From the IMG/VR virus record IMGVR_UViG_3300005830_000045, positions 1 through 64,000 of that record: a stretch of 64,000 nt of DNA; one strand, 5' to 3'. Every line of letters begins with the position of its first letter. Position 1 is the stretch's first letter. The stretch comes from a virus. Positions 1 to 64,000 of the stretch are shown here, one piece after another. Both the position numbers and the translations under genes were made by a program. The notes beneath the pieces are model-generated. The model did not search any database, had not been told where the DNA came from, and saw nothing but the letters and a program-made list of their open reading frames with translations.

Positions 1-1
1 T

Positions 2-151
2 GGTAGAATGACAGGCCGTGCCGGAGCAGTTGATTCGAGAAATCTTTCTGCAGCCGGCATAGCTTTGCCTCCTTTTCATTTCCGATGTCGGTGTACAGTT
101 GATATTGATCCCGCTGTCGCTTCATTTGATGATTTGGCTCCTGTTACATAG
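2..151 (+). CDS. Mu gpF-like minor head protein, C-terminal fragment
   Basis: Only the last 49 codons lie in the window; the gene starts to the left. The visible end reads GRAGAVDSRNLSAAG, then PPFHFRCRCTV. A proline/histidine segment followed by a Cys-Arg-Cys near the C-terminus is typical of the Mu gpF / SPP1 gp7 family of minor head proteins, which sit near the portal and act in head morphogenesis. It stands immediately before the protease, scaffold and capsid genes, which is the usual order. The family call rests on this short motif and on context. Confidence 0.55.
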   Translation, partial: GRMTGRAGAVDSRNLSAAGIALPPFHFRCRCTVDIDPAVASFDDLAPVT

Positions 152-229
152 CGTTGAAAAGGTTTTGACTCTCATCCATAGGACGATAAACTTGACTTGC
201 TTGCGTATTTCGCTGAGCAAATAGGGAAC

Positions 230-814
230 ATGACAAAACGCAAACCACGTAGAGCAGTGACTTCTGCTGAAAAGCTAAAAGCAAGACCGGTCCAAAAGGT
301 GACTTCTGAAGCACTTGAAGGAAGCGGAAAACTTCAACCGGCAGCAATTAGTGGTTCTGGCGTGAAGGAACTGACCGAAGAAAAGGGCAAACTTGAAGAG
401 GCAGAGTTAGAAGTCTCAAAACGCTTGTTTGTTCCTATTCAAAAGGTCAACGATGAAGAGCAGACCATCACCGGTGTGGTTCTTCAGCCAGAAGTAGTGG
501 ACGCCCAAGGCGACATTATCAGCAAAGAAGTTATCAAAAATGCTGCGCACGATTATTTAAGAGGATACAACCAGGTAACCAAATTGGGTTTGATGCATAA
601 AGATTTCAAGCCGCAATTTGAGTTGTACGAATCATACATTGCTCCGGTTGATTTGGTTATCGGCCAGAAACAAGTGAAAGCAGACTCTTGGGTCATCGTT
701 GTTCACGTACTCAGCAAAAAAGTTTGGAATCAAGTCAAAGATGGAAAATTGACTGGCTTTTCTATTGGCGGAAAAGCGAAAGTCAAAAAGCTTCCTGCAA
801 GCAAAATAGTGTAA
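230..814 (+). CDS. prohead serine protease, XkdF-like (Peptidase_S78_2)
   Basis: 194 residues from ATG 230, preceded by ATAGGG; an in-frame TTG at 197 would add 11 residues and has no SD. The first ~75 residues are basic and charged. The protease part begins near VNDEEQTITGVVLQPEVVD, followed by D-A-Q-G-D and the candidate catalytic His in LMHKDF and Ser in GFSIGG, as in the XkdF/S78 capsid maturation proteases. Such enzymes cleave scaffold and capsid N-termini during head maturation. It ends soon after the catalytic Ser. The EISVVDKPA-type strand that normally follows in one polypeptide lies at the start of the next gene, in the same frame, 18 bases beyond the stop. Confidence 0.8.
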   Translation: MTKRKPRRAVTSAEKLKARPVQKVTSEALEGSGKLQPAAISGSGVKELTEEKGKLEEAELEVSKRLFVPIQKVNDEEQTITGVVLQPEVVDAQGDIISKEVIKNAAHDYLRGYNQVTKLGLMHKDFKPQFELYESYIAPVDLVIGQKQVKADSWVIVVHVLSKKVWNQVKDGKLTGFSIGGKAKVKKLPASKIV

Positions 815-832
815 GGCCAAAGGAGTAGAAAC

Positions 833-1780
833 TTGTCTTATGAAGCAAAACAGCGTTTCCTTGACCTTAGCGTGAACGAAATCTCTGTTGTTGATAAGCC
901 AGCAATTGAGGTTGAGTTTTTGGTCACGAAACGTATTGAGGAGGATCAAATGGAGGACATGGACCAGGACGTTACGGTCACCGCTGAAAAAAACGAAACA
1001 GGTGCCGAGATAGTATCCGTGGACGCACCTGCGTCCAATGAGGATGCCGCCGTCAATAAGGCATTGGAAAACGTTGCGGCGATGGTGGAAAACATTGCAA
1101 AGGCTGTTGGCGTGAATGCTTATTCGTCAGCCAAAGATGAGACGCAAGAAACTGCCAAGAGCGATGAAAAGAAAGTTTCAAACGAAGAAACCACCAAGGC
1201 CAAAACCAAGGCGGCAACACCGGCAACTCTTCGTGCTCTGTACGAGAAGCAACTGAAGGCCGCAGGAGTCAAAGGCGAAGCGTTTGAAAAAGCGATGAGC
1301 GAGTTTGACGAAGCAGCCAAAACGGAGAAAGAAACGACTAAGAATACAGAAGAAGAAAGCAAAGTCGAAACAGAAAAAAGTGATAAGGATCACGACGCTG
1401 AAGCTATCAAGTCTTTGGAACTTTTGGAACAAGCAATCAACAAAGCAAAAACTTTTACGCCTGGAAGGATTGCGCAACTCAAATCCATTTCAGAGCAGCT
1501 CCAAAAGTTGCTTTCCGGCGTGATGGAAGTCCCGCAAGGTGGCTCTCCAAAAACTTCCGTTCCAGGCGTTGGGATGCACGGAAACGCCTCTGCTGTTCAA
1601 CAGCTCACGAAGTCTGTTGAACGACTCACAGAAGCTGTTACAAAGTCTGTCGAAGGACAGTCTCAGCTTTCTGAAAGGGTGGAGGCAATCGAAAAGGCAA
1701 GAAATCCAGCGACTGCTTTGGAAAATGAAATAAGCGAAACTTCGGAAACAAAAAAGGGTTTTTGGACAGGTGTCCTTTAA
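833..1780 (+). CDS. head scaffold protein with protease-tail segment
   Basis: 315 residues from TTG 833, with SD AAAGGAG about 7 bases upstream. Residues 10-32 (LSVNEISVVDKPAIEVEFLV) look like the last strands of an XkdF/S78 protease domain. The rest is highly charged, Ala/Glu/Lys-rich and predicted helical or coiled coil, as expected for a scaffold between protease and capsid genes. The C-terminus TKKGFWTGVL is nearly repeated at the end of the protein at 10048-10482 (TEKSFWKGAL), which suggests a capsid-binding tail. It shares the reading frame of the protease, separated by one TAA and six codons, so stop readthrough would give a protease-scaffold fusion. The scaffold role is inferred from position and composition. 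Confidence 0.65.
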   Translation: MSYEAKQRFLDLSVNEISVVDKPAIEVEFLVTKRIEEDQMEDMDQDVTVTAEKNETGAEIVSVDAPASNEDAAVNKALENVAAMVENIAKAVGVNAYSSAKDETQETAKSDEKKVSNEETTKAKTKAATPATLRALYEKQLKAAGVKGEAFEKAMSEFDEAAKTEKETTKNTEEESKVETEKSDKDHDAEAIKSLELLEQAINKAKTFTPGRIAQLKSISEQLQKLLSGVMEVPQGGSPKTSVPGVGMHGNASAVQQLTKSVERLTEAVTKSVEGQSQLSERVEAIEKARNPATALENEISETSETKKGFWTGVL

Positions 1781-1794
1781 GCCGGATGGCCGGC
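1781..1794 (+). other. GC-rich hairpin between scaffold and capsid genes
   Basis: GCCGG-ATGG-CCGGC forms a perfect 5-bp GC stem with a 4-base loop directly after the scaffold stop codon. No T-run follows, so it is not a convincing intrinsic terminator. It could be a processing or stability element that helps the high expression of the capsid gene starting 46 bases later. The assignment is weak. Confidence 0.3.
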
Positions 1795-1840
1795 AAACCC
1801 AAGTAAAGAAACGGTCAACCGGAAGAAAGGATCAAAGAAG

Positions 1841-3043
1841 ATGGGAAGCGTTTCTAACGAAGCAATGATCAACACTAATAAAGGCGTGATCACAGCAGAT
1901 GCCTTGGTTTCTCAAGGAAAGCTCAATGATGCGCAATCAGACCGTTTCATTGATTATGTTGTCGATGAAACTGTTTTGAAGAACAACGCTCGTGTCGTTC
2001 GTTTCAGAAATGAAAACCTCGACATCGACAAGATTGGTATCGGCGCACGCGCAGCGATGCCGAAAGCAGAAGCACGTGACCCTGGTGTTCGTCGTGGAGT
2101 CAGCACTTCAAAAGTCACTTTGACTCCCAAAGAGATCATGGTTCCTTTCGAGATTTCTGACATCTTTAGAGAAATCAATATTGAAGGCGATAACGTTGAA
2201 GACCACGTCATTCAGATGTTTGCTACTCAGATGGCAAACGATATGGAGGAAATGTACGTTGTCGGCAACACCCTTGGTCACGCCATCATCGAAAGTGATT
2301 ATCTCGGCTCTGGAAGCACGACGAAATATGTCAAAGACAATTACCTCGCACTTCACAATGGTTGGCAAGAAATCGCCAACGGCGCAAACGTTGTTGATGC
2401 TGAAGGCCAGAACATAGGCCTGGGCGTTTTCGGCAAGGCTATTCGGGCAATGCCGACAAAGTTCAGAAGGAACAAGAGGCAACTCCGCTGGTTCATGTCT
2501 CCTGACCTCTGGCAGCTTTACCTCGAAAAGCTGTCCACCCGTTCCACTGCTCTTGGCGATGAAGCTGCTGGTGGCGCGAACCATGGGCCTTTCGGCATCC
2601 CTTGTGTCGAGGTTCCACTTTGGGACTTCCTCCCGCCGGTTGTTGAGCACAAAGTTCTCAACGGCACGACAGCTGTATCGCTGCTTAATAGCAACGTTGC
2701 AAATGTTGTCGTCACTCCGAGTGACCTTGAAGACGAAGCAACTGATGCTTATGTCGATGGCACTGATTACAATCTTGATGCCGCAGCCGGAACTGTAGCG
2801 CGTGATGCTGGTGGGAGTATCGGCGATGGCGACACCGTCAAAATCACTTATAGCTCCAGCCCGCAGCTCATCCTTACGCACCAGAACAACTTCATTGTTG
2901 GTATTGGTCGTGATATCCGTATCGAGAAAGACAGGGACATTTTCAAGGGAGTGGACCAGTATGCCATTACAGCGAAATGCTCGGTCAACTTTGAGGAACT
3001 TTCCGCAATCGTCAAGGTCAGGAATATCGGTACAGGCGTGTAA
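1841..3043 (+). CDS. major capsid protein (HK97 fold, inferred)
   Basis: 400 residues from ATG 1841 behind a purine-rich leader (GAAGAAAGGATC). The N-terminal part holds ADALVSQGKLNDAQSDRFIDYV and TPKEIMVPFEISDIFREI. Residues ~130-150 (MFATQMANDMEEMYVVGNT) resemble the long spine helix and E-loop region of phage capsid proteins of the XkdG type. A later segment around residues 280-330 (VVVTPSDLEDEATDAYVDG) looks like an inserted beta-rich domain. It directly follows protease and scaffold and is the only candidate of suitable size, so the call is firm from context although the fold is not proven by sequence. A 1-kb antisense open frame across it is a codon-usage shadow. Confidence 0.85.
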   Translation: MGSVSNEAMINTNKGVITADALVSQGKLNDAQSDRFIDYVVDETVLKNNARVVRFRNENLDIDKIGIGARAAMPKAEARDPGVRRGVSTSKVTLTPKEIMVPFEISDIFREINIEGDNVEDHVIQMFATQMANDMEEMYVVGNTLGHAIIESDYLGSGSTTKYVKDNYLALHNGWQEIANGANVVDAEGQNIGLGVFGKAIRAMPTKFRRNKRQLRWFMSPDLWQLYLEKLSTRSTALGDEAAGGANHGPFGIPCVEVPLWDFLPPVVEHKVLNGTTAVSLLNSNVANVVVTPSDLEDEATDAYVDGTDYNLDAAAGTVARDAGGSIGDGDTVKITYSSSPQLILTHQNNFIVGIGRDIRIEKDRDIFKGVDQYAITAKCSVNFEELSAIVKVRNIGTGV

Positions 3044-3110
3044 ACTTGCGTGGGGAACCACAGAAGTTTGAAAAATTAGCCATTGTTTGGAAGGTCTCAA
3101 AGGTGGCATC

Positions 3111-3524
3111 ATGAGAGCAAGAATTGAATTGACAGGTTGTCTTACGCATACTGCTCGCAGACCGTGTGTAAAGGGCAGACCTTTTTACACCACGAGTGCT
3201 TCTGAAATTGCATATTTTCAGTCGCAAGGAGTCTTTGCAGTAACAGTATTGGAAGGGAAGCCCCCAAAGGCCAAGGCAGAACTGAAACCTCCTGCGCCGT
3301 CAAAAGAAGTTGAAGTTGTTGAAGAAGAATGCGACGACAATGATCTGACAGTTGTGTCCTATACAAAGACCGATTTGGAAGCGACAAAAAAGGCTGACCT
3401 TCAAGCACTAGCTGCCGATGAATTTGAGCTTGACCTTGATCCAGACAGGATGTCTAAAAAGGTGATGGTTGCGGCCATACTAAAGGCTCAGATTGAACGT
3501 CTGGAAGCAAGCGAAGAGGAATAA
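3111..3524 (+). CDS. small head-region protein with HeH/SAP-like C-terminus
   Basis: 137 residues from ATG 3111, with AAAGGTGG 4-5 bases upstream; a TTG at 3087 lacks an SD and was not chosen. The N-terminal ~45 residues (RIELTGCLTHTARRPCVKGRPF) form a compact Cys-containing segment. The middle is Pro/Glu-rich and disordered. The last ~40 residues (KKADLQALAADEFELDLDP, then MSKKVMVAAILKAQIERL) look like a helix-extended-helix module of the HeH/LEM/SAP type, which in phages often occurs in small head or DNA-packaging proteins. The role is unknown. It is flanked by the capsid gene and other small head genes. Confidence 0.6.
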   Translation: MRARIELTGCLTHTARRPCVKGRPFYTTSASEIAYFQSQGVFAVTVLEGKPPKAKAELKPPAPSKEVEVVEEECDDNDLTVVSYTKTDLEATKKADLQALAADEFELDLDPDRMSKKVMVAAILKAQIERLEASEEE

Positions 3525-3536
3525 GGCAGAGGCAAC

Positions 3537-3582
3537 CCGTTTGAGGCGCGCACACCACTAAGCTCTTCAAACGGAATGCGCC
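3537..3582 (+). promoter_or_regulatory. possible H-type RNA pseudoknot in leader of gene at 3602
   Basis: CCGTTTGA (3537-3544) pairs perfectly with TCAAACGG (3567-3574) around a 22-base loop. The first loop bases GGCGC (3545-3549) are complementary to GCGCC (3578-3582) just outside the stem. Together they could form an H-type pseudoknot ending about 10 bases before the SD GAGGAG of the next gene. The base pairing is visible in the sequence; folding and any translational control are inferred. Confidence 0.4.
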
Positions 3583-3601
3583 TGTTTTGAGGAGCTAAAC
3601 C

Positions 3602-3883
3602 ATGACAGTAGAAAAACGATTCGTTGTTGTGGTTCCGGCAGGCACGGAGCCGCAACAAGTTGAAGATTTCCCAGAGGGTTGCGCACGGTGCAAACCAGGC
3701 GCATTATACGTAAGGCCTGGAAGCTTTGAAGTCACAGAAGGTGAATTGAAGCACATCCGGAAGCATCACAAGGATTTGGCTAGAAGAATCCAAGTTGTCA
3801 AAGGCCTTGTTGCTGAGCCGAAAGTGAAAAAGGCAGAACCGAAACCAAAGCCTGAATTGCCTAAGAAGAAAGATAAAAAGTAA
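3602..3883 (+). CDS. hypothetical small head-region protein
   Basis: 93 residues from ATG 3602, with SD GAGGAG. It begins MTVEKRFVVVVPAGTEPQQV and contains a compact segment with two cysteines (GCARCKPGALYVRPGSF). The last ~25 residues are a Lys/Pro/Glu-rich tail (KVKKAEPKPKPELPKKKDKK). Its leader may fold into the pseudoknot at 3537-3582. The family was not recognised. Position among small genes after the capsid suggests a minor head or decoration role, which is inference only. Confidence 0.6.
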   Translation: MTVEKRFVVVVPAGTEPQQVEDFPEGCARCKPGALYVRPGSFEVTEGELKHIRKHHKDLARRIQVVKGLVAEPKVKKAEPKPKPELPKKKDKK

Positions 3884-3934
3884 TTCAGTGCACAATTGGT
3901 TCCTTGCTTGGCAACGACCAACGGAGGAACATGG

Positions 3935-4393
3935 ATGCTCAAGATACACACCTCAGATGGGAAAACCCACAGAGTCGATTTATCGGATGAAGAGCAAGCC
4001 AAACATTGGCTTTCGCTCTTGAAAAGCTCTAATTTTCAAGAAGAAGTCACGGGTGTTTCTGTAGTTCAAGATTGCCATGGGAGAATACGTTGCTCAAATT
4101 GCAAAAAGCCAGGAAAATTAGTTTGTCAAGCTTGTGGCCAAAACGTTCCTTCTAATAGCAACACAAAGACGGGTGTCCAATATTCTTTATCGAGACCAGA
4201 TGGTTTCGATTCAGTCTTTTATGAAGTTGAACTCATAAGTCCAGAAATTGGTTCCAAAATCAGAGGTGGCGAAAAGGTTACATGTTTCGTTGGAAACCTA
4301 CGCGCAACGATGATGGTTCATGCCGGCCAACCTAGTGTTCGTGTCACCTTGTTGAAAACAGGGAAACGACGATATAATCCAAATAGTGGATGA
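3935..4393 (+). CDS. hypothetical protein with central zinc ribbon
   Basis: 152 residues from ATG 3935, seven bases after GGAGG; the upstream in-frame codon at 3896 has no SD. An N-terminal segment (MLKIHTSDGKTHRVDLSDEE) is followed around residues 50-68 by two CxxC pairs, CSNC and CQAC, 11 residues apart, a classic zinc-ribbon knuckle pair. The C-terminal half is beta-rich (FYEVELISPEIGSKI). The family is not known to me. It could be a virion-associated or regulatory zinc protein. Its place between capsid and a large virion protein favours a structural role. Confidence 0.6.
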   Translation: MLKIHTSDGKTHRVDLSDEEQAKHWLSLLKSSNFQEEVTGVSVVQDCHGRIRCSNCKKPGKLVCQACGQNVPSNSNTKTGVQYSLSRPDGFDSVFYEVELISPEIGSKIRGGEKVTCFVGNLRATMMVHAGQPSVRVTLLKTGKRRYNPNSG

Positions 4394-4403
4394 AACCATT
4401 AGC

Positions 4404-4415
4404 AGGAGGTGATCC
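4404..4415 (+). promoter_or_regulatory. complete 12-base anti-SD complement
   Basis: AGGAGGTGATCC matches the complement of the 16S rRNA 3' end (GGATCACCTCCT) over 12 bases. It lies immediately before the ATG at 4418 and fixes that start rather than the GTG at 4409 inside the motif. Such a full match predicts strong ribosome recruitment and therefore an abundant product. Confidence 0.8.
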
Positions 4416-4417
4416 AA

Positions 4418-5959
4418 ATGGGTCTTTCACTACAAAGGATTGATTCCTTGTACAAGCCGGACACTTTTGATGACACCTTGTCCGCTGCGACGCTGGCGAC
4501 CCTGGAGGCCACCGCGGTGGATATGGCAGACTTTCAGGAAGGTTATCTTTCGCAGATAAAGCGTATCATCCATGGCAATGATTCAGGAAACTGGCACGAC
4601 GATATTGCGACTGTGTTTTCTCGCGTTGCGTCGTTGAAACAGCTTGCTTCCAAGACTCCATTGGATGAAAAGCTCACACTTCGATGGCGGCTGAATACCA
4701 CAGACCTCACCGCTGTCCCAGCAAGTGCGCAATACATTCTTCTTGACGGCGCTGGTGAGCCGCCTGACAAGGCGATTGCAATCAACGTGACGACGAAAGG
4801 CGCTGTGAGCGCTCAACTCGCAGGCGCTGTTGGCACAGCAGGGCTTGATGAGATTGCAGGCGCAAATACTTTGAACCCCAAAAATCTCGTTGCCATCTTT
4901 GATGGGAGCACCGGTGACCCTATTCTTTCGAGTGGTCGGCGTGTTTGGGGCCTTCTGCAAGTTGGAAGCGCAGCAACTGACGGAAACGCTTTTGCAACTT
5001 CTGGCAACGACCAAGGGCAAATTAGCTTTGTTCGTCCAAATGCAACGTATGATGATTTGGAACTTGTCCCGGCTGGAGACATGGACGGCGAAATCATCAT
5101 TTACGCATATTCCAATAGAAACGACATTGATTCCACCGCTGAAGATGAGTTCAGAGGCGGAATCAGCCAAGCAGACCCGCAGCAAGGTGTATCGGTCAGC
5201 CTTGATTCGGCCTATGATGGCGGAAACTTTATCGCTGCTGATGGCTCTGACATCGACTTCAGACTTTCTGACACTGTAAGTTTTGTCGTGCGAAAGGCTG
5301 GCGGGGCAGCAATGCTCACCGTCACGAGGAATGACGGCGGCAATGACATTGTCCAACTTGATGGAAGCGTGGATTTGTTCGATGTCAACGCGGCTGATTC
5401 TGATTTTGCAAACGGCGTCACCATTGATTCTGGCTCTCAGTCGATCAACGTTGGGAAAACGGCCAACGGCGTGATTGATTCTGCCTCTATCGAAACGCGG
5501 GCCACGGGTGGAAACAATACGCTGCAAGCTTCCGCAGACGTTCGGTTCATCACTGTCCGGGAAACTTCTGCGCTTCCTCTGGATGATGCAACTGCAGGAG
5601 CTATTAGCACTCTGACAGGAGGTCCGCACGCCTCTGTTTCGGCTGCAATCGCATACGCGATGACCGTGGGCGGCGCAGACCTTGGGCTCAAGGTTTTCAC
5701 AGCTGGTGCAAACTATGCTCGTGACGCCAACATTCCGGCAGCGACAGTTGACCTTACACAGTACAGCATCGACATGAATACGCCAGCAGGCGTAAATGCT
5801 TTTGTATTCTTGAATGGTCGATTGCTCGTTGGCGGAAACGTTACAACTCAAAATGATGCCTATGTCGGCGATACCGCAGCAAACGGCGACTTGAAAGTTG
5901 ATTTGGTCAAAGGCATAAAGACTGGTGACGTCATCATCACCATTACGCTGAAGGCATAA
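4418..5959 (+). CDS. abundant virion protein of unknown type (513 aa)
   Basis: 513 residues from ATG 4418, directly after a perfect extended SD. The N-terminal ~70 residues are helical (DDTLSAATLATLEATAVDMADF, then LSQIKRIIHG). The rest is beta-rich, Gly/Asp/Ala-rich and repetitive in texture (for example VWGLLQVGSAATDGNAF and FVVRKAGGAAMLTVTRNDGG), like fibre, decoration or surface proteins. Strong translation and the position right after the capsid genes suggest an abundant particle component, perhaps a head decoration or head fibre protein. I do not recognise the family. A 465-codon antisense open frame lies across it and is a shadow. Confidence 0.65.
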   Translation: MGLSLQRIDSLYKPDTFDDTLSAATLATLEATAVDMADFQEGYLSQIKRIIHGNDSGNWHDDIATVFSRVASLKQLASKTPLDEKLTLRWRLNTTDLTAVPASAQYILLDGAGEPPDKAIAINVTTKGAVSAQLAGAVGTAGLDEIAGANTLNPKNLVAIFDGSTGDPILSSGRRVWGLLQVGSAATDGNAFATSGNDQGQISFVRPNATYDDLELVPAGDMDGEIIIYAYSNRNDIDSTAEDEFRGGISQADPQQGVSVSLDSAYDGGNFIAADGSDIDFRLSDTVSFVVRKAGGAAMLTVTRNDGGNDIVQLDGSVDLFDVNAADSDFANGVTIDSGSQSINVGKTANGVIDSASIETRATGGNNTLQASADVRFITVRETSALPLDDATAGAISTLTGGPHASVSAAIAYAMTVGGADLGLKVFTAGANYARDANIPAATVDLTQYSIDMNTPAGVNAFVFLNGRLLVGGNVTTQNDAYVGDTAANGDLKVDLVKGIKTGDVIITITLKA

Positions 5960-6028
5960 TTGGTGTTCTAAGGTGTTCAACGGCGTGATTGGCCTTATTA
6001 TGGAGGCGCAAGCGCAAGGAGCAGAGCA

Positions 6029-6586
6029 GTGCAGAAAGACAGCGAAAAACGAGAATACGAGATAAGTGATCCCACTTCACTCGCAAAACTGTCAGGCGTC
6101 CAGCTTTCTATTTCATCACTCGAGCAAATGGCCGTGGAACTTACAACTGCTCTTCCAGAGAAACGTGGCGTTGTTCACGCCTGCAATGTTGTTGCCCAAA
6201 GAGTCATCGATGTGTGCGCAGGCGTGAACAATGAAGTTCAAGCGGAAAGAATGACGCCTGAAGAAGCAAGGATCAGGAACGATCAAACGATAAAGATTGC
6301 AGCGATTATCAGAGAAATAGGGAAACAGAACGATCATGACTTAGTTGCCATGCAGAATAAAGCAGTTGGCTATGTTGAAGCCGCAAACGCTATTTCCAAA
6401 AAGTTTGAAGCTATGGCGCTGAAATACGAAAAAGATGAACGTGTTGCCAAAGAAGATGAAGAAGATGAGCGAGAAGAAAAGATTGAAGCACCCAAGGGAA
6501 AGAAGAAAGTTCCGAAGAAAAAACCGAAGAAAACTGGAAATGTAAAAGCCAAAAAAGAAAAGAAAGCAGATGGGAAAGACTCCTGA
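6029..6586 (+). CDS. hypothetical helical protein with charged lysine-rich tail
   Basis: 185 residues from GTG 6029, seven bases after AAGGAG. Residues 1-130 are predicted all-helical (SLAKLSGVQLSISSLEQMAVEL; IKIAAIIREIGKQ). Residues ~140-185 form an acidic patch followed by a run rich in Lys/Pro (APKGKKKVPKKKPKK), which could bind nucleic acid. It overlaps the next gene by 17 bases. Function unknown. Its place between the 513-residue virion protein and the fibre-like cassette gives no direct clue. Confidence 0.6.
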   Translation: MQKDSEKREYEISDPTSLAKLSGVQLSISSLEQMAVELTTALPEKRGVVHACNVVAQRVIDVCAGVNNEVQAERMTPEEARIRNDQTIKIAAIIREIGKQNDHDLVAMQNKAVGYVEAANAISKKFEAMALKYEKDERVAKEDEEDEREEKIEAPKGKKKVPKKKPKKTGNVKAKKEKKADGKDS

Positions 6587-7478
6587 CAGATTTCCAGGCT
6601 GTCGAGAAGAGGAAGAAATCCAACTCATTCCAGGCACTGAAAGCCCAACCGAAAATGGAATGTTTTCGTATCGTTCTGGTGCTGGATTTGAATTCTATGA
6701 AGAAGGCGCTGTCAAATCTCTAAGCGGCATAGGAGAAACCAATACAGCGTCAAACATAGGCGTGTCTGGAGTAGGCATATACAAAGAAAAAATTGGTGTT
6801 GATCTCCGTTTCAAGAAACTAAATTCTGGCTCTTCCAAAGTTACAGTTGTAGATGACGTTGGAAACGATGAGGTTGACGTTGACGTTGTAGAAGAAGAAA
6901 TTAGCCATGCGAATATAGGCGACATTGGCACCAATTCGCATAGTCAAATAGACAATCACATATCGGCCACATCCAACCCTCACTCTGTTACAGCGGCGCA
7001 AGCAGGCGCTGCCGCAACGGTTCATACGCACACTGAAGCAGACATTACAGACTTAGACCACACAGATACTAGCGCCATTCACGGCAATGTCCCTGGAGAA
7101 ATAAGCGCAATAAGCGAAAAGGTCTCTCCAATTAGCGCTGATATTATTATGATAGAAGACAGCGCGGATTCAAATAACAAGAAACGTATTCAGGTTGGGA
7201 ACCTTCCAGGTGGAGGCGGAGGGGGGCTAGCGACAAAGTCTGGTTCTATTACACAGGTTGCTTTTGGAACATCAAATCGTGCTTCTATAGCTTTTTCTTC
7301 TTCTTTTTCAGATTCAAATTATTCAATATCACTTAGTGCTTCAAGTGCGATTGCTGTTCCTATGGTTTTTTGGAGAAATAAAGCAATAAGCGGATTTGAT
7401 ATATACTTGCACGATAACATCCCTTCTGGCGTTACGTTTATTGTTGATTGGACTTGCGTCAAACACGGAGAAAGTTGA
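6570..7478 (+). CDS. fibre-like adhesin with NPH-type repeat and C-terminal beta domain
   Basis: 302 residues from ATG 6570. The middle has HSQIDNHISATSNPHSVTA followed by AQAGAAATVHTHTEADITDL, the widespread phage fibre motif N-P-H-x-V-T-x-x-Q-x-G. After a Gly-rich hinge (GGGGGG, residues ~211-216) comes a ~75-residue beta domain ending VTFIVDWTCVKHGES, resembling H-lectin-like or gp53-like C-terminal fibre heads. It was probably made for receptor or surface binding. Unusually, it sits between head and neck genes rather than after the baseplate, so it may decorate the capsid instead of the tail. Overlaps neighbours on both sides. Confidence 0.65.
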   Translation: MGKTPDRFPGCREEEEIQLIPGTESPTENGMFSYRSGAGFEFYEEGAVKSLSGIGETNTASNIGVSGVGIYKEKIGVDLRFKKLNSGSSKVTVVDDVGNDEVDVDVVEEEISHANIGDIGTNSHSQIDNHISATSNPHSVTAAQAGAAATVHTHTEADITDLDHTDTSAIHGNVPGEISAISEKVSPISADIIMIEDSADSNNKKRIQVGNLPGGGGGGLATKSGSITQVAFGTSNRASIAFSSSFSDSNYSISLSASSAIAVPMVFWRNKAISGFDIYLHDNIPSGVTFIVDWTCVKHGES

Positions 7479-7894
7479 TGGGCATCCAATACAATGGGCA
7501 TATTGTTTCAAATCCTTGTGCGCTAAAAGGCAAGGCGCATCCTGGTGTTTTCAATGATTCTACTTCACCATATAGAGTTTTTTTCGGTAATTATAATTTA
7601 TTTACTCAAGAATTGAACCAAAATATGACAATTGATGTTAGAGAACCAGGCTATGAATTAGAAGCCTCTCAAGGTTTAGGGTGTGGAGCGACGATTGTGT
7701 ATATTAGTGGCCTTTCAGGAAGTTCTGGGCCAAATTCTATAATTTGGACAATGTACAAATCAACTCCAATAAAATGGATGAACAACATAGTTCCGAATCA
7801 ATGCCATGATGGGACAAGAAGATTGCGTTGGTTGATTGCCATTTATTACTTGAACAATACAGCTTATGGCGTTGCAACGTTGATAAACTATTAG
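7478..7894 (+). CDS. hypothetical adhesin-cassette protein
   Basis: 138 residues from ATG 7478, overlapping the previous stop as TGATG with GGAGAAAG upstream; a start at 7448 lies inside the previous gene and is unlikely. The protein is beta-rich with many Asn, Tyr and Gly residues (GIQYNGHIVSNPCALKG; VYISGLSGSSGPNSIIW). The DNA is more A/T-rich than the flanking head genes. No family recognised. It lies in a run of four apparent surface-protein genes, which is the only functional hint. Confidence 0.55.
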   Translation: MGIQYNGHIVSNPCALKGKAHPGVFNDSTSPYRVFFGNYNLFTQELNQNMTIDVREPGYELEASQGLGCGATIVYISGLSGSSGPNSIIWTMYKSTPIKWMNNIVPNQCHDGTRRLRWLIAIYYLNNTAYGVATLINY

Positions 7895-7902
7895 GAGAAG
7901 AA

Positions 7903-8310
7903 ATGGATCAAACATTATTTGGAAGGATGACCATTACAGGGTCATCAATTCATTCCGATTTCTACGATAACGGTGACTCTGGTTCTGCGATTACAATTGA
8001 CACAGACAATGGCAATTATCAGAAGGTAAAATTGACAGCTGATTGCACAATAACGCTACGAAGCACAACAGGAATAGGAACAGCACGTTACACAATTCCA
8101 TTGGTTCTGTTATTGGTTCAAGACGCATCTGGTGGACACGTTGTCAATTGGGCTGCATACGGGGATGGAGCAATTGATTGGGCTAGCGGACAATTAGGAG
8201 CCATAACCATATCGGCAAACGCAGAAGATTTGTTGTTTGCTGTAGGCCTTTTCGACAACATTGGATCGAACATAGATTGGATGTGTTCGATTATGCACAA
8301 CTTTAAGTAA
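7903..8310 (+). CDS. appendage-type virion protein
   Basis: 135 residues from ATG 7903, behind AGGAGAAG; the longer open frame upstream overlaps the previous gene and has no SD. Residues ~25-50 (SAITIDTDNGNYQKVKLTAD, then CTITLRS) match the pattern of a domain common in phage fibres and appendages, in which a natural-zero or trend term is written as x-LTxNxTITL. The rest is beta-rich, with VVNWAAYGDGAIDW near the C-terminus. Probably a surface or appendage component of the cassette at 6.5-9.5 kb. Confidence 0.55.
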   Translation: MDQTLFGRMTITGSSIHSDFYDNGDSGSAITIDTDNGNYQKVKLTADCTITLRSTTGIGTARYTIPLVLLLVQDASGGHVVNWAAYGDGAIDWASGQLGAITISANAEDLLFAVGLFDNIGSNIDWMCSIMHNFK

Positions 8311-8311
8311 C

Positions 8312-9433
8312 ATGAAGATACACTATCAAGTAGCTTCAAGTGATTTTTTAGATTGGAATGTTGTTGATTCCAAAGATTGGACTGGCCTTGGTTGTTTGTT
8401 TATAAATGCGATTTGCGTTCAAGGCGATATATGGCAAGGCTATGATGTTTATGGCGTAAAGAATCTTAGCAATGGCGCATTAGAAGTTGTTGGTTGTTGT
8501 GATTCTAAAGATTGGCCTCCAGGAACAAGATGGGCTCGTGTTGTAAAGTATGTGCCTTTGGGGCCTGATCCTCGCCCAGAATATGGAGGCGCAATAAATA
8601 GTTACAAGATTACAGAAATTTATGCCGATAATTTCTCTGCATTCTCCTACCACAAAAAAGATTCTTTATGTTGTTTCAAGCCTTGGGAAGACTTATATTT
8701 AAATAGATATTGTTGTAAAAATGGCATTTGGTTGTCTGATAAACAATTTGATGATTTAGACAAAAAAAGGTCTAAAAGAAGTTGGCGAGAATGGGGCGAG
8801 CACCTTTCGGTTGAAGAACTGGACAAAAACGGATTGGTTTTAGATCAATCTTCATTGGGTAGAAAGGTAGAACCAAAAGGCACTCAAACATTTATTATGA
8901 GAACAGGCACATCTTTTTATTACGCGCACACAGCGCAAAAGGTTCATAGTATATTGAAGGGATTTGGCACAGAAGATACAACCGTTGCTTCTGATATAAC
9001 TGGCGATGAAACATTGTTTATTTTTTGCGCCAAACCAGGTGCCCCTTGGGTCGCTCACTGGCCAAATAATGGTGTCTATAGATGTCAGATTGATGTGTCA
9101 TCTGCAACTACTGATTTGGCCTATGGCTTGAAGAATTTTGGATCTTCACCCGGACACTTTGGAAGAACAAGTAAAGAACACGGAACTTGTTTGCAGGCAA
9201 TCCAACAAGCTGAAGCTTCATTCACTGGTTCTGGGTTGAAGTTGGCCACTATAACAAATCCTTCTTGGTCGCTTGGTTCGCATTTCGATCAATTAGAAAT
9301 ACTTATTGCCGGAACAAGAACAACAGGCCATAGCAAGCAATCCTTGACGTTGAGGTTGAATAGGCCAGATGATTATATTGATGGGCCTTGGGAGCCTGTG
9401 CCCTGTGTAACGCAGGCAATGCTTGTCTTTTAG
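8312..9433 (+). CDS. large Cys/Trp-rich putative surface protein
   Basis: 373 residues from ATG 8312, one base after the previous stop and with no clear SD, so translational coupling is likely. It is unusually rich in Cys, Trp, Tyr and Asp in the first 150 residues (ALEVVGCCDSKDWPPGTRW; KDSLCCFKPW; NRYCCKNGIW). The C-terminal half is beta-like and ends LNRPDDYIDGPWEPVPCVTQ. The DNA is A/T-rich with many TTG and TAT codons, unlike the neck genes that follow, which suggests separate acquisition. No known family recognised. A carbohydrate-binding or adhesin role is a guess from position and composition. Confidence 0.55.
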   Translation: MKIHYQVASSDFLDWNVVDSKDWTGLGCLFINAICVQGDIWQGYDVYGVKNLSNGALEVVGCCDSKDWPPGTRWARVVKYVPLGPDPRPEYGGAINSYKITEIYADNFSAFSYHKKDSLCCFKPWEDLYLNRYCCKNGIWLSDKQFDDLDKKRSKRSWREWGEHLSVEELDKNGLVLDQSSLGRKVEPKGTQTFIMRTGTSFYYAHTAQKVHSILKGFGTEDTTVASDITGDETLFIFCAKPGAPWVAHWPNNGVYRCQIDVSSATTDLAYGLKNFGSSPGHFGRTSKEHGTCLQAIQQAEASFTGSGLKLATITNPSWSLGSHFDQLEILIAGTRTTGHSKQSLTLRLNRPDDYIDGPWEPVPCVTQAMLVF

Positions 9434-9538
9434 ACAGAAAAGGTGAGAAAGATGAAAAGTTATTATGGATTTAGAGATTGGCCTTGAAGTCCAACATCTT
9501 TGATTGATTCAAAGCTTATCCAAGTGCTTTAGAGTGGT
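9434..9538 (+). other. spacer with an 11-codon open frame
   Basis: The 105-base gap contains ATG 9451 preceded by AAAAGGTGAGAAAG, encoding MKSYYGFRDWP and then TGA (stop at 9484-9486). The frame continues SPTSLIDSKLIQVL to a second stop, so this may be a short leader peptide or the remnant of a longer gene broken by a TGA. There is no other structure of note. Confidence 0.25.
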
Positions 9539-10036
9539 ATGATGTCGGTTGTAACGAAAGTTGAGCCTTTGAGCGGAAATGTGAATGGTGGCAACACCGT
9601 TTACACGACGCCAGAGGTTTTCGTTCCAGGCTCTGTTCGTTTGATTTGGAACGGAAACATCTATCAGGCTTCAGACACGAGACACGGATTCACAGAAACA
9701 GACACGAATGAAATCACAACGGTGCGTGCTCCCAGAACGGGTGACGTGCTTTTGGCAATATACCAGATAAACGCTGGCTCTGGCGTTTCTCCGTCTGACG
9801 AGTATGCCGATGGAGTTCAAGATTTATCAGAATTGACGGCAATACTACAAGCAGATAGAAAAGACAGACAAATACGTCTTGTTGAAGATGAGAATGCTTT
9901 GTACAGATTCGATGTGGGAGCAAGCATTGGCGGTATAGTACCAGGTGACGTGGATGACGGCCGTTGGTTCCGTATCGGCGACCAAATCCTAACTTTTGTT
10001 GGTTCTCCGTTTCACCCGTATGGCAGTTTGCCGTAG
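9539..10036 (+). CDS. virion protein with neck/fibre-type domain
   Basis: 165 residues from ATG 9539 (a second ATG at 9542 is equally possible). Residues 1-75 are a beta segment (SVRLIWNGNIYQASDTRHGF). Residues ~95-155 (VQDLSELTAILQADRKDRQI, then LYRFDVGASI and VDDGRWFRIGD) follow a pattern seen in many phage structural proteins: v-d-s-e-L-x-a-i-x(6)-R-x-v-e-D-x-x-a-l-Y-r-f. It probably belongs to the particle as a small collar, fibre or head-vertex component. It closes the surface-protein cassette before the neck genes. Confidence 0.55.
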   Translation: MMSVVTKVEPLSGNVNGGNTVYTTPEVFVPGSVRLIWNGNIYQASDTRHGFTETDTNEITTVRAPRTGDVLLAIYQINAGSGVSPSDEYADGVQDLSELTAILQADRKDRQIRLVEDENALYRFDVGASIGGIVPGDVDDGRWFRIGDQILTFVGSPFHPYGSLP

Positions 10037-10047
10037 GAGTCTTGAAG

Positions 10048-10482
10048 ATGCAGCCAGAAGAGAAAACAGTTACGCACGAAGTTGTGGTTCATAAGGCAAA
10101 TGTTTCGCTGATGAAAGGCGAATCTTTGCGTGATTACATTTCAAAAGTTTCCAACGCAGGCCGGCAACACCTCATGAAAAAGTTGAATCTCGGCAACAAA
10201 GTTGCCGTATATATGGTGGAAGCTTTCTCCGATGCCGCTGTCTTCAACGTCTACAGATACGACGACAACGCACAATCGGACAAAATAAATAGCTATTACG
10301 CTGTGCCTTACAAGCGAAAAGATGATGGAACTTTTGAAATGGGCGAAGCGACAGAGGTGATAAGCGTCACCCGGTTTGAACCCAAAAAGGTCCCAATCTC
10401 AAAATCTTCAGAGAAAACTTTCGGCAACGAAGTTTCAACCTGGAAAGAGACAGAAAAAAGCTTCTGGAAGGGTGCCCTTTAG
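10048..10482 (+). CDS. head-associated protein sharing the scaffold C-terminal tail
   Basis: 144 residues from ATG 10048, seven bases after TAGGAG; the upstream extension to 9964 overlaps the previous gene and is unlikely. The middle (VYMVEAFSDAAVFNVYRYDD; YYAVPYKRKDDGTFEMGEA; TEVISVTRFEP) has the texture of a small beta domain common in phage protease/scaffold-region proteins: V-E-x-F-x-D-x-V, then Y-x-V-P-Y-x-x-x-D-G-x-F-x-x-G-E-x-x-E-V. The last ten residues, TEKSFWKGAL, nearly repeat the scaffold end TKKGFWTGVL (6/10 identical). This suggests a minor head protein drawn into the procapsid by the same tail. Function inferred. Confidence 0.6.
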   Translation: MQPEEKTVTHEVVVHKANVSLMKGESLRDYISKVSNAGRQHLMKKLNLGNKVAVYMVEAFSDAAVFNVYRYDDNAQSDKINSYYAVPYKRKDDGTFEMGEATEVISVTRFEPKKVPISKSSEKTFGNEVSTWKETEKSFWKGAL

Positions 10483-10490
10483 GAGGAACG

Positions 10491-11600
10491 ATGCCTGCCA
10501 TCGCACGTGAACAAGAGAACAGAATTGACCTGATCAATTGGTTCATTTCGATTGGTGGAGTGCTTACAGACGCCTATCAGGTTCAATATCGTATCTTTGA
10601 TATCTCTAGTGGACTTCCTGGAACTCAAATATTTCCAGTTACGCCTGGAGACTATGAAAACGTCACTACAGGGCCTGGCCACTTTTCCACTGGTTCGTAT
10701 TATGCCTATGATAACACAGCCGGCACGGGGTGGACGCCTCTGGTTACGGCAGTTGTAGGCACTCATCGAGTTGAATGGCGTTGGAAAGCAACGTCTTCAA
10801 GCCCATTCCAAGCAGGGTTTGAAGATTTCGAGGTCCTGAATTCATCTGTGGGTGGAACATCAGACGCCTATGTCACGGTTCAAGATATCAGAGATGCAGG
10901 CCTTTTGGAAGCGGATTATTCGGATGACAAGGTTCTTGCTTCCATTGAATTATGGCAAGCCATGCTTGAACGAATTTGTCGACAATGGTTCAATCCTCGT
11001 GTTCTCATTATCAACTTCGATGGAACGGATTCAGACACCTTACACCTTGGCGTTCCGATCATTGAAATCGAATACATCAAACTGAATAATGGCCCTGTTG
11101 CCTTGGACACGGACTATTATCGTGTGTACAACGCCAGGAGTTATCCGGATGACCGAAGAAATCCTCGAATAAAGTTGAGGAATTATCAAGAATATCAAGA
11201 TATATACACAGCTCCTTTGGTTTGGGGCGACCTAAGATTCAGAAAAGGCAGACAAAACCAAGAAGTCAAAGGCACTTTTGGCTTTGTGGAAGAAGATGGC
11301 CTCACACCGAAGCCAATAAAACGCGCCTTGCTCAAACTTGTAATCGAGAAGTTGACAAGACCTATTTATACAGCCCCAACGATAGCTCCAAAGTTGGCTC
11401 CGCCTCCATTGCTTGCTGGTTTGCTGACGGAAGAGTGGACAGATGGGCACAAACTAAAGTACACAGACACTTTCAAAGTGAAGGAACGTCGTGCAGTAGG
11501 TTTTTCTGGGGTGACCCAAGACCCTGAAATCATCGACATACTCAGGATGTATCGCGCACCTCTTGGTATCGCGACACCTGCACACCCGAGTCATAGCTGA
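10491..11600 (+). CDS. head-tail connector with N-terminal beta domain
   Basis: 369 residues from ATG 10491, with AGGAGG overlapping the previous stop. Residues ~1-115 form a beta-sandwich-like domain (DAYQVQYRIFDISSG; GTHRVEWRWKATSS). Residues ~122-290 look like the connector proper: SDAYVTVQDIRDAGL, ASIELWQAMLERICRQWFNPR, TPKPIKRALLKLVIEKL, the helical pattern of gp6/YqbG-type head-tail adaptors that ring the portal. The Pro-rich C-terminus follows. It starts the neck operon, overlapping the next gene by one base. The N-terminal domain is an addition to the usual ~110-160-residue family size. Confidence 0.7.
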   Translation: MPAIAREQENRIDLINWFISIGGVLTDAYQVQYRIFDISSGLPGTQIFPVTPGDYENVTTGPGHFSTGSYYAYDNTAGTGWTPLVTAVVGTHRVEWRWKATSSSPFQAGFEDFEVLNSSVGGTSDAYVTVQDIRDAGLLEADYSDDKVLASIELWQAMLERICRQWFNPRVLIINFDGTDSDTLHLGVPIIEIEYIKLNNGPVALDTDYYRVYNARSYPDDRRNPRIKLRNYQEYQDIYTAPLVWGDLRFRKGRQNQEVKGTFGFVEEDGLTPKPIKRALLKLVIEKLTRPIYTAPTIAPKLAPPPLLAGLLTEEWTDGHKLKYTDTFKVKERRAVGFSGVTQDPEIIDILRMYRAPLGIATPAHPSHS

Positions 11601-12010
11601 TGGCAATACCAAATTTATTGCACCCTGTTCCGGTTCAAATTAGCCAGACGGATGAATCCGAGACCATCTATGATGATGATATGCGCGAACCTGTCCAGCA
11701 GTGTGTGCGAGGTTCAACCGTAACAGTTTACGGGCAAGTGAAGTGGGGGATGGATCAGAAGTATAATTCAAGGCGTCAGGGCGTGGAAGAGGACAGCGAC
11801 GGATATGTTTTGTTCAGGTACGTTGATTTGAATGCCGCTGGAATAACGATTAAACGTGAAGATAGATTTCTGAAGTTGGGGAACATTGATGTTGATGTTT
11901 ACGTCACCGGATTGCGTCCAGAGGGACACTATTCCGATCAAGGTGGGCCTACATTGGTCAAAGCTTATTTCTCCGATAGGCAACCATCTCGTCAAACGAA
12001 AGGCGTGTAA
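11600..12010 (+). CDS. head closure / neck protein (putative)
   Basis: 136 residues, start overlapping the connector stop as TGATG. The protein is beta-rich (STVTVYGQVKWGMDQ; DGYVLFRYVDLNAAGI; IDVDVYVTGLRPEGHYSD) and of the size of head-closure or neck proteins such as SPP1 gp16-like. It stands between the connector and the gpG/gpS-like tail completion protein, the normal position. No diagnostic motif, so the call relies on gene order. Confidence 0.55.
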   Translation: MAIPNLLHPVPVQISQTDESETIYDDDMREPVQQCVRGSTVTVYGQVKWGMDQKYNSRRQGVEEDSDGYVLFRYVDLNAAGITIKREDRFLKLGNIDVDVYVTGLRPEGHYSDQGGPTLVKAYFSDRQPSRQTKGV

Positions 12011-12636
12011 TGGCCACTTCTTTCAAAATGGACAAGGGATGGAAGAAGTGGGAGTACGCAATTACACCTCGTGTTTTTGCCGCAAAGTTGAATCACAATA
12101 TGCGTCGTGCTACGGCGTTAAACGGAAAGATAGCAGAAGCCACGATAAGAAACACCATCAAAGCAGGCGTGGACCCAGCAAATGCAAATTTGACGATTAT
12201 GATCAAATCGAGCAGCAAGCCATTGGTTGATAAACCAGGAGGTCTTTTTCAAGCTGTGACTTCTGTTGTTGTGGATCATACGACGGTTTTTGCTGGTGTT
12301 CTTTCTACTGATGGCGATTATGATATTGCGATTGCTCTTCACGAAGGGGCAACTATTGCCGTGACTCCTCGTATGAGAGGGATGTTTTTCTGGCTTTGGC
12401 ACGCGAGTGAAGGCAGAATCCAGCCGGTTGATCTTGATGGTAGGGCTGCTGAGCTTTGGGAACGTGCCCCTGGTGGATGGGTGCCGTTGAAAGAATCGAC
12501 AACTCATATAGTCATACCTTCAAGACCTTTTATTCAAAAAGCTTTTGCTGATAAAGAAATGAGAGAAAAAGCTAAACATAACTGGCAAATGGCTTTGCAA
12601 GTTACTATGCGTGAACTGGCAAAGGGCAGACAATGA
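12010..12636 (+). CDS. tail completion / virion morphogenesis protein (Mu gpG / P2 gpS-like)
   Basis: 208 residues, TAATG overlap with the upstream gene. Helical N-terminus (LNHNMRRATALNGKIAEATI) followed by a beta region (AIALHEGATIAVTPRMRGMF) and the signature IPSRPFIQKAF near residue 185, typical of the phage virion morphogenesis family, whose members complete the tail and join it to the head. Overlaps the next gene by four bases. Spacing, size and motif agree, so the call is fairly firm. Confidence 0.7.
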   Translation: MATSFKMDKGWKKWEYAITPRVFAAKLNHNMRRATALNGKIAEATIRNTIKAGVDPANANLTIMIKSSSKPLVDKPGGLFQAVTSVVVDHTTVFAGVLSTDGDYDIAIALHEGATIAVTPRMRGMFFWLWHASEGRIQPVDLDGRAAELWERAPGGWVPLKESTTHIVIPSRPFIQKAFADKEMREKAKHNWQMALQVTMRELAKGRQ

Positions 12637-13874
12637 GAACGATCAAGCTTATAAAAAACTTTGAGTTCCAAGAAAAGAACAGAGAAAGAATCACGCTTGG
12701 ACCAAATGTTCGTTTGGTGGCAAACGAGCACAAAGTTCAACTTAAAGATACAAATGGAGTTTATCCTATTGATCCTGATCTTTATGTAAAAACTTGGGTA
12801 GCAAACCCAATAAACGTAAAACAATGGCTTTTGTTTGAATCCGTAATTGCTCACTGGTATGACGATGATGGAAGCCCGATAACAAGTGACGGATATAGGC
12901 TTGGGGACGGAACAGATGAATATTGGTGGGACGGAGGAGATTGGGTTATCAACAACACGAGTTGGAACACAGAACAAGAAATTTGCGACAACATAAACAC
13001 TTTCCCTGTTTCTTCTTTGAAACTTCAAGTTATTGTGAATTTAGTTACAACCGATTCGGAATATACGCCAGTGCTTTATTCCGTCAAAGTTCTCTATTCT
13101 TCTTCAATTGAGTTCAAAGAAGATTTGATTTATCGCTCTTTGATTCCTGCCTTGAAAGAAGGGATAAGGCCAATTGCAGACTACCCTGTAAAGCTTTCCG
13201 CAGACAGCGATACTATTGATTTGAAAAACGACTTTCCGCTGAGAACTCCTTACAATGTTGTTGAAATTGATTCTGTTTTCGACAATAACTCTGATCCAAA
13301 TCACCTTTTAGACCTTTACAGTTCATATGATTATAACGCACAAGTAATTACGATGACAACAACTCTGTCTGCCGGAACTGTTGTATGGATCAAGCTTATT
13401 TATGAGCCTGAAGTCGCTATAACCACTAAAAGAACATACAATGAAATTGGAAAAGTTCCTGTCCTTGTTATTTCTGATTATAACAACATTTCATCAAAAG
13501 AAGGACAGGGATCAGAGACAGTAATGAATAAAGCTACAGGAGTTGGGACGAAAGTTCATGCGCCTTTGATGCTCGACATCGAGTTTGTGCTCAGATGTCT
13601 CACAGACAAAGCTCGTGACCAAGTACGGCTCACAGATATGGTCAAGAGCTATTTCAGGAGGAACCCAGTGCTTTGGTCCAAGGGATTGGACGAGCCATAT
13701 CGTTTGTGGCTTATAGATGAAATTGATCATCAAAATCCGTTGGGTGAAAGCGAAATCGACTCTGCAAGACTTAGGTTTCGCATAGCAAACGCGCTATTCT
13801 ACAATCGTGGAGACGAAGTTGCGTATGCTGTAAAACGCTTTGTCGTACAGGGACCACCAAACTTGATAGTGTGA
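12633..13874 (+). CDS. neck/tail terminator-region structural protein
   Basis: 413 residues, ATGA overlap with the completion protein. The first ~280 residues are beta-rich and Asp/Tyr-rich (YRLGDGTDEYWWDGGDW; VVWIKLIYEPEVAI). The last ~130 residues (GTKVHAPLMLDIEFVLRCLT; VRLTDMVKSYFRRN; GESEIDSARLRFRIANALFY) have the alternating strand-helix pattern expected of a tail terminator domain. The gene sits just before the sheath, where a tail terminator is normally found. I read it as a terminator fused to a large N-terminal domain; the family was not recognised. Confidence 0.5.
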   Translation: MRTIKLIKNFEFQEKNRERITLGPNVRLVANEHKVQLKDTNGVYPIDPDLYVKTWVANPINVKQWLLFESVIAHWYDDDGSPITSDGYRLGDGTDEYWWDGGDWVINNTSWNTEQEICDNINTFPVSSLKLQVIVNLVTTDSEYTPVLYSVKVLYSSSIEFKEDLIYRSLIPALKEGIRPIADYPVKLSADSDTIDLKNDFPLRTPYNVVEIDSVFDNNSDPNHLLDLYSSYDYNAQVITMTTTLSAGTVVWIKLIYEPEVAITTKRTYNEIGKVPVLVISDYNNISSKEGQGSETVMNKATGVGTKVHAPLMLDIEFVLRCLTDKARDQVRLTDMVKSYFRRNPVLWSKGLDEPYRLWLIDEIDHQNPLGESEIDSARLRFRIANALFYNRGDEVAYAVKRFVVQGPPNLIV

Positions 13875-13891
13875 GCTGAAGGAGTTTGAAA

Positions 13892-16216
13892 ATGGCACAA
13901 AGAAGGTTTGGCCCCACCCGTGGCGCGGGTGTGGTTACCATCGAAAAAGAAGGTGAAAAAACCATTGAACCGGCTGCACTAGGTTGGGCTGGTTATGCTG
14001 GTGTTTTCGAGAAAGGTCCTGTGGGCGAATTGAGCATTTGCCCGAATAGAACCACTTTCTTTCGCAGACACGGAAGCTACATTGATGACGGCCTTGCTCC
14101 GGATTGCGCGCAAAATTTCTACGATATTGCAGCTGGAGCTGGCGGGTTGCTTATCGTTCGCGTTACAGACGGAAATGAAGAACAAGCGGAGCGAACACTT
14201 TATCAAAGAAAAGTTGAAGGATCAGGCGCATCAGCTGAGCCTTGGCTTGTTCCTATGGGCAAGGTAAAAGCCAAAAACGGTGGTCGTTGGGGCGGAAAAG
14301 AACGTTTCTATACGAATGAGATGGCTTTGATTGGTGACCTTGGCGAAATTACGCTTGACACCGGTGTCACGACAAAAACGGACATCTGGAAAGGCGGATA
14401 TGTCGAGTTGAGCGCTGTAGCGAATAAACGCTATACGATCACAGGGAATACGGCGGCAGGTGTTATTACCGTGGAAGCAGACGAAACAATGCTTACAGAC
14501 CACGGTGGCGGCGCTGATCTTCGTTATTACCTTGTCCTTGAAAACGATGGAAAAGAAGTCACTTTCACAATTGAAGATGGAGAGGATAATCCATCAACTG
14601 AATTTGCTCTTAACGTTTTTGTTGACGGAGAACTTTTCAAAAAGTATTCAAATCTGAATACCAATCCCACGAGCGCCAATTACTGGGTCAGCGTTATCAA
14701 TAACGACGATACAAACGATCAGGTTGAAGTTGAAGACCTTGTGACGGGAGGCCACACAGCGGCAACCAGACCAGCAAACCTTTATGGGGTGATTGATACC
14801 GTAACTGAAACGGTTCTCACAGCCAGAATCAGCAACTTTGACATCAACTCTGTTGGCGGTGGAGACCCAACTTTTGCGCTTGGAACGACAACGGATGATT
14901 ACAAGGCGCAAAGAATCACCATTACAATGGCAGACTCAACGACTGGTGCTGCCGTTTCTGACAAATATGGCGCTCTTGGGACTGTGACTCTTGGAACGCT
15001 TTTTGATCCACCTAACGCAGCTGGCGGAGCAAACTTGATCAAATGGGTCCCTCCTTTCACCGTAACAGCAGGAGGTACAGCGCTCGCAGCAGCCGATACG
15101 CTTGTGATCGACTACATTCCGATGATTGCCGATCAGCTCATTGGTGGTCTCTTGTATCCGGATAAGCCAAACGCTTCTTTGTCCAAGTTCAGAATCGTGG
15201 ACAACGATCACAAAACAATCACAGTTGCAACAGGCTCTGATCTCACGACAAATGGTGCTGCAAACGATGAATTCATGGTCGTTGCTCTGCTTCCACTTGC
15301 TGGAGGTGTAGATGGAAATGCAGATTTAGTCGATGCAGATTACACCTCGCAAGCTTGGGATGTGGACGCATCACCTTTCAATCGAACAGCAGATAAAAAC
15401 CTTGGCCTGATCAAATTTGCTACTCCTGGAATCACGGCCACAGCCGTTCAAAAAGCAGGGCAAGCGTACGCAGAAGCAAAGAATCACCAATACAGATATG
15501 AAATTCTCAAATCAATTACGACAGAAACTGGCGCTCAGTCCTATGTGAATGATACACTTGGAAGGTCAGACTTTGTGGTTGCAAGCTTCCCTTCGTATGG
15601 CTCTGTCGCTGATCCAGAAGCGAATAACAGCGGCAAACTCAAAGAGGTTCCTCTCACTGGCATGATCCACGGTCGTGAAGCACGTATTGCAGCAGATTAC
15701 AACGGATATCACAAGGCGCAAGCCGGAAATGATGCGACACTTCCAGCTGTTCTCAAGATTCCAACAGGTGATGCTGTTCTTGACGGAGAAATCCTTAACC
15801 CAGTTGGTCTTTCAATTATCAAGAAAAAGAAAGGCAACTTTGTTATTTGGGGTGACCGCACTTTGTACCGCGATTCAACTTGGAAGTGGAAGCACCAACG
15901 CGAGCAAATGAGTTATTATGAGCAGACGCTTCAAGAGAACTTTGATTGGATTGTTTTCGCGATCAACGACCCTGAAAACGACAAACAAGCGCTTGTCACC
16001 ATGAGGTCTTTCTTCCGGCCTGAGTGGGTCAAAAGAGCAATTCGAGGCAATTCGCTTGACGATGCAGCAATCATAAAGATTGACGCCGAAAACAACACAG
16101 ATGCAACGAGAAGTGCTGGTGATGCTTATGCGGATATTGCGTTGAGACTTGCCGACACCGTTGAAAGATTCATCATCCGTATCGGGAAACAAGGAATATT
16201 TGAATCTGTGGGCTAA
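13892..16216 (+). CDS. contractile tail sheath protein
   Basis: 774 residues from ATG 13892, behind AAGGAG; TTG 13886 sits two codons upstream and was not chosen. The N-terminal ~70 residues contain GWAGYAGVFEKGPVGE, typical of sheath proteins. A central insertion (~residues 140-480) is beta-rich and probably forms surface domains. The C-terminal third has sheath-like segments LTGMIHGREARIAADYNGYH, GLSIIKKKKGNFVIWGDRTL and IAFAINDPEN-like IVFAINDPEN, ending with VERFIIRIGKQGIFESVG, the strand that links neighbouring subunits. This gene alone establishes a myovirus. Size is larger than phage Mu sheath (about 495 aa), close to T4 gp18 (about 660) plus an extra domain. Confidence 0.9.
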   Translation: MAQRRFGPTRGAGVVTIEKEGEKTIEPAALGWAGYAGVFEKGPVGELSICPNRTTFFRRHGSYIDDGLAPDCAQNFYDIAAGAGGLLIVRVTDGNEEQAERTLYQRKVEGSGASAEPWLVPMGKVKAKNGGRWGGKERFYTNEMALIGDLGEITLDTGVTTKTDIWKGGYVELSAVANKRYTITGNTAAGVITVEADETMLTDHGGGADLRYYLVLENDGKEVTFTIEDGEDNPSTEFALNVFVDGELFKKYSNLNTNPTSANYWVSVINNDDTNDQVEVEDLVTGGHTAATRPANLYGVIDTVTETVLTARISNFDINSVGGGDPTFALGTTTDDYKAQRITITMADSTTGAAVSDKYGALGTVTLGTLFDPPNAAGGANLIKWVPPFTVTAGGTALAAADTLVIDYIPMIADQLIGGLLYPDKPNASLSKFRIVDNDHKTITVATGSDLTTNGAANDEFMVVALLPLAGGVDGNADLVDADYTSQAWDVDASPFNRTADKNLGLIKFATPGITATAVQKAGQAYAEAKNHQYRYEILKSITTETGAQSYVNDTLGRSDFVVASFPSYGSVADPEANNSGKLKEVPLTGMIHGREARIAADYNGYHKAQAGNDATLPAVLKIPTGDAVLDGEILNPVGLSIIKKKKGNFVIWGDRTLYRDSTWKWKHQREQMSYYEQTLQENFDWIVFAINDPENDKQALVTMRSFFRPEWVKRAIRGNSLDDAAIIKIDAENNTDATRSAGDAYADIALRLADTVERFIIRIGKQGIFESVG

Positions 16217-16263
16217 GTCTTTGGCCTCGATTTGATTAGGCTTGGAGGACAAGGAGTAATAAG

Positions 16264-16494
16264 ATGGCAACAAGAATAACAGAAAGATTTGGCGACGGTG
16301 GTGGCAACATTACCAAGTCGCATGGCGGAGAAGCAACGTTGTCCGATGCGCTCCGTGACGGAATTGATGATGTGGCGGAGCTGAGAACGCAGCTCATCGC
16401 TTTGCTCGCGAAACTGGATGCGGATGCAGGCGTGACAGATACTGATTACGCTTCCACGTTGACTCCAGCGGCGCAAACACTTACAAAGGGTTGA
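16264..16494 (+). CDS. hypothetical small helical protein between sheath and tube
   Basis: 76 residues from ATG 16264, with AAGGAG upstream. An N-terminal Gly-rich stretch (RFGDGGGNITKSHGGEATL) is followed by a single helix (VAELRTQLIALLAKLDADAG) and a C-terminus TDTDYASTLTPAAQTLTKG. Small proteins with the L-R-x-Q-x-x-x-L-L-x-K-L-D-x-D-x-G-V-x-D-x-x-Y pattern occur in many phage structural regions. Function unknown. The helix could form a coiled coil on the tail. Confidence 0.6.
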   Translation: MATRITERFGDGGGNITKSHGGEATLSDALRDGIDDVAELRTQLIALLAKLDADAGVTDTDYASTLTPAAQTLTKG

Positions 16495-16541
16495 TCCATC
16501 ACGCTCATATTGGGGCTCAACCTAAGCAGGAGGAATAGCAC

Positions 16542-16979
16542 ATGAAGGGCGTGATTGAAGAAGGGCATATCCCTGTAAACAATTGGCAGCTCATCATCTT
16601 GGGCGGTCCACTTCTTACAATTACAGAGCAATCTGGAATTGAAGATGAATTAGAAACGACGGAATTGCCAGACCGCACCGTTGTTTCTGGCGGAAACAGA
16701 AAAGCCATCGAGTTTGACATCACGATGCCGGAACACCACACCGTGGAACAAGTTTTCATGGAGAGTTGGTTCAAAGAGTCACAAGACCCTGTAAGCCCAA
16801 CGTACAAGAAAATAGGGACAATGATCAGCTACGACATCAACGGAAACGTTGCTCGCACTATGAGCTTGATCGGGGCATTTCCAAAAAAGCGAGTTCAATC
16901 AGACCGCGAAATGGCAAATGAAGGCGAAATGGCCACAGTGACGTGGACCATCAGCGTCGATGATGTAGAGCCAATCTAA
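16542..16979 (+). CDS. tail tube protein
   Basis: 145 residues from ATG 16542, with AGGAGG 8 bases upstream. Beta-rich with WQLIILGGPLLTI near the N-terminus, a charged turn (ETTELPDRTVVSGGNRKAI), a loop with MPEHHTVEQVFMESWF, and the strand IGTMISYDINGNVARTMSL, the pattern of T4 gp19/XkdM-like tubes. Size, position after the sheath and before the tail chaperone, and fold pattern agree. It builds the inner tube through which DNA passes. Confidence 0.8.
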   Translation: MKGVIEEGHIPVNNWQLIILGGPLLTITEQSGIEDELETTELPDRTVVSGGNRKAIEFDITMPEHHTVEQVFMESWFKESQDPVSPTYKKIGTMISYDINGNVARTMSLIGAFPKKRVQSDREMANEGEMATVTWTISVDDVEPI

Positions 16980-17033
16980 ATAAAAGAACACGGTTGGGCC
17001 TGACAAAGGTTCCAAACTAATTGGAGGTGAACC

Positions 17034-17846
17034 GTGGAAGAAAAGAAAGAAAAGATTCAGACCATCAAAGAAAGAGGTGCACTCTTACCTCTTGGCATCC
17101 AGGACAAAAGCGGCAAACTTCACAGGGATATATCTGTCCGTCGTTGGCGTATGAAAGAAGAAAGAGAACTTGGCGAGTTACGAGACAGGCACAAAGACGC
17201 AAACCTCGCAACATACGTTTCGATGATTCTTGCAACAATGTGCACTCGCTTGGGGCCGCATGATTTCGAGAAAATGAAGTTTGAGGAACGTTGTCTCATT
17301 CTTAGCCAAATGTTCATGGGCGATGTTTTTTATGCTTATGTTTGGTTGAGAATAAATTGTCTCGGTCATTCCTTCCCTATTGAGTTCCAGCCGGCATGGT
17401 CGAACAAGCCTCTCAAAATCAAGGCAGACCTTTGGTCTGTTCAGGTGAAATCCGCTGAAAGCTACGAGTCATCTTGTTGGGCATACAAGCTCAATGACCC
17501 GTTTGAAATCAGAGGGAAGAAAGTTACAGGCTTCAGGCTTTCGCCTCAACGTTGGTCGTCCATGGAGCAACACAACGCTGTAGGCGCAGGTTCAAACCAA
17601 GGGCTTGCGAAGTTGATCATCATCAAATCTTCTATCATTGGATGCGAAGGGATTGACGGAGAAATCATGCTCACTGACAACGAATTGGATGAGCTCAGCA
17701 AGCTTGATCTCGAAAAGCTCACGACTTTGCTCGATCAGAACGTGCTTGGCCCGGTCATGGCCGTTGAAGGCGAGTATCGAGGTAGACCGTTTCGCGCCCC
17801 AATAGATTGGGGCTATGACAGTTTTTTCGGCATTTCTTCCGTGTAA
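17034..17846 (+). CDS. tail assembly chaperone, short (0-frame) product
   Basis: 270 residues from GTG 17034, with TTGGAGGTG 7-8 bases upstream. Charged helical N-terminus, then NLATYVSMILATMCTRLGPH and KMKFEERCLILSQMFMGDVF, typical of gpG-like chaperones that coat the tape measure. The protein continues through a beta-like middle to FFGISSV and stop TAA (17844-17846). The stop lies in the loop of a perfect hairpin just after a U UUU UUC slippery heptamer, so a fraction of ribosomes should shift -1 and add the 76-residue extension at 17828-18058. The two-product arrangement is characteristic of lambda G/GT-type genes. Confidence 0.8.
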   Translation: MEEKKEKIQTIKERGALLPLGIQDKSGKLHRDISVRRWRMKEERELGELRDRHKDANLATYVSMILATMCTRLGPHDFEKMKFEERCLILSQMFMGDVFYAYVWLRINCLGHSFPIEFQPAWSNKPLKIKADLWSVQVKSAESYESSCWAYKLNDPFEIRGKKVTGFRLSPQRWSSMEQHNAVGAGSNQGLAKLIIIKSSIIGCEGIDGEIMLTDNELDELSKLDLEKLTTLLDQNVLGPVMAVEGEYRGRPFRAPIDWGYDSFFGISSV

Positions 17847-17862
17847 AGGACACGGAAGAAAT
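17822..17862 (+). promoter_or_regulatory. -1 programmed frameshift signal (slippery site plus 13-bp hairpin)
   Basis: T TTT TTC (17822-17828) is a canonical X XXY YYZ heptamer in the chaperone frame. Three bases later, 17832-17844 (ATTTCTTCCGTGT) pairs perfectly with 17850-17862 (ACACGGAAGAAAT) around loop AAAGG. The 0-frame stop codon straddles the end of the 5' arm and the loop. This is a strong structural signal for -1 frameshifting. Confidence 0.85.
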
Positions 17863-18058
17863 ACGCGAAGAAGTTTTTGCTCTCACGTATTGCATGAAGG
17901 GGATGACTTACGGAGATTTAGAGAATATGTCAGCGCAAGACCGTCTTTGGTATCTGCAAAGATTGCACGATCAATTGAAAGCTGAAGCAGACGAAGTAAA
18001 AAGAACACAATCATCCGTGAGAGTCAAAAAACCTTCAAGAAGAGCAAAAAGGAGATAA
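17828..18058 (+). CDS. tail assembly chaperone -1 frame extension (GT-like C-terminus)
   Basis: After slippage the ribosome reads 76 codons from 17828: RHFFRVKDTEEIREEVFALT, then CMKGMTYGDLENMSAQDRLW, a helix (LQRLHDQLKAEADEVKR) and a basic tail ending RRAKRR before TAA (18056-18058). There is no start codon with an SD at its head, so it is expressed only as part of the fusion, giving about 341 residues. The extension would bind tube subunits and tape measure, as lambda gpGT does. It ends three bases before the tape measure start. Confidence 0.8.
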   Translation, partial: RHFFRVKDTEEIREEVFALTYCMKGMTYGDLENMSAQDRLWYLQRLHDQLKAEADEVKRTQSSVRVKKPSRRAKRR

Positions 18059-18061
18059 AAG

Positions 18062-20707
18062 ATGGCGCTTGAGCGTGTTGGCCTTGGAGGCGTCCTGACT
18101 TTCGACAGCGCTCAAGCCGTTCGTGCTTCCGGTCAAGCGCGTGATGCTTTTAGCCGTTTCACGAGACAAGCCCAACCTGTTCCTCCTTTGATGGGGCGTA
18201 TAGGCCAATCTGTTCAAAGAGCAGCCCAACAAATGTTGCAAGGTGCTAGGCAGATTGGCCGAGGCATTGGACAGTTGGCAGGAGCCGCGCAACAAGCTGG
18301 CATGGCTCTATTGCCCATGACAGCCGCAGTGGGCGTAGGCGCTGAAAGGGCTGCCTCTTTCGAGCACCAGATGTCCGCTGTTCAAGCCATTACAGGAGGA
18401 ACTGCTGGCGACCTACAAACGCTCACTGCTGCTGCTCGGGCAGCAGGTATCGAAACTGCATTCAGCGCGACACAAGCTGGACAGGCCATGGAGTTTATGG
18501 CGAGAAGTGGCGCTAGCGCCACTGAAATCGTTGGTGGGCTTAGGGGTGTTGTCGATGCCGCCGCAGCAGAGGGCATTGAACTCGCCACCGCGTCAGACAT
18601 CATAGCTCAGTCAACACGTATCATGGGGCGAGAATGGAGTCAAGCCTCGAACACGGCTGATATTCTCGTCAGGACAGCCCAACGCTCGAACACCGATATC
18701 ATTCAGCTTGGCGAGGCAATGCGCTACGGCGGACAGTCAGCCCGTGTAGCTGGTATGGACCTTGAACAAACCTCTGCGATATTGGGACGCCTTGCGGATG
18801 CAGGCTTGAGAGGTTCAGTTGGCGGCACTTCTTTGCAAAATGCTCTAAGCAAACTCGCAAGGCCATCCAGGAGAGCACAAGAAATGATGCGCGAAATGCG
18901 CATCGAAATGACACGGACTGCGAGTGGCGGAGTAGATTTGACCAATATTTCGCAGCAACTCGCTGATCGTTTGCGCAATATTGAAGACCCATTGACAAGA
19001 ACGGATATTGCCGTTGAAATATTCGGTCAACGAGGAAGAAGAGCATTTGAAGCTCTGTCTCAGGCTGGCGAAGAAAGCGTGAGCAATTTAGAGGCACAAC
19101 TACGGCGTGCTTCTGAAGGCGCTGGTGCGGCAGCTGAAGCTGCTGCAACAAGGCTCGACAACCTCAAAGGCGCATTGACGCTTTTTGCTTCTTCGCTTGA
19201 AGGCGTGGCCATCACAATATTCGGACCCATGCTTGAACCGTTGAAGGATATTGTTCAAAACGTTACAGAGTATCTGAATCGGATTCTTATCGGCGTTGGT
19301 GCGATTATGGACGCTGGAGACAACCTTTCCGAAAGGTATGAAGCGCTGACTACGATTATGGAGAATGGCGGAGAAACCCAAGCAGGAGTTGTGCTTGGAA
19401 TTGTAGACGCTATCAACGACATGAGGAATGCTTTCAATTGGGTTCGCGAAACGGTCACAAGCCTGATATCTAGCATGGAAGCAGCCTTTGGCGCGGACAC
19501 AATTCGCCTGATTACTCGTATCGGCATCATCTTGGGGATTGCTGCTGCTGCTGTTGGCCCGGTTTTGTTGGCGGTCGGCACACTCATAGGGTTGATAGCT
19601 TCAATTGGATCAGGCATTATAAGTGGTGTTGGGTCTATATTGGGCGTTGTCTTTCTACCGCTCCTCGCTTCAATAGGTGTGCTTATTGGGTTGTTTTCTG
19701 TTATCCGCAGAGAAGGTGAAACTGTTGGTCAAACTTTTGCCAGAATCTGGGCTGTAATTCGAGAAGCAGCGTTGAGAGTTTGGGACCAAGGAATCAGGCC
19801 TTTCTATGAAGGTTTCATGAATATCATGATTCCTACTATTGAAGAGTTCAGAGTTTTGTGGCAGAATATAGTGCAAACATTTCGTAAGGAGATCAGCGAA
19901 TTAGCTGCTCAATTTGAGCAGTTTGGAAGCAGCACGCAGATCAGTTGGCAAGAAGTTGGACAAATGGTTGCACTAGTGATTAGGGGCATCATCACTGTCG
20001 TTTTACAGGTCATCCAAATCATGATTCAAGTCTGGAGCTATGCCATGGGCTTTTATATGCGCTATGGCCGAACCATGGTGAATAACGTTGTCCAAGCTTT
20101 CTCAGGAGTCATTACAATTATTGGGTCTGTTGTTCGTGCTTTGTCTGCGCTTTGGTCCGGAAACATTATTGGCGGAATGACTCACTTTGGACAAGCTATA
20201 ATGGACTTTATGCTTGAACCGATAAAGTCTGTTGTTCGAGGAATTGCGCAACTCGCTGATGCTTTTGGAGGCGAAAATTTAATAAGTCAAAGGGTCAGAG
20301 ATTGGTCAAGAGCGACAACGCCTATTGTTCGAGGCAGAGGCAGGCCTACAGGTCGTGGTTCAGACCTTTTCACTGGCTTGTTTGGCGATACTGGTGCACC
20401 GGCAGCAAGGGTTGCTCAGCCCACAGAAATAAGAAGAGAAACAGAAAGACTTGGAGAAAGAGTCACAAGAACTGCTGCACGCGGGGCAAGGAGAAGAAAC
20501 GTTGCTGGAAGCATCAGCGCTGACATCGAATTGCAAGATGAGCGCTCTATTGAAGTGAATAATGAAGTCTGTGTTGACGGACAGCAGCTTTCCGTAGCTT
20601 CACAACGGCACCGCACAGAAATAGGAGAGCGCTCTGGATTCAGAACAACGCCTTGGCAGAGGCGTGTACGGGCAGAACAAGGCGCTGCTCCGGTCACCGA
20701 GAGGTAA
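18062..20707 (+). CDS. tail tape measure protein (TP901/PhageMin_Tail family)
   Basis: 881 residues from ATG 18062, with AAAAGGAGAT upstream. The N-terminal ~330 residues carry the TP901 tape-measure core: FEHQMSAVQAITGG, GIETAFSATQAGQAMEFMAR, LRGVVDAAAAEGIEL, RFGGQSA-like YGGQSARVAGMDLEQTSAIL and AEIFGQRGRRAF-like VEIFGQRGRRAFEAL. Hydrophobic segments follow at ~480-540 (TRIGIILGIAAAAVGPVLLA; FLPLLASIGVLIGLF), which may insert in the host membrane. The C-terminus is basic. By the usual ~0.15 nm per residue the tail should be about 130 nm. No peptidase or lysozyme motif was seen in it. Confidence 0.9.
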   Translation: MALERVGLGGVLTFDSAQAVRASGQARDAFSRFTRQAQPVPPLMGRIGQSVQRAAQQMLQGARQIGRGIGQLAGAAQQAGMALLPMTAAVGVGAERAASFEHQMSAVQAITGGTAGDLQTLTAAARAAGIETAFSATQAGQAMEFMARSGASATEIVGGLRGVVDAAAAEGIELATASDIIAQSTRIMGREWSQASNTADILVRTAQRSNTDIIQLGEAMRYGGQSARVAGMDLEQTSAILGRLADAGLRGSVGGTSLQNALSKLARPSRRAQEMMREMRIEMTRTASGGVDLTNISQQLADRLRNIEDPLTRTDIAVEIFGQRGRRAFEALSQAGEESVSNLEAQLRRASEGAGAAAEAAATRLDNLKGALTLFASSLEGVAITIFGPMLEPLKDIVQNVTEYLNRILIGVGAIMDAGDNLSERYEALTTIMENGGETQAGVVLGIVDAINDMRNAFNWVRETVTSLISSMEAAFGADTIRLITRIGIILGIAAAAVGPVLLAVGTLIGLIASIGSGIISGVGSILGVVFLPLLASIGVLIGLFSVIRREGETVGQTFARIWAVIREAALRVWDQGIRPFYEGFMNIMIPTIEEFRVLWQNIVQTFRKEISELAAQFEQFGSSTQISWQEVGQMVALVIRGIITVVLQVIQIMIQVWSYAMGFYMRYGRTMVNNVVQAFSGVITIIGSVVRALSALWSGNIIGGMTHFGQAIMDFMLEPIKSVVRGIAQLADAFGGENLISQRVRDWSRATTPIVRGRGRPTGRGSDLFTGLFGDTGAPAARVAQPTEIRRETERLGERVTRTAARGARRRNVAGSISADIELQDERSIEVNNEVCVDGQQLSVASQRHRTEIGERSGFRTTPWQRRVRAEQGAAPVTER

Positions 20708-20709
20708 TT

Positions 20710-21495
20710 ATGTCGGCACTTAGTCTGTTCTTTGAAACTCGCAAATGGTACTTGAGAAATGAAGATACGGACGAAACGATAGAATCACAATTCCCAACAC
20801 CAAACGTTACAAGAGAGGTAACGAATAATTATGCTCGTCATATAGCGCTGAACCGTTCAAAAGAAATCATCCAGTACCTTTCGAGTAAAAACGACACGGT
20901 TTCTTTTGAAGGAATGTTCTTTGACGAAGGAACATTTTTTGACTTGTTCACAAATTCAGCAGAGGGCAAGATAAATAAGATTATCTCTTGGGCCAAAAAA
21001 GATGATGAGCTTGGCAGACCACCTATTGTTACTTTTTGGGTAGGCAACGGGTTTCTTGAGCAGACTTCTGTAATAGAATCAGTCACAGGAATCAATTATA
21101 GCGAACCAACTTCATTGGGTGCACTTCGCAAAGTTACATTTACGATCAATCTTCTTCAGTATGAAGACTTTGACCTTGGTGGCATTTCAATCCTCGAAAC
21201 GAGGTATCACAGAGCAAGAGTGCGAGACTATTATGAATTGTTGACGTACCGTGAATATGGCAATGCGCTAATTGGTGACGTCATCCGGAAACGCCACCCG
21301 GATCAACCAAATCTTGAATCTGGAGACGTTGTAAAACTTCCTTCAATTGGCGCAATTAGAACTAAAAAGGTTCAGCCTACTTCGATTGCTTTGAGTACAG
21401 CATATGGAAGGAAAGAAACACCACAAAGGGCTTTGAGAATTGCAACATTTGACAGCAGGAATAGGAAGTACGTGTCGCACGTAGTGGTTGAATAA
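20710..21495 (+). CDS. baseplate/tail protein with LysM-like C-terminus
   Basis: 261 residues from ATG 20710, behind GAGAGGTAATT; the longer frame from 20653 overlaps the tape measure. The first ~170 residues are a beta domain (SLFFETRKWYLRNEDTDE; ISWAKKDDELGRPPIVTFWV) as in XkdP/gp53-like proteins. Residues ~185-220 (YGNALIGDVIRKRHPDQP, then LESGDVVKLPS) fit a LysM motif, which in phage tails anchors baseplate parts rather than acting on the wall. It stands between tape measure and hub, the normal place for this family. Confidence 0.7.
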   Translation: MSALSLFFETRKWYLRNEDTDETIESQFPTPNVTREVTNNYARHIALNRSKEIIQYLSSKNDTVSFEGMFFDEGTFFDLFTNSAEGKINKIISWAKKDDELGRPPIVTFWVGNGFLEQTSVIESVTGINYSEPTSLGALRKVTFTINLLQYEDFDLGGISILETRYHRARVRDYYELLTYREYGNALIGDVIRKRHPDQPNLESGDVVKLPSIGAIRTKKVQPTSIALSTAYGRKETPQRALRIATFDSRNRKYVSHVVVE

Positions 21496-22706
21496 TGCCA
21501 ACGCTTGTGCCAAATTACGTCATCCAAGTAGGCGGTGCCGGGTATGAAATTGACACCGGTATTCGTCGCTTGATTCAAACGGTTGAATACGAAAGCGCAG
21601 ATGGCATGGCAGACGTCATGCATATTCGAGCAGTCAATCCAGGCTTTCAGTTGTCAGATTCACGCCTTTTTGCACCAGGCAACGAGGTTTCTCTTTGGAT
21701 GGGTTACGGAACAGATCAATTGGTTCACGTTGGAAGAGTAAAGATTTACAAGAATATGCCGACATTCCCGCAAGATGGGTGGCCTACATTTGAAGCCGTT
21801 GGCTACACAAAAGACCACGACATGATGCATCGACAGCCAGAGGTATCAAGTCGTGACCGTGCAAACGGAGCAAGAGGCAGCCAACGTGGTGGAAGAAGAT
21901 TCACGCAACTAAAGTACAGCGAAGCAGTTGCGGAACGTGCTGAAGACTACGGGTTTGAACTTGACATTGATGACACCCACGATGAGCCTTCCAATTTCAT
22001 ACAAAGGGCAGGAATGTCTGATTATGATTTCATCAAGGGGTTGTCAAATTTGACAGGTTTCTACTTTTGGGTTGATGGCGATGAACAAGGAACTTGGACT
22101 TTGCATTTCAAAGACCCAGAAACTTTCGATAGCGGGCAAGAAAGAATATTCACACTTGAATACAACAACGGGAACTTTTCTACTCTGTTTTCTTTTGAAC
22201 CTGAGTTTCTGATAACTGGAGCTGTAACGCGAATTAGAGCAAGAGTCAGGAATGCGCGTACAGGACGAATAATGGAAGCAGAATTCACAGAGGATAATCT
22301 TGATGCTCCAGATTTGGCTTTTGAGGAAGAAAGTGGAGGATTAGGGTTTGATTCCGTTGATCTTCCAGAGATTGAATCTGCTCCAGCAACATCGACTGCT
22401 GTTCAGCTTTTCATTGGCGATTATTCGTTTGAAGACCTTACAAGTAGAAGATTTGGCACAGAAGCGGAATTGATCAATTGGGCTCGACAGTGGTTTAGAA
22501 GGCAACGAGAAAACTTTATACTAAGCAGAGGAGTATGTATTGGAGTTGAAGACATTATGTGCCGTCAGGTTCATACGATTTCAGGAGTTGGAACTGTGTA
22601 TGATGGTGATTATTTCTTTAGCCGTGTAAAGCACAAGATGGATGGCGAGGGCCAAGGATACACCCTCGATTTCAATTGTCGAAAGCAAACTCCACGGGTG
22701 GCGTGA
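21495..22706 (+). CDS. baseplate hub protein (gpD/gp27-like)
   Basis: 403 residues, start overlapping as TAATG. The order of segments matches hub proteins: an N-terminal barrel (IQTVEYESADGMADVMHIRA; LFAPGNEVSLWMGYG), a helical middle (YSEAVAERAEDYGFELDI; FIQRAGMSDYDFIKGLSN) and a C-terminal barrel (GVCIGVEDIMCRQVHTISGV). The phrase SDYDFIKxLSxxTGFYFWVD is typical of gpD/VgrG-type proteins (YDFL..L....G). The trimer would form the hub to which the spike attaches. It overlaps the spike gene by one base. Confidence 0.8.
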   Translation: MPTLVPNYVIQVGGAGYEIDTGIRRLIQTVEYESADGMADVMHIRAVNPGFQLSDSRLFAPGNEVSLWMGYGTDQLVHVGRVKIYKNMPTFPQDGWPTFEAVGYTKDHDMMHRQPEVSSRDRANGARGSQRGGRRFTQLKYSEAVAERAEDYGFELDIDDTHDEPSNFIQRAGMSDYDFIKGLSNLTGFYFWVDGDEQGTWTLHFKDPETFDSGQERIFTLEYNNGNFSTLFSFEPEFLITGAVTRIRARVRNARTGRIMEAEFTEDNLDAPDLAFEEESGGLGFDSVDLPEIESAPATSTAVQLFIGDYSFEDLTSRRFGTEAELINWARQWFRRQRENFILSRGVCIGVEDIMCRQVHTISGVGTVYDGDYFFSRVKHKMDGEGQGYTLDFNCRKQTPRVA

Positions 22707-23518
22707 TGCCAATTAGAACAGAAACAATGAGCGCCACAGTCACAGCAAACAATGATGATGAGAAGCGTGGCAGAATACGCGTAGCTTGTGTCGAATTGCT
22801 TGGAGACGATGATGCAGACCTGCCTATGTGGGTTGAGCCTATCTTTGATTGGGGCTGGTTTTTCGTGCCTGACGTTGGTGAAATTGTAGAACTTGAAGTC
22901 ACCGCTTCATCTGATATGGACGAGTCATTTCTTCAAGCTTCAATCGACCAACTTAATGTGAAATGGCGAGGACAGAGGTACTACGGGAATGAAGAAGCAG
23001 ACGTGCCAACCGTTATCCATCCCTTTTTCTCTGAAGAGAATTATGGGAAGAGAAGAGGATTTGCTACTCCATTTGGCCACATTATCATGTTTGACGACAC
23101 TGAAGGAAGTCCCAAGGTAAATCTTACGTGGGCGTCTGAAACTCAGGCTGCTGATGCTGAGAAGATCAGCCAAATTCTTATTGACACAGATGGAACAATA
23201 AAGCTTAGTGTTTTAGGGAAACACACAATACATCTCAAAGAAAATGAAATAGAGGTGAAGCTTGATGAAGGGGCAAGCTTGAAGGTGGTTGGAAAAGATG
23301 ATCAAACCGTTACAAACCTTGGCGATGGAGCAGTTGCTGTGGCTATTGCTGATCACCTCGAAACCTTTTACAGCCAACTCAAAACTTACATAGAAAACGC
23401 ATTTGTGAATACAGCGATGGGGCCTTCAGCGACAATAACAGCTTCTGTTGGGCCAGCAACAAGTTGGGATTCAAAGATCAATTCCGATAAGTTGAAGGTT
23501 CCAGATACAACACCATAA
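22706..23518 (+). CDS. baseplate spike protein (gpV/gp5 OB-fold type)
   Basis: 270 residues from ATG 22706 (TGATG overlap with the hub stop; the upstream start at 22676 lies in the hub gene). Residues ~8-80 (TMSATVTANNDDEKRGRIRV; LPMWVEPIFDWGWFFVPDVG) match the OB-fold gp5/VgrG domain, whose family pattern is K-G-R-v-k-V, p-w-v-x(8)-g-x-x-f-x-P-x-x-G-e. The C-terminal half has repeated short strands (IKLSVLGKHTIHLKENEIEV; GASLKVVGKDDQTVTN), like a beta-helical needle, then a ~60-residue helix-rich end. It pierces the outer envelope during infection. Confidence 0.8.
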   Translation: MPIRTETMSATVTANNDDEKRGRIRVACVELLGDDDADLPMWVEPIFDWGWFFVPDVGEIVELEVTASSDMDESFLQASIDQLNVKWRGQRYYGNEEADVPTVIHPFFSEENYGKRRGFATPFGHIIMFDDTEGSPKVNLTWASETQAADAEKISQILIDTDGTIKLSVLGKHTIHLKENEIEVKLDEGASLKVVGKDDQTVTNLGDGAVAVAIADHLETFYSQLKTYIENAFVNTAMGPSATITASVGPATSWDSKINSDKLKVPDTTP

Positions 23519-24030
23519 TGGCTTTAGTTTCTGCAACATTGGCCTCAAGCTTGGCCACATTGGAACCGACCGATAGCGTGTCTGTCGCTATTGACAGGAT
23601 TGCGACTGCGTTCACGAATTATTTCGGCGGTGCATCTGTATTGGGCGCTCTTGCTGCCCCCGCTGTGCTAGACGGTGCGCCGAAATCTGCGATGGCAGGA
23701 GCTATGGGCGGCTTGAACTCAATAGGAGGAGCAGCAGGAGCCATTTCTGCTGGCATCTCCGCTTTTTGGTCCGCGTTGTTGGGCTTGGAAGCTACGATTT
23801 GGATCATGATTCCACCGACGATCATGATTCCTTCAACAACAATTCTGCCACCAGGATTGGGAGGTTTGACAGCGGCAATCCAAGGAGCTTTTGACGCGAA
23901 CGTTGCTGCCGGGTCAGACCTTGCTTCGGCAGCAAATACTTTGGCAGCGGCAATCCATGGAACGCAATTAGGAGGCACGGTTCAAACCCAGGTTCCTCCT
24001 TCTGCTCCGGTTGCTTCTCCGATACTGTGA
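23518..24030 (+). CDS. hydrophobic baseplate-region protein
   Basis: 170 residues, start overlapping as TAATG. Very rich in Ala, Gly, Ile and Leu. Residues ~38-85 (GGASVLGALAAPAVLDGAP; GGLNSIGGAAGAISAGISAF) and ~90-120 (TIWIMIPPTIMIPSTTILPP) are hydrophobic with Pro/Gly breaks, reminiscent of membrane-active or needle-capping peptides. There is no PAAR motif. Placement between spike and gp25-like genes suggests that it is carried on the baseplate or delivered with the spike. Family not recognised. Confidence 0.6.
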   Translation: MALVSATLASSLATLEPTDSVSVAIDRIATAFTNYFGGASVLGALAAPAVLDGAPKSAMAGAMGGLNSIGGAAGAISAGISAFWSALLGLEATIWIMIPPTIMIPSTTILPPGLGGLTAAIQGAFDANVAAGSDLASAANTLAAAIHGTQLGGTVQTQVPPSAPVASPIL

Positions 24031-24037
24031 GGCGAAC

Positions 24038-24412
24038 ATGCCTGTTGGATTCGCATTGCCCGTTCGTGCATCTTCAAGCGGAGGAATACGCCTTGTTGGC
24101 GGCGACGAAAACAACGACAAATTGATTAGCCTCGCTTTGGGCTCTGACGAAAATGAAAACGCATTTCAACAGGATATAGGTCTTGGCGATTTCATGGTAT
24201 TCGACACAGAAAGTCCTGCAATACGCGGCAAAATCATGAGTCGTTTGCGCAAAATATTTCAACGCTTTGAAGCCCAAAAACGTTTCAGATTACTCCCAGA
24301 AACAGTAGAATGGTCTTCAGACCAGGGAAACCAAGATTTGATTCTTCAATTCAAGTACCACGACCTAGAATCTGATGAAATCAAAACGTTTTCCAGAAAG
24401 ATTGGTCCTTAG
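24038..24412 (+). CDS. baseplate wedge protein (gp25/gpW-like)
   Basis: 124 residues from ATG 24038, behind GAGGCG; the open frame upstream overlaps the previous gene. The sequence IRLVGGDENNDKLISLALGS, GLGDFMVFDTESPAIRGK, IMSRLRKIFQRFEAQKRFRL and DLILQFKYHDLESDE fits a gp25-like wedge component in size (about 110-130 residues) and in its position directly before the gpJ-like gene. The usual active-site-like residues of gp25 are not obvious, so the call leans on order and length. Confidence 0.65.
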   Translation: MPVGFALPVRASSSGGIRLVGGDENNDKLISLALGSDENENAFQQDIGLGDFMVFDTESPAIRGKIMSRLRKIFQRFEAQKRFRLLPETVEWSSDQGNQDLILQFKYHDLESDEIKTFSRKIGP

Positions 24413-24415
24413 AAG

Positions 24416-26572
24416 ATGGCCAGCACAACTATACAAATACCAAACTTTGACTTTTCAGCGTTCTATTATCCGCAAATACTTGAAGCATTGATCCGTTACA
24501 AAAGAGAAAACGTTCCAGAGCTGACGGACGAATCAGAGTTTGAACCTTCCATCCAGATGCTTCGTGCAATGGCTTTGGTCGGACACTTGAATAGTTGTAC
24601 GATTGATTTAGTTGCAAATGAGTCTACGCTTCCAACGGCCCAATTGGTTGAAACAGTTCGCAATATGTTGCGGTTGATTGGGTATGAACTTTCCTCTGCT
24701 ACTCCTTCACAAGTTGAACTTCTTTACAAATTATCTCGCACGTTTTCTTCCACAATAGAAATAGTTAGTGAACGTGCTCGGGTGGCGACAGAACGTTCTG
24801 GAAGCGATGCAATTATAACTGTTGAGGCGAATGCAGCTGTTTCCGTTGATCGAACAGATCAGTTAGGTGCTGCTTTTTCGTTGGAAGATGCAACATATAC
24901 AGACAGAACCGCAAAACTTGTTAGCATAGCACCGGTCGATGACTTTTCACCTTGGGTCACCCCAGGCGTAGGCGACAGCCTATACTTCGGACACGCCTCA
25001 ATCCTCTGGGACAAGCTCAATATCGAGCTATCTACAGGAGGTTCTGGCCTCATAGGAATTTGGGAGTTTTACGACGGCGACTGGTTGAAGGTGAAACCTG
25101 ATTCGGCCACACCAGCAGGCGCGAATATCACGTTTGTTTTGAATGGACTTTTGGGCTCTGCCCAGAGACCAGGCACGACAGTGCGCGCTACTTTGAATGA
25201 AACAGGAGCCTATGAAGAGGCACAAGTTCAATGGAACGGCTCACAAAATTTTATAGTTGTTGGACTTCTTGGGCAATCTTCTCCTTCGTCTGACACCGAG
25301 GATTATTCTGTTGGTTCTGATTGGACTGAAATAGATGACGTTACAGACGGGACAATGAACCTTCAACAGACGGGAGAAGTTTCATATACAATCCCGCAAT
25401 CTGTTACCAAGAATTGGGTGAAAACAACAGTAAATAACGTTGAAGCGTATTGGATCAGGTATCGTCTTGTAGTTGTTTCTGCGCCTGTTTCTCCTGTGTT
25501 TAGGAACACAAATTTGGACCGTGGGAATCAGTACGTGATCCAACTTGCCACCCAAGGTTTTACAACCTTAGACAGCCCTTTGGGAAGCTCAACTGGTCTT
25601 GCTGACCAACGTTTTGAAACTTCTCGTGAAAACTTTATAAAAGGCTCACAGTCTGTTGAAGTTGATAACATTGAGTGGACAGAAGTTGACAATTTCGTGA
25701 ATAGCCAACCAACTGATCGACATTACGTCATTGAGCTTGGAAAAAACGACAAAGCAACTGTAGTTTTTGGGTCTGGGGCCGCAGGGTTGATTCCACCTAT
25801 TGGAGTAAATAATATCTCCATCGAATATCGGTATGGCGCTCAAGATGACGGCAACGTTGGCCCGGATACATTGAAAGTTGATAAAACAGGGTTGACTTAT
25901 GTTGACTCAATAACAAATCCTCGACAAGCAAGCGGTTGGAAAGAGGCAGATGGTTCGTCAACTGAGAGCCTTGAACGGGCAAAAATTGAAGGCCCAGCAT
26001 CCATTATATCTGGTGATGTCGCTATTGGGACGGATGATGTTGAAACTTTGACAAGGTCTTTTGCGGATAACCTAGGTTCAAAACCATATGCAAGAGCGTT
26101 AGCAATTGAAGAAGGATTTGGTGCGAAGACAATAGAGCTTGTTGTTGTTCTTCAAGGCGGAGGCCTTGCTTCCGCTGCTCAGCTTGAAGAATTGGCGGAA
26201 TATTTCAACGGAGACAAATATTCCACACCGCCTAAACGGCAAAGGATTGTCGCCAATCAAGAGGTCACCGTTGTAAACTACACGCCAAGAGTCATTGACG
26301 TCACAGCAGTAGTCAAGACGGAAGCAACAGCACAAGAGATCAAGAATAGACTCACACAAGTTCTCAGGCCGGAAGCTTTGAAAAATGATGGCGTAAATTA
26401 TGAATGGGAATTTGGCGGTAAAGTCACAGTTTCCAGGATAAATCACGAGATATTCAGCGTTGACGAAAACACTACAGATGTGGACATAACTTCGCCAGCG
26501 TCAGATGTACAATTAGGAGACAGGGAATTGCCTACGGTCGGCACCTTGTCTATCATAGTTGTTGAGCCGTGA
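24416..26572 (+). CDS. baseplate J-like wedge protein (T4 gp6/Mu gp47 type)
   Basis: 718 residues from ATG 24416, separated from the gp25-like gene by three bases. N-terminal FSAFYYPQILEALIRYKRE and PSIQMLRAMALVGHLNSCTI match the start of baseplate J proteins. A long beta-rich insertion (~190-400) probably forms surface domains. The C-terminal region has the characteristic D-x-E-T-L-T-R-S-F-A segment (TDDVETLTRSFADNLGSKPY), IELVVVLQGGGLAS, and VVNYTPRVIDVTAVVKTEAT. It forms the dimeric wedge that links hub to fibres. It is larger than the Mu protein (~355), near T4 gp6 (660). Confidence 0.8.
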   Translation: MASTTIQIPNFDFSAFYYPQILEALIRYKRENVPELTDESEFEPSIQMLRAMALVGHLNSCTIDLVANESTLPTAQLVETVRNMLRLIGYELSSATPSQVELLYKLSRTFSSTIEIVSERARVATERSGSDAIITVEANAAVSVDRTDQLGAAFSLEDATYTDRTAKLVSIAPVDDFSPWVTPGVGDSLYFGHASILWDKLNIELSTGGSGLIGIWEFYDGDWLKVKPDSATPAGANITFVLNGLLGSAQRPGTTVRATLNETGAYEEAQVQWNGSQNFIVVGLLGQSSPSSDTEDYSVGSDWTEIDDVTDGTMNLQQTGEVSYTIPQSVTKNWVKTTVNNVEAYWIRYRLVVVSAPVSPVFRNTNLDRGNQYVIQLATQGFTTLDSPLGSSTGLADQRFETSRENFIKGSQSVEVDNIEWTEVDNFVNSQPTDRHYVIELGKNDKATVVFGSGAAGLIPPIGVNNISIEYRYGAQDDGNVGPDTLKVDKTGLTYVDSITNPRQASGWKEADGSSTESLERAKIEGPASIISGDVAIGTDDVETLTRSFADNLGSKPYARALAIEEGFGAKTIELVVVLQGGGLASAAQLEELAEYFNGDKYSTPPKRQRIVANQEVTVVNYTPRVIDVTAVVKTEATAQEIKNRLTQVLRPEALKNDGVNYEWEFGGKVTVSRINHEIFSVDENTTDVDITSPASDVQLGDRELPTVGTLSIIVVEP

Positions 26573-26580
26573 GGTGAATC

Positions 26581-26982
26581 GTGGCAGGTTTGGTTGACTC
26601 GAAAGAGAACGAAGTTTTGGATGAGCTTTTGGGAAACGCTACGCTCATGCCTGATCCTGTGTATATCGGTTTGATGACTACAGCTCCAAGCGATGATGGG
26701 ACAGGAGTTGTTGAGCCTATTGGAAATGGATATGCTCGTGTAAGCGTTGACAACAATTTGACGGAATGGCCTGCGGCTGTTTCTGGTTCAAAGTCAAACG
26801 CGAATAACGTAACTTTCCCTTCAGCGACTGGCGCTTGGGGAACAATTACTCACTTTGGCATATTCGATGCTATTTCTGGCGGAAACCTCTTAGCGTATGG
26901 AGCCTTGAATACTCCCAGAAACGTTTTGACGTCTGATGTTTTCAGGTTCCTCGCTGGTGATTTGACGGTGTCGCTCGACTGA
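26581..26982 (+). CDS. conserved tail-appendage protein (133 aa)
   Basis: 133 residues from GTG 26581, behind GAGGTG. The whole protein fits a widespread phage pattern: helical start (NEVLDELLGNATLMPDPVYI), GLMTTAPSDDGTGVVEP, GNGYARVSVDN, SGSKSNANNVTFPSATGAWG, THFGIFDAISGGNLLAYGAL, FRFLAGDLTVSLD. Proteins of this kind lie in fibre or baseplate regions of many phages and are predicted to be small beta-sandwich virion proteins. It overlaps the next gene by one base. Confidence 0.7.
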   Translation: MAGLVDSKENEVLDELLGNATLMPDPVYIGLMTTAPSDDGTGVVEPIGNGYARVSVDNNLTEWPAAVSGSKSNANNVTFPSATGAWGTITHFGIFDAISGGNLLAYGALNTPRNVLTSDVFRFLAGDLTVSLD

Positions 26983-27653
26983 TGGCAAATATAGATGCAG
27001 AAGGCAGTATTGCCGTAGCTTGTTCTCTTTCAACCGAGGCAAGTCTTTTAGGTATCTTGAACGGAAGTGTGTCGCAGTCATTTCTCGCGACAGGCAACAT
27101 GGTTTCCGCACCGCGTTTATCTTCCGTTGTAGCTTTATCCGGATATAAAGTACGTTTCACGTTTGATCAAGCAATGAAAAACGATAGTAGGCTAATTGAT
27201 CCAACAAATTATTTCGTAACTCCATCTTCTTCATCAGGAGTTGCTGTTTACGTTTCTTCGGTTGAACCAGAAGGCGTTCTCAATCCTACCTATGTTGATT
27301 TGACCGTGAATGAGATGACAGGAGGTGTAGGATACCAAGGCAGAGTCAACGCAGGCTTGAATGCTCCGGTCAGCCGTCTTGATATCGCGATAAACTTCTC
27401 TGGAAACACCGCTTCCTTTTTTGGCGAAGGTGAAAACCCAACTATTGTTTCGGTTGAAGCTATTGGTTCCAACCGTGTTGACATAACTTTCAGCGAACCA
27501 ATGTTGGATAACGATTCAATTCGTGACCCGACAAACTATATTTTCGACAACGGGCTGACAACGATAGCAATTTTGAACGTTGTTTCCAACAGAGTAGAAT
27601 TGGTCACGTCTGATCAGGTTCCAGGAATTATCTACAACCTGATGATTGGGTAA
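26982..27653 (+). CDS. tail appendage protein with SbsA-type Ig-like domains
   Basis: 223 residues, TGATG overlap. Two Ig-like repeats can be aligned: RLSSVVALSGYKVRFTFDQA with MKNDSRLIDPTNYFV, and TIVSVEAIGSNRVDITFSEP with MLDNDSIRDPTNYIF. The motif V-x-F-x-E/Q-x-M-x(6)-D-P-T-N-Y is that of bacterial SbsA Ig-like / big domains. Such domains in phages sit on virion surfaces and can bind carbohydrates weakly. Probably a baseplate or tail appendage. Confidence 0.7.
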   Translation: MANIDAEGSIAVACSLSTEASLLGILNGSVSQSFLATGNMVSAPRLSSVVALSGYKVRFTFDQAMKNDSRLIDPTNYFVTPSSSSGVAVYVSSVEPEGVLNPTYVDLTVNEMTGGVGYQGRVNAGLNAPVSRLDIAINFSGNTASFFGEGENPTIVSVEAIGSNRVDITFSEPMLDNDSIRDPTNYIFDNGLTTIAILNVVSNRVELVTSDQVPGIIYNLMIG

Positions 27654-27669
27654 TTGAAGGGGAAAACGT

Positions 27670-28512
27670 ATGTCGGCATCCATGCAAATTGATCAAGTAG
27701 GAATTGCCGCTGGCACTCCTGGACTTGCCCGTACAGATGGCCTCGATGACGGCGCAACAGTTACGCTGACAAGTATTACTGTTGGCACGACTTATCGCTT
27801 TGAGTTTCTATGGGTTCCTTCCGGTGACACGACAGCAGTGGCTAGTCTCGCAGCGACAGGCTCACCGGAGATTTGGGAGTTTAGCCCAACTCCAAATGTG
27901 TACGGAACATATCGAATACGGCTGATTGTTGATGAAGGATTGCCGACTGAAGACGAAACAATCAGAGTTTTTGGGATAAGAAACTCATCTGGTCTACTTT
28001 CTCCTGCTTTCAACGAAAAGGCTGATGAGGGCGCTTCTTTGGTTCTTCACACTCCTGATGAAGTGGAAGGATCAGAGAATAACGAAGTTTCAGGCGTGTC
28101 TGGATTACAATGGACGGGTTGGCACGACTTTTTCACGTTGACGACAAATCTTCTCGATACGATAAACAGAACGCGATATATCAAGCAAGCTTTCAACGAA
28201 CAAGAGGGCATTACACCCTCAAGCGTTGGAGCTTGGAAGCTGAAGCAAGGAACTTTGAAAGCTGGTTCTTCAGTTTACTTCGGTTCAAGCACAGGAACCC
28301 ACACGGTAACAGCTAGATTGCGCAGAGTTGGAGATCCAGTTCCAATTGTTGCTCAATGGCAAACAACAAGCGGATTGTCAAACGTCAATTTGGCTTCCGA
28401 TGCAACTTTGCCGGCTGATGATTGGTATTATCTTGAAATATTCAGCGGAGACGCAGCAGCAGTTGCTTTGCTCGATGGCGTGGACTTTGTTGCAGAACAG
28501 GATGCACCATGA
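27670..28512 (+). CDS. tail appendage / fibre protein with FN3-like and beta domains
   Basis: 280 residues from ATG 27670, with AAGGGG upstream. N-terminal ~110 residues (GATVTLTSITVGTTYRFEFL; PNVYGTYRIRLIVDEGLP) are FN3/PKD-like. The C-terminal half (TRYIKQAFNEQEGI; TVTARLRRVGDPVPIVAQWQ; ADDWYYLEIFSGDAAAVALL) is another beta-sandwich. The final four bases overlap the next gene. It belongs to a run of appendage genes. Exact family not recognised. Confidence 0.55.
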   Translation: MSASMQIDQVGIAAGTPGLARTDGLDDGATVTLTSITVGTTYRFEFLWVPSGDTTAVASLAATGSPEIWEFSPTPNVYGTYRIRLIVDEGLPTEDETIRVFGIRNSSGLLSPAFNEKADEGASLVLHTPDEVEGSENNEVSGVSGLQWTGWHDFFTLTTNLLDTINRTRYIKQAFNEQEGITPSSVGAWKLKQGTLKAGSSVYFGSSTGTHTVTARLRRVGDPVPIVAQWQTTSGLSNVNLASDATLPADDWYYLEIFSGDAAAVALLDGVDFVAEQDAP

Positions 28513-29513
28513 GTAAGATCACAAGCGTAAATAACGCAAACGTTCAAGGCGCAGAAGCCATTTACATTTTGAAGGCAACTCTCAAGACAGCGGGTTGGAC
28601 TGTTCCTCGTTCAAGCGATGGAACCACCTACAATGCTACTGGAGATGAAATCACGCAATCCGGCTCAGGCGCAAATGGCATGAATAATAGTCGCGCTTGG
28701 TTTGTGGTCCAAAGTCCAAACGGAGAACACCAGTGGTGCTTTCAAAGAGAAACGGACGACACAAACGAATGGCGCGTGAAAGTTTCCGCTCTTGATGGTT
28801 TTACAGGAGGAGCGCCAAGTGCAACTCAGGTTCCATCTGCTACGGACGAACAAATTTTGCATGGAAGCGGCACAGATGCTTCGCCTACAATGGAAGACTT
28901 GTTTACGGCGGCTGCTGTTCGATTCCACGTAATTGCTGAAAATGCCGCTGTTGGAACGGCAGTCCCTATTTATCCGTTTTGGGCTTTCGCGACAAACGGA
29001 TCAGGGCAAGTTGTAAACGGGATCATGCAAGAAGCAATGGACCCAAATACTTTTCCAGAGCTTTCTTCAGGCACAAGAGCTGCTCCGGTAACAGGAGACC
29101 CTGACCCGTGTATTTATATGTGTCATTACAGCTTATCAAATGACGCCTGGATTCACTCTACTTGGAGAAATGCGAATCACGTTTCGGCTTGGTATCGTAT
29201 GAATTATGTCGATGAATCATATGAATTCATGGATTTTGCTCACCTTTTATTCGCAAACGATCAAGGCACACCTCCAGACGCTGGTTATGGCTTTGGAAGC
29301 AATCCATATGATGGTTCCGATCAAGGTTTCCCGCTGTTTTGCGGAAGAGGATCAGGGATTTCCAATCCAGGTAAAAAAGGTTGGCTAAATCACTTGAAAA
29401 CCAAAGCAACCACGAGAAATTATCCAGACACAGTGAACCTCTCAAGTGGTGCAAAGGTTTATTTAGATGACTTCTTGGTGCCTTGGGAAGATGGAACTGC
29501 GCCTTTGATATAG
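28509..29513 (+). CDS. conserved virion protein, paralogue 1 of a tandem pair
   Basis: 334 residues, ATGA overlap. N-terminal GAEAIYILKATLKTAGWTVP followed by RSSDGTTYNATGDEITQSG, then the conserved core ANGMNNSRAWFVVQSPNGEH, WRVKVSALDGFTGGAPSATQ and LHGSGTDASPT. Proteins of this type are common in phage tail regions and look like fibre or needle-shaped beta proteins. The copy at 29523 is ~70% similar overall. Three segments (28687-28738, 28770-28851, 29027-29116) are identical at the DNA level, while the centre (~29117-29300) differs. The variable centre probably faces the receptor. Confidence 0.65.
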   Translation: MSKITSVNNANVQGAEAIYILKATLKTAGWTVPRSSDGTTYNATGDEITQSGSGANGMNNSRAWFVVQSPNGEHQWCFQRETDDTNEWRVKVSALDGFTGGAPSATQVPSATDEQILHGSGTDASPTMEDLFTAAAVRFHVIAENAAVGTAVPIYPFWAFATNGSGQVVNGIMQEAMDPNTFPELSSGTRAAPVTGDPDPCIYMCHYSLSNDAWIHSTWRNANHVSAWYRMNYVDESYEFMDFAHLLFANDQGTPPDAGYGFGSNPYDGSDQGFPLFCGRGSGISNPGKKGWLNHLKTKATTRNYPDTVNLSSGAKVYLDDFLVPWEDGTAPLI

Positions 29514-30136
29514 AGGAATGAAATGGCAAAACAAAGTAGCGTAAACAACACAGGGGTTACTGGCGCAGAGGGTATCTACATTTTGAAGGAAACGCTCAAG
29601 TTGGCTGGGTGGACTGTTCCTCGTTCAAGTGATGGAACCACTTATAACGCTTCTGGAGATCAGATAACAAGTGGTGGCTCAGGCGCAAATGGAATGGCGA
29701 ATAGTCGCGCTTGGTTTGTGGTCCAAAGTCCAAACGGAGAACACCAGTGGTGTTTCCAAAGAGGAACAAGCAACAATACGTCTTGGCGCGTGAAAGTTTC
29801 CGCTCTTGATGGTTTTACAGGAGGAGCGCCAAGTGCAACTCAGGTTCCATCTGCTACGGACGAACGACTTTTGCATGGAAGTGGTACAGATGCTTCGCCT
29901 ACAACGGCAACTTTATTCCCAACAGATTCAACGTACCGATTTCACGTGATTGCTGAAAGCACAGCCGTTGGGACTGCGGTTCCTATTTATCCGTTTTGGT
30001 CATTTATCAACCCAACCGGAAGTCAATGGTGTCCCACTTTTATTTCGCAAGAAGCAATGGACCCAAATACTTTTCCAGAGCTTTCTTCAGGCACAAGAGC
30101 TGCTCCGGTAACAGGAGACCCTGACCCGTGTATTTA
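28687..30136 (+). repeat. islands of DNA identity between the two tandem fibre genes
   Basis: Three blocks are base-for-base identical: 28687-28738 = 29701-29752 (52 bases), 28770-28851 = 29784-29865 (82 bases) and 29027-29116 = 30047-30136 (90 bases). Between them the genes differ by substitutions and codon-sized indels (offset changes from 1014 to 1020). The pattern fits a tandem duplication kept partly identical by gene conversion. Confidence 0.85.
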
Positions 30137-30563
30137 CGTTTGTGATTACTACGGAGCAACTACTTTTGACGCTTATGCCTTATGGGTCAGCAACCTCTCA
30201 AGTGGATGGTCAAACGCTACTTCTCGTTGGAGTTATTGGCACAGAATGAATTACGGCGATGAAGCCTTTGTAGCCAACATTGCAGCAATTATTGACGCAA
30301 ATGGCTTGGGTGTTTTTGCTCCGCATGCACCCGCATATGGAACGCCCAGCAATCCTTATAACGGAGCAGACGAAGGCTTTCCAATCTTTACAGGCAGACC
30401 GCCAAATCTATCTCCAGTAGGTTTCAAAGGCGTCTGCAACCATTTGAAATTAGGCTCCAACAATAGGCTATATCCAGACACGGTGAATCTTTCCTCTGGG
30501 GCATACGTTTATTGTGGAGATTTGCTCGTGCCTTGGGAGGATGGAACTGCGCCTTTGCAGTAG
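29523..30563 (+). CDS. conserved virion protein, paralogue 2 of a tandem pair
   Basis: 346 residues from ATG 29523, with AGAGGAATGAA upstream. Same architecture as the gene at 28509: GAEGIYILKETLKLAGWTVP, then RAWFVVQSPNGEHQWCFQR and the shared C-terminal end PWEDGTAPL. The middle differs (TTFDAYALWVSNLSSGWSNA; AIIDANGLGVFAPHAPAYGT) and has about 12 extra residues. Two related subunits could form hetero-oligomers or give alternative binding specificities. Function inferred from family type and position. Confidence 0.65.
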   Translation: MAKQSSVNNTGVTGAEGIYILKETLKLAGWTVPRSSDGTTYNASGDQITSGGSGANGMANSRAWFVVQSPNGEHQWCFQRGTSNNTSWRVKVSALDGFTGGAPSATQVPSATDERLLHGSGTDASPTTATLFPTDSTYRFHVIAESTAVGTAVPIYPFWSFINPTGSQWCPTFISQEAMDPNTFPELSSGTRAAPVTGDPDPCIYVCDYYGATTFDAYALWVSNLSSGWSNATSRWSYWHRMNYGDEAFVANIAAIIDANGLGVFAPHAPAYGTPSNPYNGADEGFPIFTGRPPNLSPVGFKGVCNHLKLGSNNRLYPDTVNLSSGAYVYCGDLLVPWEDGTAPLQ

Positions 30564-30570
30564 GTAGAAC

Positions 30571-30849
30571 ATGGCCGATTACACAGGAACTTTTGTTGAC
30601 ATAGAAACATTTTCTGGCGTGGCCGACACTAAGGTTGGAGCGCTTGTTGAAGTGGAAACGTTGGAAGGTTTCTCTTATGCAGACGCAACAGCAACTCCTG
30701 ATATCATCCAAAGGATTTGGGACACAGGAGTTGGATGGTGTCAGTATACGCAAGAAACGTTCAATCCAACTCCTGCTTCCGGAGATACAGAGCCGAATCA
30801 TACCAATAATTTGGTCGCAGGAACTCATCAAAAACTAGGTGAATTTTGA
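30571..30849 (+). CDS. hypothetical small tail-region protein
   Basis: 92 residues from ATG 30571, with TAGGTAG upstream. The sequence begins MADYTGTFVDIETFSGVADT and contains ALVEVETLEGFSYADATATP and DIIQRIWDTGVGWCQYTQET. Its stop overlaps the next start (TGATG). No family recognised. The tight coupling with the gpI-like gene suggests that it works with it. Confidence 0.6.
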   Translation: MADYTGTFVDIETFSGVADTKVGALVEVETLEGFSYADATATPDIIQRIWDTGVGWCQYTQETFNPTPASGDTEPNHTNNLVAGTHQKLGEF

Positions 30850-32189
30850 TGGCAAATCAAGGACCAGGCGCTGGTTCGCTACCAGCAGGGGCAGGAGGGG
30901 CAGGAGGATCAGGTCCAAGCCCTATCGGCCCAGTAGCTGTAGGCGGTATTCTCGACACCGCTCTCAACCCACTGGCAAGCGGAAGCACAGCGTCTATGCT
31001 GGGTTATGTCGAAATTTCTGCCGATGATTTGCTTCAACTTCAAATGTACTTTTTTCTGATTGAGATAATCAGGATTGAAGACGCAAATAATGGTGACTTG
31101 TTTCTAAAAAGATTTCTTGAAGGACCGCAAACCGTTTGGGAAGATATTCAGGCCAAAATTTTCGCGATAAAGAATTTATGGTCAGTTTCAGACATTCCAG
31201 ATGAATATTTGAAATACTTGAAGAATATAGTTGGATGGACAGGGAAAAGAGAAAAAATAACAGACGCACTAAACAACGATACTTTGAGAAGGTTGATTGC
31301 AAATTCTGTAAACCTTTGGAAAAGTAGAGGGCCAGAAGAAACAATCACAAGTATCGTTACGTTGGTAACAGGGGCAAGAACACGCTCATGGAACTGGTTT
31401 GATTACCGTTGGGTCCAAGACGAAACAGGGCTTGGCCACGATATAAGCGGATATGACCCTTGGCTTCTTGAAATCGACAATGACCGCGAAATGAACGTGA
31501 GAATAATGGACCCTGATGGTTCTATCGACAGGGAACTTATCAAGAATCTGCTCAAATTAGTCAGGCCTTGCGGAGAAAGGTTTGAAATAACATATCTCAA
31601 CTTGATCGACATTTTCAATATTGACGGCGATGATACGCAGTGGGGCACGATAAACGACGCTGGAAGCGATTCAACAACTTTCACAGTTGCAAGCGGTTCC
31701 GGAACACTTACAGATTTGACGCATAGAGAAGAAATCTATTCCAATATTGACGGAGCTGATTCTTGGTCTCAGTACATGTTTTCTGCACGTTTGAGAGGCG
31801 AGGATCATTTTGGCATAACTTTTTACAGAGCGAATGAAAATAATTATTATGTCTTTCGTCTCAACACTACTGGTGTTGCGGATAACTTTGAACTTATCAA
31901 AAGGGTTGCTGGAGTAGAAAGTACGATTGCAAGTTCACCCGTTCCAGCCGGATATATCGTTGACCCTCTGCTGTATTACATGTTTAGGGTGACGACGGCT
32001 GTCGAAGGAACAGCGACAAGGATTCAGTGCTATATAGATGGTGTTGAAATCTTCAGCGCTTTAGACAGCCAATTCGCGCAAGGAACTGTTGGGGTCATTC
32101 ACGGTGTCGGCGGTGCAAGTGTCGAGGTTGACGAAATAGAAGTTATGAGTCTGCCAGCGGACAGCGATTGTGTCGACATCAACAGTTGA
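30849..32189 (+). CDS. gpI-like tail protein with C-terminal lectin-like domain
   Basis: 446 residues from ATG 30849. A Gly/Pro-rich N-terminus is followed by the gpI-type region: IEDANNGDLFLKRFLEGPQT, NLWSVSDIPDEYLKYLKNIV, LRRLIANSVNLWKSRGPEET and RNLLKLVRPCGER-like KNLLKLVRPCGERFEI. This is the P2 gpI / phage tail protein pattern that links baseplate to fibres. From ~residue 250 a beta-sandwich follows (FSARLRGEDHFGITFYRANE; NNYYVFRLNT; VEGTATRIQCYIDGVEIFSA), typical of LamG / 3-keto-disaccharide-hydrolase-like folds that bind sugars. A sugar-binding baseplate arm is likely. Confidence 0.7.
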   Translation: MANQGPGAGSLPAGAGGAGGSGPSPIGPVAVGGILDTALNPLASGSTASMLGYVEISADDLLQLQMYFFLIEIIRIEDANNGDLFLKRFLEGPQTVWEDIQAKIFAIKNLWSVSDIPDEYLKYLKNIVGWTGKREKITDALNNDTLRRLIANSVNLWKSRGPEETITSIVTLVTGARTRSWNWFDYRWVQDETGLGHDISGYDPWLLEIDNDREMNVRIMDPDGSIDRELIKNLLKLVRPCGERFEITYLNLIDIFNIDGDDTQWGTINDAGSDSTTFTVASGSGTLTDLTHREEIYSNIDGADSWSQYMFSARLRGEDHFGITFYRANENNYYVFRLNTTGVADNFELIKRVAGVESTIASSPVPAGYIVDPLLYYMFRVTTAVEGTATRIQCYIDGVEIFSALDSQFAQGTVGVIHGVGGASVEVDEIEVMSLPADSDCVDINS

Positions 32190-32195
32190 GGAAAC

Positions 32196-34943
32196 ATGAG
32201 CACCGGAAAAACTTTCACAAATTTCGTGTTCAAAAGGCTACTTGCCGCTGAAGATTTCAGCACCAGGTTTCTTTACTTTCTGCTCGACAGCTTCAGAGAA
32301 GTTGTCGTAAGAGTTTTTGACGCTGACGGCATATTCGATGCAAAGATAACGTTTGCCGGATCAGCTTCAAATACGGTCACATTTGCGCAAGGTGCTCCTG
32401 GTGACTTCCGAGGAACAGACGGATTGGGAAACATTTTAGGCCTTGGAGAGTCAGGCAGCGAAGATGAGAGCATTGGCCAAATAAAGGTTGTTGTCTTTGA
32501 AAACACGAACGCTGTTGATTATCATTTCTCTTTGGAATACGCGACAAGGCCCAAAGGGATCCAAATAAATCCTCGAAATGGAAGGCCAGAGTACACTGAA
32601 ATTGTCCAGTCTATTGGGAAAAGCGCAGCGCCAAACTCAATCGTGGACAATGGAAGTAATTTGACTTTGGTGATTGATTCTGTCTGCGAAACTTCTCATT
32701 CTCATGCTGGAAGAAAGGCGATAATTTATCTCAACACTCCAGACAAAAACGCAATAACGGAAACGATTGCAATCGAAGAGTGCACAGTGACTTGGAACGG
32801 GGTGAATAATAGAATCACGACCGCAGCCTTGCTCGGGCAAAACTCTCCATCCACCACGCCTGGAGATTACACCGTTATGCTTTTGGGACCTAGTGTCCGC
32901 AAGGTAAATACTGTCGCTGTTTCCGGGCACATATATCTTGGAAATATCACCGGCAATGGCGGTGTTCCTGGAGCTGGAGATAACAGCAGCCAGAATTTGA
33001 TTGATAGTTCATTGTCTACACTTCTTTTGTATCCAGGCGGATCAAATTGGGCAGACGGAACATCTAACCCGGCAACGACTATCATTGATCAGCTCGATAA
33101 GATAGTGGCAGACCTCACGTCAACAAGTGGTGGCAGAGGATTGGCAAAGTTGACCGCCGCTGCTCGATCAAATTGGCACGACGGAACGACAAACCCGACA
33201 ACGATTGCTTCCACTGCTTTGAACAAGATAATTACAGACCTTGTGAATAATAGCGGATCAGACAGGATAGGCTCTGCCCAACTAACAAACGCTTGGTTGG
33301 ATACAGATATAATTGCAGCCGGGTCAATCAAGGATCAATTGGAAGAAGTTGTTGGGGACTTGACTTCAACTTCTGGAGATAGAGGGGCAGGGAAGATCAC
33401 AAATCCTGCTCGGGCATCTTGGGCAGACGGAACGGCAAATGCGGCCGCAAGCGTTTCCGCTGCAATCGCAAAGATTGTGACGGATTTGACTTCAACCACT
33501 GGAGACAGAGGACTTGGAAAGATAACAGCGCCTGCAAGGAGCAATTGGTACGATGGAACGACAAATGTTGCTGCAAATGCAGATGATGCTTTGGACAAGA
33601 TTATCACAGACCTCACGACAACTCTTGGAAATAGAGGCGCAGACAAGATTTCAGCAGAGATAAACGTCAATTGGCACGACGGCCATAGTTTTGCTTCTGG
33701 AAGCATTCACGATTTGCTTGCGGCGATAGTCACAGACCTTTCCGCTGATGGCTTTGGTTCTGATCGCATTGATAGCGAAGAAATAGGAAACAACATTGTT
33801 GCCGGTTTTACGAGTGATGTCTTTGTCGTTTCTGCTGGTTCCATCAAGGATCAACTTCAAGAAATTATAAATGAGTTGACGTCTCCTACGGCAGTTGCTT
33901 TTTACGCTGCGAGGAATTACAATGTCATTGAAACAGTCCTTGGCTCCTCTTTTACAATCAGAAGTTTTTTCCCAAACAATTCAAGCGGATCAATTGGTTG
34001 GGAAAACGCATGGTATGCCGTTGGAGATGATGGCGCTGGTACAGTTTCAAATATTCGATACGCACAAAAACATCTTGGTGATACTTGGACCACAGGGCCT
34101 GCTTGGAATGGGACATTTGTGGATATTGTTGATGTCGTGGCTATGGGCGGTTCGCAAGACCGTGTAATTGCAATGGGGCACGATTCAACCGGAGTGCTAT
34201 TGAATTACACAGACGACGACATGGGCGGGGTTTTCTCTAGTTCAAGTCCAAGCGGCAGAAGCGATTTGACAGGGAAAGCTTTACACCTTTGGAGTGCAAG
34301 AACTTATCTTGGAAGCAATCAGAACGTTGCCGGAACAGGGGATGTCATTCTTTACACCGATGATATTTCAGGCGGATGGGCGGTTCCAACTACAATTCCA
34401 TCGACATGTCGCGGCATTTATGCCTTCGCCCATAGCACTGCCAACGATTATGTTGTAGCAGGTGGCATAGATAGTTCAGGCAAAATTATGTTTCTTCGTT
34501 CTGCTGTTGGATCTCCAGAGACATGGACTGATGTCACGCCTGCATCTCCTCAAACTGGTAGGGTGTATGACCTTGTGTATGATTGGAAAAGGAGTGTGTA
34601 TTGGGCTTTGGCGACAAATGGGGAGATTTATCGCTCTGATTCAGTTGGACAGAATTGGGTAAAAAAGGCTAATGGATTGAATGGAACTTTTGGGTATATG
34701 GCCATAGACAGCCATGGCATTCTTGTTTTTAGCGATAGCACACTATCTCAACTTTTTGGCGTCACAAGAGATGTTGTGAATTATGACGAAATATCAATAG
34801 GAGAAGAAACACATTGGAGTAATGGTTACAAAAAAGTAAGAAATTATCGCGGAAAGTTTATTTGTGCATCTGGAAATGATCTCTTGGTCAGCGGGACGTT
34901 TGTGTTCGGTGAAAGCTCATTGCGATATATAGGTTCTGAATAA
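32196..34943 (+). CDS. long tail fibre with ~42-residue repeats and C-terminal propeller
   Basis: 915 residues from ATG 32196, with GAGGA upstream. N-terminal ~280 residues are mixed alpha/beta (RFLYFLLDSFREVVVRVFDA) and probably attach to the gpI-like protein. Residues ~283-564 are an array of ~42-residue units with consensus NWxDGTxNxxxxxxxALxKI and ITDLTSTxGDRGxxKIxxPA. The last ~330 residues read like a beta-propeller of the BNR/sialidase or Ycf48 type: repeated short blades such as SVYWALATNGEIYRSDSVGQ and NWVKKANGLNGTFGYMAIDS. A shaft plus propeller head fits a receptor-binding fibre. The end of the fibre operon. Confidence 0.75.
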   Translation: MSTGKTFTNFVFKRLLAAEDFSTRFLYFLLDSFREVVVRVFDADGIFDAKITFAGSASNTVTFAQGAPGDFRGTDGLGNILGLGESGSEDESIGQIKVVVFENTNAVDYHFSLEYATRPKGIQINPRNGRPEYTEIVQSIGKSAAPNSIVDNGSNLTLVIDSVCETSHSHAGRKAIIYLNTPDKNAITETIAIEECTVTWNGVNNRITTAALLGQNSPSTTPGDYTVMLLGPSVRKVNTVAVSGHIYLGNITGNGGVPGAGDNSSQNLIDSSLSTLLLYPGGSNWADGTSNPATTIIDQLDKIVADLTSTSGGRGLAKLTAAARSNWHDGTTNPTTIASTALNKIITDLVNNSGSDRIGSAQLTNAWLDTDIIAAGSIKDQLEEVVGDLTSTSGDRGAGKITNPARASWADGTANAAASVSAAIAKIVTDLTSTTGDRGLGKITAPARSNWYDGTTNVAANADDALDKIITDLTTTLGNRGADKISAEINVNWHDGHSFASGSIHDLLAAIVTDLSADGFGSDRIDSEEIGNNIVAGFTSDVFVVSAGSIKDQLQEIINELTSPTAVAFYAARNYNVIETVLGSSFTIRSFFPNNSSGSIGWENAWYAVGDDGAGTVSNIRYAQKHLGDTWTTGPAWNGTFVDIVDVVAMGGSQDRVIAMGHDSTGVLLNYTDDDMGGVFSSSSPSGRSDLTGKALHLWSARTYLGSNQNVAGTGDVILYTDDISGGWAVPTTIPSTCRGIYAFAHSTANDYVVAGGIDSSGKIMFLRSAVGSPETWTDVTPASPQTGRVYDLVYDWKRSVYWALATNGEIYRSDSVGQNWVKKANGLNGTFGYMAIDSHGILVFSDSTLSQLFGVTRDVVNYDEISIGEETHWSNGYKKVRNYRGKFICASGNDLLVSGTFVFGESSLRYIGSE
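33042..33884 (+). repeat. in-frame degenerate repeat array in fibre shaft
   Basis: About six to seven copies of a ~126-base in-frame unit encode the motif NWxDGT...DLTSTxGDRG...KI. Units begin near 33042, 33168, 33411, 33540 and 33667, with two units carrying the variant AGSIKDQLEE instead of NWxDG. Copies are diverged (protein ~40-60% identical by eye), so expansion is old rather than recent. Confidence 0.7.
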
Positions 34944-34954
34944 AAGGCAAAACA

Positions 34955-35617
34955 ATGCCAATAGACGAAAAACCGAAACACACACCAATACCCACTTCAG
35001 AGTTCAATCTTCTCACAAGGAATGTTGCTGAAATAACAATCGGTGTAAAATCAATTACAGAGCATATTCTTCCGCCTATTGCCAAAGACGCAAGAAAAGC
35101 TTCCGATTCAGTAATCAAACTTACAAGTTGGAATAAAGAAATAGACAATCGAATAAGTAAGATTGAAAACGGACAAATCATCCACAATTGCCCATATGAA
35201 GAAGAAATAAATAAACACGACACAAGATTGGAAGACTACGGCAAAGCGATAACAGCACAAGAAAAGGACGTTGCTGGTCTTTCTCGTTGGAGAACATATA
35301 TTGCCTCAATCACAATCCCACTTGCTCTTGTCGCTTTGAGCACTGCTGGAAAAGCTATCGCAGACGCCGCAACGGCTCAAGCTGAACGAGACGCACAAAG
35401 CGAAATCACCACCCGACATGAAAAAGAAATAGATGCTTTGGAGGCGGCAAGAGAAAGAGACAGACAGATTATCACCCAACAGATCAAGGCAATACCGATA
35501 GCTGTGAAAACAGCCGTTGAAAAAAGCCCAACAATCGTAGATTTGAAGGTAAAGTTGACGCCTAGATCACAAAAACGTCTTGAGTTGCTTCTCGATGAAG
35601 CTGATATTGAGATGTAA
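34955..35617 (+). CDS. single-pass membrane coiled-coil protein
   Basis: 220 residues from ATG 34955. Residues 20-105 are helical and charged with DNRISKIENGQIIHNCPYEE. A transmembrane helix lies at ~112-132 (YIASITIPLALVALSTAGKA). After it comes a long coiled coil (EITTRHEKEIDALEAARERD). It opens the membrane/lysis cassette. XhlA-like haemolysin proteins have a similar plan (helix, then TM) but are much shorter. It may act with the holin candidate downstream; alternatively a tail-fibre accessory. Family not recognised. Confidence 0.6.
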   Translation: MPIDEKPKHTPIPTSEFNLLTRNVAEITIGVKSITEHILPPIAKDARKASDSVIKLTSWNKEIDNRISKIENGQIIHNCPYEEEINKHDTRLEDYGKAITAQEKDVAGLSRWRTYIASITIPLALVALSTAGKAIADAATAQAERDAQSEITTRHEKEIDALEAARERDRQIITQQIKAIPIAVKTAVEKSPTIVDLKVKLTPRSQKRLELLLDEADIEM

Positions 35618-35629
35618 ACAGGAGGAGTC

Positions 35630-36010
35630 ATGGATTCTATGGTACAAGCTTTTACAAGCTGGCTTTCATTTGGTCCTAATATCGCAGCAATAATTGTGAT
35701 AGGAATGATTTGTGAAATTATCAGACGCCTTGTTCTTGGGCCTCGAAAAGAACGAAAAAACGGGGAACCTTACACAGGCTGGAGAGAAGTTTACAACACA
35801 CTTTACAAGGCGCAAGCTATTCTGTTTGGAGCGCTCATTGGTCTCATTCCGGGCATGCCTATTCCAGAGTCTTTTCATGGCGACGGTGTTGGAGGCGCAA
35901 TCCTCAATTACGCTGGCAATGGGGCAGCTTCGATGCTCGTTTACACACTTCTAGTCAGCAACGCCAAGTCATACATTGACAATCTGAAGTTGAAAAACGG
36001 CCAAATATGA
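35630..36010 (+). CDS. putative holin
   Basis: 126 residues from ATG 35630, with AGGAGG upstream. Two to three hydrophobic helices: residues ~15-35 (NIAAIIVIGMICEIIRRLVL), ~58-78 (AQAILFGALIGLIPGMPIPE), and ~90-112 (AILNYAGNGAASMLVYTLLV), separated by charged loops (GPRKERKNGEPYTGW). Size, topology and position next to spanin-like genes suggest a holin, which times lysis by making membrane lesions. No specific family motif was seen. It overlaps the next gene by four bases. Confidence 0.55.
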   Translation: MDSMVQAFTSWLSFGPNIAAIIVIGMICEIIRRLVLGPRKERKNGEPYTGWREVYNTLYKAQAILFGALIGLIPGMPIPESFHGDGVGGAILNYAGNGAASMLVYTLLVSNAKSYIDNLKLKNGQI

Positions 36011-36357
36011 TTATCCTCACGACAATTTGGGGCTGGATCAAGAAGTATCCATGGGCATTGATCGTGGCACTCGCTGGAATTATAGGCGCAACAGCGCTCC
36101 TGCTTTCCCGGACAAATAACGTTTCATCCCTCGATGATGCCATCCAGGTGCGAGCTGCTGTGCGAGAAATCGCCAGAAAAGAAGCACGAGCGAAAACACT
36201 CGAACAACAGGCTGACGCTGATTCCGTTGAAGTGGAAGCGTTGAAACGTGAAGTTGTTGCTTCCAAGAAACGTGTGATGGAGATACACAATGCTAAGTCA
36301 TTGGACGGCAAAACTGACGCTGACATTGCTCGCCTTTTCGCTGACGCTGGTTTCTGA
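36007..36357 (+). CDS. putative inner-membrane spanin-like protein
   Basis: 116 residues, ATGA overlap. One N-terminal transmembrane helix (residues ~14-34, YPWALIVALAGIIGATALLL), then a long periplasmic coiled coil (VRAAVREIARKEARAKTLEQ; SVEVEALKREVVASKKRV). This is the architecture of an i-spanin (Rz). The next gene starts 68 bases before its end in a different frame, like Rz/Rz1 pairs. If right, the host has an outer membrane. Confidence 0.5.
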   Translation: MIILTTIWGWIKKYPWALIVALAGIIGATALLLSRTNNVSSLDDAIQVRAAVREIARKEARAKTLEQQADADSVEVEALKREVVASKKRVMEIHNAKSLDGKTDADIARLFADAGF

Positions 36358-36763
36358 CAGGCTGGCTACAGCTGAATGTGTTGAAGCGCAGAACGCCACA
36401 CCAGAATCCACGTGCGTCGTAATGATGCGCGAGGGTGTGCGAGGAGTGTGGTTTTCTCTTGGTGAGGCCGACAACATCAGGAGGATGAGGTTGGAGCTTC
36501 CGGAACTGCGCCTTCAAAATGCAAGCCTTGAAAGGGCACTTCGGATTTCGGAAAGCAGAATTGTAGCATACCAAGAAGCAAATACATTGAGGCAAGAAGC
36601 GTTGATTGCGCTTCAAGCTCGATTTGACGAAAGCCTTGAAAGGGAAACACAGCTCAGACAACAACTTGGGGTTTGGTATAGGTCACCATCATTATGGTTG
36701 TCCGTTGGGATGGTTCTTACAACTGTTGCCTATATAGCTGTAATGGTTGCAGTATCAGACTAA
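36290..36763 (+). CDS. putative outer-spanin-like exported protein
   Basis: 157 residues from ATG 36290, with GGAG seven bases upstream, inside the previous gene. It has a signal-peptide-like start (LTLTLLAFSLTLVSDRLATA) followed at once by Glu-Cys. The -1 Glu does not fit a classical lipobox. A long coiled coil follows (LRLQNASLERALRISESRIV; QARFDESLERETQLRQQL) and a C-terminal transmembrane helix (SLWLSVGMVLTTVAYIAVMV). Signal plus C-terminal TM resembles a unimolecular spanin. The pair could be spanins of unusual design. Inference from topology only. Confidence 0.45.
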   Translation: MLSHWTAKLTLTLLAFSLTLVSDRLATAECVEAQNATPESTCVVMMREGVRGVWFSLGEADNIRRMRLELPELRLQNASLERALRISESRIVAYQEANTLRQEALIALQARFDESLERETQLRQQLGVWYRSPSLWLSVGMVLTTVAYIAVMVAVSD

Positions 36764-36773
36764 GGAGGAAACT

Positions 36774-37328
36774 ATGGACGAGAAAGTTGGAAAAGTAGGT
36801 AACTGGATATTATTCGCTTTTTGCCTTCCATATCTTTGTTTGGTGAGTTACTTCGTTGTTGCTTTGTCGGTTGTGTTGTTTCTCGCAAAGAAACCTCAAA
36901 TGCTTCCATACGGCATACTTATCGCCCAATGGAGACCATGGTGGGGCAAGATTTGGAAATACAGCACAACTTTCGGGAGATCAATCATATACCATCCAAA
37001 TGTAGTGGACGAGGAAACAGGCAAGATAATTTCCACAACAGAAGCACACGAGATGATTCACGTACGGCAGGCTGAAGACCGAATTGTGCTCGCTTTCTTC
37101 GTTGGCCTCGTTGTGTTCCTCGTGACCGGAAACTGGATATTAGGTCTTGCGCTTTGGGCTTCAGGTGGATTCTGGCAACTTCCAAACTTTTTGACAGCGC
37201 TACTTCGTGGCGGTCACGTTTATCGTGATGCAGAGCACGAGCGTTCCGCCTATTCTCAAACCTCACGAAGTTGGAATGCTAAAGAGTCTTGGCTAGAAGT
37301 GCACCTCCAAAATCCTCGCGATTGGTAA
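36774..37328 (+). CDS. membrane protein with HExxH metallopeptidase motif
   Basis: 184 residues from ATG 36774, with AAGGAGG upstream; an upstream in-frame start at 36747 overlaps the previous gene. Two hydrophobic stretches flank a soluble loop: residues ~10-40 (WILFAFCLPYLCLVSYFVVA) and ~103-130 (IVLAFFVGLVVFLVTGNWIL). In the loop, residues 92-96 are HEMIH (HExxH), followed by VRQ, and ~60 residues later AEHERSAY supplies a possible third ligand (Glu). Phage and bacterial proteins with HExxHxxQ and an E-x-x-A segment are predicted zinc peptidases. In a lysis cassette it could process a lysis or envelope protein. Activity is inferred. Confidence 0.6.
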   Translation: MDEKVGKVGNWILFAFCLPYLCLVSYFVVALSVVLFLAKKPQMLPYGILIAQWRPWWGKIWKYSTTFGRSIIYHPNVVDEETGKIISTTEAHEMIHVRQAEDRIVLAFFVGLVVFLVTGNWILGLALWASGGFWQLPNFLTALLRGGHVYRDAEHERSAYSQTSRSWNAKESWLEVHLQNPRDW

Positions 37329-37333
37329 TCGCG
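37317..37333 (+). terminator. hairpin over the stop codon (weak terminator candidate)
   Basis: CGCGATT-GGT-AATCGCG is a perfect 7-bp stem that contains the stop codon of the last gene of the lysis cassette. The nearest T-run (T6, 37355-37360) is about 22 bases downstream, so it is not a classical intrinsic terminator. It marks the junction between the late and replication modules. Confidence 0.35.
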
Positions 37334-37359
37334 TACAAATGTTAATATTATTGACTTTT

Positions 37360-37387
37360 TTGACACACAAGTGTTTCGTCTTGTAAT
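37360..37387 (+). promoter_or_regulatory. sigma70-type promoter before the replication module
   Basis: TTGACA (37360-37365), 16-base spacer, TGTAAT (37382-37387, five of six matches to TATAAT). It lies in the 158-base gap upstream of the UvsW-like helicase, leaving a ~95-base leader. Good consensus match; a host-polymerase early or middle promoter is likely but untested. Confidence 0.5.
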
Positions 37388-37486
37388 TTATTGGGTCCAA
37401 GAAACGCCACTCCATATTCATTCAAGAATCCACTTATCGCCTCTAATTCATCTTGACTACTGTTTTGATCATATCTATAAAAGAAT

Positions 37487-39040
37487 ATGCCAAAACTCAA
37501 GCTTATTCTAAACAACCATAAAATCACAATACAAAACGCTCCAATCAATATAGCACGGTTGCTCGAAAAGGCCACCAGCTATCTTGTTCAAGGGCACTAC
37601 TTCAGTCCGGCATTTCGGAGCAGGCGTTGGGATGGTCGTGAGCACCTTTTGGTTTTCAAAAAGGGCCACTATCGTGCTCCTATAGGTTTGCTTGGAGTAA
37701 TACGTCAAGAGCTTGATAAGAATGGAATAGAATACGAAGTTAAAAGGGCAAAAACGAGAAAACCTGAAAAAGTCGAATTCATTTGGAACGAAGAAATCAG
37801 ATTGAGACCTTATCAGGTGGAAGCTATCGAAGCATTTTGCAAATCTCCTGACGCAGGAAGAGGCATACTGAAGATGCCTATTCGATCAGGGAAAACCAAG
37901 ACTGCTGCAGGAATAATCAAAAGAATAGGAGTAAAAACTTTATTCCTTGTTCCTTCGCAGATGCTTATGTATCAAACTGCGAAATCTCTAAGTGAATCGC
38001 TTCCAGGTTCAAAAGTTGGCATGATTGGGGACGGCAACTGGGAGGAAGGCAGCATAACTGTCGCCACAATTCAAACTCTTGGACGCTTAAAAGGCGGCAC
38101 GAAACAGCAGTGCTCCGGAAACAAAATGAGGAATGAAAGTGGAGTGCTGATAAAGGGCAAGTATTTGGCTTCTCTTGCTCCCTGCGGAAGAAAACGTTGT
38201 AACGGTTCACACAACTATAAGGCAGAGGAGGACACCAGATACAGACCGTTGATCAATAATTATGATTTAGCAATCATGGATGAAATTCACCACTTGACGG
38301 GTGAAGTTTGGCACAACGTATTTTCTGATATACCGGCAAAGTATCGTCTTGGTTTGTCGGCAACTGTCAATTTTGATTGCAAGAAAGAAAATGAAAGAGG
38401 TGTGATTTGGCTTCGTGCTTGTTGCGGAGATATAAAGTATGATGTTTCAACTTCCGAGTTGATAGAACAAGGATACTTGATGAGGCAACATGTTGAGATG
38501 AAGCCAATTCGGAAACCTAATTGCGATGGCGAGAAATGGTCTCGTGATTTACAGAATCGTTGCATATACAGCAATCCTGTGAGAAACAGACAAATAGTTA
38601 TAGATGCTGTGACAGAAACGGATAAAGGCTACAAAGTGATGATAGTCACAAATAGAAAGTCGCAAATCAAAGATATTACAGAGATTATGGATAAATACGG
38701 CATTGGGCACGTTACAGTTACAGGGGAAGACTCTCAGGACGTCAGAGATGAGCGAGTGGATGATTTCAAAAGTGGGAAGGTCCAGATTATCATCGGAACC
38801 GTCTTTGGCGAGGGCGTGGACATCCCTGAGATAGAAAGTGTCATAATTGCTGAAGGCGGACAAGACGCGAAAGCCACGGTTCAGAGGATGAGGAATATGA
38901 CGCCAATGGAAGGGAAGACTGTTTCAAGACTAATTGATTATTGGGATGATACAAACGCCTATTTCAGGAAACATTCCAGAAAAAGATACACAACATACAA
39001 GAGCGAGCCTGCCTTTATAGTCATGAAAACTTGGGAATAA
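37487..39040 (+). CDS. UvsW-like SF2 helicase with cysteine-rich insertion
   Basis: 517 residues from ATG 37487. The N-terminal ~100 residues (TSYLVQGHYFSPAFRSRRWD, then GREHLLVF) match the DNA-binding domain of T4 UvsW. Helicase motifs: Walker A in LKMPIRSGKTKTAAG, DEIHH (motif II), GLSATVNFD (III), and motif VI-like QRMRNMTPM. An insertion of ~40 residues at ~207-245 contains four Cys and His (CSGNK; PCGRKRCNGSHNY), absent from T4 UvsW, suggesting a zinc element. UvsW unwinds branched DNA and R-loops and helps switch from origin- to recombination-dependent replication. RecA and SSB genes later in the window fit this. Confidence 0.85.
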   Translation: MPKLKLILNNHKITIQNAPINIARLLEKATSYLVQGHYFSPAFRSRRWDGREHLLVFKKGHYRAPIGLLGVIRQELDKNGIEYEVKRAKTRKPEKVEFIWNEEIRLRPYQVEAIEAFCKSPDAGRGILKMPIRSGKTKTAAGIIKRIGVKTLFLVPSQMLMYQTAKSLSESLPGSKVGMIGDGNWEEGSITVATIQTLGRLKGGTKQQCSGNKMRNESGVLIKGKYLASLAPCGRKRCNGSHNYKAEEDTRYRPLINNYDLAIMDEIHHLTGEVWHNVFSDIPAKYRLGLSATVNFDCKKENERGVIWLRACCGDIKYDVSTSELIEQGYLMRQHVEMKPIRKPNCDGEKWSRDLQNRCIYSNPVRNRQIVIDAVTETDKGYKVMIVTNRKSQIKDITEIMDKYGIGHVTVTGEDSQDVRDERVDDFKSGKVQIIIGTVFGEGVDIPEIESVIIAEGGQDAKATVQRMRNMTPMEGKTVSRLIDYWDDTNAYFRKHSRKRYTTYKSEPAFIVMKTWE

Positions 39041-39149
39041 AAAGACTTGCCTTCGACATGTGAATCGAGTTAGATTGTAGGTCATGAAAGGGGAACTTGC
39101 GACCGAGACAGAAACATTTTCTGAAAGCGCATGAACGGAGGATCAAAAG

Positions 39150-40706
39150 TTGAAAAAAACACACAAATTGGAAACAGTTGACTTGGTCAAGGCATACGAT
39201 CAGCTGAGCCAAGAAGCATTCTCTGTCTGGATGCGCTTGCACATGCTCGGTGACGATAAACTTGCACTAGGCCATAAAAAGTTGTGCAGGATCGTAGGCT
39301 ACTCTGAAGCACGATACATTGTCATCTTGAGGGATTTGCGCAATGCTGGGTATGTGAAGTTTCTCCCGGCTGAGAGGCCAGGCTTGCCGACGACATTATT
39401 GATGCTGAAAGTTTGCAAATTATCGGGCAAAAACCGCTTTGTCAAACTTAGCGTACAGGGTTCTGGCTGTGCATGCTCAAGTAGCCACGAAGAGGAGAAT
39501 TTGAGCATCCCTTTTGCGCAAAGTCTGTTTGCCAATCTAACAGTAAATGAAAAACAATTCACAGAAAACTACCAGGCAAACAGACACGCATCTTCTGAAG
39601 ATTATGAGGTTACCGGCGCACAAAAACAATTTGATGGAAATCACCAATTTTGTGTTCCTGAAGATGGAAGCGGAAACAGCGAATTCACAATTGGCAAATT
39701 CAATTATTTATGTGCGCAACATGGCCTGTCAAATAAACACGATGATAACTTGAGCATAGGAGAAAGCAATATGTCCGATGACTCTTCAAAAGGAGATAAC
39801 TCCAAGAAAAAAGTAAAATTTTTGACATTTGATGGCGACATAAAGCATGCCTCTGAAACAACTCACAAATCCAAAACAAATATCAGCTATACTAGTTTAA
39901 ATAGTGGGATAAATATATCTAAATACTCAAAAGAGAGACGAACGAAGAGAGTCTTGGAACGCCCAAAACATCCAGATTCTGGCAAACCGATAAATTGGGG
40001 GAAACTAGACCAATTAGGCAAGCCGGCAATCACATTCAATCTATCTGAATCGGAACGAGAGGAACTTATACGTTTATTGGTTCCTGATATGAGAAAACTA
40101 AGTTCAGAAGATAAGAAGTTTAGGCGCGCCGTTGAAAGGAAACTTGAACAAGAGTTTGTCCGGCTATACGAAAGGTATCGGCGTGCGGCTATGAGAGAAA
40201 TGGGTTGGGGCACAACAAAGTATGACGTTATGTCAAAAGAAAGGAAGTATGCTTTGGCAGCAGCGATTTCTTGCGTTGTAAAAGGAGTTACACCACGACA
40301 AGTTTTCCAGTATTGGCACAAGAACATAAAGCACTTTGCCAATAGCAAGCTTTCCGTGCCGCCTTTGCCCTTTCTAAGTCAACCGGCCAACATCGATGAA
40401 GTATGTATCAACATGATGGAAGAGAAGCACTCCGGGCCAAAGAGGCATGATTCCGGCAGACCGCGTTCCATGCACACCATGAGCGATACCTCGTTGCTTG
40501 ATCCTCGATTCAGAAAAACTTTGGCGGAAGTAGGATTTGATCTCAGCGGTATGAATGATGTTTACCTTGCAACGGTCCAAGCTTATGCTGTGGACGTGGC
40601 TGGCGGCCAAGTAAAAGCCAGGTTTATCCCTTCCAAGTTGCGAGAAATGGTGAAGTGGGCCGCTGACAACTTTTTTGCCGATAAGAATCTTGATGATTAC
40701 ATCTAA
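39150..40706 (+). CDS. putative replication initiator with N-terminal winged helix
   Basis: 518 residues from TTG 39150, behind GGAGG. Residues ~10-75 (LSQEAFSVWMRLHMLGDDKL; HKKLCRIVGYSEARYIVILR; DLRNAGYVKF) look like a winged helix-turn-helix. Residues ~130-265 are low in complexity, Asn/Ser/Lys-rich and A/T-rich in DNA. The C-terminal ~230 residues are helical (MRKLSSEDKKFRRAVERKLE; KYALAAAISCVVKGVTPRQV). Directly followed by loader, DnaB-like helicase and primase, as in lambda O or DnaD-type systems. An initiator role is inferred from order and layout. Confidence 0.5.
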   Translation: MKKTHKLETVDLVKAYDQLSQEAFSVWMRLHMLGDDKLALGHKKLCRIVGYSEARYIVILRDLRNAGYVKFLPAERPGLPTTLLMLKVCKLSGKNRFVKLSVQGSGCACSSSHEEENLSIPFAQSLFANLTVNEKQFTENYQANRHASSEDYEVTGAQKQFDGNHQFCVPEDGSGNSEFTIGKFNYLCAQHGLSNKHDDNLSIGESNMSDDSSKGDNSKKKVKFLTFDGDIKHASETTHKSKTNISYTSLNSGINISKYSKERRTKRVLERPKHPDSGKPINWGKLDQLGKPAITFNLSESEREELIRLLVPDMRKLSSEDKKFRRAVERKLEQEFVRLYERYRRAAMREMGWGTTKYDVMSKERKYALAAAISCVVKGVTPRQVFQYWHKNIKHFANSKLSVPPLPFLSQPANIDEVCINMMEEKHSGPKRHDSGRPRSMHTMSDTSLLDPRFRKTLAEVGFDLSGMNDVYLATVQAYAVDVAGGQVKARFIPSKLREMVKWAADNFFADKNLDDYI

Positions 40707-40743
40707 TTCATCTTCAGAGTTTCAATCTCATAAGGAGATAGCA

Positions 40744-41469
40744 ATGAAGAACAAACAAGAAGTGGGCACGTTCAAATATGAGGCGTCTATCAGAGCTATG
40801 AAGTGCCCTGAGTGTAAAGGTGCTCTCAATCAGCTGTGCGCTTGCACGGCAAGGTTTCGCTTTGAGGTGGAGGCGTTTGAATCTTGCATCCCTCGTGACT
40901 TTTGGGACATCGAAGAAAAGGATATATCGCACAACGTTGAGGCTTTTAAGGATTTCATAAAGCCTTATTGTAAAAAGCTGAACAAGGCGCATAAGCATGG
41001 CTACGGGTTGCTGCTTTCCGGTCCAAATGGCGTGGGAAAGACAACTTTTATGAGTTATGTTCTTACATGTGCAATACGTCGTGGAAAAAGTGTATATTAT
41101 ACGACTATGCTTCAACTTGACCACGATATAAAGGCAGGGTTCGGTGATGTTCAGTCCCAAATACGCCTTGAGTGGATGCTGACTTCCGATTTCTTGGGCC
41201 TCGATGAAATGGGGAAAGAACAATTCAAAGGGATTGATCGGCCAACGTTTATAAAGGCGCAGATTGAACGTATTCTCAAACAACGTTTTGATGAGAGCAG
41301 ACCGGTCATCCTCGCGACAAACTTGAATGCTTCCTCGCTTGCGAAATCTTATGGCGACAGCATAGTTTCAATCGTTCAAGGTAAATATCAACAAGTGGTC
41401 ATGGAGCCTGGAGATTTCAGGAAAACAATCGGCGAAAAGATGGCAAAGGACATGGGCTATTTGTCGTGA
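40744..41469 (+). CDS. DnaC-like AAA+ helicase loader
   Basis: 241 residues from ATG 40744, with AAGGAGATAG upstream; an earlier in-frame codon at 40675 overlaps the previous gene. N-terminal zinc-like knuckle (KCPECKGALNQLCACTARF). Walker A GPNGVGKT at residue ~93, Walker B FLGLDEMG, sensor-1 region VILATNLNASSLAKSYGDSI with a typical S-x-x-G-D, then the Arg-rich end. Matches DnaC/IstB-like loaders in size and motif order. It places the DnaB-like helicase encoded next on DNA. It overlaps that gene by four bases (GTGA). Confidence 0.85.
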   Translation: MKNKQEVGTFKYEASIRAMKCPECKGALNQLCACTARFRFEVEAFESCIPRDFWDIEEKDISHNVEAFKDFIKPYCKKLNKAHKHGYGLLLSGPNGVGKTTFMSYVLTCAIRRGKSVYYTTMLQLDHDIKAGFGDVQSQIRLEWMLTSDFLGLDEMGKEQFKGIDRPTFIKAQIERILKQRFDESRPVILATNLNASSLAKSYGDSIVSIVQGKYQQVVMEPGDFRKTIGEKMAKDMGYLS

Positions 41470-42827
41470 AGATTGACATTGAATTCGAGGAAGAAGTTCT
41501 TGCACGAGCACTACGTGACGCAATGTATCTCAAGAAAGCTTCTGGCATATTGGATGCTCACCATTTCGGAACCAAGCACCATAGTTGGGTTTGGAAGCAG
41601 ATGAAAGAAGTGTGGTCTGCTTATCGGGAGTTGTGTAGCCCTAAGATGTTCGTTGCTCGCGTAAAGCGTGACTTCCTTGAGCTCGATGACAGGGAGCCAT
41701 ATTTACAATTAGTCAAAAAGCTTTTTCGTCTGAAGCCAAAAGCTTCTGCTGCTTCGCTCGATGAGCTGAGTCAATTCGTTCGATTTGTGAACGCACAACT
41801 GGCCTTGGAAAAGGGAGCAACCGCGCTTGAAAAGGGGAAGGTTGATGACGTTTATGGCGTCATGCAAGAGATTTCTCAAAAAGACCTTAGACCGCGAGTA
41901 TATACTCGTGTAAAGTGGATTGAGGAGTTTGAGGAGCGACAACGCGAAAGGAAGCACCGAAAGGAGCACCCAGAGGAGTACACCTCAATACCTACAGGCC
42001 TCAGCAAGCTCGATTCAATAATAACAGGAATTCAGATTGGAGAAATAGGGCTTGTTCTCGGGACAACTGGACGAGGCAAATCTATATTCTTGAACAACCT
42101 TGCTTACACAGCTGTGAAATTGGGCTTCCCAACAGCATACTTCGCCTTTGAGATGCCAGCCCGGCAAATTGCCCAACGGCAAGATGCTCGTTGGCTTCAA
42201 ATGCCTTATAGGAAGTTCAAGGATTATGCATTTACTCCATCAGAGCTTAGAGAAATCAATGTAAAGTTAGGCAGGATGAGACCACGTTGGAAAAGTCTTT
42301 TTCAGATATTTAGCATGCCGGTGAGGAGCGCTACGATCAACACGGTCATATCTGCTCTTGATGATGCTTACCTTGAAGATGGATTTAAGCCTAAGTTGCT
42401 CCTTTTTGATAGTGCTGATCATCTTTTGCCCACTGGAAGGTCAGAGTCTTTTAGGCTTGATCAAGCGAATGTGTACTGGGCCATGAAGGGATTGGCTGAA
42501 AGCGATGGCTATGCCATTTGGAGTTCAACACAAGCAAAACAGGAGTATGCAACGCGAACAATTACGGCTGAAGGTGGAAGCGAATCATACGACAAGGCGA
42601 GGATTGCTGATGTTATGGTTTCTTTGAATGAACCTCGCAAGTCAAGTCGTGCTACTAAGATTGTCGATGACGATGATGACGATGACGGCGAAAGTTTGAC
42701 GCCTACAACCAAGGGAAGCTTCCTTGAGCTTTTCCTTGCGAAGTATCGCGATGGAATGAGTAAAGTAACAATTCCTCTTGACGCTGAGTTTGAAAAGATG
42801 ATCATACATGAGGTTTATGTAGAGTAA
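41466..42827 (+). CDS. replicative DnaB-like helicase
   Basis: 453 residues from GTG 41466. N-terminal ~150 residues are a helical DnaB-N-like region (EEEVLARALRDAMYLKKASG). Linker, then the RecA-like core: TGLSKLDSIITGIQIGEIGL, Walker A GTTGRGKS at ~197, FAFEMPARQIAQRQDARWL, Walker B LLLFDSADHL at ~311, and WSSTQAKQEYATR. The C-terminal part holds a run of seven Asp (~395). It unwinds the fork with the loader and primase encoded on either side. No intein here. Confidence 0.9.
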   Translation: MKIDIEFEEEVLARALRDAMYLKKASGILDAHHFGTKHHSWVWKQMKEVWSAYRELCSPKMFVARVKRDFLELDDREPYLQLVKKLFRLKPKASAASLDELSQFVRFVNAQLALEKGATALEKGKVDDVYGVMQEISQKDLRPRVYTRVKWIEEFEERQRERKHRKEHPEEYTSIPTGLSKLDSIITGIQIGEIGLVLGTTGRGKSIFLNNLAYTAVKLGFPTAYFAFEMPARQIAQRQDARWLQMPYRKFKDYAFTPSELREINVKLGRMRPRWKSLFQIFSMPVRSATINTVISALDDAYLEDGFKPKLLLFDSADHLLPTGRSESFRLDQANVYWAMKGLAESDGYAIWSSTQAKQEYATRTITAEGGSESYDKARIADVMVSLNEPRKSSRATKIVDDDDDDDGESLTPTTKGSFLELFLAKYRDGMSKVTIPLDAEFEKMIIHEVYVE

Positions 42828-43852
42828 TGTTTGATCTAGTAGAATGGGTTGACGCGAACATAGACCGTGCTCGTCCATCAGCTGGAGATGAGCGGACAGG
42901 AGAGTGCCCGTTTTGCGGCAAATATGGTGGTTTTTATATCAATTGTAGTGAAGATGGTAACGGGCCATGGGTGTGCTTCAAATGTGGAGAAGCATCAAAA
43001 AGCGTGATTCGTCTTATCGCGCACGTGGAAGGTATCACGCCTCAAGAGGCACGTGCTTTCCTCCTCAAATCTAAGGTTGAATTCAGAAGGAAAGAAACTG
43101 CCATTTCTCTTCTCGATAGGATCAAAGCGATAAGAGGAAACGAGGACATAGATTCAATTGATTTGTTCGATGAAAAGGTTGAAGGCGGATTGCCTTCTGA
43201 ATTTGTTCCTGTTTGGGACGGGAAGAAGTGGCGTGTTCCTGTTTATATGAGCAAAAGAGGATACAGGAGGTCAATCCTTCGAGATTGGGGAGTTGGTTTC
43301 TGCAACAGTGGAAGATACGCAAGGCGCGTCATCGTTCCTCTTGAGTGCCCAAATGGCAGGAGCTTTACTGCCCGTGATGTTACAGGTGAACAAAAGCCAA
43401 AATATTTGAACCCAGAAGGCATCGACCATAGGCGTTTGTTGTTTGGCTGGAATAGTGTGTCGAATCATTCCGGTTTTGAGCTGGTGGAAGGACCACTTGA
43501 TGCTATGAAGCTCGATCAACACGGGTTGCCTTCGATGGCCATGGGCGGAAAAGTTCTTCATTCCGAGCAATTGAATATGTTATTCAAAAGGCCTAGTTCT
43601 GTGCGGGTCACGGTCATGTTGGATCCAGAGGCGTTGAAGGAAGCGTATAATGTAGCGTCACAACTTATTGTTCATTTTGATCGTGTTTATGTAGCCTATA
43701 CGTTGCCTGACGGCGTTGATCCAGGCGATACGACCAGGGCCCAGGCACGAGAAACGCACAATAAAGCCTTTAGATACTCTGGAGAACGGGCTGAGAGAGT
43801 GCAGGTTGTAGTAAAAAATGCGCGCCATAAGTTACAGAAAATATTTGAATAA
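42827..43852 (+). CDS. DnaG-like DNA primase
   Basis: 341 residues, TAATG overlap with the helicase. An N-terminal zinc ribbon has C27/C30 (GECPFC) and a second pair (VCFKCG) some 20 residues later. A Toprim domain follows around residues 215-300: FELVEGPLDAMKLDQHGLPS (acidic motif E-G) and VTVMLDPEALKEA (D-x-E). The length suits phage primases lacking the C-terminal helicase-interaction domain. It makes RNA primers at the fork. Confidence 0.85.
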   Translation: MFDLVEWVDANIDRARPSAGDERTGECPFCGKYGGFYINCSEDGNGPWVCFKCGEASKSVIRLIAHVEGITPQEARAFLLKSKVEFRRKETAISLLDRIKAIRGNEDIDSIDLFDEKVEGGLPSEFVPVWDGKKWRVPVYMSKRGYRRSILRDWGVGFCNSGRYARRVIVPLECPNGRSFTARDVTGEQKPKYLNPEGIDHRRLLFGWNSVSNHSGFELVEGPLDAMKLDQHGLPSMAMGGKVLHSEQLNMLFKRPSSVRVTVMLDPEALKEAYNVASQLIVHFDRVYVAYTLPDGVDPGDTTRAQARETHNKAFRYSGERAERVQVVVKNARHKLQKIFE

Positions 43853-43896
43853 TTACATATAAGGGAAAAAAAGTTGAAATCAAGGCAAAAAACTTC

Positions 43897-43926
43897 TTGA
43901 CCTTTGAAGCTGTATGGCATTATCCT
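43897..43926 (+). promoter_or_regulatory. promoter candidate before the MoxR-type gene
   Basis: TTGACC (43897-43902), 18-base spacer, TATCCT (43921-43926). It lies in the 116-base gap after the primase, and its expected start point is about 10 bases upstream of 43948 and 33 bases upstream of the chosen start 43969. Moderate consensus match only. Confidence 0.35.
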
Positions 43927-43968
43927 GGATTTATTGGCGCAAACAAAATGGCAAGGAGCAGTGACGCT

Positions 43969-45132
43969 ATGCCATCACCAAAAGACTCCCACGATAGCAG
44001 AGGCAGGGCAAAGGTCAAGTGCGAAGTCTGTGGACTTTGGTATCATCGGCTTGATGTCCACATTGCCAAGAAGCACGGAATGAACGTCGAGCAGTACCAA
44101 GCGACGCACCCAGGGTGCCCAACCATCAGCGAGGCAGCATCCCAGGCAGCGTCATCCGCAGCGGTTAAAAAGGCGTCTCACGCCAAAGTAGTCAGAGAAG
44201 CGAAAGAGGAAACGTTCAGCGGAGACAAGGACACGTTCCGTATCGGCGTGGCACGCCTCAAGATGCGAAAAGACCTCAGCGAAGTAGACAAATTTCACGT
44301 TCCGGACTACGACCCAAAATACAATCTCGGCATGATGGAGAGAGAGAATTGGGAATATATCGCTCTTGGCGTTCAAGATAGTGAAAACGTTTTCATCTCC
44401 GGTCCAACCGGGTGCGGTAAAAGTTTGGGCGTTCTTCAACTCGCAGCAGCTCTCAATCAGCCTGTGCAGCGTATCAACCTTCACGGTGAAGTCAGAGCTT
44501 CTGACTTCGTTGGTGATAAGACTGTTGATGTTGACCCTGAAAGTGGACAAGCCGTTGTTGTGTGGAAAGATGGCATTCTCCCTAATGCTATGCGCAACGG
44601 CCACTGGTTGCTTCTCGATGAATTGGATGCTGCGCCTGCTCACGTGCTTTTCGTGCTCCAGTCTGTTCTCGAAAAGGGGATGCGCCTTGTCCTTTCAAAC
44701 AACAACGGAGAAATAGTAAAGGCCCACGAAAGTTTTCGCATTATCGCAACGGCCAACACTTTTGGCAGAGGCGATGATAGCGGAATGTACGGCGGTACAA
44801 ATATTCTCAACGAGGCATTTCTTGATCGTTTTGGAATCGTGATTCTCGTTGATTACCCTGGCGAGTTAACCGAAAGGGACATCATCGTGGAGCGCACTGG
44901 CTTGAATGGAGATGATGCTAGTAAGATGGTCAAGATTGCTCATGATGTTCGGAAGGCTTTGGAGAATGAAACGGTTTTTTGTTCTTTCTCGACAAGGCGT
45001 CTTGTCGCATGGGCACAAGCCTCTGTTCGATTGGGAGATGTTAAAAGGGCAGTCAAAATCAGCGTAACAAATAGGTTGAGCGCTGAGGATGCAACATTTA
45101 TTTCTGGATTGGTCCAAAGGTATTGGGGGTGA
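43969..45132 (+). CDS. MoxR/CobS-type AAA+ ATPase with N-terminal zinc finger
   Basis: 387 residues from ATG 43969, with AAGGAG ten bases upstream; ATG 43948 and TTG 43897 have no SD. Residues 18-36 form a C2H2 finger (C18, C21, H31, H36: KCEVCGLWYHRLDVHIAKKH), then E-Q-Y-Q-x-x-H-P-G as in MucR-like phage fingers. AAA+ core: Walker A GPTGCGKS at 145, Walker B LLLDELDAA, sensor IIATANTFGRGDDSG and arginine-finger region NEAFLDRFG. MoxR/CobS proteins work with a VWA-domain partner, which is the next gene. The zinc finger may target DNA or a protein. Confidence 0.8.
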   Translation: MPSPKDSHDSRGRAKVKCEVCGLWYHRLDVHIAKKHGMNVEQYQATHPGCPTISEAASQAASSAAVKKASHAKVVREAKEETFSGDKDTFRIGVARLKMRKDLSEVDKFHVPDYDPKYNLGMMERENWEYIALGVQDSENVFISGPTGCGKSLGVLQLAAALNQPVQRINLHGEVRASDFVGDKTVDVDPESGQAVVVWKDGILPNAMRNGHWLLLDELDAAPAHVLFVLQSVLEKGMRLVLSNNNGEIVKAHESFRIIATANTFGRGDDSGMYGGTNILNEAFLDRFGIVILVDYPGELTERDIIVERTGLNGDDASKMVKIAHDVRKALENETVFCSFSTRRLVAWAQASVRLGDVKRAVKISVTNRLSAEDATFISGLVQRYWG

Positions 45133-45258
45133 TTAGATAAATCTTTCCAATAAAACCTAATAAATTCACAAAGTAGCAAAAAAGTTTGTTTTTTTGGTAG
45201 AATTTTTTGGCAAATTCGTTTATGTTTATCTTATCGGCAACAAATGATGAGGCTAAGG
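45133..45258 (+). other. A/T-rich intergenic segment
   Basis: This 126-base gap is very A/T-rich. It contains CAAAAAA and TTTTTTG arms around GTTTG (45177-45196 region), which could form a weak A-U hairpin, and a -10-like TAGAAT (45198-45203) without a matching -35. No gene is visible. It may hold a phage-specific promoter for the VWA and sigma-like genes. Confidence 0.3.
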
Positions 45259-47274
45259 ATGAAATTAAAGACCAATGCTCGCAGAAACGCACTTGATGGC
45301 CCTTTCACAGCGATAGCAAGGGCCCAAAGTCGTTCCTGGAAAGTCAATATCGTAGCTTCCGGCAGCGTTCTCGCAACAGATGGCAATACTATATATTTTC
45401 CATGGAATAGCGATGACATCGACACTATTCCTTTCAACGTTTTGAATGGATACCTTGACCATGAGGTGGGGCATATCGCAGAAGAAAGGGAGCATGCTAT
45501 AGACGGTCGTGAGACTCCTCTTGAAATCGCAAAGCGTCAAACAAATATCACAAAAAGAATGCTCCTCAATGTATACGAAGACATTCGTATGGAGATAAAA
45601 AGGGGCAAGATTTATCCTGGAGTCGCAGCAAATCTCAAGGCATCTAACGAGCACTCCGTTGGCACCTTTATAAAAAGATTTGGTGATGGCGATGGCATGG
45701 AAAAGGCTAATTTCTGGCACACTTTAGGGTGCGGGATCATCTTTGCCGCTAGGGAACTTGACACCTTTTGGCTTCCAGAGCAGTACGCTCCGTTCATGGA
45801 AATGCTACAGCCTGAAATCGAGGAAAGTAGGCACGTGGTTTGGGCCCAAGACTCGATGGAGCTTGTCGAGAGAACTTTTGAAAAAGTCCGTGAACTAGCT
45901 AAGGATATTGAAGATTGGATGGAAAAGAAGACAGCTCTGAAGAAAGAAGAGAAAGGCGAGTCAGAGTCAAGCGATACAAAGGGCAAGAGTGAAAGCGACA
46001 CGAAGGATGAAGGTGGTGTTGGTGGCCCTAGCGAAGATGGTTCTGACGATGCAACTGCCGAGGATGGTGATGGTGCCTCTGATAGCGCTGAAGGTGGCGA
46101 TCAGGAAGTTGGTGAAGGCGAGGAAAGTGCTAGCGGTGTAGAGGGTGGTGTCAGGCGTGGCGATAACGCCGAAGGCGATACCTCGTTTGGTTCACCCTCT
46201 ACAAGCGCAGAGGACACAAAAGAGGACATGTCTGAAGGCAAAGAAGAAGTGCCATGCGATGGCGCTGAGAAAGCCGCAGAAATCACAGCTGGGGCTTTTC
46301 AAGATGCTGACACCGATGACATCATGTGCGAAGGCAAGAAAGAAATTGAAAAGGCGAGCGAAGATCTTTCTACCTTGCGCGGTGGATACAACCCCTGCCC
46401 CTCTGCCCTTGAGGCTGATCAGTGGATCGTTCCGAAGAAGGGTGAAGAAGCAATTTACAATCAGATCAAGAAGCAGGTCCAGCAGCAGATTTCTGCACTT
46501 CGGTCCAAGTTGATCCACATCATTCGCAGTCGGGCAATTTCTCGCGAGCAATACGAGCAAGACAATGGGAAGCTTGACACTTCTTCGCTTTACCGCTTGC
46601 GCTTGGGCAGTAAGCAGGTATTCAGCAAGACCGTTTCAGGGCAAATGCTTGACACCGCAGTCACGGTGCTCGTGGACCTTTCTGGCTCGATGGGCGATTC
46701 AAATTTTGCCTATTCCAGAGCTTGTTACGCTAGGATGACGGCTGTTGCCCTTGCAGAAACTTTTGAATCAATCAACGTTCCTTTCGAGATAATAGGGTTT
46801 CACAACAGCTACGACATCCCTTTCAAGCCTGATCGCAGTGGAGCGTTCGTGAATAGACTTCCCTTTGAGTATCACGTTTACAAGAGCTTTGAAGAGGTCC
46901 ATCGCTCCGTTCGATGCCGTCTTGTTGGGATAACAGGACGGCAAGAGAACGCTGATGGCGAGGCAATCGTGGGGGTCGCAAGGAGATTGGTTGTTCGTCC
47001 TGAGAGTCGCAAGCTCATGTTCGTTATCAGCGACGGAAAGCCAGTCTGTCCCGGATTGAGTGATGAAGTTGGCTCAAGACATTTGATTGATTCAATCAAA
47101 AAGGTGCGAGGGGCAGGGATTATCCTTTTTGGTATCGGAGTGCAGCATTTGGATATCGTGCGTTACTATGGCGTAGAGCACAGCATTTGCGTGGACAAAC
47201 TTGACAAGATGGCCGAAAACATTTTCAAGGTCGTGCGTTCCGTACTTATCGCAGGCCTCAAAAAGGTGGCGTGA
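45259..47274 (+). CDS. metallopeptidase-like/VWA protein (CobT or DUF2201-like partner of MoxR)
   Basis: 671 residues from ATG 45259, chosen because GATGAGG lies 6-7 bases upstream; ATG 45244 has no SD. N-terminal domain with HEVGH (68-72), the HExxH of a putative metallopeptidase. Residues ~215-345 are extremely acidic and Gly/Ser-rich. A helical part follows (IYNQIKKQVQQQISALRSKL). The VWA domain starts at ~465 with the MIDAS motif DLSGS (D473) and later FVISDGKP. HExxH plus VWA recalls DUF2201-type proteins; the acidic linker recalls CobT. With the upstream MoxR ATPase it forms a remodelling/chelatase-like pair. Its target is unknown. Confidence 0.75.
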   Translation: MKLKTNARRNALDGPFTAIARAQSRSWKVNIVASGSVLATDGNTIYFPWNSDDIDTIPFNVLNGYLDHEVGHIAEEREHAIDGRETPLEIAKRQTNITKRMLLNVYEDIRMEIKRGKIYPGVAANLKASNEHSVGTFIKRFGDGDGMEKANFWHTLGCGIIFAARELDTFWLPEQYAPFMEMLQPEIEESRHVVWAQDSMELVERTFEKVRELAKDIEDWMEKKTALKKEEKGESESSDTKGKSESDTKDEGGVGGPSEDGSDDATAEDGDGASDSAEGGDQEVGEGEESASGVEGGVRRGDNAEGDTSFGSPSTSAEDTKEDMSEGKEEVPCDGAEKAAEITAGAFQDADTDDIMCEGKKEIEKASEDLSTLRGGYNPCPSALEADQWIVPKKGEEAIYNQIKKQVQQQISALRSKLIHIIRSRAISREQYEQDNGKLDTSSLYRLRLGSKQVFSKTVSGQMLDTAVTVLVDLSGSMGDSNFAYSRACYARMTAVALAETFESINVPFEIIGFHNSYDIPFKPDRSGAFVNRLPFEYHVYKSFEEVHRSVRCRLVGITGRQENADGEAIVGVARRLVVRPESRKLMFVISDGKPVCPGLSDEVGSRHLIDSIKKVRGAGIILFGIGVQHLDIVRYYGVEHSICVDKLDKMAENIFKVVRSVLIAGLKKVA

Positions 47275-49142
47275 TGGTCGGCAAACTTTCATCTGTTGAT
47301 CCTCTTGTCCGTGAAATGTATGAAGAAATAGACGCAAAATTTCTTCCATACATCAAATCTAGGGTGTCATCTCTTTCTGGTGTTGAATTCGATGACGCCG
47401 TACAAGAAGCAAGAGTAGCTTTGTTGACCGCGTTGCACGATTATGACTTCAATCGAGCAGGTGGTGATTATCTTCCATTCATGAAGATTGTCCTTCTGAA
47501 TACTTGTCGCGGTCTGTGGCTGAAAGAACGTAGGCGCTCAAAAACGCCTTGGGTCGCAAAACGTGATGGCGAGGATTGGGTTGAAGGCCCATCGAGACCA
47601 CTTAGCATCCAGCAGTCGAATGATTGCGATGGTCAACGTTTGCCTACTTATGATGCCTTGCCTGATGAAAACGCGATTGGCGGAGACCACATGATTTGCC
47701 ATGAGCATTCTTCTATGCGGGTTGAGGATTTCAAAGAGGTGCTTGAGCAGAATTTGAGCGAGTTTGAGCTGGAGGTGTATCGCTGTCGTGTGGATGCTCC
47801 CAAGGCTTTGATTGAGCAAGTAAAGGCGGATGATGGTGACGTCAACAACATAGGTGTTCTTGATATTGCTAAATTTCTTGGCGTTGGAAAGAACAAAGTA
47901 GATTGGGCGCTGTATAAGATAAAGTCTGCATTTACAGAAGTTGCTGAGAGAATACGCTTCAGCGATGTTTTTGGGGACTTGGTAAATAGCTCACAATGGC
48001 CCGTGGTCCACGTCAGCAAAGGATTTGAACGCAATAAAGAGTTTGTTCGGAGTATTATCAAGGACCGAAATTTAAGTGGTCTCGTCCTTGACGAGATTTC
48101 CGAGGAGTGTGAAAGCGGTGCGCGCACTATCATTTCCTATAAATGGGGCGTTGTCGTCTATATCGAGAGGGCAGAAACATGTTGGACGGCAGTCTTGGAA
48201 GGTTCATTCAATCCTCGCAGCGGTGATTTGTTTGGTTCTTGCGGAGCAAGGAAGTTGCTACCGATTGAGGGCTATGGGCAGTTGGCAAAAGATTTGGCAG
48301 ATGCAAGGAGAAAAGGGATGGCTTCTGTGAACGACGACAGTCAATATGATAGTTTGAAGGTTTTGCCGCATTGTATAAGCGAGTACGAGAAAGGAGATTT
48401 GGTTTGCGACGGGGATGAAAATGCAGAGTTTGATCCCTGTTGCGTCCACAGAGACAATTGTGTTGCTCTCCAATTGCGTATGAAGCAAAAGGGGATGAAA
48501 AAGGAGCAGTACGTTGTCGAGAAAACAGACTCAGCTGGCACACCATATTGTGCGCCGAAAAGCTTGATGAGTTTCGGCAAGATTGTTTCCGGCACGATTC
48601 GTAATTACGGTGTGCGCGACGGCAAGGCAACTCGCACCCCCAAGGCTAGGCCCAATAAAAACTCAAAGGCAGTTTCTCGACACAAGGAGTTGGTAGAAAA
48701 GGCCACTTCTGTTGTCGTGGCACGGTCAGAGGGTGCGACTATTATGGATCCTTGGTATGAAAGAGCTTTGGAAATTTTGTGCGAGAAAACCGGTAGAACG
48801 TTTTGTGCAGGCAACGATCCAAGCATAGGACAGTTTTATGCGAAAGACAGGCGTGCCAAAAGCGGATATGTTGGCGTGTATTGCAAGACGGAAAAGGGCA
48901 GGCATGTGGCGTTGTTTCTTCTCATGTACAAGCCTCGAACAACGACTATGGATTTCAAATGGCCTGTGTCTGTCGATGGATTCAAAGGCGTGGGAGAATC
49001 AACGATCAAATTGCTGTCTCCGGTCAAGCATAGTGATGGTGCTTTCGTTTCTATTTCAAAAGGTCTTGACGGGGCAGGAGTATCTCTTGCGGCTGAATCC
49101 CTTTCTCGCATGATTTCAAATGGCACAATAGTGCTTCCTTGA
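47274..49142 (+). CDS. sigma-70-like factor with long C-terminal extension
   Basis: 622 residues from ATG 47274 (AAGGTGG upstream, TGATG overlap). Residues ~18-85 resemble sigma region 2: KFLPYIKSRVSSLSGVEFDD, AVQEARVALLTALHDYDF, PFMKIVLLNTCRGLWLKER. Residues ~155-230 resemble region 4: LSEFELEVYRCRVDAP, NIGVLDIAKFLGVGKNKVDW and ALYKIKSAF. A further ~390 residues follow, including a Cys cluster (FDPCCVHRDNCVAL) and a C-terminal beta region (GYVGVYCKTEKGRHVALFLL). Sigma factors of this type are ~180-250 aa, so the extension is unusual. Probably directs middle or late transcription. The sigma assignment is by pattern, not search. Confidence 0.6.
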   Translation: MVGKLSSVDPLVREMYEEIDAKFLPYIKSRVSSLSGVEFDDAVQEARVALLTALHDYDFNRAGGDYLPFMKIVLLNTCRGLWLKERRRSKTPWVAKRDGEDWVEGPSRPLSIQQSNDCDGQRLPTYDALPDENAIGGDHMICHEHSSMRVEDFKEVLEQNLSEFELEVYRCRVDAPKALIEQVKADDGDVNNIGVLDIAKFLGVGKNKVDWALYKIKSAFTEVAERIRFSDVFGDLVNSSQWPVVHVSKGFERNKEFVRSIIKDRNLSGLVLDEISEECESGARTIISYKWGVVVYIERAETCWTAVLEGSFNPRSGDLFGSCGARKLLPIEGYGQLAKDLADARRKGMASVNDDSQYDSLKVLPHCISEYEKGDLVCDGDENAEFDPCCVHRDNCVALQLRMKQKGMKKEQYVVEKTDSAGTPYCAPKSLMSFGKIVSGTIRNYGVRDGKATRTPKARPNKNSKAVSRHKELVEKATSVVVARSEGATIMDPWYERALEILCEKTGRTFCAGNDPSIGQFYAKDRRAKSGYVGVYCKTEKGRHVALFLLMYKPRTTTMDFKWPVSVDGFKGVGESTIKLLSPVKHSDGAFVSISKGLDGAGVSLAAESLSRMISNGTIVLP

Positions 49143-49170
49143 TCATATAAATCTTTTGGAGGTTTTTTCG

Positions 49171-49509
49171 GTGCACGGTGACAGAGACTCATATCACGTG
49201 GCGGCACCGGGAAGAGATAGAGAGGGGTGTCTCGTCCATGCAATACAGGAGTACAGAAGAGTGAAGTTCGGTGACGATGTAATCTTGCGCCGGGGTGGCC
49301 ACCCTGACAAGCGCCCTGGTCAGTTCAGGGATGTGAGGGCCCGCTACATTGGCGCAAGGGGTCACGGGATCTACTGTGAGTTGCTGCAAGACGATCCAGA
49401 CGCTGTTGTCCAACCTAAGACAAAGGGGGGCAAAGGATGGTGGTCTCGCAGCATCATGAGGAGAGGTGATTCTGATCTTGATGGGCCGCCAGAGAAGAGT
49501 GATGAGTAA
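49171..49509 (+). CDS. hypothetical protein, G/C-rich gene
   Basis: 112 residues from GTG 49171, eight bases after TTGGAGG; the TTG within the SD at 49156 is not a plausible start. Basic and Gly/Arg-rich (REGCLVHAIQEYRRVKFGDD; ILRRGGHPDKRPGQFRDVRA), with GGKGWWSRSIMRR near the end. The DNA is clearly richer in G/C and in CGG, CCC and GGG codons than its neighbours, suggesting recent arrival. No family recognised. It overlaps the FAD gene at ATGAGTAA. Confidence 0.5.
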   Translation: MHGDRDSYHVAAPGRDREGCLVHAIQEYRRVKFGDDVILRRGGHPDKRPGQFRDVRARYIGARGHGIYCELLQDDPDAVVQPKTKGGKGWWSRSIMRRGDSDLDGPPEKSDE

Positions 49510-50590
49510 ACCGAGACTCGAATGTGCTGACTGCGGACATCACATTTGGGATCGTAACATCAAAGAGTACCTGGAAGCCGTGAAGAGGAAGCGGGATGAA
49601 GAATTTATGGAAAGAGTAGTGATAATTGGCGGAGGTGTGTCTGGTCTCCTTGCGTCGTATGTTGTGAAACGCTATGGAAGAAGGGTGAAAGTCATAGAGG
49701 AAGCAAAGCCAGGTGGCGACTTTCTTTTGGGAGGTTTGAAGTATATACACAGAACGGTCAGAATGGAAGGTTTATTCAATGAACTTTCACTTCCATGGAG
49801 CCATTATAGGGTCAATGGCGGAATAATGCTGAAGGGGAAAGTTGAACCATATCCGAAATGTCTTCAGTTTATGAGTAAAGAAGAAGCAATGAGGATACAA
49901 GAAGATCATTACAGAAAAACGAGAAAGTCAGAGCCTGGAAAGTTTGGATCAAAGGCCATGAATGATCCGGCAGCGAAAGTTTCTAGGCGGGCAATTCGTT
50001 GTGACTTTGAAGAAATGATTAAAGAATTGGCGAAAAGAGCAGACATAGTCAAAGCTCGTGTTTCTTTTATTGAGTCAAAAAGAAATAGGGTGAAAACATT
50101 TGATGGTGAGTTTATCTATTATGACCGTTTGATCGTAACTATTCCTCTTTGGATTGTTCATCATATTGCTGACTTTTATGTTCCGCAAGGGATGGCGATG
50201 TCTCTGAACATTTTGGATGTTATTCCAAATAGAGATAGATATGCTCGATGGGATTACATTTACACCCCTTACACTCCGTCAAGCGCGGTTCATCGTTTGA
50301 GCCCAAGTGATCATGGATATAGCATCGAGATCAATGGTGATTGGGCCCAACAAGAAAGAGCTACGTGTAACGATTTGGCCTTTCTTTTCCCTGACGGGTT
50401 TGTCGTTCGTGGTGCTAAGATTGGCACAAAGGGGCATTTGCTTGAGCTCGTGGTAAAGCCTGATTGGCCTGAAAATGTTACGCCTTTGGGCCGTTTCGCG
50501 CAATGGGATCCACGAGCAACAACTGATGTCACTTTGGACAATATTCATAAGATGGCAAAGGGCTGGGGATGGAAAAAGATTCCTTATTGA
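49502..50590 (+). CDS. FAD-dependent oxidoreductase (amine oxidase/UGM-like fold)
   Basis: 362 residues from ATG 49502 (ATGAGTAA overlap). The first 35 residues hold a Cys pair (LECADCGHHIW). The dinucleotide-binding motif VVIIGGGVSGLLASYVV begins at ~38, with VIEEAKPGGD as the beta2 acidic end. YDRLIVTIPLWIV resembles the second FAD-binding strand of amine oxidase/UDP-galactopyranose mutase-like enzymes. A second start, ATG 49609 just before the Rossmann motif, is possible. Flavin-dependent lyases take part in some thymidine hypermodification pathways. Its neighbours (ThyX, kinase, aminotransferase) make such a role plausible but unproven. Confidence 0.7.
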   Translation: MSKPRLECADCGHHIWDRNIKEYLEAVKRKRDEEFMERVVIIGGGVSGLLASYVVKRYGRRVKVIEEAKPGGDFLLGGLKYIHRTVRMEGLFNELSLPWSHYRVNGGIMLKGKVEPYPKCLQFMSKEEAMRIQEDHYRKTRKSEPGKFGSKAMNDPAAKVSRRAIRCDFEEMIKELAKRADIVKARVSFIESKRNRVKTFDGEFIYYDRLIVTIPLWIVHHIADFYVPQGMAMSLNILDVIPNRDRYARWDYIYTPYTPSSAVHRLSPSDHGYSIEINGDWAQQERATCNDLAFLFPDGFVVRGAKIGTKGHLLELVVKPDWPENVTPLGRFAQWDPRATTDVTLDNIHKMAKGWGWKKIPY

Positions 50591-51495
50591 GAATGTGGGA
50601 GATTCAAAAGCAACAACAAGCTGATCTTGGTCTTGATCCTCGTTACATGAACGGCGTGAATAAACGTGTTGCCGCTGGTGAGTTGATACAGGGGCTGTAC
50701 GAGGAGTTGTCAGAGCTTCAACGGTATGCCTCGACATATAAGAGGCACATTCTGTCGGTTGAAGGCGTCAACAAAGGGAATGTCACGGAAGAAATCGTTG
50801 ACGTGTTAAAACTTCTCATTTCGGTGGCCCAGCTCCATGGCATTTCTCCGGTTGATCTTGTGAGCGCTTTTGAGAGAAAGACACGAGTGATAGCAGCTAA
50901 GGCAGAGGGGCAACGGGTTGAGTTGTGTGTAAACACGAAAGTCCTCTGCGTGGATATGGATGATGTCATCGCTGATCTTTCCCCTTGGGTGAAGGAGCAA
51001 CAGGAACTAAGAGGTGATGCCCCGATGAATGCCAAGACTATGCAGTTGGTGGAAGCGTGGAAAGGTGATTGGTATCGTTTAGGACGTTTTTTGGAATTGA
51101 GGCCGATTGAAGGCGCATCTACAGCGCTTGGCGTTGTGAAAAGTTGGGGGTGGAAAGTTATCATTATCACGGCAAGACCGCAATGGCAATACAAGCGTAT
51201 TTACGCAGACACTCTTGAGTGGCTTCGGGCGCACGAAGTTCCGCATGATTTGATACTTTTCAATAAGGACAAAGTTGAAGCTATATATGATCACATATCT
51301 CCTGCTTGGCCGGTTGCTTTTGTTGAAGATCAGGAAAGAAACGCTGTTCAACTCAGCGCGGCTGGAGTAAAGGTGTTATTATTCGATACGGAACGCAATC
51401 AAGATTTCGTGTTGCCAAACGGCGTGCAAAGGGTTGCGAACTGGACAGAAGTTCTTTTAGCTTTGGAAAAAAGAAAGAAAGGGGGGCGCCGATGA
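50569..51495 (+). CDS. MazG-like NTP pyrophosphohydrolase fused to HAD 5'-nucleotidase
   Basis: 308 residues from ATG 50569, overlapping the FAD gene by 22 bases. N-terminal ~125 residues form an all-alpha NTPase: GELIQGLYEELSELQRY (E-x-x-E-E) and VTEEIVDVLKLLISVAQ (E-x-x-D), as in MazG/dUTPase-2 enzymes. From ~128 comes a HAD phosphatase of the 5'(3')-deoxynucleotidase type: VLCVDMDDVIADLSPWV (motif I), IIITARPQ (II), ILFNKDKVE (III), AFVEDQERNA (IV). Together they could turn an unwanted dNTP into dNMP and then nucleoside, clearing dTTP or dUTP. This suits a phage that replaces or excludes thymine. Confidence 0.8.
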   Translation: MEKDSLLRMWEIQKQQQADLGLDPRYMNGVNKRVAAGELIQGLYEELSELQRYASTYKRHILSVEGVNKGNVTEEIVDVLKLLISVAQLHGISPVDLVSAFERKTRVIAAKAEGQRVELCVNTKVLCVDMDDVIADLSPWVKEQQELRGDAPMNAKTMQLVEAWKGDWYRLGRFLELRPIEGASTALGVVKSWGWKVIIITARPQWQYKRIYADTLEWLRAHEVPHDLILFNKDKVEAIYDHISPAWPVAFVEDQERNAVQLSAAGVKVLLFDTERNQDFVLPNGVQRVANWTEVLLALEKRKKGGRR

Positions 51496-52448
51496 ATGAA
51501 AAGCCCAAAGTCACCTTGCTTACTTGGACCATGAATCCTTTGGAAACGGTTTACTCTGTTTGGCAAGCCTCGAAAAGCGAGGATGAGCTGGTTACGCCTT
51601 TCAATGTGAAAACATCAGTCTCGCAGGAAGAAGTTGAAAGACTTTTCAGGGCTGTAATTGCCCAGCGTATTCCGATTGGGGAGCATGTTGATTTCGTTTT
51701 CATGCTTGAAAACGTCAGTGTGAGTTGGCGCGAACAAGCTGTGCGACACAGGATTGGAACGCTTCCAAGCCCAGAGCGTGTCGGCGTGGACATTGTCATG
51801 GATCAAATTCCAGATTTGCCGGACAGTTCATTTTGGTCGCAGTCGATGAGAATACAAAATATGAGCAACTTCGCCAGAAAAGGCGCTTACAGGTTGCCTG
51901 AGACAGTTATAGAGGCAGGGCCTGAAATGGTTTCTCTTTATAAAGAAACTATGAGGTTGATCGAGAGGACATATGCGGTTTTGGTTGAAGAAGGTGTTCC
52001 TATGGAGGATGCCCGTGAACTTATTCCTCTTGGCGCCCAACACAGAATTAGTTGGCGGCTCAATATAGGTTCCCTGCAACATATCGTTGGGAAGCGAGGG
52101 TGTTGGATTCTCCAGCTTGGAATTTGGGGGCCTGTGATTACGGGGATGGTCAACGAATTGGCGACAAAGGTCCATCCGGTTTTCAGAGAATTGGTTGCGC
52201 CTCCTTGTTTGAAAGGCGATGAGTTTATGGGGTGTATTTACCATGAGGAGTGTCGCAGGCGTTATACTGGTGATGATGCGCTTCCGCCTTGCCCGCTTCA
52301 TCTTACCTATCATGAATTGCCTGCCAAGGGGTTGGAATACGTTGAAGCACAATTCTTATATCCTCGTATGGAAGAAATGGAGGAACGAGCGGAGCAGTAT
52401 CGCGTTTTTTGGGGCAGAGATCCGTATACAGGAGAAAGGTTGTGTTAG
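51492..52448 (+). CDS. thyX: divergent flavin-dependent thymidylate synthase-like enzyme (ThyX superfamily)
   Basis: 318 residues from ATG 51492, with AAAGGGGGG upstream. Segment EHVDFVFMLENVSVSWREQA, then VRHRIGT, aligns with the ThyX RHR motif region, but the usual S-x-N-E-x-S-G-R-Y is replaced by LPSPERVG. The C-terminal block ARELIPLGAQHRISWRLNI, GSLQHIV corresponds to the ThyX A-R-x-x-L-P and N-x-R-S-L; here R is G, and the A-Q-W-E motif is LQLGI. About 85 extra residues follow, with four Cys (PPCLKG; GCIYHEECRRR; PPCPLH). It acts on dUMP or a related pyrimidine nucleotide. The changes suggest altered chemistry, perhaps a hydroxymethylase. Confidence 0.75.
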   Translation: MNEKPKVTLLTWTMNPLETVYSVWQASKSEDELVTPFNVKTSVSQEEVERLFRAVIAQRIPIGEHVDFVFMLENVSVSWREQAVRHRIGTLPSPERVGVDIVMDQIPDLPDSSFWSQSMRIQNMSNFARKGAYRLPETVIEAGPEMVSLYKETMRLIERTYAVLVEEGVPMEDARELIPLGAQHRISWRLNIGSLQHIVGKRGCWILQLGIWGPVITGMVNELATKVHPVFRELVAPPCLKGDEFMGCIYHEECRRRYTGDDALPPCPLHLTYHELPAKGLEYVEAQFLYPRMEEMEERAEQYRVFWGRDPYTGERLC

Positions 52449-52655
52449 ATGGGACGAAAGATTCATTGGTCTGGCGGGGTGATGTTGTCTATGGTTAGGA
52501 TGCTTCGTGGGTATCCTTGTTGCTGTTCTGGAGACAAGGCGCTCAAAATCAGGTCTTTTGGGAACCAAACAGAAAAACGTGAAGACGTAACATGCAAGGA
52601 TTGCTTAGGCATTCTAAAAAGGCAGGATAAGTACCATGAAGATCACAACTGTTGA
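52449..52655 (+). CDS. small zinc-ribbon protein
   Basis: 68 residues from ATG 52449, immediately after the previous TAG. It has CCCSG near residue 24 and VTCKDCLGIL near residue 47. The pattern of a short strand with a Cys pair, then V-T-C-K-x-C-L, occurs in many tiny phage zinc proteins. Function unknown. It overlaps the methyltransferase-like gene by 20 bases. Confidence 0.55.
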   Translation: MGRKIHWSGGVMLSMVRMLRGYPCCCSGDKALKIRSFGNQTEKREDVTCKDCLGILKRQDKYHEDHNC

Positions 52656-53388
52656 TTTGGGAGGAATATGCGTGGCGAAAGTTGTTGATAGTCGCACAGG
52701 AGAATTTGATCGTGCTCGTATTAGAGATAATGCTCCGCATTCGCATTATGCTCTTGATCGTGAGGATATTCACATTGAGCTTGCTGCCTTTGAAAAGGTT
52801 TGCAGGAGAATAGGAGAGCGTAGTGATTGGACCGTATTCGAGCCATTTGGTGGTTCTGGTTGGCATTCTTCTTTGATCAGGCGTTTGGTTGGTCCAAGAA
52901 AGCAATTTGTGGTTGATATTTCAAAGGATTGCATTCGTTCTGTTTGTGCTGGTTTGAAAGGCAATCGTGGTGTGATTGCTATTTGCGGAGATGGCTGTGA
53001 TTACCTAAGGCATTCCAAGTGGAAATTCAATTGGATTCACGCTGATTTCAATATTTGGACGGCTGAAGACATGAGTCTTGACCCTGAGTTGCGTGGCACT
53101 TGGAATGCTCTCTTTGAAATGGCAACGGATTGTATTACTTTCACGGACACTACGCATTATCACCTGGCTAATAGTCCTGTTGTGTATTGGTATGATGAAG
53201 TTGATCGTTGGATCAAGGTCACGAAGGGTTGGAAAGTTGATTTCGTGTTCGATTGGGGGCCAGCGGCCATGCATGTGCTTTCTCCTTTGAAGGAGAAAGA
53301 AAAAGAGGTTTTCGCAAAACCGCTCATAGTACAGGTCAGGGAACCTATGAAGGTAACAGTTTTGAGAGAGGAGAGCAGTGATGAGTAA
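52636..53388 (+). CDS. methyltransferase-like protein
   Basis: 250 residues from ATG 52636. A class I SAM-binding pattern is visible: VFEPFGGSGWHSSLIRRLVG (motif I, E-x-F-x-G-x-G), FVVDISKDCIRSV (acidic loop after beta2) and FNWIHADFNIWTAED at the position of motif IV. The last differs from the D/N-P-P-Y/F of DNA amino-methyltransferases (A-D-F-N-I-W), so activity on an amino group is doubtful. It may modify a base or a nucleotide in this cluster, or be a catalytically changed relative. Confidence 0.55.
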   Translation: MKITTVDLGGICVAKVVDSRTGEFDRARIRDNAPHSHYALDREDIHIELAAFEKVCRRIGERSDWTVFEPFGGSGWHSSLIRRLVGPRKQFVVDISKDCIRSVCAGLKGNRGVIAICGDGCDYLRHSKWKFNWIHADFNIWTAEDMSLDPELRGTWNALFEMATDCITFTDTTHYHLANSPVVYWYDEVDRWIKVTKGWKVDFVFDWGPAAMHVLSPLKEKEKEVFAKPLIVQVREPMKVTVLREESSDE

Positions 53389-54739
53389 TCAGAATGAAGA
53401 CACGACCATTGACACTATGGTATTCAACAAGCGTTTGATGAATAACATTGTCAGACTTCCTTTTGAAGTTGAAACAGCTCGTGGTTCTGCTATTCGTACT
53501 GTTCAGGGGCACGTTTTGTTGGATTTCTGGGGCGATGAAGGCGTATGTAGTCTTGGATACAACACAGAAGAATACAGAAGGATAGTGGATAATTTTCACA
53601 GCAGTGGACAACCGCATCAGTTGCCAGATGTTTATCCCCAGACCTCCAGATTCAACGCAGCAGAGAAGATTTGCCAGATGACAGATATGGACCGCATCTT
53701 TTTCGCAAATAGCGGTACAGAAGCGAATGAAGCAGCCATCAAAATTGCAAGAAAATTTTGGTGGGATAAGTATAGCAATATATATAGAGAAGGAAGAATA
53801 AAGTCAAATAAAGCGTACGCACGGCGGCATATAGTTCTCACAATTGCCGGAAACTTTCATGGCAGAACTGGGCTAAGCAGCGCGGCAAGCGACCCAAGGG
53901 TCAGTCCGTATCACCATTGGGGGTTTGGCCCGAAGCCAAAAGGTTTTGGCGTTATCGACGATAAGACTTTCCTTCAAGTCGTTACAGACGGCGATGTCCA
54001 TGAAGATTATCCGATTGAACCTGATTGGTCCAACGTTGCTGCTGTGATTCTTGCTCCGGTTTTGGGAAACAATTTGGTAAAGACATATTCTAAAAGCTTT
54101 TGGGAGGAACTTGGAGCTTTGAGGAAGAAGCACGGATTTCTTATTATCCACGATGACGTTCAAGCCGGAAGCGGAAGAGCAGGTTGGCCAGCAACGTATC
54201 AAGGGATTTCTGTCTTTGATTCGAGGTTTGAAAGCTTGGTCAAACCAGACATATTGTGTCTCGGGAAAGGCATGGCTCTTGGCTATCCAATGAGCGCGAT
54301 GCTTGCCTCTGAAGAAGTTGCTTCCGCTTTTACTCCCGGTGTCCACTTCAACACTTTTGGAGGCAGCCCTTTCGTTTGTTATCTTGCCGAGCAATATTAT
54401 AGTTGGCTTGAATTGGAACTTCCGAAAGTCAGAGATTTGGGCGAGGCAATTCGTTTGCGTTTCTCTGAAATGGCCTGGATCAAGGAGCATGACGGGTCTG
54501 GTTTGCTCAACGCTTTCACGCCTAATTTCGGGAAGTATGGATATGATGGTTTTGAGTTTTGTCACAAGGCTCGTGATTTCGGCATTAGCATTGTGACCCA
54601 TCGACGATATGGGCCAATTCGATTCACGCCTCCAATGAACGTTGCTCCTGATGAGATTGCTACCGCCTTTATTGCGTTGGAAAGAACACACAAGTTTTTG
54701 ACAAAAGAACACAGAAGCTTTAGGTTGGAGGATGAATAG
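53381..54739 (+). CDS. class III PLP-dependent aminotransferase
   Basis: 452 residues from ATG 53381 with GAGGAG upstream and an ATGAGTAA overlap. PLP-binding features: FFANSGTEANEAAIKIARKF (phosphate-cup region), IIHDDVQAGSGRAGWPATYQ (D-x-V-Q; Asp contacts the pyridine N) and DILCLGKGMALGYPMSAML with the Schiff-base Lys in GKG. The overall plan matches acetylornithine/GSA-type aminotransferases. In phages the substrate is unlikely to be a host amino acid pathway. A role in tailoring an amino-acid-derived base modification is attractive, given PLP enzymes in known thymidine hypermodification, but unproven. Confidence 0.85.
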   Translation: MSNQNEDTTIDTMVFNKRLMNNIVRLPFEVETARGSAIRTVQGHVLLDFWGDEGVCSLGYNTEEYRRIVDNFHSSGQPHQLPDVYPQTSRFNAAEKICQMTDMDRIFFANSGTEANEAAIKIARKFWWDKYSNIYREGRIKSNKAYARRHIVLTIAGNFHGRTGLSSAASDPRVSPYHHWGFGPKPKGFGVIDDKTFLQVVTDGDVHEDYPIEPDWSNVAAVILAPVLGNNLVKTYSKSFWEELGALRKKHGFLIIHDDVQAGSGRAGWPATYQGISVFDSRFESLVKPDILCLGKGMALGYPMSAMLASEEVASAFTPGVHFNTFGGSPFVCYLAEQYYSWLELELPKVRDLGEAIRLRFSEMAWIKEHDGSGLLNAFTPNFGKYGYDGFEFCHKARDFGISIVTHRRYGPIRFTPPMNVAPDEIATAFIALERTHKFLTKEHRSFRLEDE

Positions 54740-55319
54740 CGTAGTGATACTGGACGGGTTGAATGCAAGCGGAAAGACATTCTGCGCGGAAACGCTTTCT
54801 GAATTGCTTCCAGCCCCAATAATACGTCCATTTAGAGAAAACAATGAGCATCTTGGAAGAGAAGATAAAGGCGCTCAAGAAAACCTACACAAACTTGGCA
54901 TCCCGGCCAATACGTTTGTCGATGATGCTTATACGTCTGACTTTTTGGTTCAAACAGGAGTAAGCGCTGTTTTGGACCGTTCTATGGGTTCTGGCATTGC
55001 CTATGGCCTTCTGTACGGAAACATTGCGAATATGAAGCACGCCAGAGAATTGTTGTCGCTTTGGCAAGAGAGCATCACGAGGTATAACGGAAACATTTTG
55101 TATGTGTATATGATTGCTCGGAAAGAAGTCAGGAAGAAAAGGTGTAAAGCTGAAGGAAGATGGCACCCTAACGCTTCACAGGACAAACTGCTTTATAAAG
55201 TCTTTGATCTTGTTTTTAGGTGTATTGAATTTGAAAAGATATTGGTTGATTCTTCCGATATAGCCCAGGAATGCATTGGTCCGGTTGTTGCGAAGAAGAT
55301 AATCAAAAGACTGAGGTGA
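54732..55319 (+). CDS. P-loop nucleotide/nucleoside kinase
   Basis: 195 residues from ATG 54732; GTG 54744 is an alternative. Walker A is LDGLNASGKTFCAETLSELL. Next come a variable lid, AVLDRSMGSGIAYGLLY (D-R-S, as in thymidylate kinase and deoxynucleoside kinases), and YVYMIARKEVRKKRCKAEGR as the basic LID-like part. Size fits dTMP kinase (about 200-210) or 5-hydroxymethyl-dU kinases of hypermodifying phages. With ThyX and MazG-HAD genes nearby, it either makes a dNTP from the unusual dNMP or phosphorylates a modified base. Confidence 0.7.
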   Translation: MNSVVILDGLNASGKTFCAETLSELLPAPIIRPFRENNEHLGREDKGAQENLHKLGIPANTFVDDAYTSDFLVQTGVSAVLDRSMGSGIAYGLLYGNIANMKHARELLSLWQESITRYNGNILYVYMIARKEVRKKRCKAEGRWHPNASQDKLLYKVFDLVFRCIEFEKILVDSSDIAQECIGPVVAKKIIKRLR

Positions 55320-55322
55320 TTC

Positions 55323-55685
55323 ATGTTTAAGTCGTTAGAAGAAATGAGAGAGCAACTTCGCAGAGGGATTGCAACCAGGTGTTCAAAAGTGGTGGATTCA
55401 AGGGAAGATTCAAGCTCTGGAAGCGAGACAATAGCTGGGCAGATGTCTCTGGTTGGTGATCCAGTTGCAGACTTTGAAAACGCAGACACGCGCTTGTATC
55501 TTGATGAGGAAGAAGAAGAAAAGGAGAAAGGTCCATGGAGCGGTACGCTTCCTGCTGTTGTGAAGCACGTTGAGGAGAAGTATGGGCCAATAAAGGGCAG
55601 ACACGTTGATATTATTGTTGTTGATGATATCATTGTCGATAAAGAAGATATCAGAGCGAGGGGGAAGAATAGTGGGAAAAGCTGA
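55323..55685 (+). CDS. hypothetical acidic protein
   Basis: 120 residues from ATG 55323, four bases after the kinase stop. N-terminal helix (KSLEEMREQLRRGIATRC), a disordered Ser/Glu-rich centre with LDEEEEEKEKGPW, and a C-terminal strand-rich part (GRHVDIIVVDDIIVDKEDIR). Overlaps the next gene by 14 bases. No family recognised. Confidence 0.5.
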   Translation: MFKSLEEMREQLRRGIATRCSKVVDSREDSSSGSETIAGQMSLVGDPVADFENADTRLYLDEEEEEKEKGPWSGTLPAVVKHVEEKYGPIKGRHVDIIVVDDIIVDKEDIRARGKNSGKS

Positions 55686-56034
55686 TGTGGATGAATGGTT
55701 TGAAGCAGACCTTGAAATACGTGAAGCGATTGATATTCGCGGTGGAAAGTATCCAGGGATTTCTCTTTCTCCAACCTTTGAGTTGAAAGGGCCATTGCCT
55801 CTGCGAGCCAAAAGTAGATTTCGCCATACTAAGTATTTGATCTTGGAAGATAAATCAGATGCACTTTTGAGTTTTGGCAAGCATTCCGGTAAATTTGTTT
55901 CTGCGGTTGCTTCGATTGAGCCTGATTATCTTAGATGGATTTTGAAAGAGGAGTTTTCTGCCGATTTGAAAGAAGTTGTCGATAATGTTTTGAATGGAAC
56001 CAAGCCTGTTGACATGAAGTTTCGTGGAAAGTAA
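55672..56034 (+). CDS. small protein with exonuclease-X-C-terminal/DUF3820-like domain
   Basis: 120 residues from GTG 55672, preceded by GGGGGAAG; the longer frame overlaps the previous gene. The C-terminal ~55 residues (LLSFGKHSGKFVSAVASIEP, then DYLRWILKEEFSADLKEVVD) match the pattern G-K-x-x-G-K-x(5)-a-x-x-d-P-x-Y-L-x-W, a small domain found alone or at the C-terminus of DnaQ-like exonucleases. Directly upstream of the polymerase gene, it may be a polymerase or repair accessory. No exonuclease active-site residues are present. Confidence 0.6.
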   Translation: MGKADVDEWFEADLEIREAIDIRGGKYPGISLSPTFELKGPLPLRAKSRFRHTKYLILEDKSDALLSFGKHSGKFVSAVASIEPDYLRWILKEEFSADLKEVVDNVLNGTKPVDMKFRGK

Positions 56035-56042
56035 ATCCTCCC

Positions 56043-56064
56043 TAGTCTTTCGCAAGAAAGTAGG
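56043..56064 (+). other. GNRA-tetraloop hairpin before the polymerase start
   Basis: CTTTC-GCAA-GAAAG is a 5-bp stem with a GNRA loop, extended by CTA/TAG outside a two-base bulge. It ends five bases before the ATG at 56070, which has only AGG as SD. It could limit polymerase translation. Weak, structural evidence only. Confidence 0.3.
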
Positions 56065-56069
56065 CGTTC

Positions 56070-59000
56070 ATGCATGATTCAGAAAAGAAAGAAGATTTTG
56101 TTCATCTCCACACTCATAGTGATTTGAGTCAGCTTGACGGCTGCGGAAAGATTTCTGATTACGTGGACGCAGCCCATAAGCGTGGAAATCCAGCAATCTC
56201 GTTCACTGATCATGGAACTATGAGAGGATACATGACGCAGTATGAGGAGTGCAAGAGGGCTGGAATCAAGCCAATCTACGGGGTTGAATTCTACGTTTCT
56301 CGAAATATGTACCGTAAGGGTATCACCGCTGAAGAAAAGACGGAACTTTCAAAGGGCAGGACCAAGGCGCAAGCGAAGGAGGTGATTGCGCAATACGAAA
56401 TAAATGAAGGGATCAGAAAGCGTTGGCACCTGACGGTGCACGCCGAAACAGAAGCGGGGCTGAAAAACCTTTTCAGACTGACCTCGAAAGCTTTCATTGA
56501 AGGTTTTTACTACAAGCCTCGAATAGATATTGAAACGCTCTGCGAGCACAGCGAAGGTTTGATTGTTTCTTCTGGTTGCGTTGGAAGTCCAGTCAATAGT
56601 AATTGGTTTGAAGGGAATAGGCGTTATGCCGTTGAAGTATCAGATAAGTTGCATGAGGTGTTCCAAGACCGTTATATGATTGAAATTCAGCCGCACGATA
56701 TAGCAGAACAGCTGGAAGCGAATAAGTTGGCTGTGAAACTCAGGAAAAGATATGGCGGGAAATCGCGTCTTGTCGCGACGCAAGATGCTCATTATATCAA
56801 CAAAAGTGATGCCGTTCACCACGATGTTCTTCTTTGCATAGGCACAGGAAGTTATCTTTCAGACCCAAAGCGTATGAAGTTTGACGGCGATGAATTTCAT
56901 ATGCGAACACGTCGTGAGATGATTCGAGCATTCATGAAGTGGCACAGCGGATTGACCAAGGGCCAAATAAAAGAGGCATTGGACACCACGATGCTCTTCC
57001 ACGAGCGTTGCAACGTCAAACTCAATATTGACTATCACGCAGCCTTGCTTCCTGATCCTGGTATCCCTCCTGAATATGTCGATGATTTCTCGTATTTGAA
57101 AGATTTGTGCATTCAAGGTTGGAGCTGGAGAGAAATACCGGCAAGGGCTTTAGCGTATTCGGTGAAACACGGGGTGCCTTACGAGGAAGCTTTGTCGCTT
57201 TACAGCAAACGTTTGAAGCATGAACTTGGAGCTATAAAGAAGCAAAGATTTGTTCCGTATTTTATTCTAATACACGACTTGTATCGTTGGGCACGCGGTG
57301 AGAATATAATGGTTGGCCCTGGTCGTGGAAGCGTAGCAGGTTGCCTAATTGGGTATCTGATCGGATTGACTTCTGTTGACCCTATTGATCATGGGTTGAT
57401 CTTTGAGCGATTCATCAACCCAAATCGTATCGACATGCCTGATATTGATATGGACTTTGAAGACAGGAGAAGGCAAGAGGTTTTTGCATACCTCAGGAGG
57501 AAGTACGGTGAAGACAAAGTTTGCCAAATTGCCACCGTTGGCAAGCTATCCGGGAAGCAGTGTCTCAAGGATGTTTCTCGCGTTCTACAGGTTCCATACG
57601 CGGAAGTCAACCAGGTGACAAATTCCATCATCGAGCGTTCTAGCGGGGATGAACGGGCATCGCAGACAATTGAAGACTCTTTCAAGGAGTTTGAAATATG
57701 TCGAGATTTTGATAAGAGATACCCGAAAGTTTTGTATCATTCAAAACGTCTTGAAGGCATGGCCAAAAACTTGGGAATACACGCTGCAGGAGCTGTTGCC
57801 TCTCCGGTGCCGCTGACAGATATCATCCCTCTGGAAGTGAGGAAGCATAATGGGAAAGATGTTATAGTCTCAGCCGTGGACATGTACGGCGTTGCTGCGA
57901 GTGGTTTGGTAAAGCTCGATGTTTTAGGTTTGCGCACACTCACCGTTTTGAAAGAAGCGACAGAAGCGATAGAAGAAAGGCATGGCAGGAAGATTGACCT
58001 TGAATCAGCAGAAGTTGATTTGAGCGACCCGAAAGTTTTGAAGGGGTTCACAGATCACGATTATGGAGGCGTTTTTCAGTATGATACGCCTTCAGCGGAC
58101 AAGGTCTGTTCAGGCGTCAAGTTCTCTTCTTTCGAGGACATTGCCGCCATGACAGCTCTCAACAGGCCAGGCACATCCAGAAGCGGTTTGGCATCCCGAT
58201 ATGTGGACAGAAAAAAGAATCCAGAGAAAGCAAAGAAACACGATTTCCATCCAGCTGTTTCCGAGATAACGAAGGACACGTTGGGCATTATCGTGTACCA
58301 AGAGCACGTCATAAAGATATTCACAGACATCGCTGGATTTGCTCCGGCAACGGCTGACTCTTTGCGTAAAACAATCGCTAAAAAGATTGGCGATGAAACC
58401 ATGGGGAAGGAACGTGCCAACTTTGTTGCTGGAGCTGTTGAGAAAACGGGAATGGACGAGAAAACCGCACATAAGATTATGGACGCGATAACTTTTTTCG
58501 GGTGCGTTCCTTGGTGGACGCAAATAGCAACGCCATTTGGGCCAAGGGCAATTGATTCTTTGTCTGATGGTGATGAAATTTACAGCGTTGAAGAATGCGG
58601 GAAAGTTGTCATCAATACCATAAAGACGGTCACAAGCACAGGGCCAAAGGATTTGTATCGAATAACTGCGAGCGGTTTTATGGTTGATTCTTCCAACGAC
58701 CACTATTGGGAGTGCATGGAAGGAGGTTACAAAAAGGCTAGTGAGCTTTGTGAAGGTGAATTCATATCGTATGTTATGGGGCATGGATTCAAATCATCCG
58801 AAAAAGAAAAGCTTTTGCTTGAAGAAGGATTGCGCAAGGGAAGTGTTTTGCCGAGGATTGTGCAGCCTTCATTATCAGAGACAGTACAGAAAGAAGCGGA
58901 CAGAAAAGGGCAACCCTGTGAGCAGTGCGCACAACAAGTGGCCCGGAGCACCGGGCAAGGGTTGGAAAAGGGGCAAAAACAAGAATACGCATCCAGGGAT

Positions 59001-60836
59001 AGCAGCGCACGCGAAAGCTATGATGGGAGAGTTGAATCCGGCTTGGACAGACTGGAGTTATTCAGAATTCAAAATAATGAAAGATACGCTGCTGGAAAAG
59101 ATAAAGGTCTGCCAAAGGTGCGGTTGCCCTCCGGACGAGGGAAGCGATGCCCCGAATGTGAGAGTTTTGCACGTCCACCACAAGAACAGAAACAAAAAGG
59201 ACAATTCGGCGGACAACTTGGAAGTTCTCTGTCAATCTTGTCACAGCAAGGAGCATTGGGAGGAAAAGCACTCTGGTGGATTCGGGTGGATGAAATTCGT
59301 CAAATAGCAGATAGATCAACGCACAGAAGTGGTTGCCCTGCTAGGGATATTGAGTGTTATGACATAGAGGTTGATTCTAGTCCATGTAATTATGTGGCTA
59401 ACGGAATAATATGCCATAATTCCTATGGATTCAATAAGAGCCATGCAACAGCTTATGGGATGATAGCGTTTTGGTGCATGTTTCTCAAGACCTATTATCC
59501 TCTTGAGTTTTATTGGTCGCTGTTGAAAAACGAGCCAGACCGTGTCCGGATACAACAGTTGGCGAAACACGCAAAGAAGAAAGGCATATCATTCTTGTCG
59601 CCTTCTGTGAACACTTCCAAGGCGCACTTTGCCATAGATGATAGTCGTGGAGCAATTCGAGGTTCCCTTGTAGACATAAAAGGAGTTGGGACAGCGGCAG
59701 CGAAAGCTATTATGGCGACGCAGCCTTATACTGACTTTTTTGACTTCCTTGATCGAGTAGACAAGAGAAAGGTTCACAAAGGCGTCGTGGCTTCTCTTGT
59801 CCGGGCAGGAGCACTGGATGATTTGGTCCCCAATCCTCGGTGGCTTATTGAGAACATGGAAGCATTCTGGAAGCAAGTTGCGAAGAAGTCAGAGGAAGCG
59901 CAGAAAGAAGCAAGGCGGATGATTGAGGCGTCAAAGGATGAAAAGTCTTGGGACGCAGAGGAAAAGCAGCTTATCGCTTCCAAGGTGAACCCTCTTGCTT
60001 TCGGGAAGCACCCGATGGATACTTACAAGGATTTCTTGAATAAAAACGTGAAGATAAAGATTGCAGATATGTCAGCTGGTGATTTCTATGAGAGGAATGA
60101 TGGAAGAATAGTCCTTGTCGGTGGAACTATAGTGGAAGTGAAACTCAATCAAATAGGTGACTTTCACACTGGAAGGCTGCCGACTGAAGAGGAACGTGAG
60201 CGTATGTTTTGGGGGAAACGTTATGCTAACGTAAACATAGAAGATATTGGCGGAGTTCAGAATAGAATCAAGTTTGATTGGGACGTTTACCCTGGTATGC
60301 GTCCTGTTATTGAATTAGGTTTGGGTGCTCCGGTGCTCGTGATGGCCTCTGTGAATGCGAAATTTGAGAACATGAGGGCTTTTTTCGCAGTCGATTTGGA
60401 GGGGATGAGAAAGAAGTTGATTTCGGGGAAACCATTGGGCATGTGGGAAAGCATTGTGACCGGAAACCATCCTGTGAAGCACATAAAGGCTAAGAGCGAT
60501 GCCGTCAAAAGAGCCATGTGGACCAATAAATATTACAGGATGTCTCCGAAAGGAGGTCCATTTTGGGGTGTTGTGACGAACATTCGTTTGAAATACGACA
60601 AGCGCGGTCAACTTATGGCTTTCTTTGGTCTTATTGGCGGCAACGGTTTCATGATTGATGTAATTTGCTTTGCTTCTCAATGGGAATTTGTCAAAACTGT
60701 AATCAGCGTTGAACAGGTGTTGAAGATAGAAATAGGCAGATCAAGAGAAAGAGGCAGAGGAGTGTCTCACATTTTCAACGGTGGCTTGGTAAAAAGTTTC
60801 AAGTCTGTTTGTGAAAAGGAGAAAGAAGATGAGTAA
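56070..60836 (+). CDS. dnaE: DNA polymerase III alpha subunit (DnaE-type) with intein
   Basis: 1588 residues, of which 812-1117 are an intein; the spliced enzyme is 1282. N-terminal PHP domain: VHLHTHSDLSQLDGCG, ISFTDHGTMRGYM and IYGVEFYVSR. Palm: VGPGRGSVAGCLIGYLIGLT (~414) and DMPDIDMDFEDRRRQEV (~455, catalytic D-x-D). A further motif is GIHAAGAVASP. The sequence around the intein, FFG/SYGFNKSHATAYG, is the invariant DnaE segment. The C-terminal part contains a helix-hairpin-helix (IKGVGTAAAKAIM) and an OB-like end. It is the replicative polymerase. It overlaps the HU-like gene at ATGAGTAA. Confidence 0.9.
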   Translation: MHDSEKKEDFVHLHTHSDLSQLDGCGKISDYVDAAHKRGNPAISFTDHGTMRGYMTQYEECKRAGIKPIYGVEFYVSRNMYRKGITAEEKTELSKGRTKAQAKEVIAQYEINEGIRKRWHLTVHAETEAGLKNLFRLTSKAFIEGFYYKPRIDIETLCEHSEGLIVSSGCVGSPVNSNWFEGNRRYAVEVSDKLHEVFQDRYMIEIQPHDIAEQLEANKLAVKLRKRYGGKSRLVATQDAHYINKSDAVHHDVLLCIGTGSYLSDPKRMKFDGDEFHMRTRREMIRAFMKWHSGLTKGQIKEALDTTMLFHERCNVKLNIDYHAALLPDPGIPPEYVDDFSYLKDLCIQGWSWREIPARALAYSVKHGVPYEEALSLYSKRLKHELGAIKKQRFVPYFILIHDLYRWARGENIMVGPGRGSVAGCLIGYLIGLTSVDPIDHGLIFERFINPNRIDMPDIDMDFEDRRRQEVFAYLRRKYGEDKVCQIATVGKLSGKQCLKDVSRVLQVPYAEVNQVTNSIIERSSGDERASQTIEDSFKEFEICRDFDKRYPKVLYHSKRLEGMAKNLGIHAAGAVASPVPLTDIIPLEVRKHNGKDVIVSAVDMYGVAASGLVKLDVLGLRTLTVLKEATEAIEERHGRKIDLESAEVDLSDPKVLKGFTDHDYGGVFQYDTPSADKVCSGVKFSSFEDIAAMTALNRPGTSRSGLASRYVDRKKNPEKAKKHDFHPAVSEITKDTLGIIVYQEHVIKIFTDIAGFAPATADSLRKTIAKKIGDETMGKERANFVAGAVEKTGMDEKTAHKIMDAITFFGCVPWWTQIATPFGPRAIDSLSDGDEIYSVEECGKVVINTIKTVTSTGPKDLYRITASGFMVDSSNDHYWECMEGGYKKASELCEGEFISYVMGHGFKSSEKEKLLLEEGLRKGSVLPRIVQPSLSETVQKEADRKGQPCEQCAQQVARSTGQGLEKGQKQEYASRDSSARESYDGRVESGLDRLELFRIQNNERYAAGKDKGLPKVRLPSGRGKRCPECESFARPPQEQKQKGQFGGQLGSSLSILSQQGALGGKALWWIRVDEIRQIADRSTHRSGCPARDIECYDIEVDSSPCNYVANGIICHNSYGFNKSHATAYGMIAFWCMFLKTYYPLEFYWSLLKNEPDRVRIQQLAKHAKKKGISFLSPSVNTSKAHFAIDDSRGAIRGSLVDIKGVGTAAAKAIMATQPYTDFFDFLDRVDKRKVHKGVVASLVRAGALDDLVPNPRWLIENMEAFWKQVAKKSEEAQKEARRMIEASKDEKSWDAEEKQLIASKVNPLAFGKHPMDTYKDFLNKNVKIKIADMSAGDFYERNDGRIVLVGGTIVEVKLNQIGDFHTGRLPTEEERERMFWGKRYANVNIEDIGGVQNRIKFDWDVYPGMRPVIELGLGAPVLVMASVNAKFENMRAFFAVDLEGMRKKLISGKPLGMWESIVTGNHPVKHIKAKSDAVKRAMWTNKYYRMSPKGGPFWGVVTNIRLKYDKRGQLMAFFGLIGGNGFMIDVICFASQWEFVKTVISVEQVLKIEIGRSRERGRGVSHIFNGGLVKSFKSVCEKEKEDE
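58503..59420 (+). other. intein in DnaE, 306 residues
   Basis: Starts at Cys812 (CVPWWTQIATPFGPRAIDSL, block A). Block B follows: GPKDLYRITASGFMVDSSNDH, trimmed here as DSSNDHYWECMEGGYKKA. The intein ends with block F (YDIEVDSSPCNYVANGIICH) and His-Asn, with Ser+1 as the first C-extein residue. All residues for splicing (Cys1, block B His, terminal His-Asn, Ser+1) are present. Between N- and C-terminal splicing parts (~902-1077) the frame is open but encodes a Gln/Gly/Arg/Glu-rich stretch with no endonuclease motif. The HNH endonuclease is in the +1 frame. The site is two residues before that of the cyanobacterial split DnaE intein. Confidence 0.9.
58741..59307 (+). CDS. HNH endonuclease encoded in the +1 frame inside the intein
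   Basis: Up to 188 residues from GTG 58741, following AAGGAGG (58720-58726); ATG 58771 and 58783 are other possible starts. An N-terminal zinc finger, SFCLKKDCAREVFCRGLCSL, H-Y, is typical of phage HNH proteins. The HNH core is VCQRCGCPPDEG, VLHVHHKNRNKKDNSADNLE and VLCQSCHSKEHWEEKH: two CxxC pairs, His-His, Asn, and final His. It has its own stop (59305-59307). It is out of frame with the polymerase, which stays open throughout. It presumably makes the break for intein homing, as a separately translated protein. Confidence 0.85.
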   Translation: MSFVKVNSYRMLWGMDSNHPKKKSFCLKKDCAREVFCRGLCSLHYQRQYRKKRTEKGNPVSSAHNKWPGAPGKGWKRGKNKNTHPGIAAHAKAMMGELNPAWTDWSYSEFKIMKDTLLEKIKVCQRCGCPPDEGSDAPNVRVLHVHHKNRNKKDNSADNLEVLCQSCHSKEHWEEKHSGGFGWMKFVK

Positions 60837-61320
60837 CACGACGATCAGAGACATCGCTCACGACGTTCAGCGGGACAACCCGCACCTTGGTTCCAAATCT
60901 GATGTTGAGCACTTGATCAAAGAGGTTTTTGGCGTCATCCTTGAGCGTTGCGCGAAAGGTGACAATGTGAAGGTGAGAGGATTTGGCGTTTTCGCGGCAT
61001 CAAACTTCAAAGGCAGAACACTTCGCAGCCCGTTGATGAAAGGCGGATTGATTGAATTCGCAGATCAGCTTGTTCTTCGATTCAGGCAGTCGCAATCCGC
61101 AAAGGGGAAGATCAATGAGATTGCCGCTGAGTTCGCTCCGAAAAATAACAAGTCGATTGAAAATGAAGCTTCTGCCGATGAAAAGGCTGTCGAAAAAAAG
61201 AAGGTAGAAAAGGCTTCATCGAAGAAGTCATCGCCAGCCAAGAAGCGTTCCAAGAAGAAGCCTGTTGCTGGAAGCAGAGAGGAAGATTTCTCCGAGTTCT
61301 CAGCACCGGCAACCGAGTAG
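60829..61320 (+). CDS. HU/IHF-family DNA-binding protein with basic tail
   Basis: 163 residues from ATG 60829, with AAAAGGAGAAAG upstream; the codon at 60811 is inside the polymerase. Residues 1-90 match HU: TIRDIAHDVQ, VEHLIKEVFGVILERCAKGD, NVKVRGFGVFAASNFKGR (the G-F-G-x-F motif). The DNA-binding arm differs from HU (LRSPLMKGGLIEFADQLVLR). A ~70-residue Lys/Ser/Ala tail follows (KKKVEKASSKKSSPAKKRSK), which would add nonspecific DNA binding. In SPO1 the HU homologue TF1 prefers hydroxymethyluracil DNA; a similar link is possible here. Confidence 0.8.
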   Translation: MSNTTIRDIAHDVQRDNPHLGSKSDVEHLIKEVFGVILERCAKGDNVKVRGFGVFAASNFKGRTLRSPLMKGGLIEFADQLVLRFRQSQSAKGKINEIAAEFAPKNNKSIENEASADEKAVEKKKVEKASSKKSSPAKKRSKKKPVAGSREEDFSEFSAPATE

Positions 61321-61325
61321 TCTTC

Positions 61326-61904
61326 ATGCCATTTTCAAAGAGCACCATCACCGTCAACGGCCACGAGGTCACTTTGGACACTGACTATGATTTGCAAGTG
61401 GGCGCGTTGTCTGGAGACATGGACAAGGTTGCTGCCCAAATGGGATTCTGGGGCAGTGTATGGGCAGCAGCGGTAAAAGAAAGAGCAGAAGCAGAGGCGC
61501 ACTATCGTTATTGGCGGGCAAAGGCCTCTGAAGAGGTTTTGGCATCAGAACCAAAGTTGGCGGAGTGGAAAGTCAAACTCAAGGTGGAAGCAGACCCGAG
61601 ATTTGTGACATACAAGCAAGCTCTTGCTCTTGCAGACCGGAACGTGGTGTTGGCTAAATCTGCATTTGATTCTTTTGATAAAAAGGCGAACCAACTTCAA
61701 TCCAAAGGCGCAATGCATCGTTCCGAGCTTGACGCTACGGATATGCACACCCCGAAAAATCCGAAAACTTCATCGAAGAAAAGCGCATCAGTTTCAGCTC
61801 CAAAAGGCAAAACTTTTCAGAAGAAGGCTGCCGCAAAAAACGCTTCTGATTCTGATGATCCAAGAGTTTCAGCGATGAAGGACATTTTCAGTAAAAAGAA
61901 GTAG
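61326..61904 (+). CDS. coiled-coil protein of the recombination cluster
   Basis: 192 residues from ATG 61326, five bases after the HU-like gene. A short N-terminal strand region, then a helical hairpin: WAAAVKERAEAEAHYRYWRA; KASEEVLASEPKLAEWKVKL; DPRFVTYKQALALADRNVVL; AKSAFDSFDKKANQLQ. The C-terminal ~55 residues are Ser/Lys-rich and disordered. Proteins with this pattern stand beside SSB and RecA genes in other phages and are candidates for mediator functions like UvsY. That role is inferred from position. Confidence 0.6.
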   Translation: MPFSKSTITVNGHEVTLDTDYDLQVGALSGDMDKVAAQMGFWGSVWAAAVKERAEAEAHYRYWRAKASEEVLASEPKLAEWKVKLKVEADPRFVTYKQALALADRNVVLAKSAFDSFDKKANQLQSKGAMHRSELDATDMHTPKNPKTSSKKSASVSAPKGKTFQKKAAAKNASDSDDPRVSAMKDIFSKKK

Positions 61905-61943
61905 CAAGGCGCGCCAACGTAGCGCCAACAAAAGGAGGTTTCT

Positions 61944-63164
61944 GTGGGAATTGATATGAAGTGTATGCGTAGAACGTATGACGAGAATCAGCGTGGAGGC
62001 GACATCTGGACGGCTGATGTTGGCGTGACCATGGTCTATATCCATGGACAATGTCGAGAGGATGGCCATGAACCGACCAAGGGCTTGAACCATGTTCCGG
62101 TTGTCGTTCACTATGGTCTTGGTCGCGATGGCCGGCAAATGGTTGTTTGTTTGGATCAAGAGAGGAATCCTATTGTCACGCATCCGTTCGTGAAAGCGTA
62201 TTTGAAATCAAAAGGTGTAAAGATTGGCAAGAAGTGCCCTGTTTGTCGTGCGATTGAAAGCGGAGAAATGGACGCTGATCAAGCTGACCGTTCTGCTCCT
62301 ACAACCAGATTTCTTTGGGGTGTCACGCCTATCGCTCACAAACCATCGAAATCTTCCGAGGGATGGAATAAGCTCACGCCAAAGCCGCAGTGCACTTTCG
62401 TTGGTTCTACGCTTTACAACGGTTTCATGGATTTGTTTTTTGAAAATGGGGATATCACAGACTTGGACCAAGCAACTTTTGCCTTGATCTATCGCACTGG
62501 GAAGGGGCAATATGACACAAAGTACGAGGTGAAGATTGATCCGGCCACGCTGAAATCTCCGAAAAAGATTCCAGGAGCGTTGCGACGGGTATTGATCAAG
62601 TCTGTCTCGAAAGATGGCGATTGTGATCTTTTCCGTATTGTCGCGAACATGGTCAAAAGCACGGAAGATATCAAAGGCTTGCTTTCTGGTGCAACTGTCG
62701 ACACGTCTGAAGGCGATGACGATGACTTTGATGAAGGCGATTTGGTCGATGATGATAGTGTCTTGGGCGATGATGAACTTGATGACGGTGGTGATGGCCT
62801 CGATGACGGTGGTGATGGCCTCGATGATGACGGTGATGACGGTGATGACTTTGACGGCGATGACGGCGATGAAGGCGATGACTTTGACGGTGAACTCGAT
62901 GACGGTGATGATCTTCTTGGCGAGGATGGTGACGAGGCAGCCGCAAGCGAGGATACACCCGAGGATACAGGCGATGATGAAGAAGAGGCAGAGGAGGCAG
63001 AAGAGGACACCTCTGGCGATGACGATGATGACTTGGGCCTTGATGAGTTGGATGCTGAACTCGAAAGGGTGACCAAAAAGGCAATCGAAAATAAAGCGAA
63101 GAAAGCTGGCAAGCTTGTCATCAAGCCTGCCAAAAAGCGTATAAATAAGAAAGCAAAAGCCTAA
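61944..63164 (+). CDS. gp32-like single-stranded DNA-binding protein
   Basis: 406 residues from GTG 61944, with AAAGGAGG upstream. The N-terminal ~250 residues resemble a gp32 core: VVHYGLGRDGRQMVVCLDQE, a Cys pair in KIGKKCPVCRAIESG, and CTFVGSTLYNGFMDLFFENG. A ~105-residue acidic region (Asp/Glu/Gly) follows, as in SSB C-terminal tails that bind partner proteins. Unusually it ends in a basic helix (RVTKKAIENKAKKAGKLVIK). It would coat ssDNA and bind RecA, helicase and polymerase encoded around it. Confidence 0.75.
   Translation: MGIDMKCMRRTYDENQRGGDIWTADVGVTMVYIHGQCREDGHEPTKGLNHVPVVVHYGLGRDGRQMVVCLDQERNPIVTHPFVKAYLKSKGVKIGKKCPVCRAIESGEMDADQADRSAPTTRFLWGVTPIAHKPSKSSEGWNKLTPKPQCTFVGSTLYNGFMDLFFENGDITDLDQATFALIYRTGKGQYDTKYEVKIDPATLKSPKKIPGALRRVLIKSVSKDGDCDLFRIVANMVKSTEDIKGLLSGATVDTSEGDDDDFDEGDLVDDDSVLGDDELDDGGDGLDDGGDGLDDDGDDGDDFDGDDGDEGDDFDGELDDGDDLLGEDGDEAAASEDTPEDTGDDEEEAEEAEEDTSGDDDDDLGLDELDAELERVTKKAIENKAKKAGKLVIKPAKKRINKKAKA
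62781..62822 (+). repeat. tandem 21-bp repeat in SSB acidic tail
   Basis: GATGACGGTGGTGATGGCCTC occurs twice head to tail (62781-62801, 62802-62822), each encoding DDGGDGL, within a longer GATGAC-rich tract. It is a likely site of slippage length variation. Long open frames on other strands here are products of this repetition. Confidence 0.8.
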
Positions 63165-63194
63165 TAGGCTTTCAAGGAGTTGGGCGAACCTCAC

Positions 63195-63296
63195 ATGCCG
63201 CCGATAGCCGATTCAATGGCCTCTGCCTGGGCTTGCGGGAAATTGGGAAAGTTTGGGGTGACACTCCGGAGAGACGGGGCCAATCTTTTTGCTTGA
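63195..63296 (+). CDS. possible 33-residue protein
   Basis: ATG 63195 to TGA 63294-63296 encodes MPPIADSMASAWACGKLGKF, then GVTLRRDGANLFA. AAGGAG lies about 15 bases upstream, too far for a good SD. It fills most of the 142-base gap between the SSB and RecA genes. It may be a small protein or merely leader sequence of recA. Confidence 0.25.
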   Translation: MPPIADSMASAWACGKLGKFGVTLRRDGANLFA

Positions 63297-63306
63297 GGTA
63301 TTTTCC

Positions 63307-64000
63307 ATGGACGCGCCCAAAACTAAATCTTCAAAAAAGACTAAAATAGGAATAAGATTCTCCGAGTTTCACGACAAGCCTCTGCCTACTGAAAACATTA
63401 CAGAATTGTTGAACGGCATGAGGAAAGACCTTGGGGACGAAAGCGTTATGCTCGCTGATGGCGAGGATATAAATGTGGAAGTACGAGGTGTTATCTCCAC
63501 GCAATGCGCTGCTTTGGATCACGCTATAGGCCGAAAAGGTGTGCCCCTTGGGCGGCTGACGATATTGCATGGTCCAGAGGGTTGCGGGAAAACTACTCTT
63601 GCTCTTCACATAATTTCAGAGGTCCAAAGAATAGGCGGAATAGCAGTATTCTTGGATAAGGAATACAAATTAGACATTGATTATGCGAAAGCATTAGGCG
63701 TTGACCGTTCAAGGTTACTTCTGAATCAGCCGAATACGCTTGAAGATGTATTCCGCTACATTGAAGTTGCGATTTCTCATGCTGCAAAGTTGCGAGAGAA
63801 GTTGGGCAGGCGTATTCCGGTTGTTGTCGTTCTTGACTCGATGAATGCTGCGATAACAAAGGCGCAATTTGAAGGTGAGTGGGACGATAAGCACATGGCT
63901 CCGCAAGCTCGATGCTATAGTCAAAACTTGCCAAAATTGATGCCTCTTGTTTACAAAGAAGATGTTGCTTTGGTTTGGATTAGTCAAATCCGAAAGAAGA
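63307..64000 (+). CDS. recA: RecA/UvsX-type recombinase, 5' part
   Basis: 231 codons from ATG 63307; the gene runs off the right end of the window. After a Lys-rich N-terminus: VISTQCAALDHAIGRKGVPL, then GRLTILHGPEGCGKTTLALH (Walker A GPEGCGKT at ~85), AVFLDKEYKLDIDYAKALGV, RRIPVVVVLDSMNAAIT (Walker B VVVLD) and MAPQARCYSQNLPKLMPLVY with the Gln of the ATP-sensing L2-adjacent motif. The E of the usual D-x-E-x-A is kept as DKEYKLD. It catalyses strand exchange and with UvsW-like helicase and SSB supports recombination-dependent replication. Confidence 0.9.
   Translation, partial: MDAPKTKSSKKTKIGIRFSEFHDKPLPTENITELLNGMRKDLGDESVMLADGEDINVEVRGVISTQCAALDHAIGRKGVPLGRLTILHGPEGCGKTTLALHIISEVQRIGGIAVFLDKEYKLDIDYAKALGVDRSRLLLNQPNTLEDVFRYIEVAISHAAKLREKLGRRIPVVVVLDSMNAAITKAQFEGEWDDKHMAPQARCYSQNLPKLMPLVYKEDVALVWISQIRKK

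What the first reader, a model, noticed from the sequence alone, without database searches (positions are those of the whole stretch)
58503..59420. DnaE intein whose HNH endonuclease is encoded out of frame, overprinted on an open linker
Seen: splicing blocks A, B and F are in the polymerase frame (C812 to H-N/S1118). Between them, 58771-59307 encodes a full zinc-finger-plus-HNH endonuclease in the +1 frame with its own TAG, while the polymerase frame has no stop over the same ~179 codons and encodes a Gln/Gly/Arg/Glu-rich linker. An SD (AAGGAGG, 58720-58726) precedes an in-frame GTG. Inference: the homing enzyme is made as a separate protein by internal initiation, and selection keeps both frames open. 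Classical inteins carry the endonuclease in frame. I know of no standard description of this layout, but cannot search. It would let the endonuclease be lost or replaced without harming splicing.
Basis: partly seen in the sequence, partly recalled or inferred. Interest (0 to 1): 0.93.

Follow-up and report, generated by a model that had tools for sequence, protein, structure and literature searches.

The report
Intein with out-of-frame overprinted homing nuclease
In this phage's DNA polymerase gene, a self-splicing protein insert and the DNA-cutting enzyme thought to spread it are written over each other in two reading frames of the same DNA, and the same trick recurs unannotated in many unrelated phages.

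Summary
The dnaE ORF (56070-60836) carries a Hint-type intein at 58503-59420. A zinc-finger/HNH nuclease ORF lies in the +1 frame (GTG 58741, ATG 58771 or ATG 58783, to TAG 59305-59307). Frame 0 stays open across it.

The layout recurs at the same dnaE site in five other phage lineages, in two loops of the intein and with two HNH types. It also recurs in terminase (TerL) inteins: 36 contigs related to Synechococcus phage S-EIVl, plus Gordonia phage Clown, Acinetobacter phage Highwayman and Tetrasphaera phage TJE1. In +1-phase cases, T before AA/AG/GA is never used (0/862 versus 966/2558 elsewhere in the TerL set). Free-standing HNH relatives and in-frame HNH inteins show no comparable avoidance.

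The HNH frame evolves under protein-level constraint, while frame-0 residues drift and only openness is kept. AlphaFold gives a Hint fold whose overprinted part (aa 94-255) is disordered. Some relatives lost the HNH by a stop or deletion while frame 0 stayed intact.

Best reading: a mini-intein carries a separately translated HNH homing enzyme. Splicing, cutting and internal initiation are inferred. Nearest precedent: the 2025 ShiLan element, also out of frame but without a splicing domain. A 2025 preprint on actinophage inteins could not be read.

The parts
56070..60836 (+). dnaE, DNA polymerase III alpha subunit precursor (extein + intein, 1588 aa)
   Evidence: No internal stop; PHP, DNA_pol3_alpha, finger and HHH_6 domains; PHROG 405 DNA polymerase E 1.5e-289
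58503..59420 (+). Intein in the polymerase frame (306 aa, C1 ... H-N, +1 Ser), inserted at FFG^SYGFN
   Evidence: Intein_splicing profile spans both ends; TIGR01443 intein_Cterm above cut-off; empty site in many related phages
58503..58772 (+). N-terminal splicing part (Hint blocks A and B, intein aa 1-90)
   Evidence: 39% identical to the 154-aa mini-intein at the same site in L018; AlphaFold pLDDT about 90; Foldseek match to solved mini-inteins
59346..59420 (+). C-terminal splicing part (blocks F/G, intein aa 282-306)
   Evidence: 56% identical to mini-intein L018; pLDDT 82-88
58773..59345 (+). Frame-0 linker between the splicing parts (aa 91-281), open and mostly predicted disordered; overlaps the HNH gene
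   Evidence: No stop; pLDDT below 50 over aa 94-255; absent from mini-intein L018
58741..59307 (+). HNH endonuclease ORF in the +1 frame (from GTG 58741, the start with the strongest SD; other starts ATG 58771, ATG 58783) ending in TAG 59305-59307
   Evidence: Pfam HNH; 49-52% identical to +1-frame HNHs of L003, L035, L026 and 43% to L009
58816..58875 (+). N-terminal zinc-finger motif of the HNH protein (CLKKDCAREVFCRGLCSLHY)
   Evidence: Cysteines 12, 17 and 27 invariant in 5 relatives
59110..59256 (+). HNH catalytic core (CQRCG...LHVHHKNRN...NLEVLCQSCHSKEH)
   Evidence: Invariant C110, C113, H132, H133, R136, N145, C150, C153, H154, H158 in the alignment; pLDDT 77-92; Foldseek EcoKMcrA / GVE2 HNH
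58720..58726 (+). Shine-Dalgarno sequence AAGGAGG, 14 nt before GTG 58741
   Evidence: duplex energy -10.0 kcal/mol with the anti-SD tail, against a median of -2.55 for ATG/GTG triplets in the upstream dnaE

Best explanation
It is a mobile intein whose splicing module and homing endonuclease are encoded in two overlapping frames of the same DNA and made as two separate proteins. Ribosomes that start at dnaE read frame 0 through the whole element; the Hint domain, with a long disordered loop where the HNH gene lies, excises itself and joins the polymerase halves (inferred from the fold and motifs). Other ribosomes start inside the intein at an SD-start pair and translate the zinc-finger HNH protein in the +1 frame up to its own stop (inferred). 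That protein cuts dnaE alleles lacking the intein, and repair copies the element in (inferred from the HNH family and patchy distribution). What is shown: both frames open, strong purging of frame-0 stops through synonymous third positions, protein-level constraint on the HNH frame in the TerL relatives, recurrence in several lineages, mobility between distant TerL clades, and loss of the HNH with frame 0 kept.
For: Frame-0 stops are purged: expected versus observed 11.4/0 (window), 7.0/0, 4.1/0, 14.2/0, 7.4/0 and 7.5/0 in the six dnaE lineages and 3.9/0 in Clown. Across 16 non-redundant S-EIVl-type TerL HNHs, T before AA/AG/GA is 0/862 versus 966/2558 elsewhere. Controls lack this: free-standing or otherwise encoded HNH relatives 286/1039 versus 733/2271, in-frame HNH inteins 39% versus 39%, window dnaE exteins 87/384 at risk. 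HNH-frame codon positions 1 and 2 change far less than position 3 in close pairs (L168/L180: 0.028, 0.033, 0.192), while frame-0 residues diverge 2-3 times faster than HNH residues. The intein matches a mini-intein at the same site with a 191-aa stretch between the matched parts that holds the HNH; the model has a Hint fold plus a disordered linker. SD-start pairs: L003 ATG -10.0, L009 ATG -7.4, L035 TTG -7.3, L004 ATG -6.9, L026 ATG -6.4 kcal/mol. Mobility: same-site presence/absence among related phages; the HNH of L163 groups outside its own TerL clade with full support. L183 has a nonsense codon and L188/L189 a 126-codon deletion in the HNH with frame 0 intact.
Against: No protein, splicing or cleavage data. 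In the window itself the SD-GTG spacing (14 nt) is longer than usual and the ATG starts have weaker SDs. Two TerL relatives (L166, L173) have no ATG/GTG/TTG start within 130 nt upstream of the match. Substitution tests could not be made for the dnaE copies, which are too divergent; they rest on the TerL relatives. The Pfam score of the window intein (25.0 bits) is below the curated cut-off of 35.8, although the C-terminal model passes its own cut-off.
Confidence: 0.85

Rival explanations
1. Sequencing or assembly indels make an ordinary in-frame HNH intein look out of frame.
For: Metagenomic (IMG/VR) contig, raw reads not available.
Against: The same phase is found in independent contigs from many samples and in finished isolate genomes. 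Frame 0 would not show selective avoidance of T before AA/AG/GA if it were an error product.
Confidence: 0.01
2. The HNH is made by a programmed +1 frameshift from the polymerase frame, giving an N-extein/Hint-N/HNH fusion rather than a separate protein.
For: The HNH frame is +1 in all dnaE cases, and in the window the +1 frame is open for 105 nt before 58771.
Against: In L003 the +1-frame TAA directly abuts the HNH ATG; in L035 and L026 the +1-frame stop lies 15-18 nt before the start, leaving almost no room to shift; each has an SD at a start codon. TerL cases of another HNH type use the +2 phase. Slippery sites were not searched for.
Confidence: 0.07
3. The element is not spliced: it is a ShiLan-like out-of-frame HNH inserted in a gene whose frame-0 product simply tolerates a loop.
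For: Published precedent in phage methylases (PMC11855218); similar methylase cases seen here in L116-L118.
Against: Here the insert has C1, block B histidine, terminal H-N and +1 Ser, a similar mini-intein at the same site, and an AlphaFold model matching solved mini-inteins at E 8.6e-7. Several TerL hosts score above the Intein_splicing cut-off.
Confidence: 0.03
4. A self-splicing RNA intron carries the HNH and the open frame is incidental.
For: Group I introns often carry HNH genes (established knowledge).
Against: No Rfam intron match in 58000-60000 at E up to 1, Hint domain present, frame-0 stops purged.
Confidence: 0.01
5. The overlap is real but the HNH is inactive in this phage, a relic of earlier homing.
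For: Relatives with a dead HNH exist (L183, L188, L189); no close relative of the window's HNH allows a substitution test.
Against: The window's HNH ORF is intact, with zinc ligands and HNH residues conserved against relatives at 43-52% identity.
Confidence: 0.1

Closest known systems
[quoted passage not shown] GenBank note in Mycobacterium phage Violet gp57)
   Same: HNH with zinc fingers in another frame of an insertion that leaves the host frame open; patchy distribution; separate translation proposed
   Different: ShiLan has no splicing domain and is thought to stay in the protein, and no RBS was found. Here the host frame is a Hint-type intein, so the insert can be removed, and SD-start pairs are present
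Classical HNH inteins with the endonuclease in frame (L046, L053, L060 at the same dnaE site; cyanophage CL131 dCTP deaminase intein, PMC6293099)
   Same: Hint domain plus HNH between the N- and C-splicing parts; for the three loci, same insertion site
   Different: Endonuclease is part of the same polypeptide; no avoidance of T before AA/AG/GA in the three loci
Mini-intein at the same dnaE site (L018)
   Same: Splicing parts 39% and 56% identical, same insertion point
   Different: No insert, no HNH
Fractured genes: split inteins with a free-standing endonuclease gene between the halves (Dassa et al. 2009; from memory, paper not held)
   Same: Endonuclease is a separate ORF placed between the intein halves
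   Different: There the host gene is broken into two ORFs joined by trans-splicing; here one unbroken frame runs through and overlaps the endonuclease gene
Free-standing HNH genes beside terL (Lactobacillus phage CL2, Pseudomonas phage PAE1, Exiguobacterium phage EauM-23)
   Same: Relatives of the HNH type found in the +2 phase in other TerL inteins, next to the same host gene
   Different: Outside the gene, no overlap; a plausible source of the embedded form
Gosselin, Arsenault & Gogarten 2025 preprint 'Actinobacteriophage Inteins ... Non-Canonical Architecture' (bioRxiv 2025.01.02.630785)
   Same: Cited in PMC11855218 in connection with overlapping reading frames in actinophages
   Different: Text not held here; whether it describes intein-embedded out-of-frame HNHs could not be checked

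Membership tests
Intein (Hint-type protein-splicing element) | C/S/T at position 1, block B histidine, C-terminal H-N, +1 C/S/T, in host frame | tested here: met
   C1, H67, H305-N306, Ser+1, frame 0 open
Intein (Hint-type protein-splicing element) | Hint fold | tested here: met
   AlphaFold pLDDT about 90 for aa 1-93; Foldseek Ssp DnaB mini-intein E 8.6e-7, TM (target) up to 0.83 among the matches
Intein (Hint-type protein-splicing element) | Profile match | tested here: inconclusive
   Pfam Intein_splicing 25.0 bits, below cut-off 35.8; NCBIfam intein_Cterm 19.5 bits, above cut-off 15.6. TerL homologues S-EIVl, Clown and Highwayman pass Pfam's cut-off
Intein (Hint-type protein-splicing element) | Insertion absent from homologous genes at a conserved site | tested here: met
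   Empty site in many related DnaE loci
Intein (Hint-type protein-splicing element) | Actual protein splicing | not testable with these tools
   Needs expression and mass spectrometry
Classical full-length intein | Homing endonuclease in frame in the same polypeptide | tested here: not met
   HNH is in the +1 frame with its own stop
HNH endonuclease | HNH motif and zinc ligands | tested here: met
   PF01844 E 1.8e-6 above cut-off; PHROG 1271 E 7.3e-12; conserved core
Homing endonuclease | Cuts the empty allele and drives copying | not testable with these tools
   Only indirect: patchy distribution and tree conflict
ShiLan-type insertion | Out-of-frame HNH with host frame open | tested here: met
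ShiLan-type insertion | No splicing domain | tested here: not met
   Hint domain present
Group I/II intron | Catalytic RNA core | tested here: not met
   No Rfam intron match

The most novel reading that the evidence does not exclude
Overprinted inteins are a general class of phage mobile element, not a curiosity. HNH genes carrying their own start and stop have repeatedly settled out of frame inside inteins (at least three HNH types, +1 and +2 phases, dnaE and terL hosts, two different loops of the Hint domain). The splicing protein and the homing enzyme are thereby made as two independent proteins, and the endonuclease can be gained, lost or replaced while the splicing frame persists.
Probability: 0.75. 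Interest if true: 0.85.

Novelty: new variant of a known kind. Interest (0 to 1): 0.8.

Why it matters
Inteins are normally pictured as one polypeptide in which an endonuclease domain was inserted in frame into a splicing domain. These elements reach the same association without any fusion: an HNH gene only needs a phase in which the host frame can be kept open, and in the +1 phase every stop can be removed by a synonymous T-to-C change. That offers a simple route for how endonucleases invade mini-inteins and how mini-inteins arise again. It also adds a set of large, conserved same-strand overlapping genes in phages that annotation pipelines miss: the S-EIVl, Clown, Highwayman and TJE1 terminase records carry no HNH annotation, and any intein survey that reads only the host frame would score such elements as lacking an endonuclease.

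Tried and rejected
Artefact by paired indels: rejected by homologues. Chance openness: rejected by synonymous-codon shuffles and controls. RNA intron: no Rfam match. Frame-0 linker as a conserved functional protein: rejected, since frame-0 residues diverge 2-3 times faster than HNH residues. My first idea that the HNH is always in +1 was wrong: another HNH type sits in the +2 phase in L143, L149, Highwayman, TJE1 and MD07. In TJE1 and MD07 alone the +2 openness is not significant (P 0.22 and 0.13). L150 was listed as embedded but its matched frame reads as something other than an HNH and is not used. The tblastn search of the whole intein against isolate phages found nothing, and scans with the HNH alone found few dnaE relatives. 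HNH Foldseek matches are weak (best E 0.025). Literature: the key preprint is not held.

Full report
Observation. The window is part of an 80,479-base virus record. The dnaE ORF 56070-60836 is uninterrupted, with an intein from C812 to N1117 (nt 58503-59420) before S1118. In the +1 frame an ORF ending in TAG at 59305-59307 encodes a zinc-finger plus HNH protein, scoring above Pfam's HNH cut-off. The third forward frame is full of stops (10 over the HNH ORF).

More than chance. In this phase a frame-0 stop arises when an HNH codon ending in T is followed by a codon starting AA, AG or GA. NNT and NNC are always synonymous, so such stops can always be removed without changing the HNH protein. Shuffling synonymous codons within the ORF predicts 11.4 stops; none is present, and 20,000 shuffles never gave fewer than 3. 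The third-position preference is specific: 0 of 68 codons at risk end in T, against 33 of 105 elsewhere.

Same dnaE site in other phages. Related DnaE genes from IMG/VR show every state at FFG^SYGFN. Some are empty; L018 has a 154-aa mini-intein; L046, L053 and L060 have inteins with an in-frame HNH. Five further lineages have an HNH in +1 with frame 0 open: L003, L009 and L035 with the HNH in the usual endonuclease position, L026 with the same HNH family near the intein N terminus, and L004 with a different HNH type also near the N terminus. Each shows 0 frame-0 stops against 4.1 to 14.2 expected. The window's splicing parts match mini-intein L018 at 39% (N part) and 56% (C part), leaving 191 residues between them that contain the HNH gene.

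Terminase inteins. Searching phage isolates with the HNH led to Gordonia phage Clown gp5, and with Clown's HNH to Synechococcus phage S-EIVl terL. Both are TerL inteins, recognised by Pfam Intein_splicing above cut-off, with an HNH in +1 and frame 0 open; neither HNH is annotated. S-EIVl's HNH has 36 relatives in IMG/VR, all with frame 0 open over the matched stretch and 11-19 stops in the third frame. Another HNH type, with the HNH before its zinc fingers, sits in the +2 phase inside TerL inteins of L143 and of Acinetobacter phage Highwayman, Tetrasphaera phage TJE1 and Rhodobacteraceae phage MD07, and in L149, where the Hint motifs were read by eye only. Relatives of that type are free-standing next to terL in other phages, which suggests where the embedded genes came from (inference).

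What is selected. In 16 non-redundant S-EIVl-type HNHs, T at at-risk third positions occurs 0 times in 862, against 966 in 2558 elsewhere (Fisher T versus C, p 6.5e-129; sequences are related, so the p-value overstates independence). Free-standing or otherwise encoded HNH relatives use T at 27.5% of such positions and in-frame HNH inteins at 39%. In close pairs the HNH frame shows the signature of a protein under constraint (positions 1 and 2 slow, 3 fast), while frame-0 residues diverge two to three times faster than HNH residues. Frame 0 therefore needs to be open but not to keep any particular sequence. This agrees with the AlphaFold model of the window intein: residues 1-93 and about 256-306 form a confident Hint fold, and residues 94-255 are disordered. 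Foldseek returns solved mini-inteins (Ssp DnaB, E 8.6e-7).

Loss and movement. L183 differs from L180 at 6 of 945 bases; one change makes a stop in the HNH and only a residue change in frame 0 (single contig, may be a sequencing variant). L188 and L189 have lost 126 codons, destroying the HNH but leaving the intein in frame at 211 aa. So endonuclease loss without loss of the splicing frame is seen. The HNH tree disagrees with the TerL tree: L163's terminase belongs to one deep clade and its HNH to the other, both with full support. With the patchy same-site distribution this supports mobility; homing itself is not shown.

Expression. The five other dnaE copies each have a start codon near the HNH domain with an SD better than most background triplets: L003 ATG -10.0 kcal/mol with a +1-frame TAA directly before it, L009 -7.4, L035 TTG -7.3, L004 -6.9, L026 -6.4, against a background median of -2.55. 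The window's GTG 58741 has a strong SD (-10.0) at a long 14-nt spacing. I favour internal initiation and a separate protein; a +1 frameshift fusion has little room in L003, L026 and L035 but is not formally excluded.

What is known. The nearest published case is the ShiLan domain, an out-of-frame HNH in a phage methylase without a splicing domain (PMC11855218); a GenBank note in phage Violet records the same kind of thing. That paper cites a preprint on actinophage inteins with 'non-canonical architecture' for frequent overlapping frames; it is not held, so priority for the intein form is unsettled. Full-text searches found no other report. I therefore rate this a new variant of a known kind: a true Hint-type intein combined with an overprinted, separately encoded HNH, recurrent across phages.

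Limits. No splicing, cleavage or expression has been measured; the window's own HNH has no close relative for a substitution test; IMG/VR contigs are metagenomic; two TerL relatives lack an obvious start codon.

Noticed in passing
L018:6234-8430: One phage dnaE gene carries three inteins within a few conserved codons: a mini-intein at FFG^SYGFN, an in-frame HNH intein after SYGFNK, and a third after SHATAYGMIAFW.
   Followed up: no
L189:2017-5319: A TerL gene with a second, separate intein-like insertion upstream of the overprinted one (endonuclease-like residues read by eye); the downstream intein's HNH has been largely deleted.
   Followed up: partly
[quoted passage not shown]
   Followed up: partly
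L190, L191, L196: Acinetobacter phage Highwayman, Tetrasphaera phage TJE1 and Rhodobacteraceae phage MD07 TerL inteins with an unannotated HNH in the +2 phase.
   Followed up: partly
window 61944-63164: SSB-like protein (PHROG 1192) with an extremely Asp/Gly/Glu-rich repetitive C-terminal tail.
   Followed up: no
window 53378-54739: Class III aminotransferase (PF00202, E 2.3e-51) encoded in the phage shortly upstream of dnaE.
   Followed up: no
window 45244-47274: CobT-like cobaltochelatase subunit / phrog_1576 protein.
   Followed up: no
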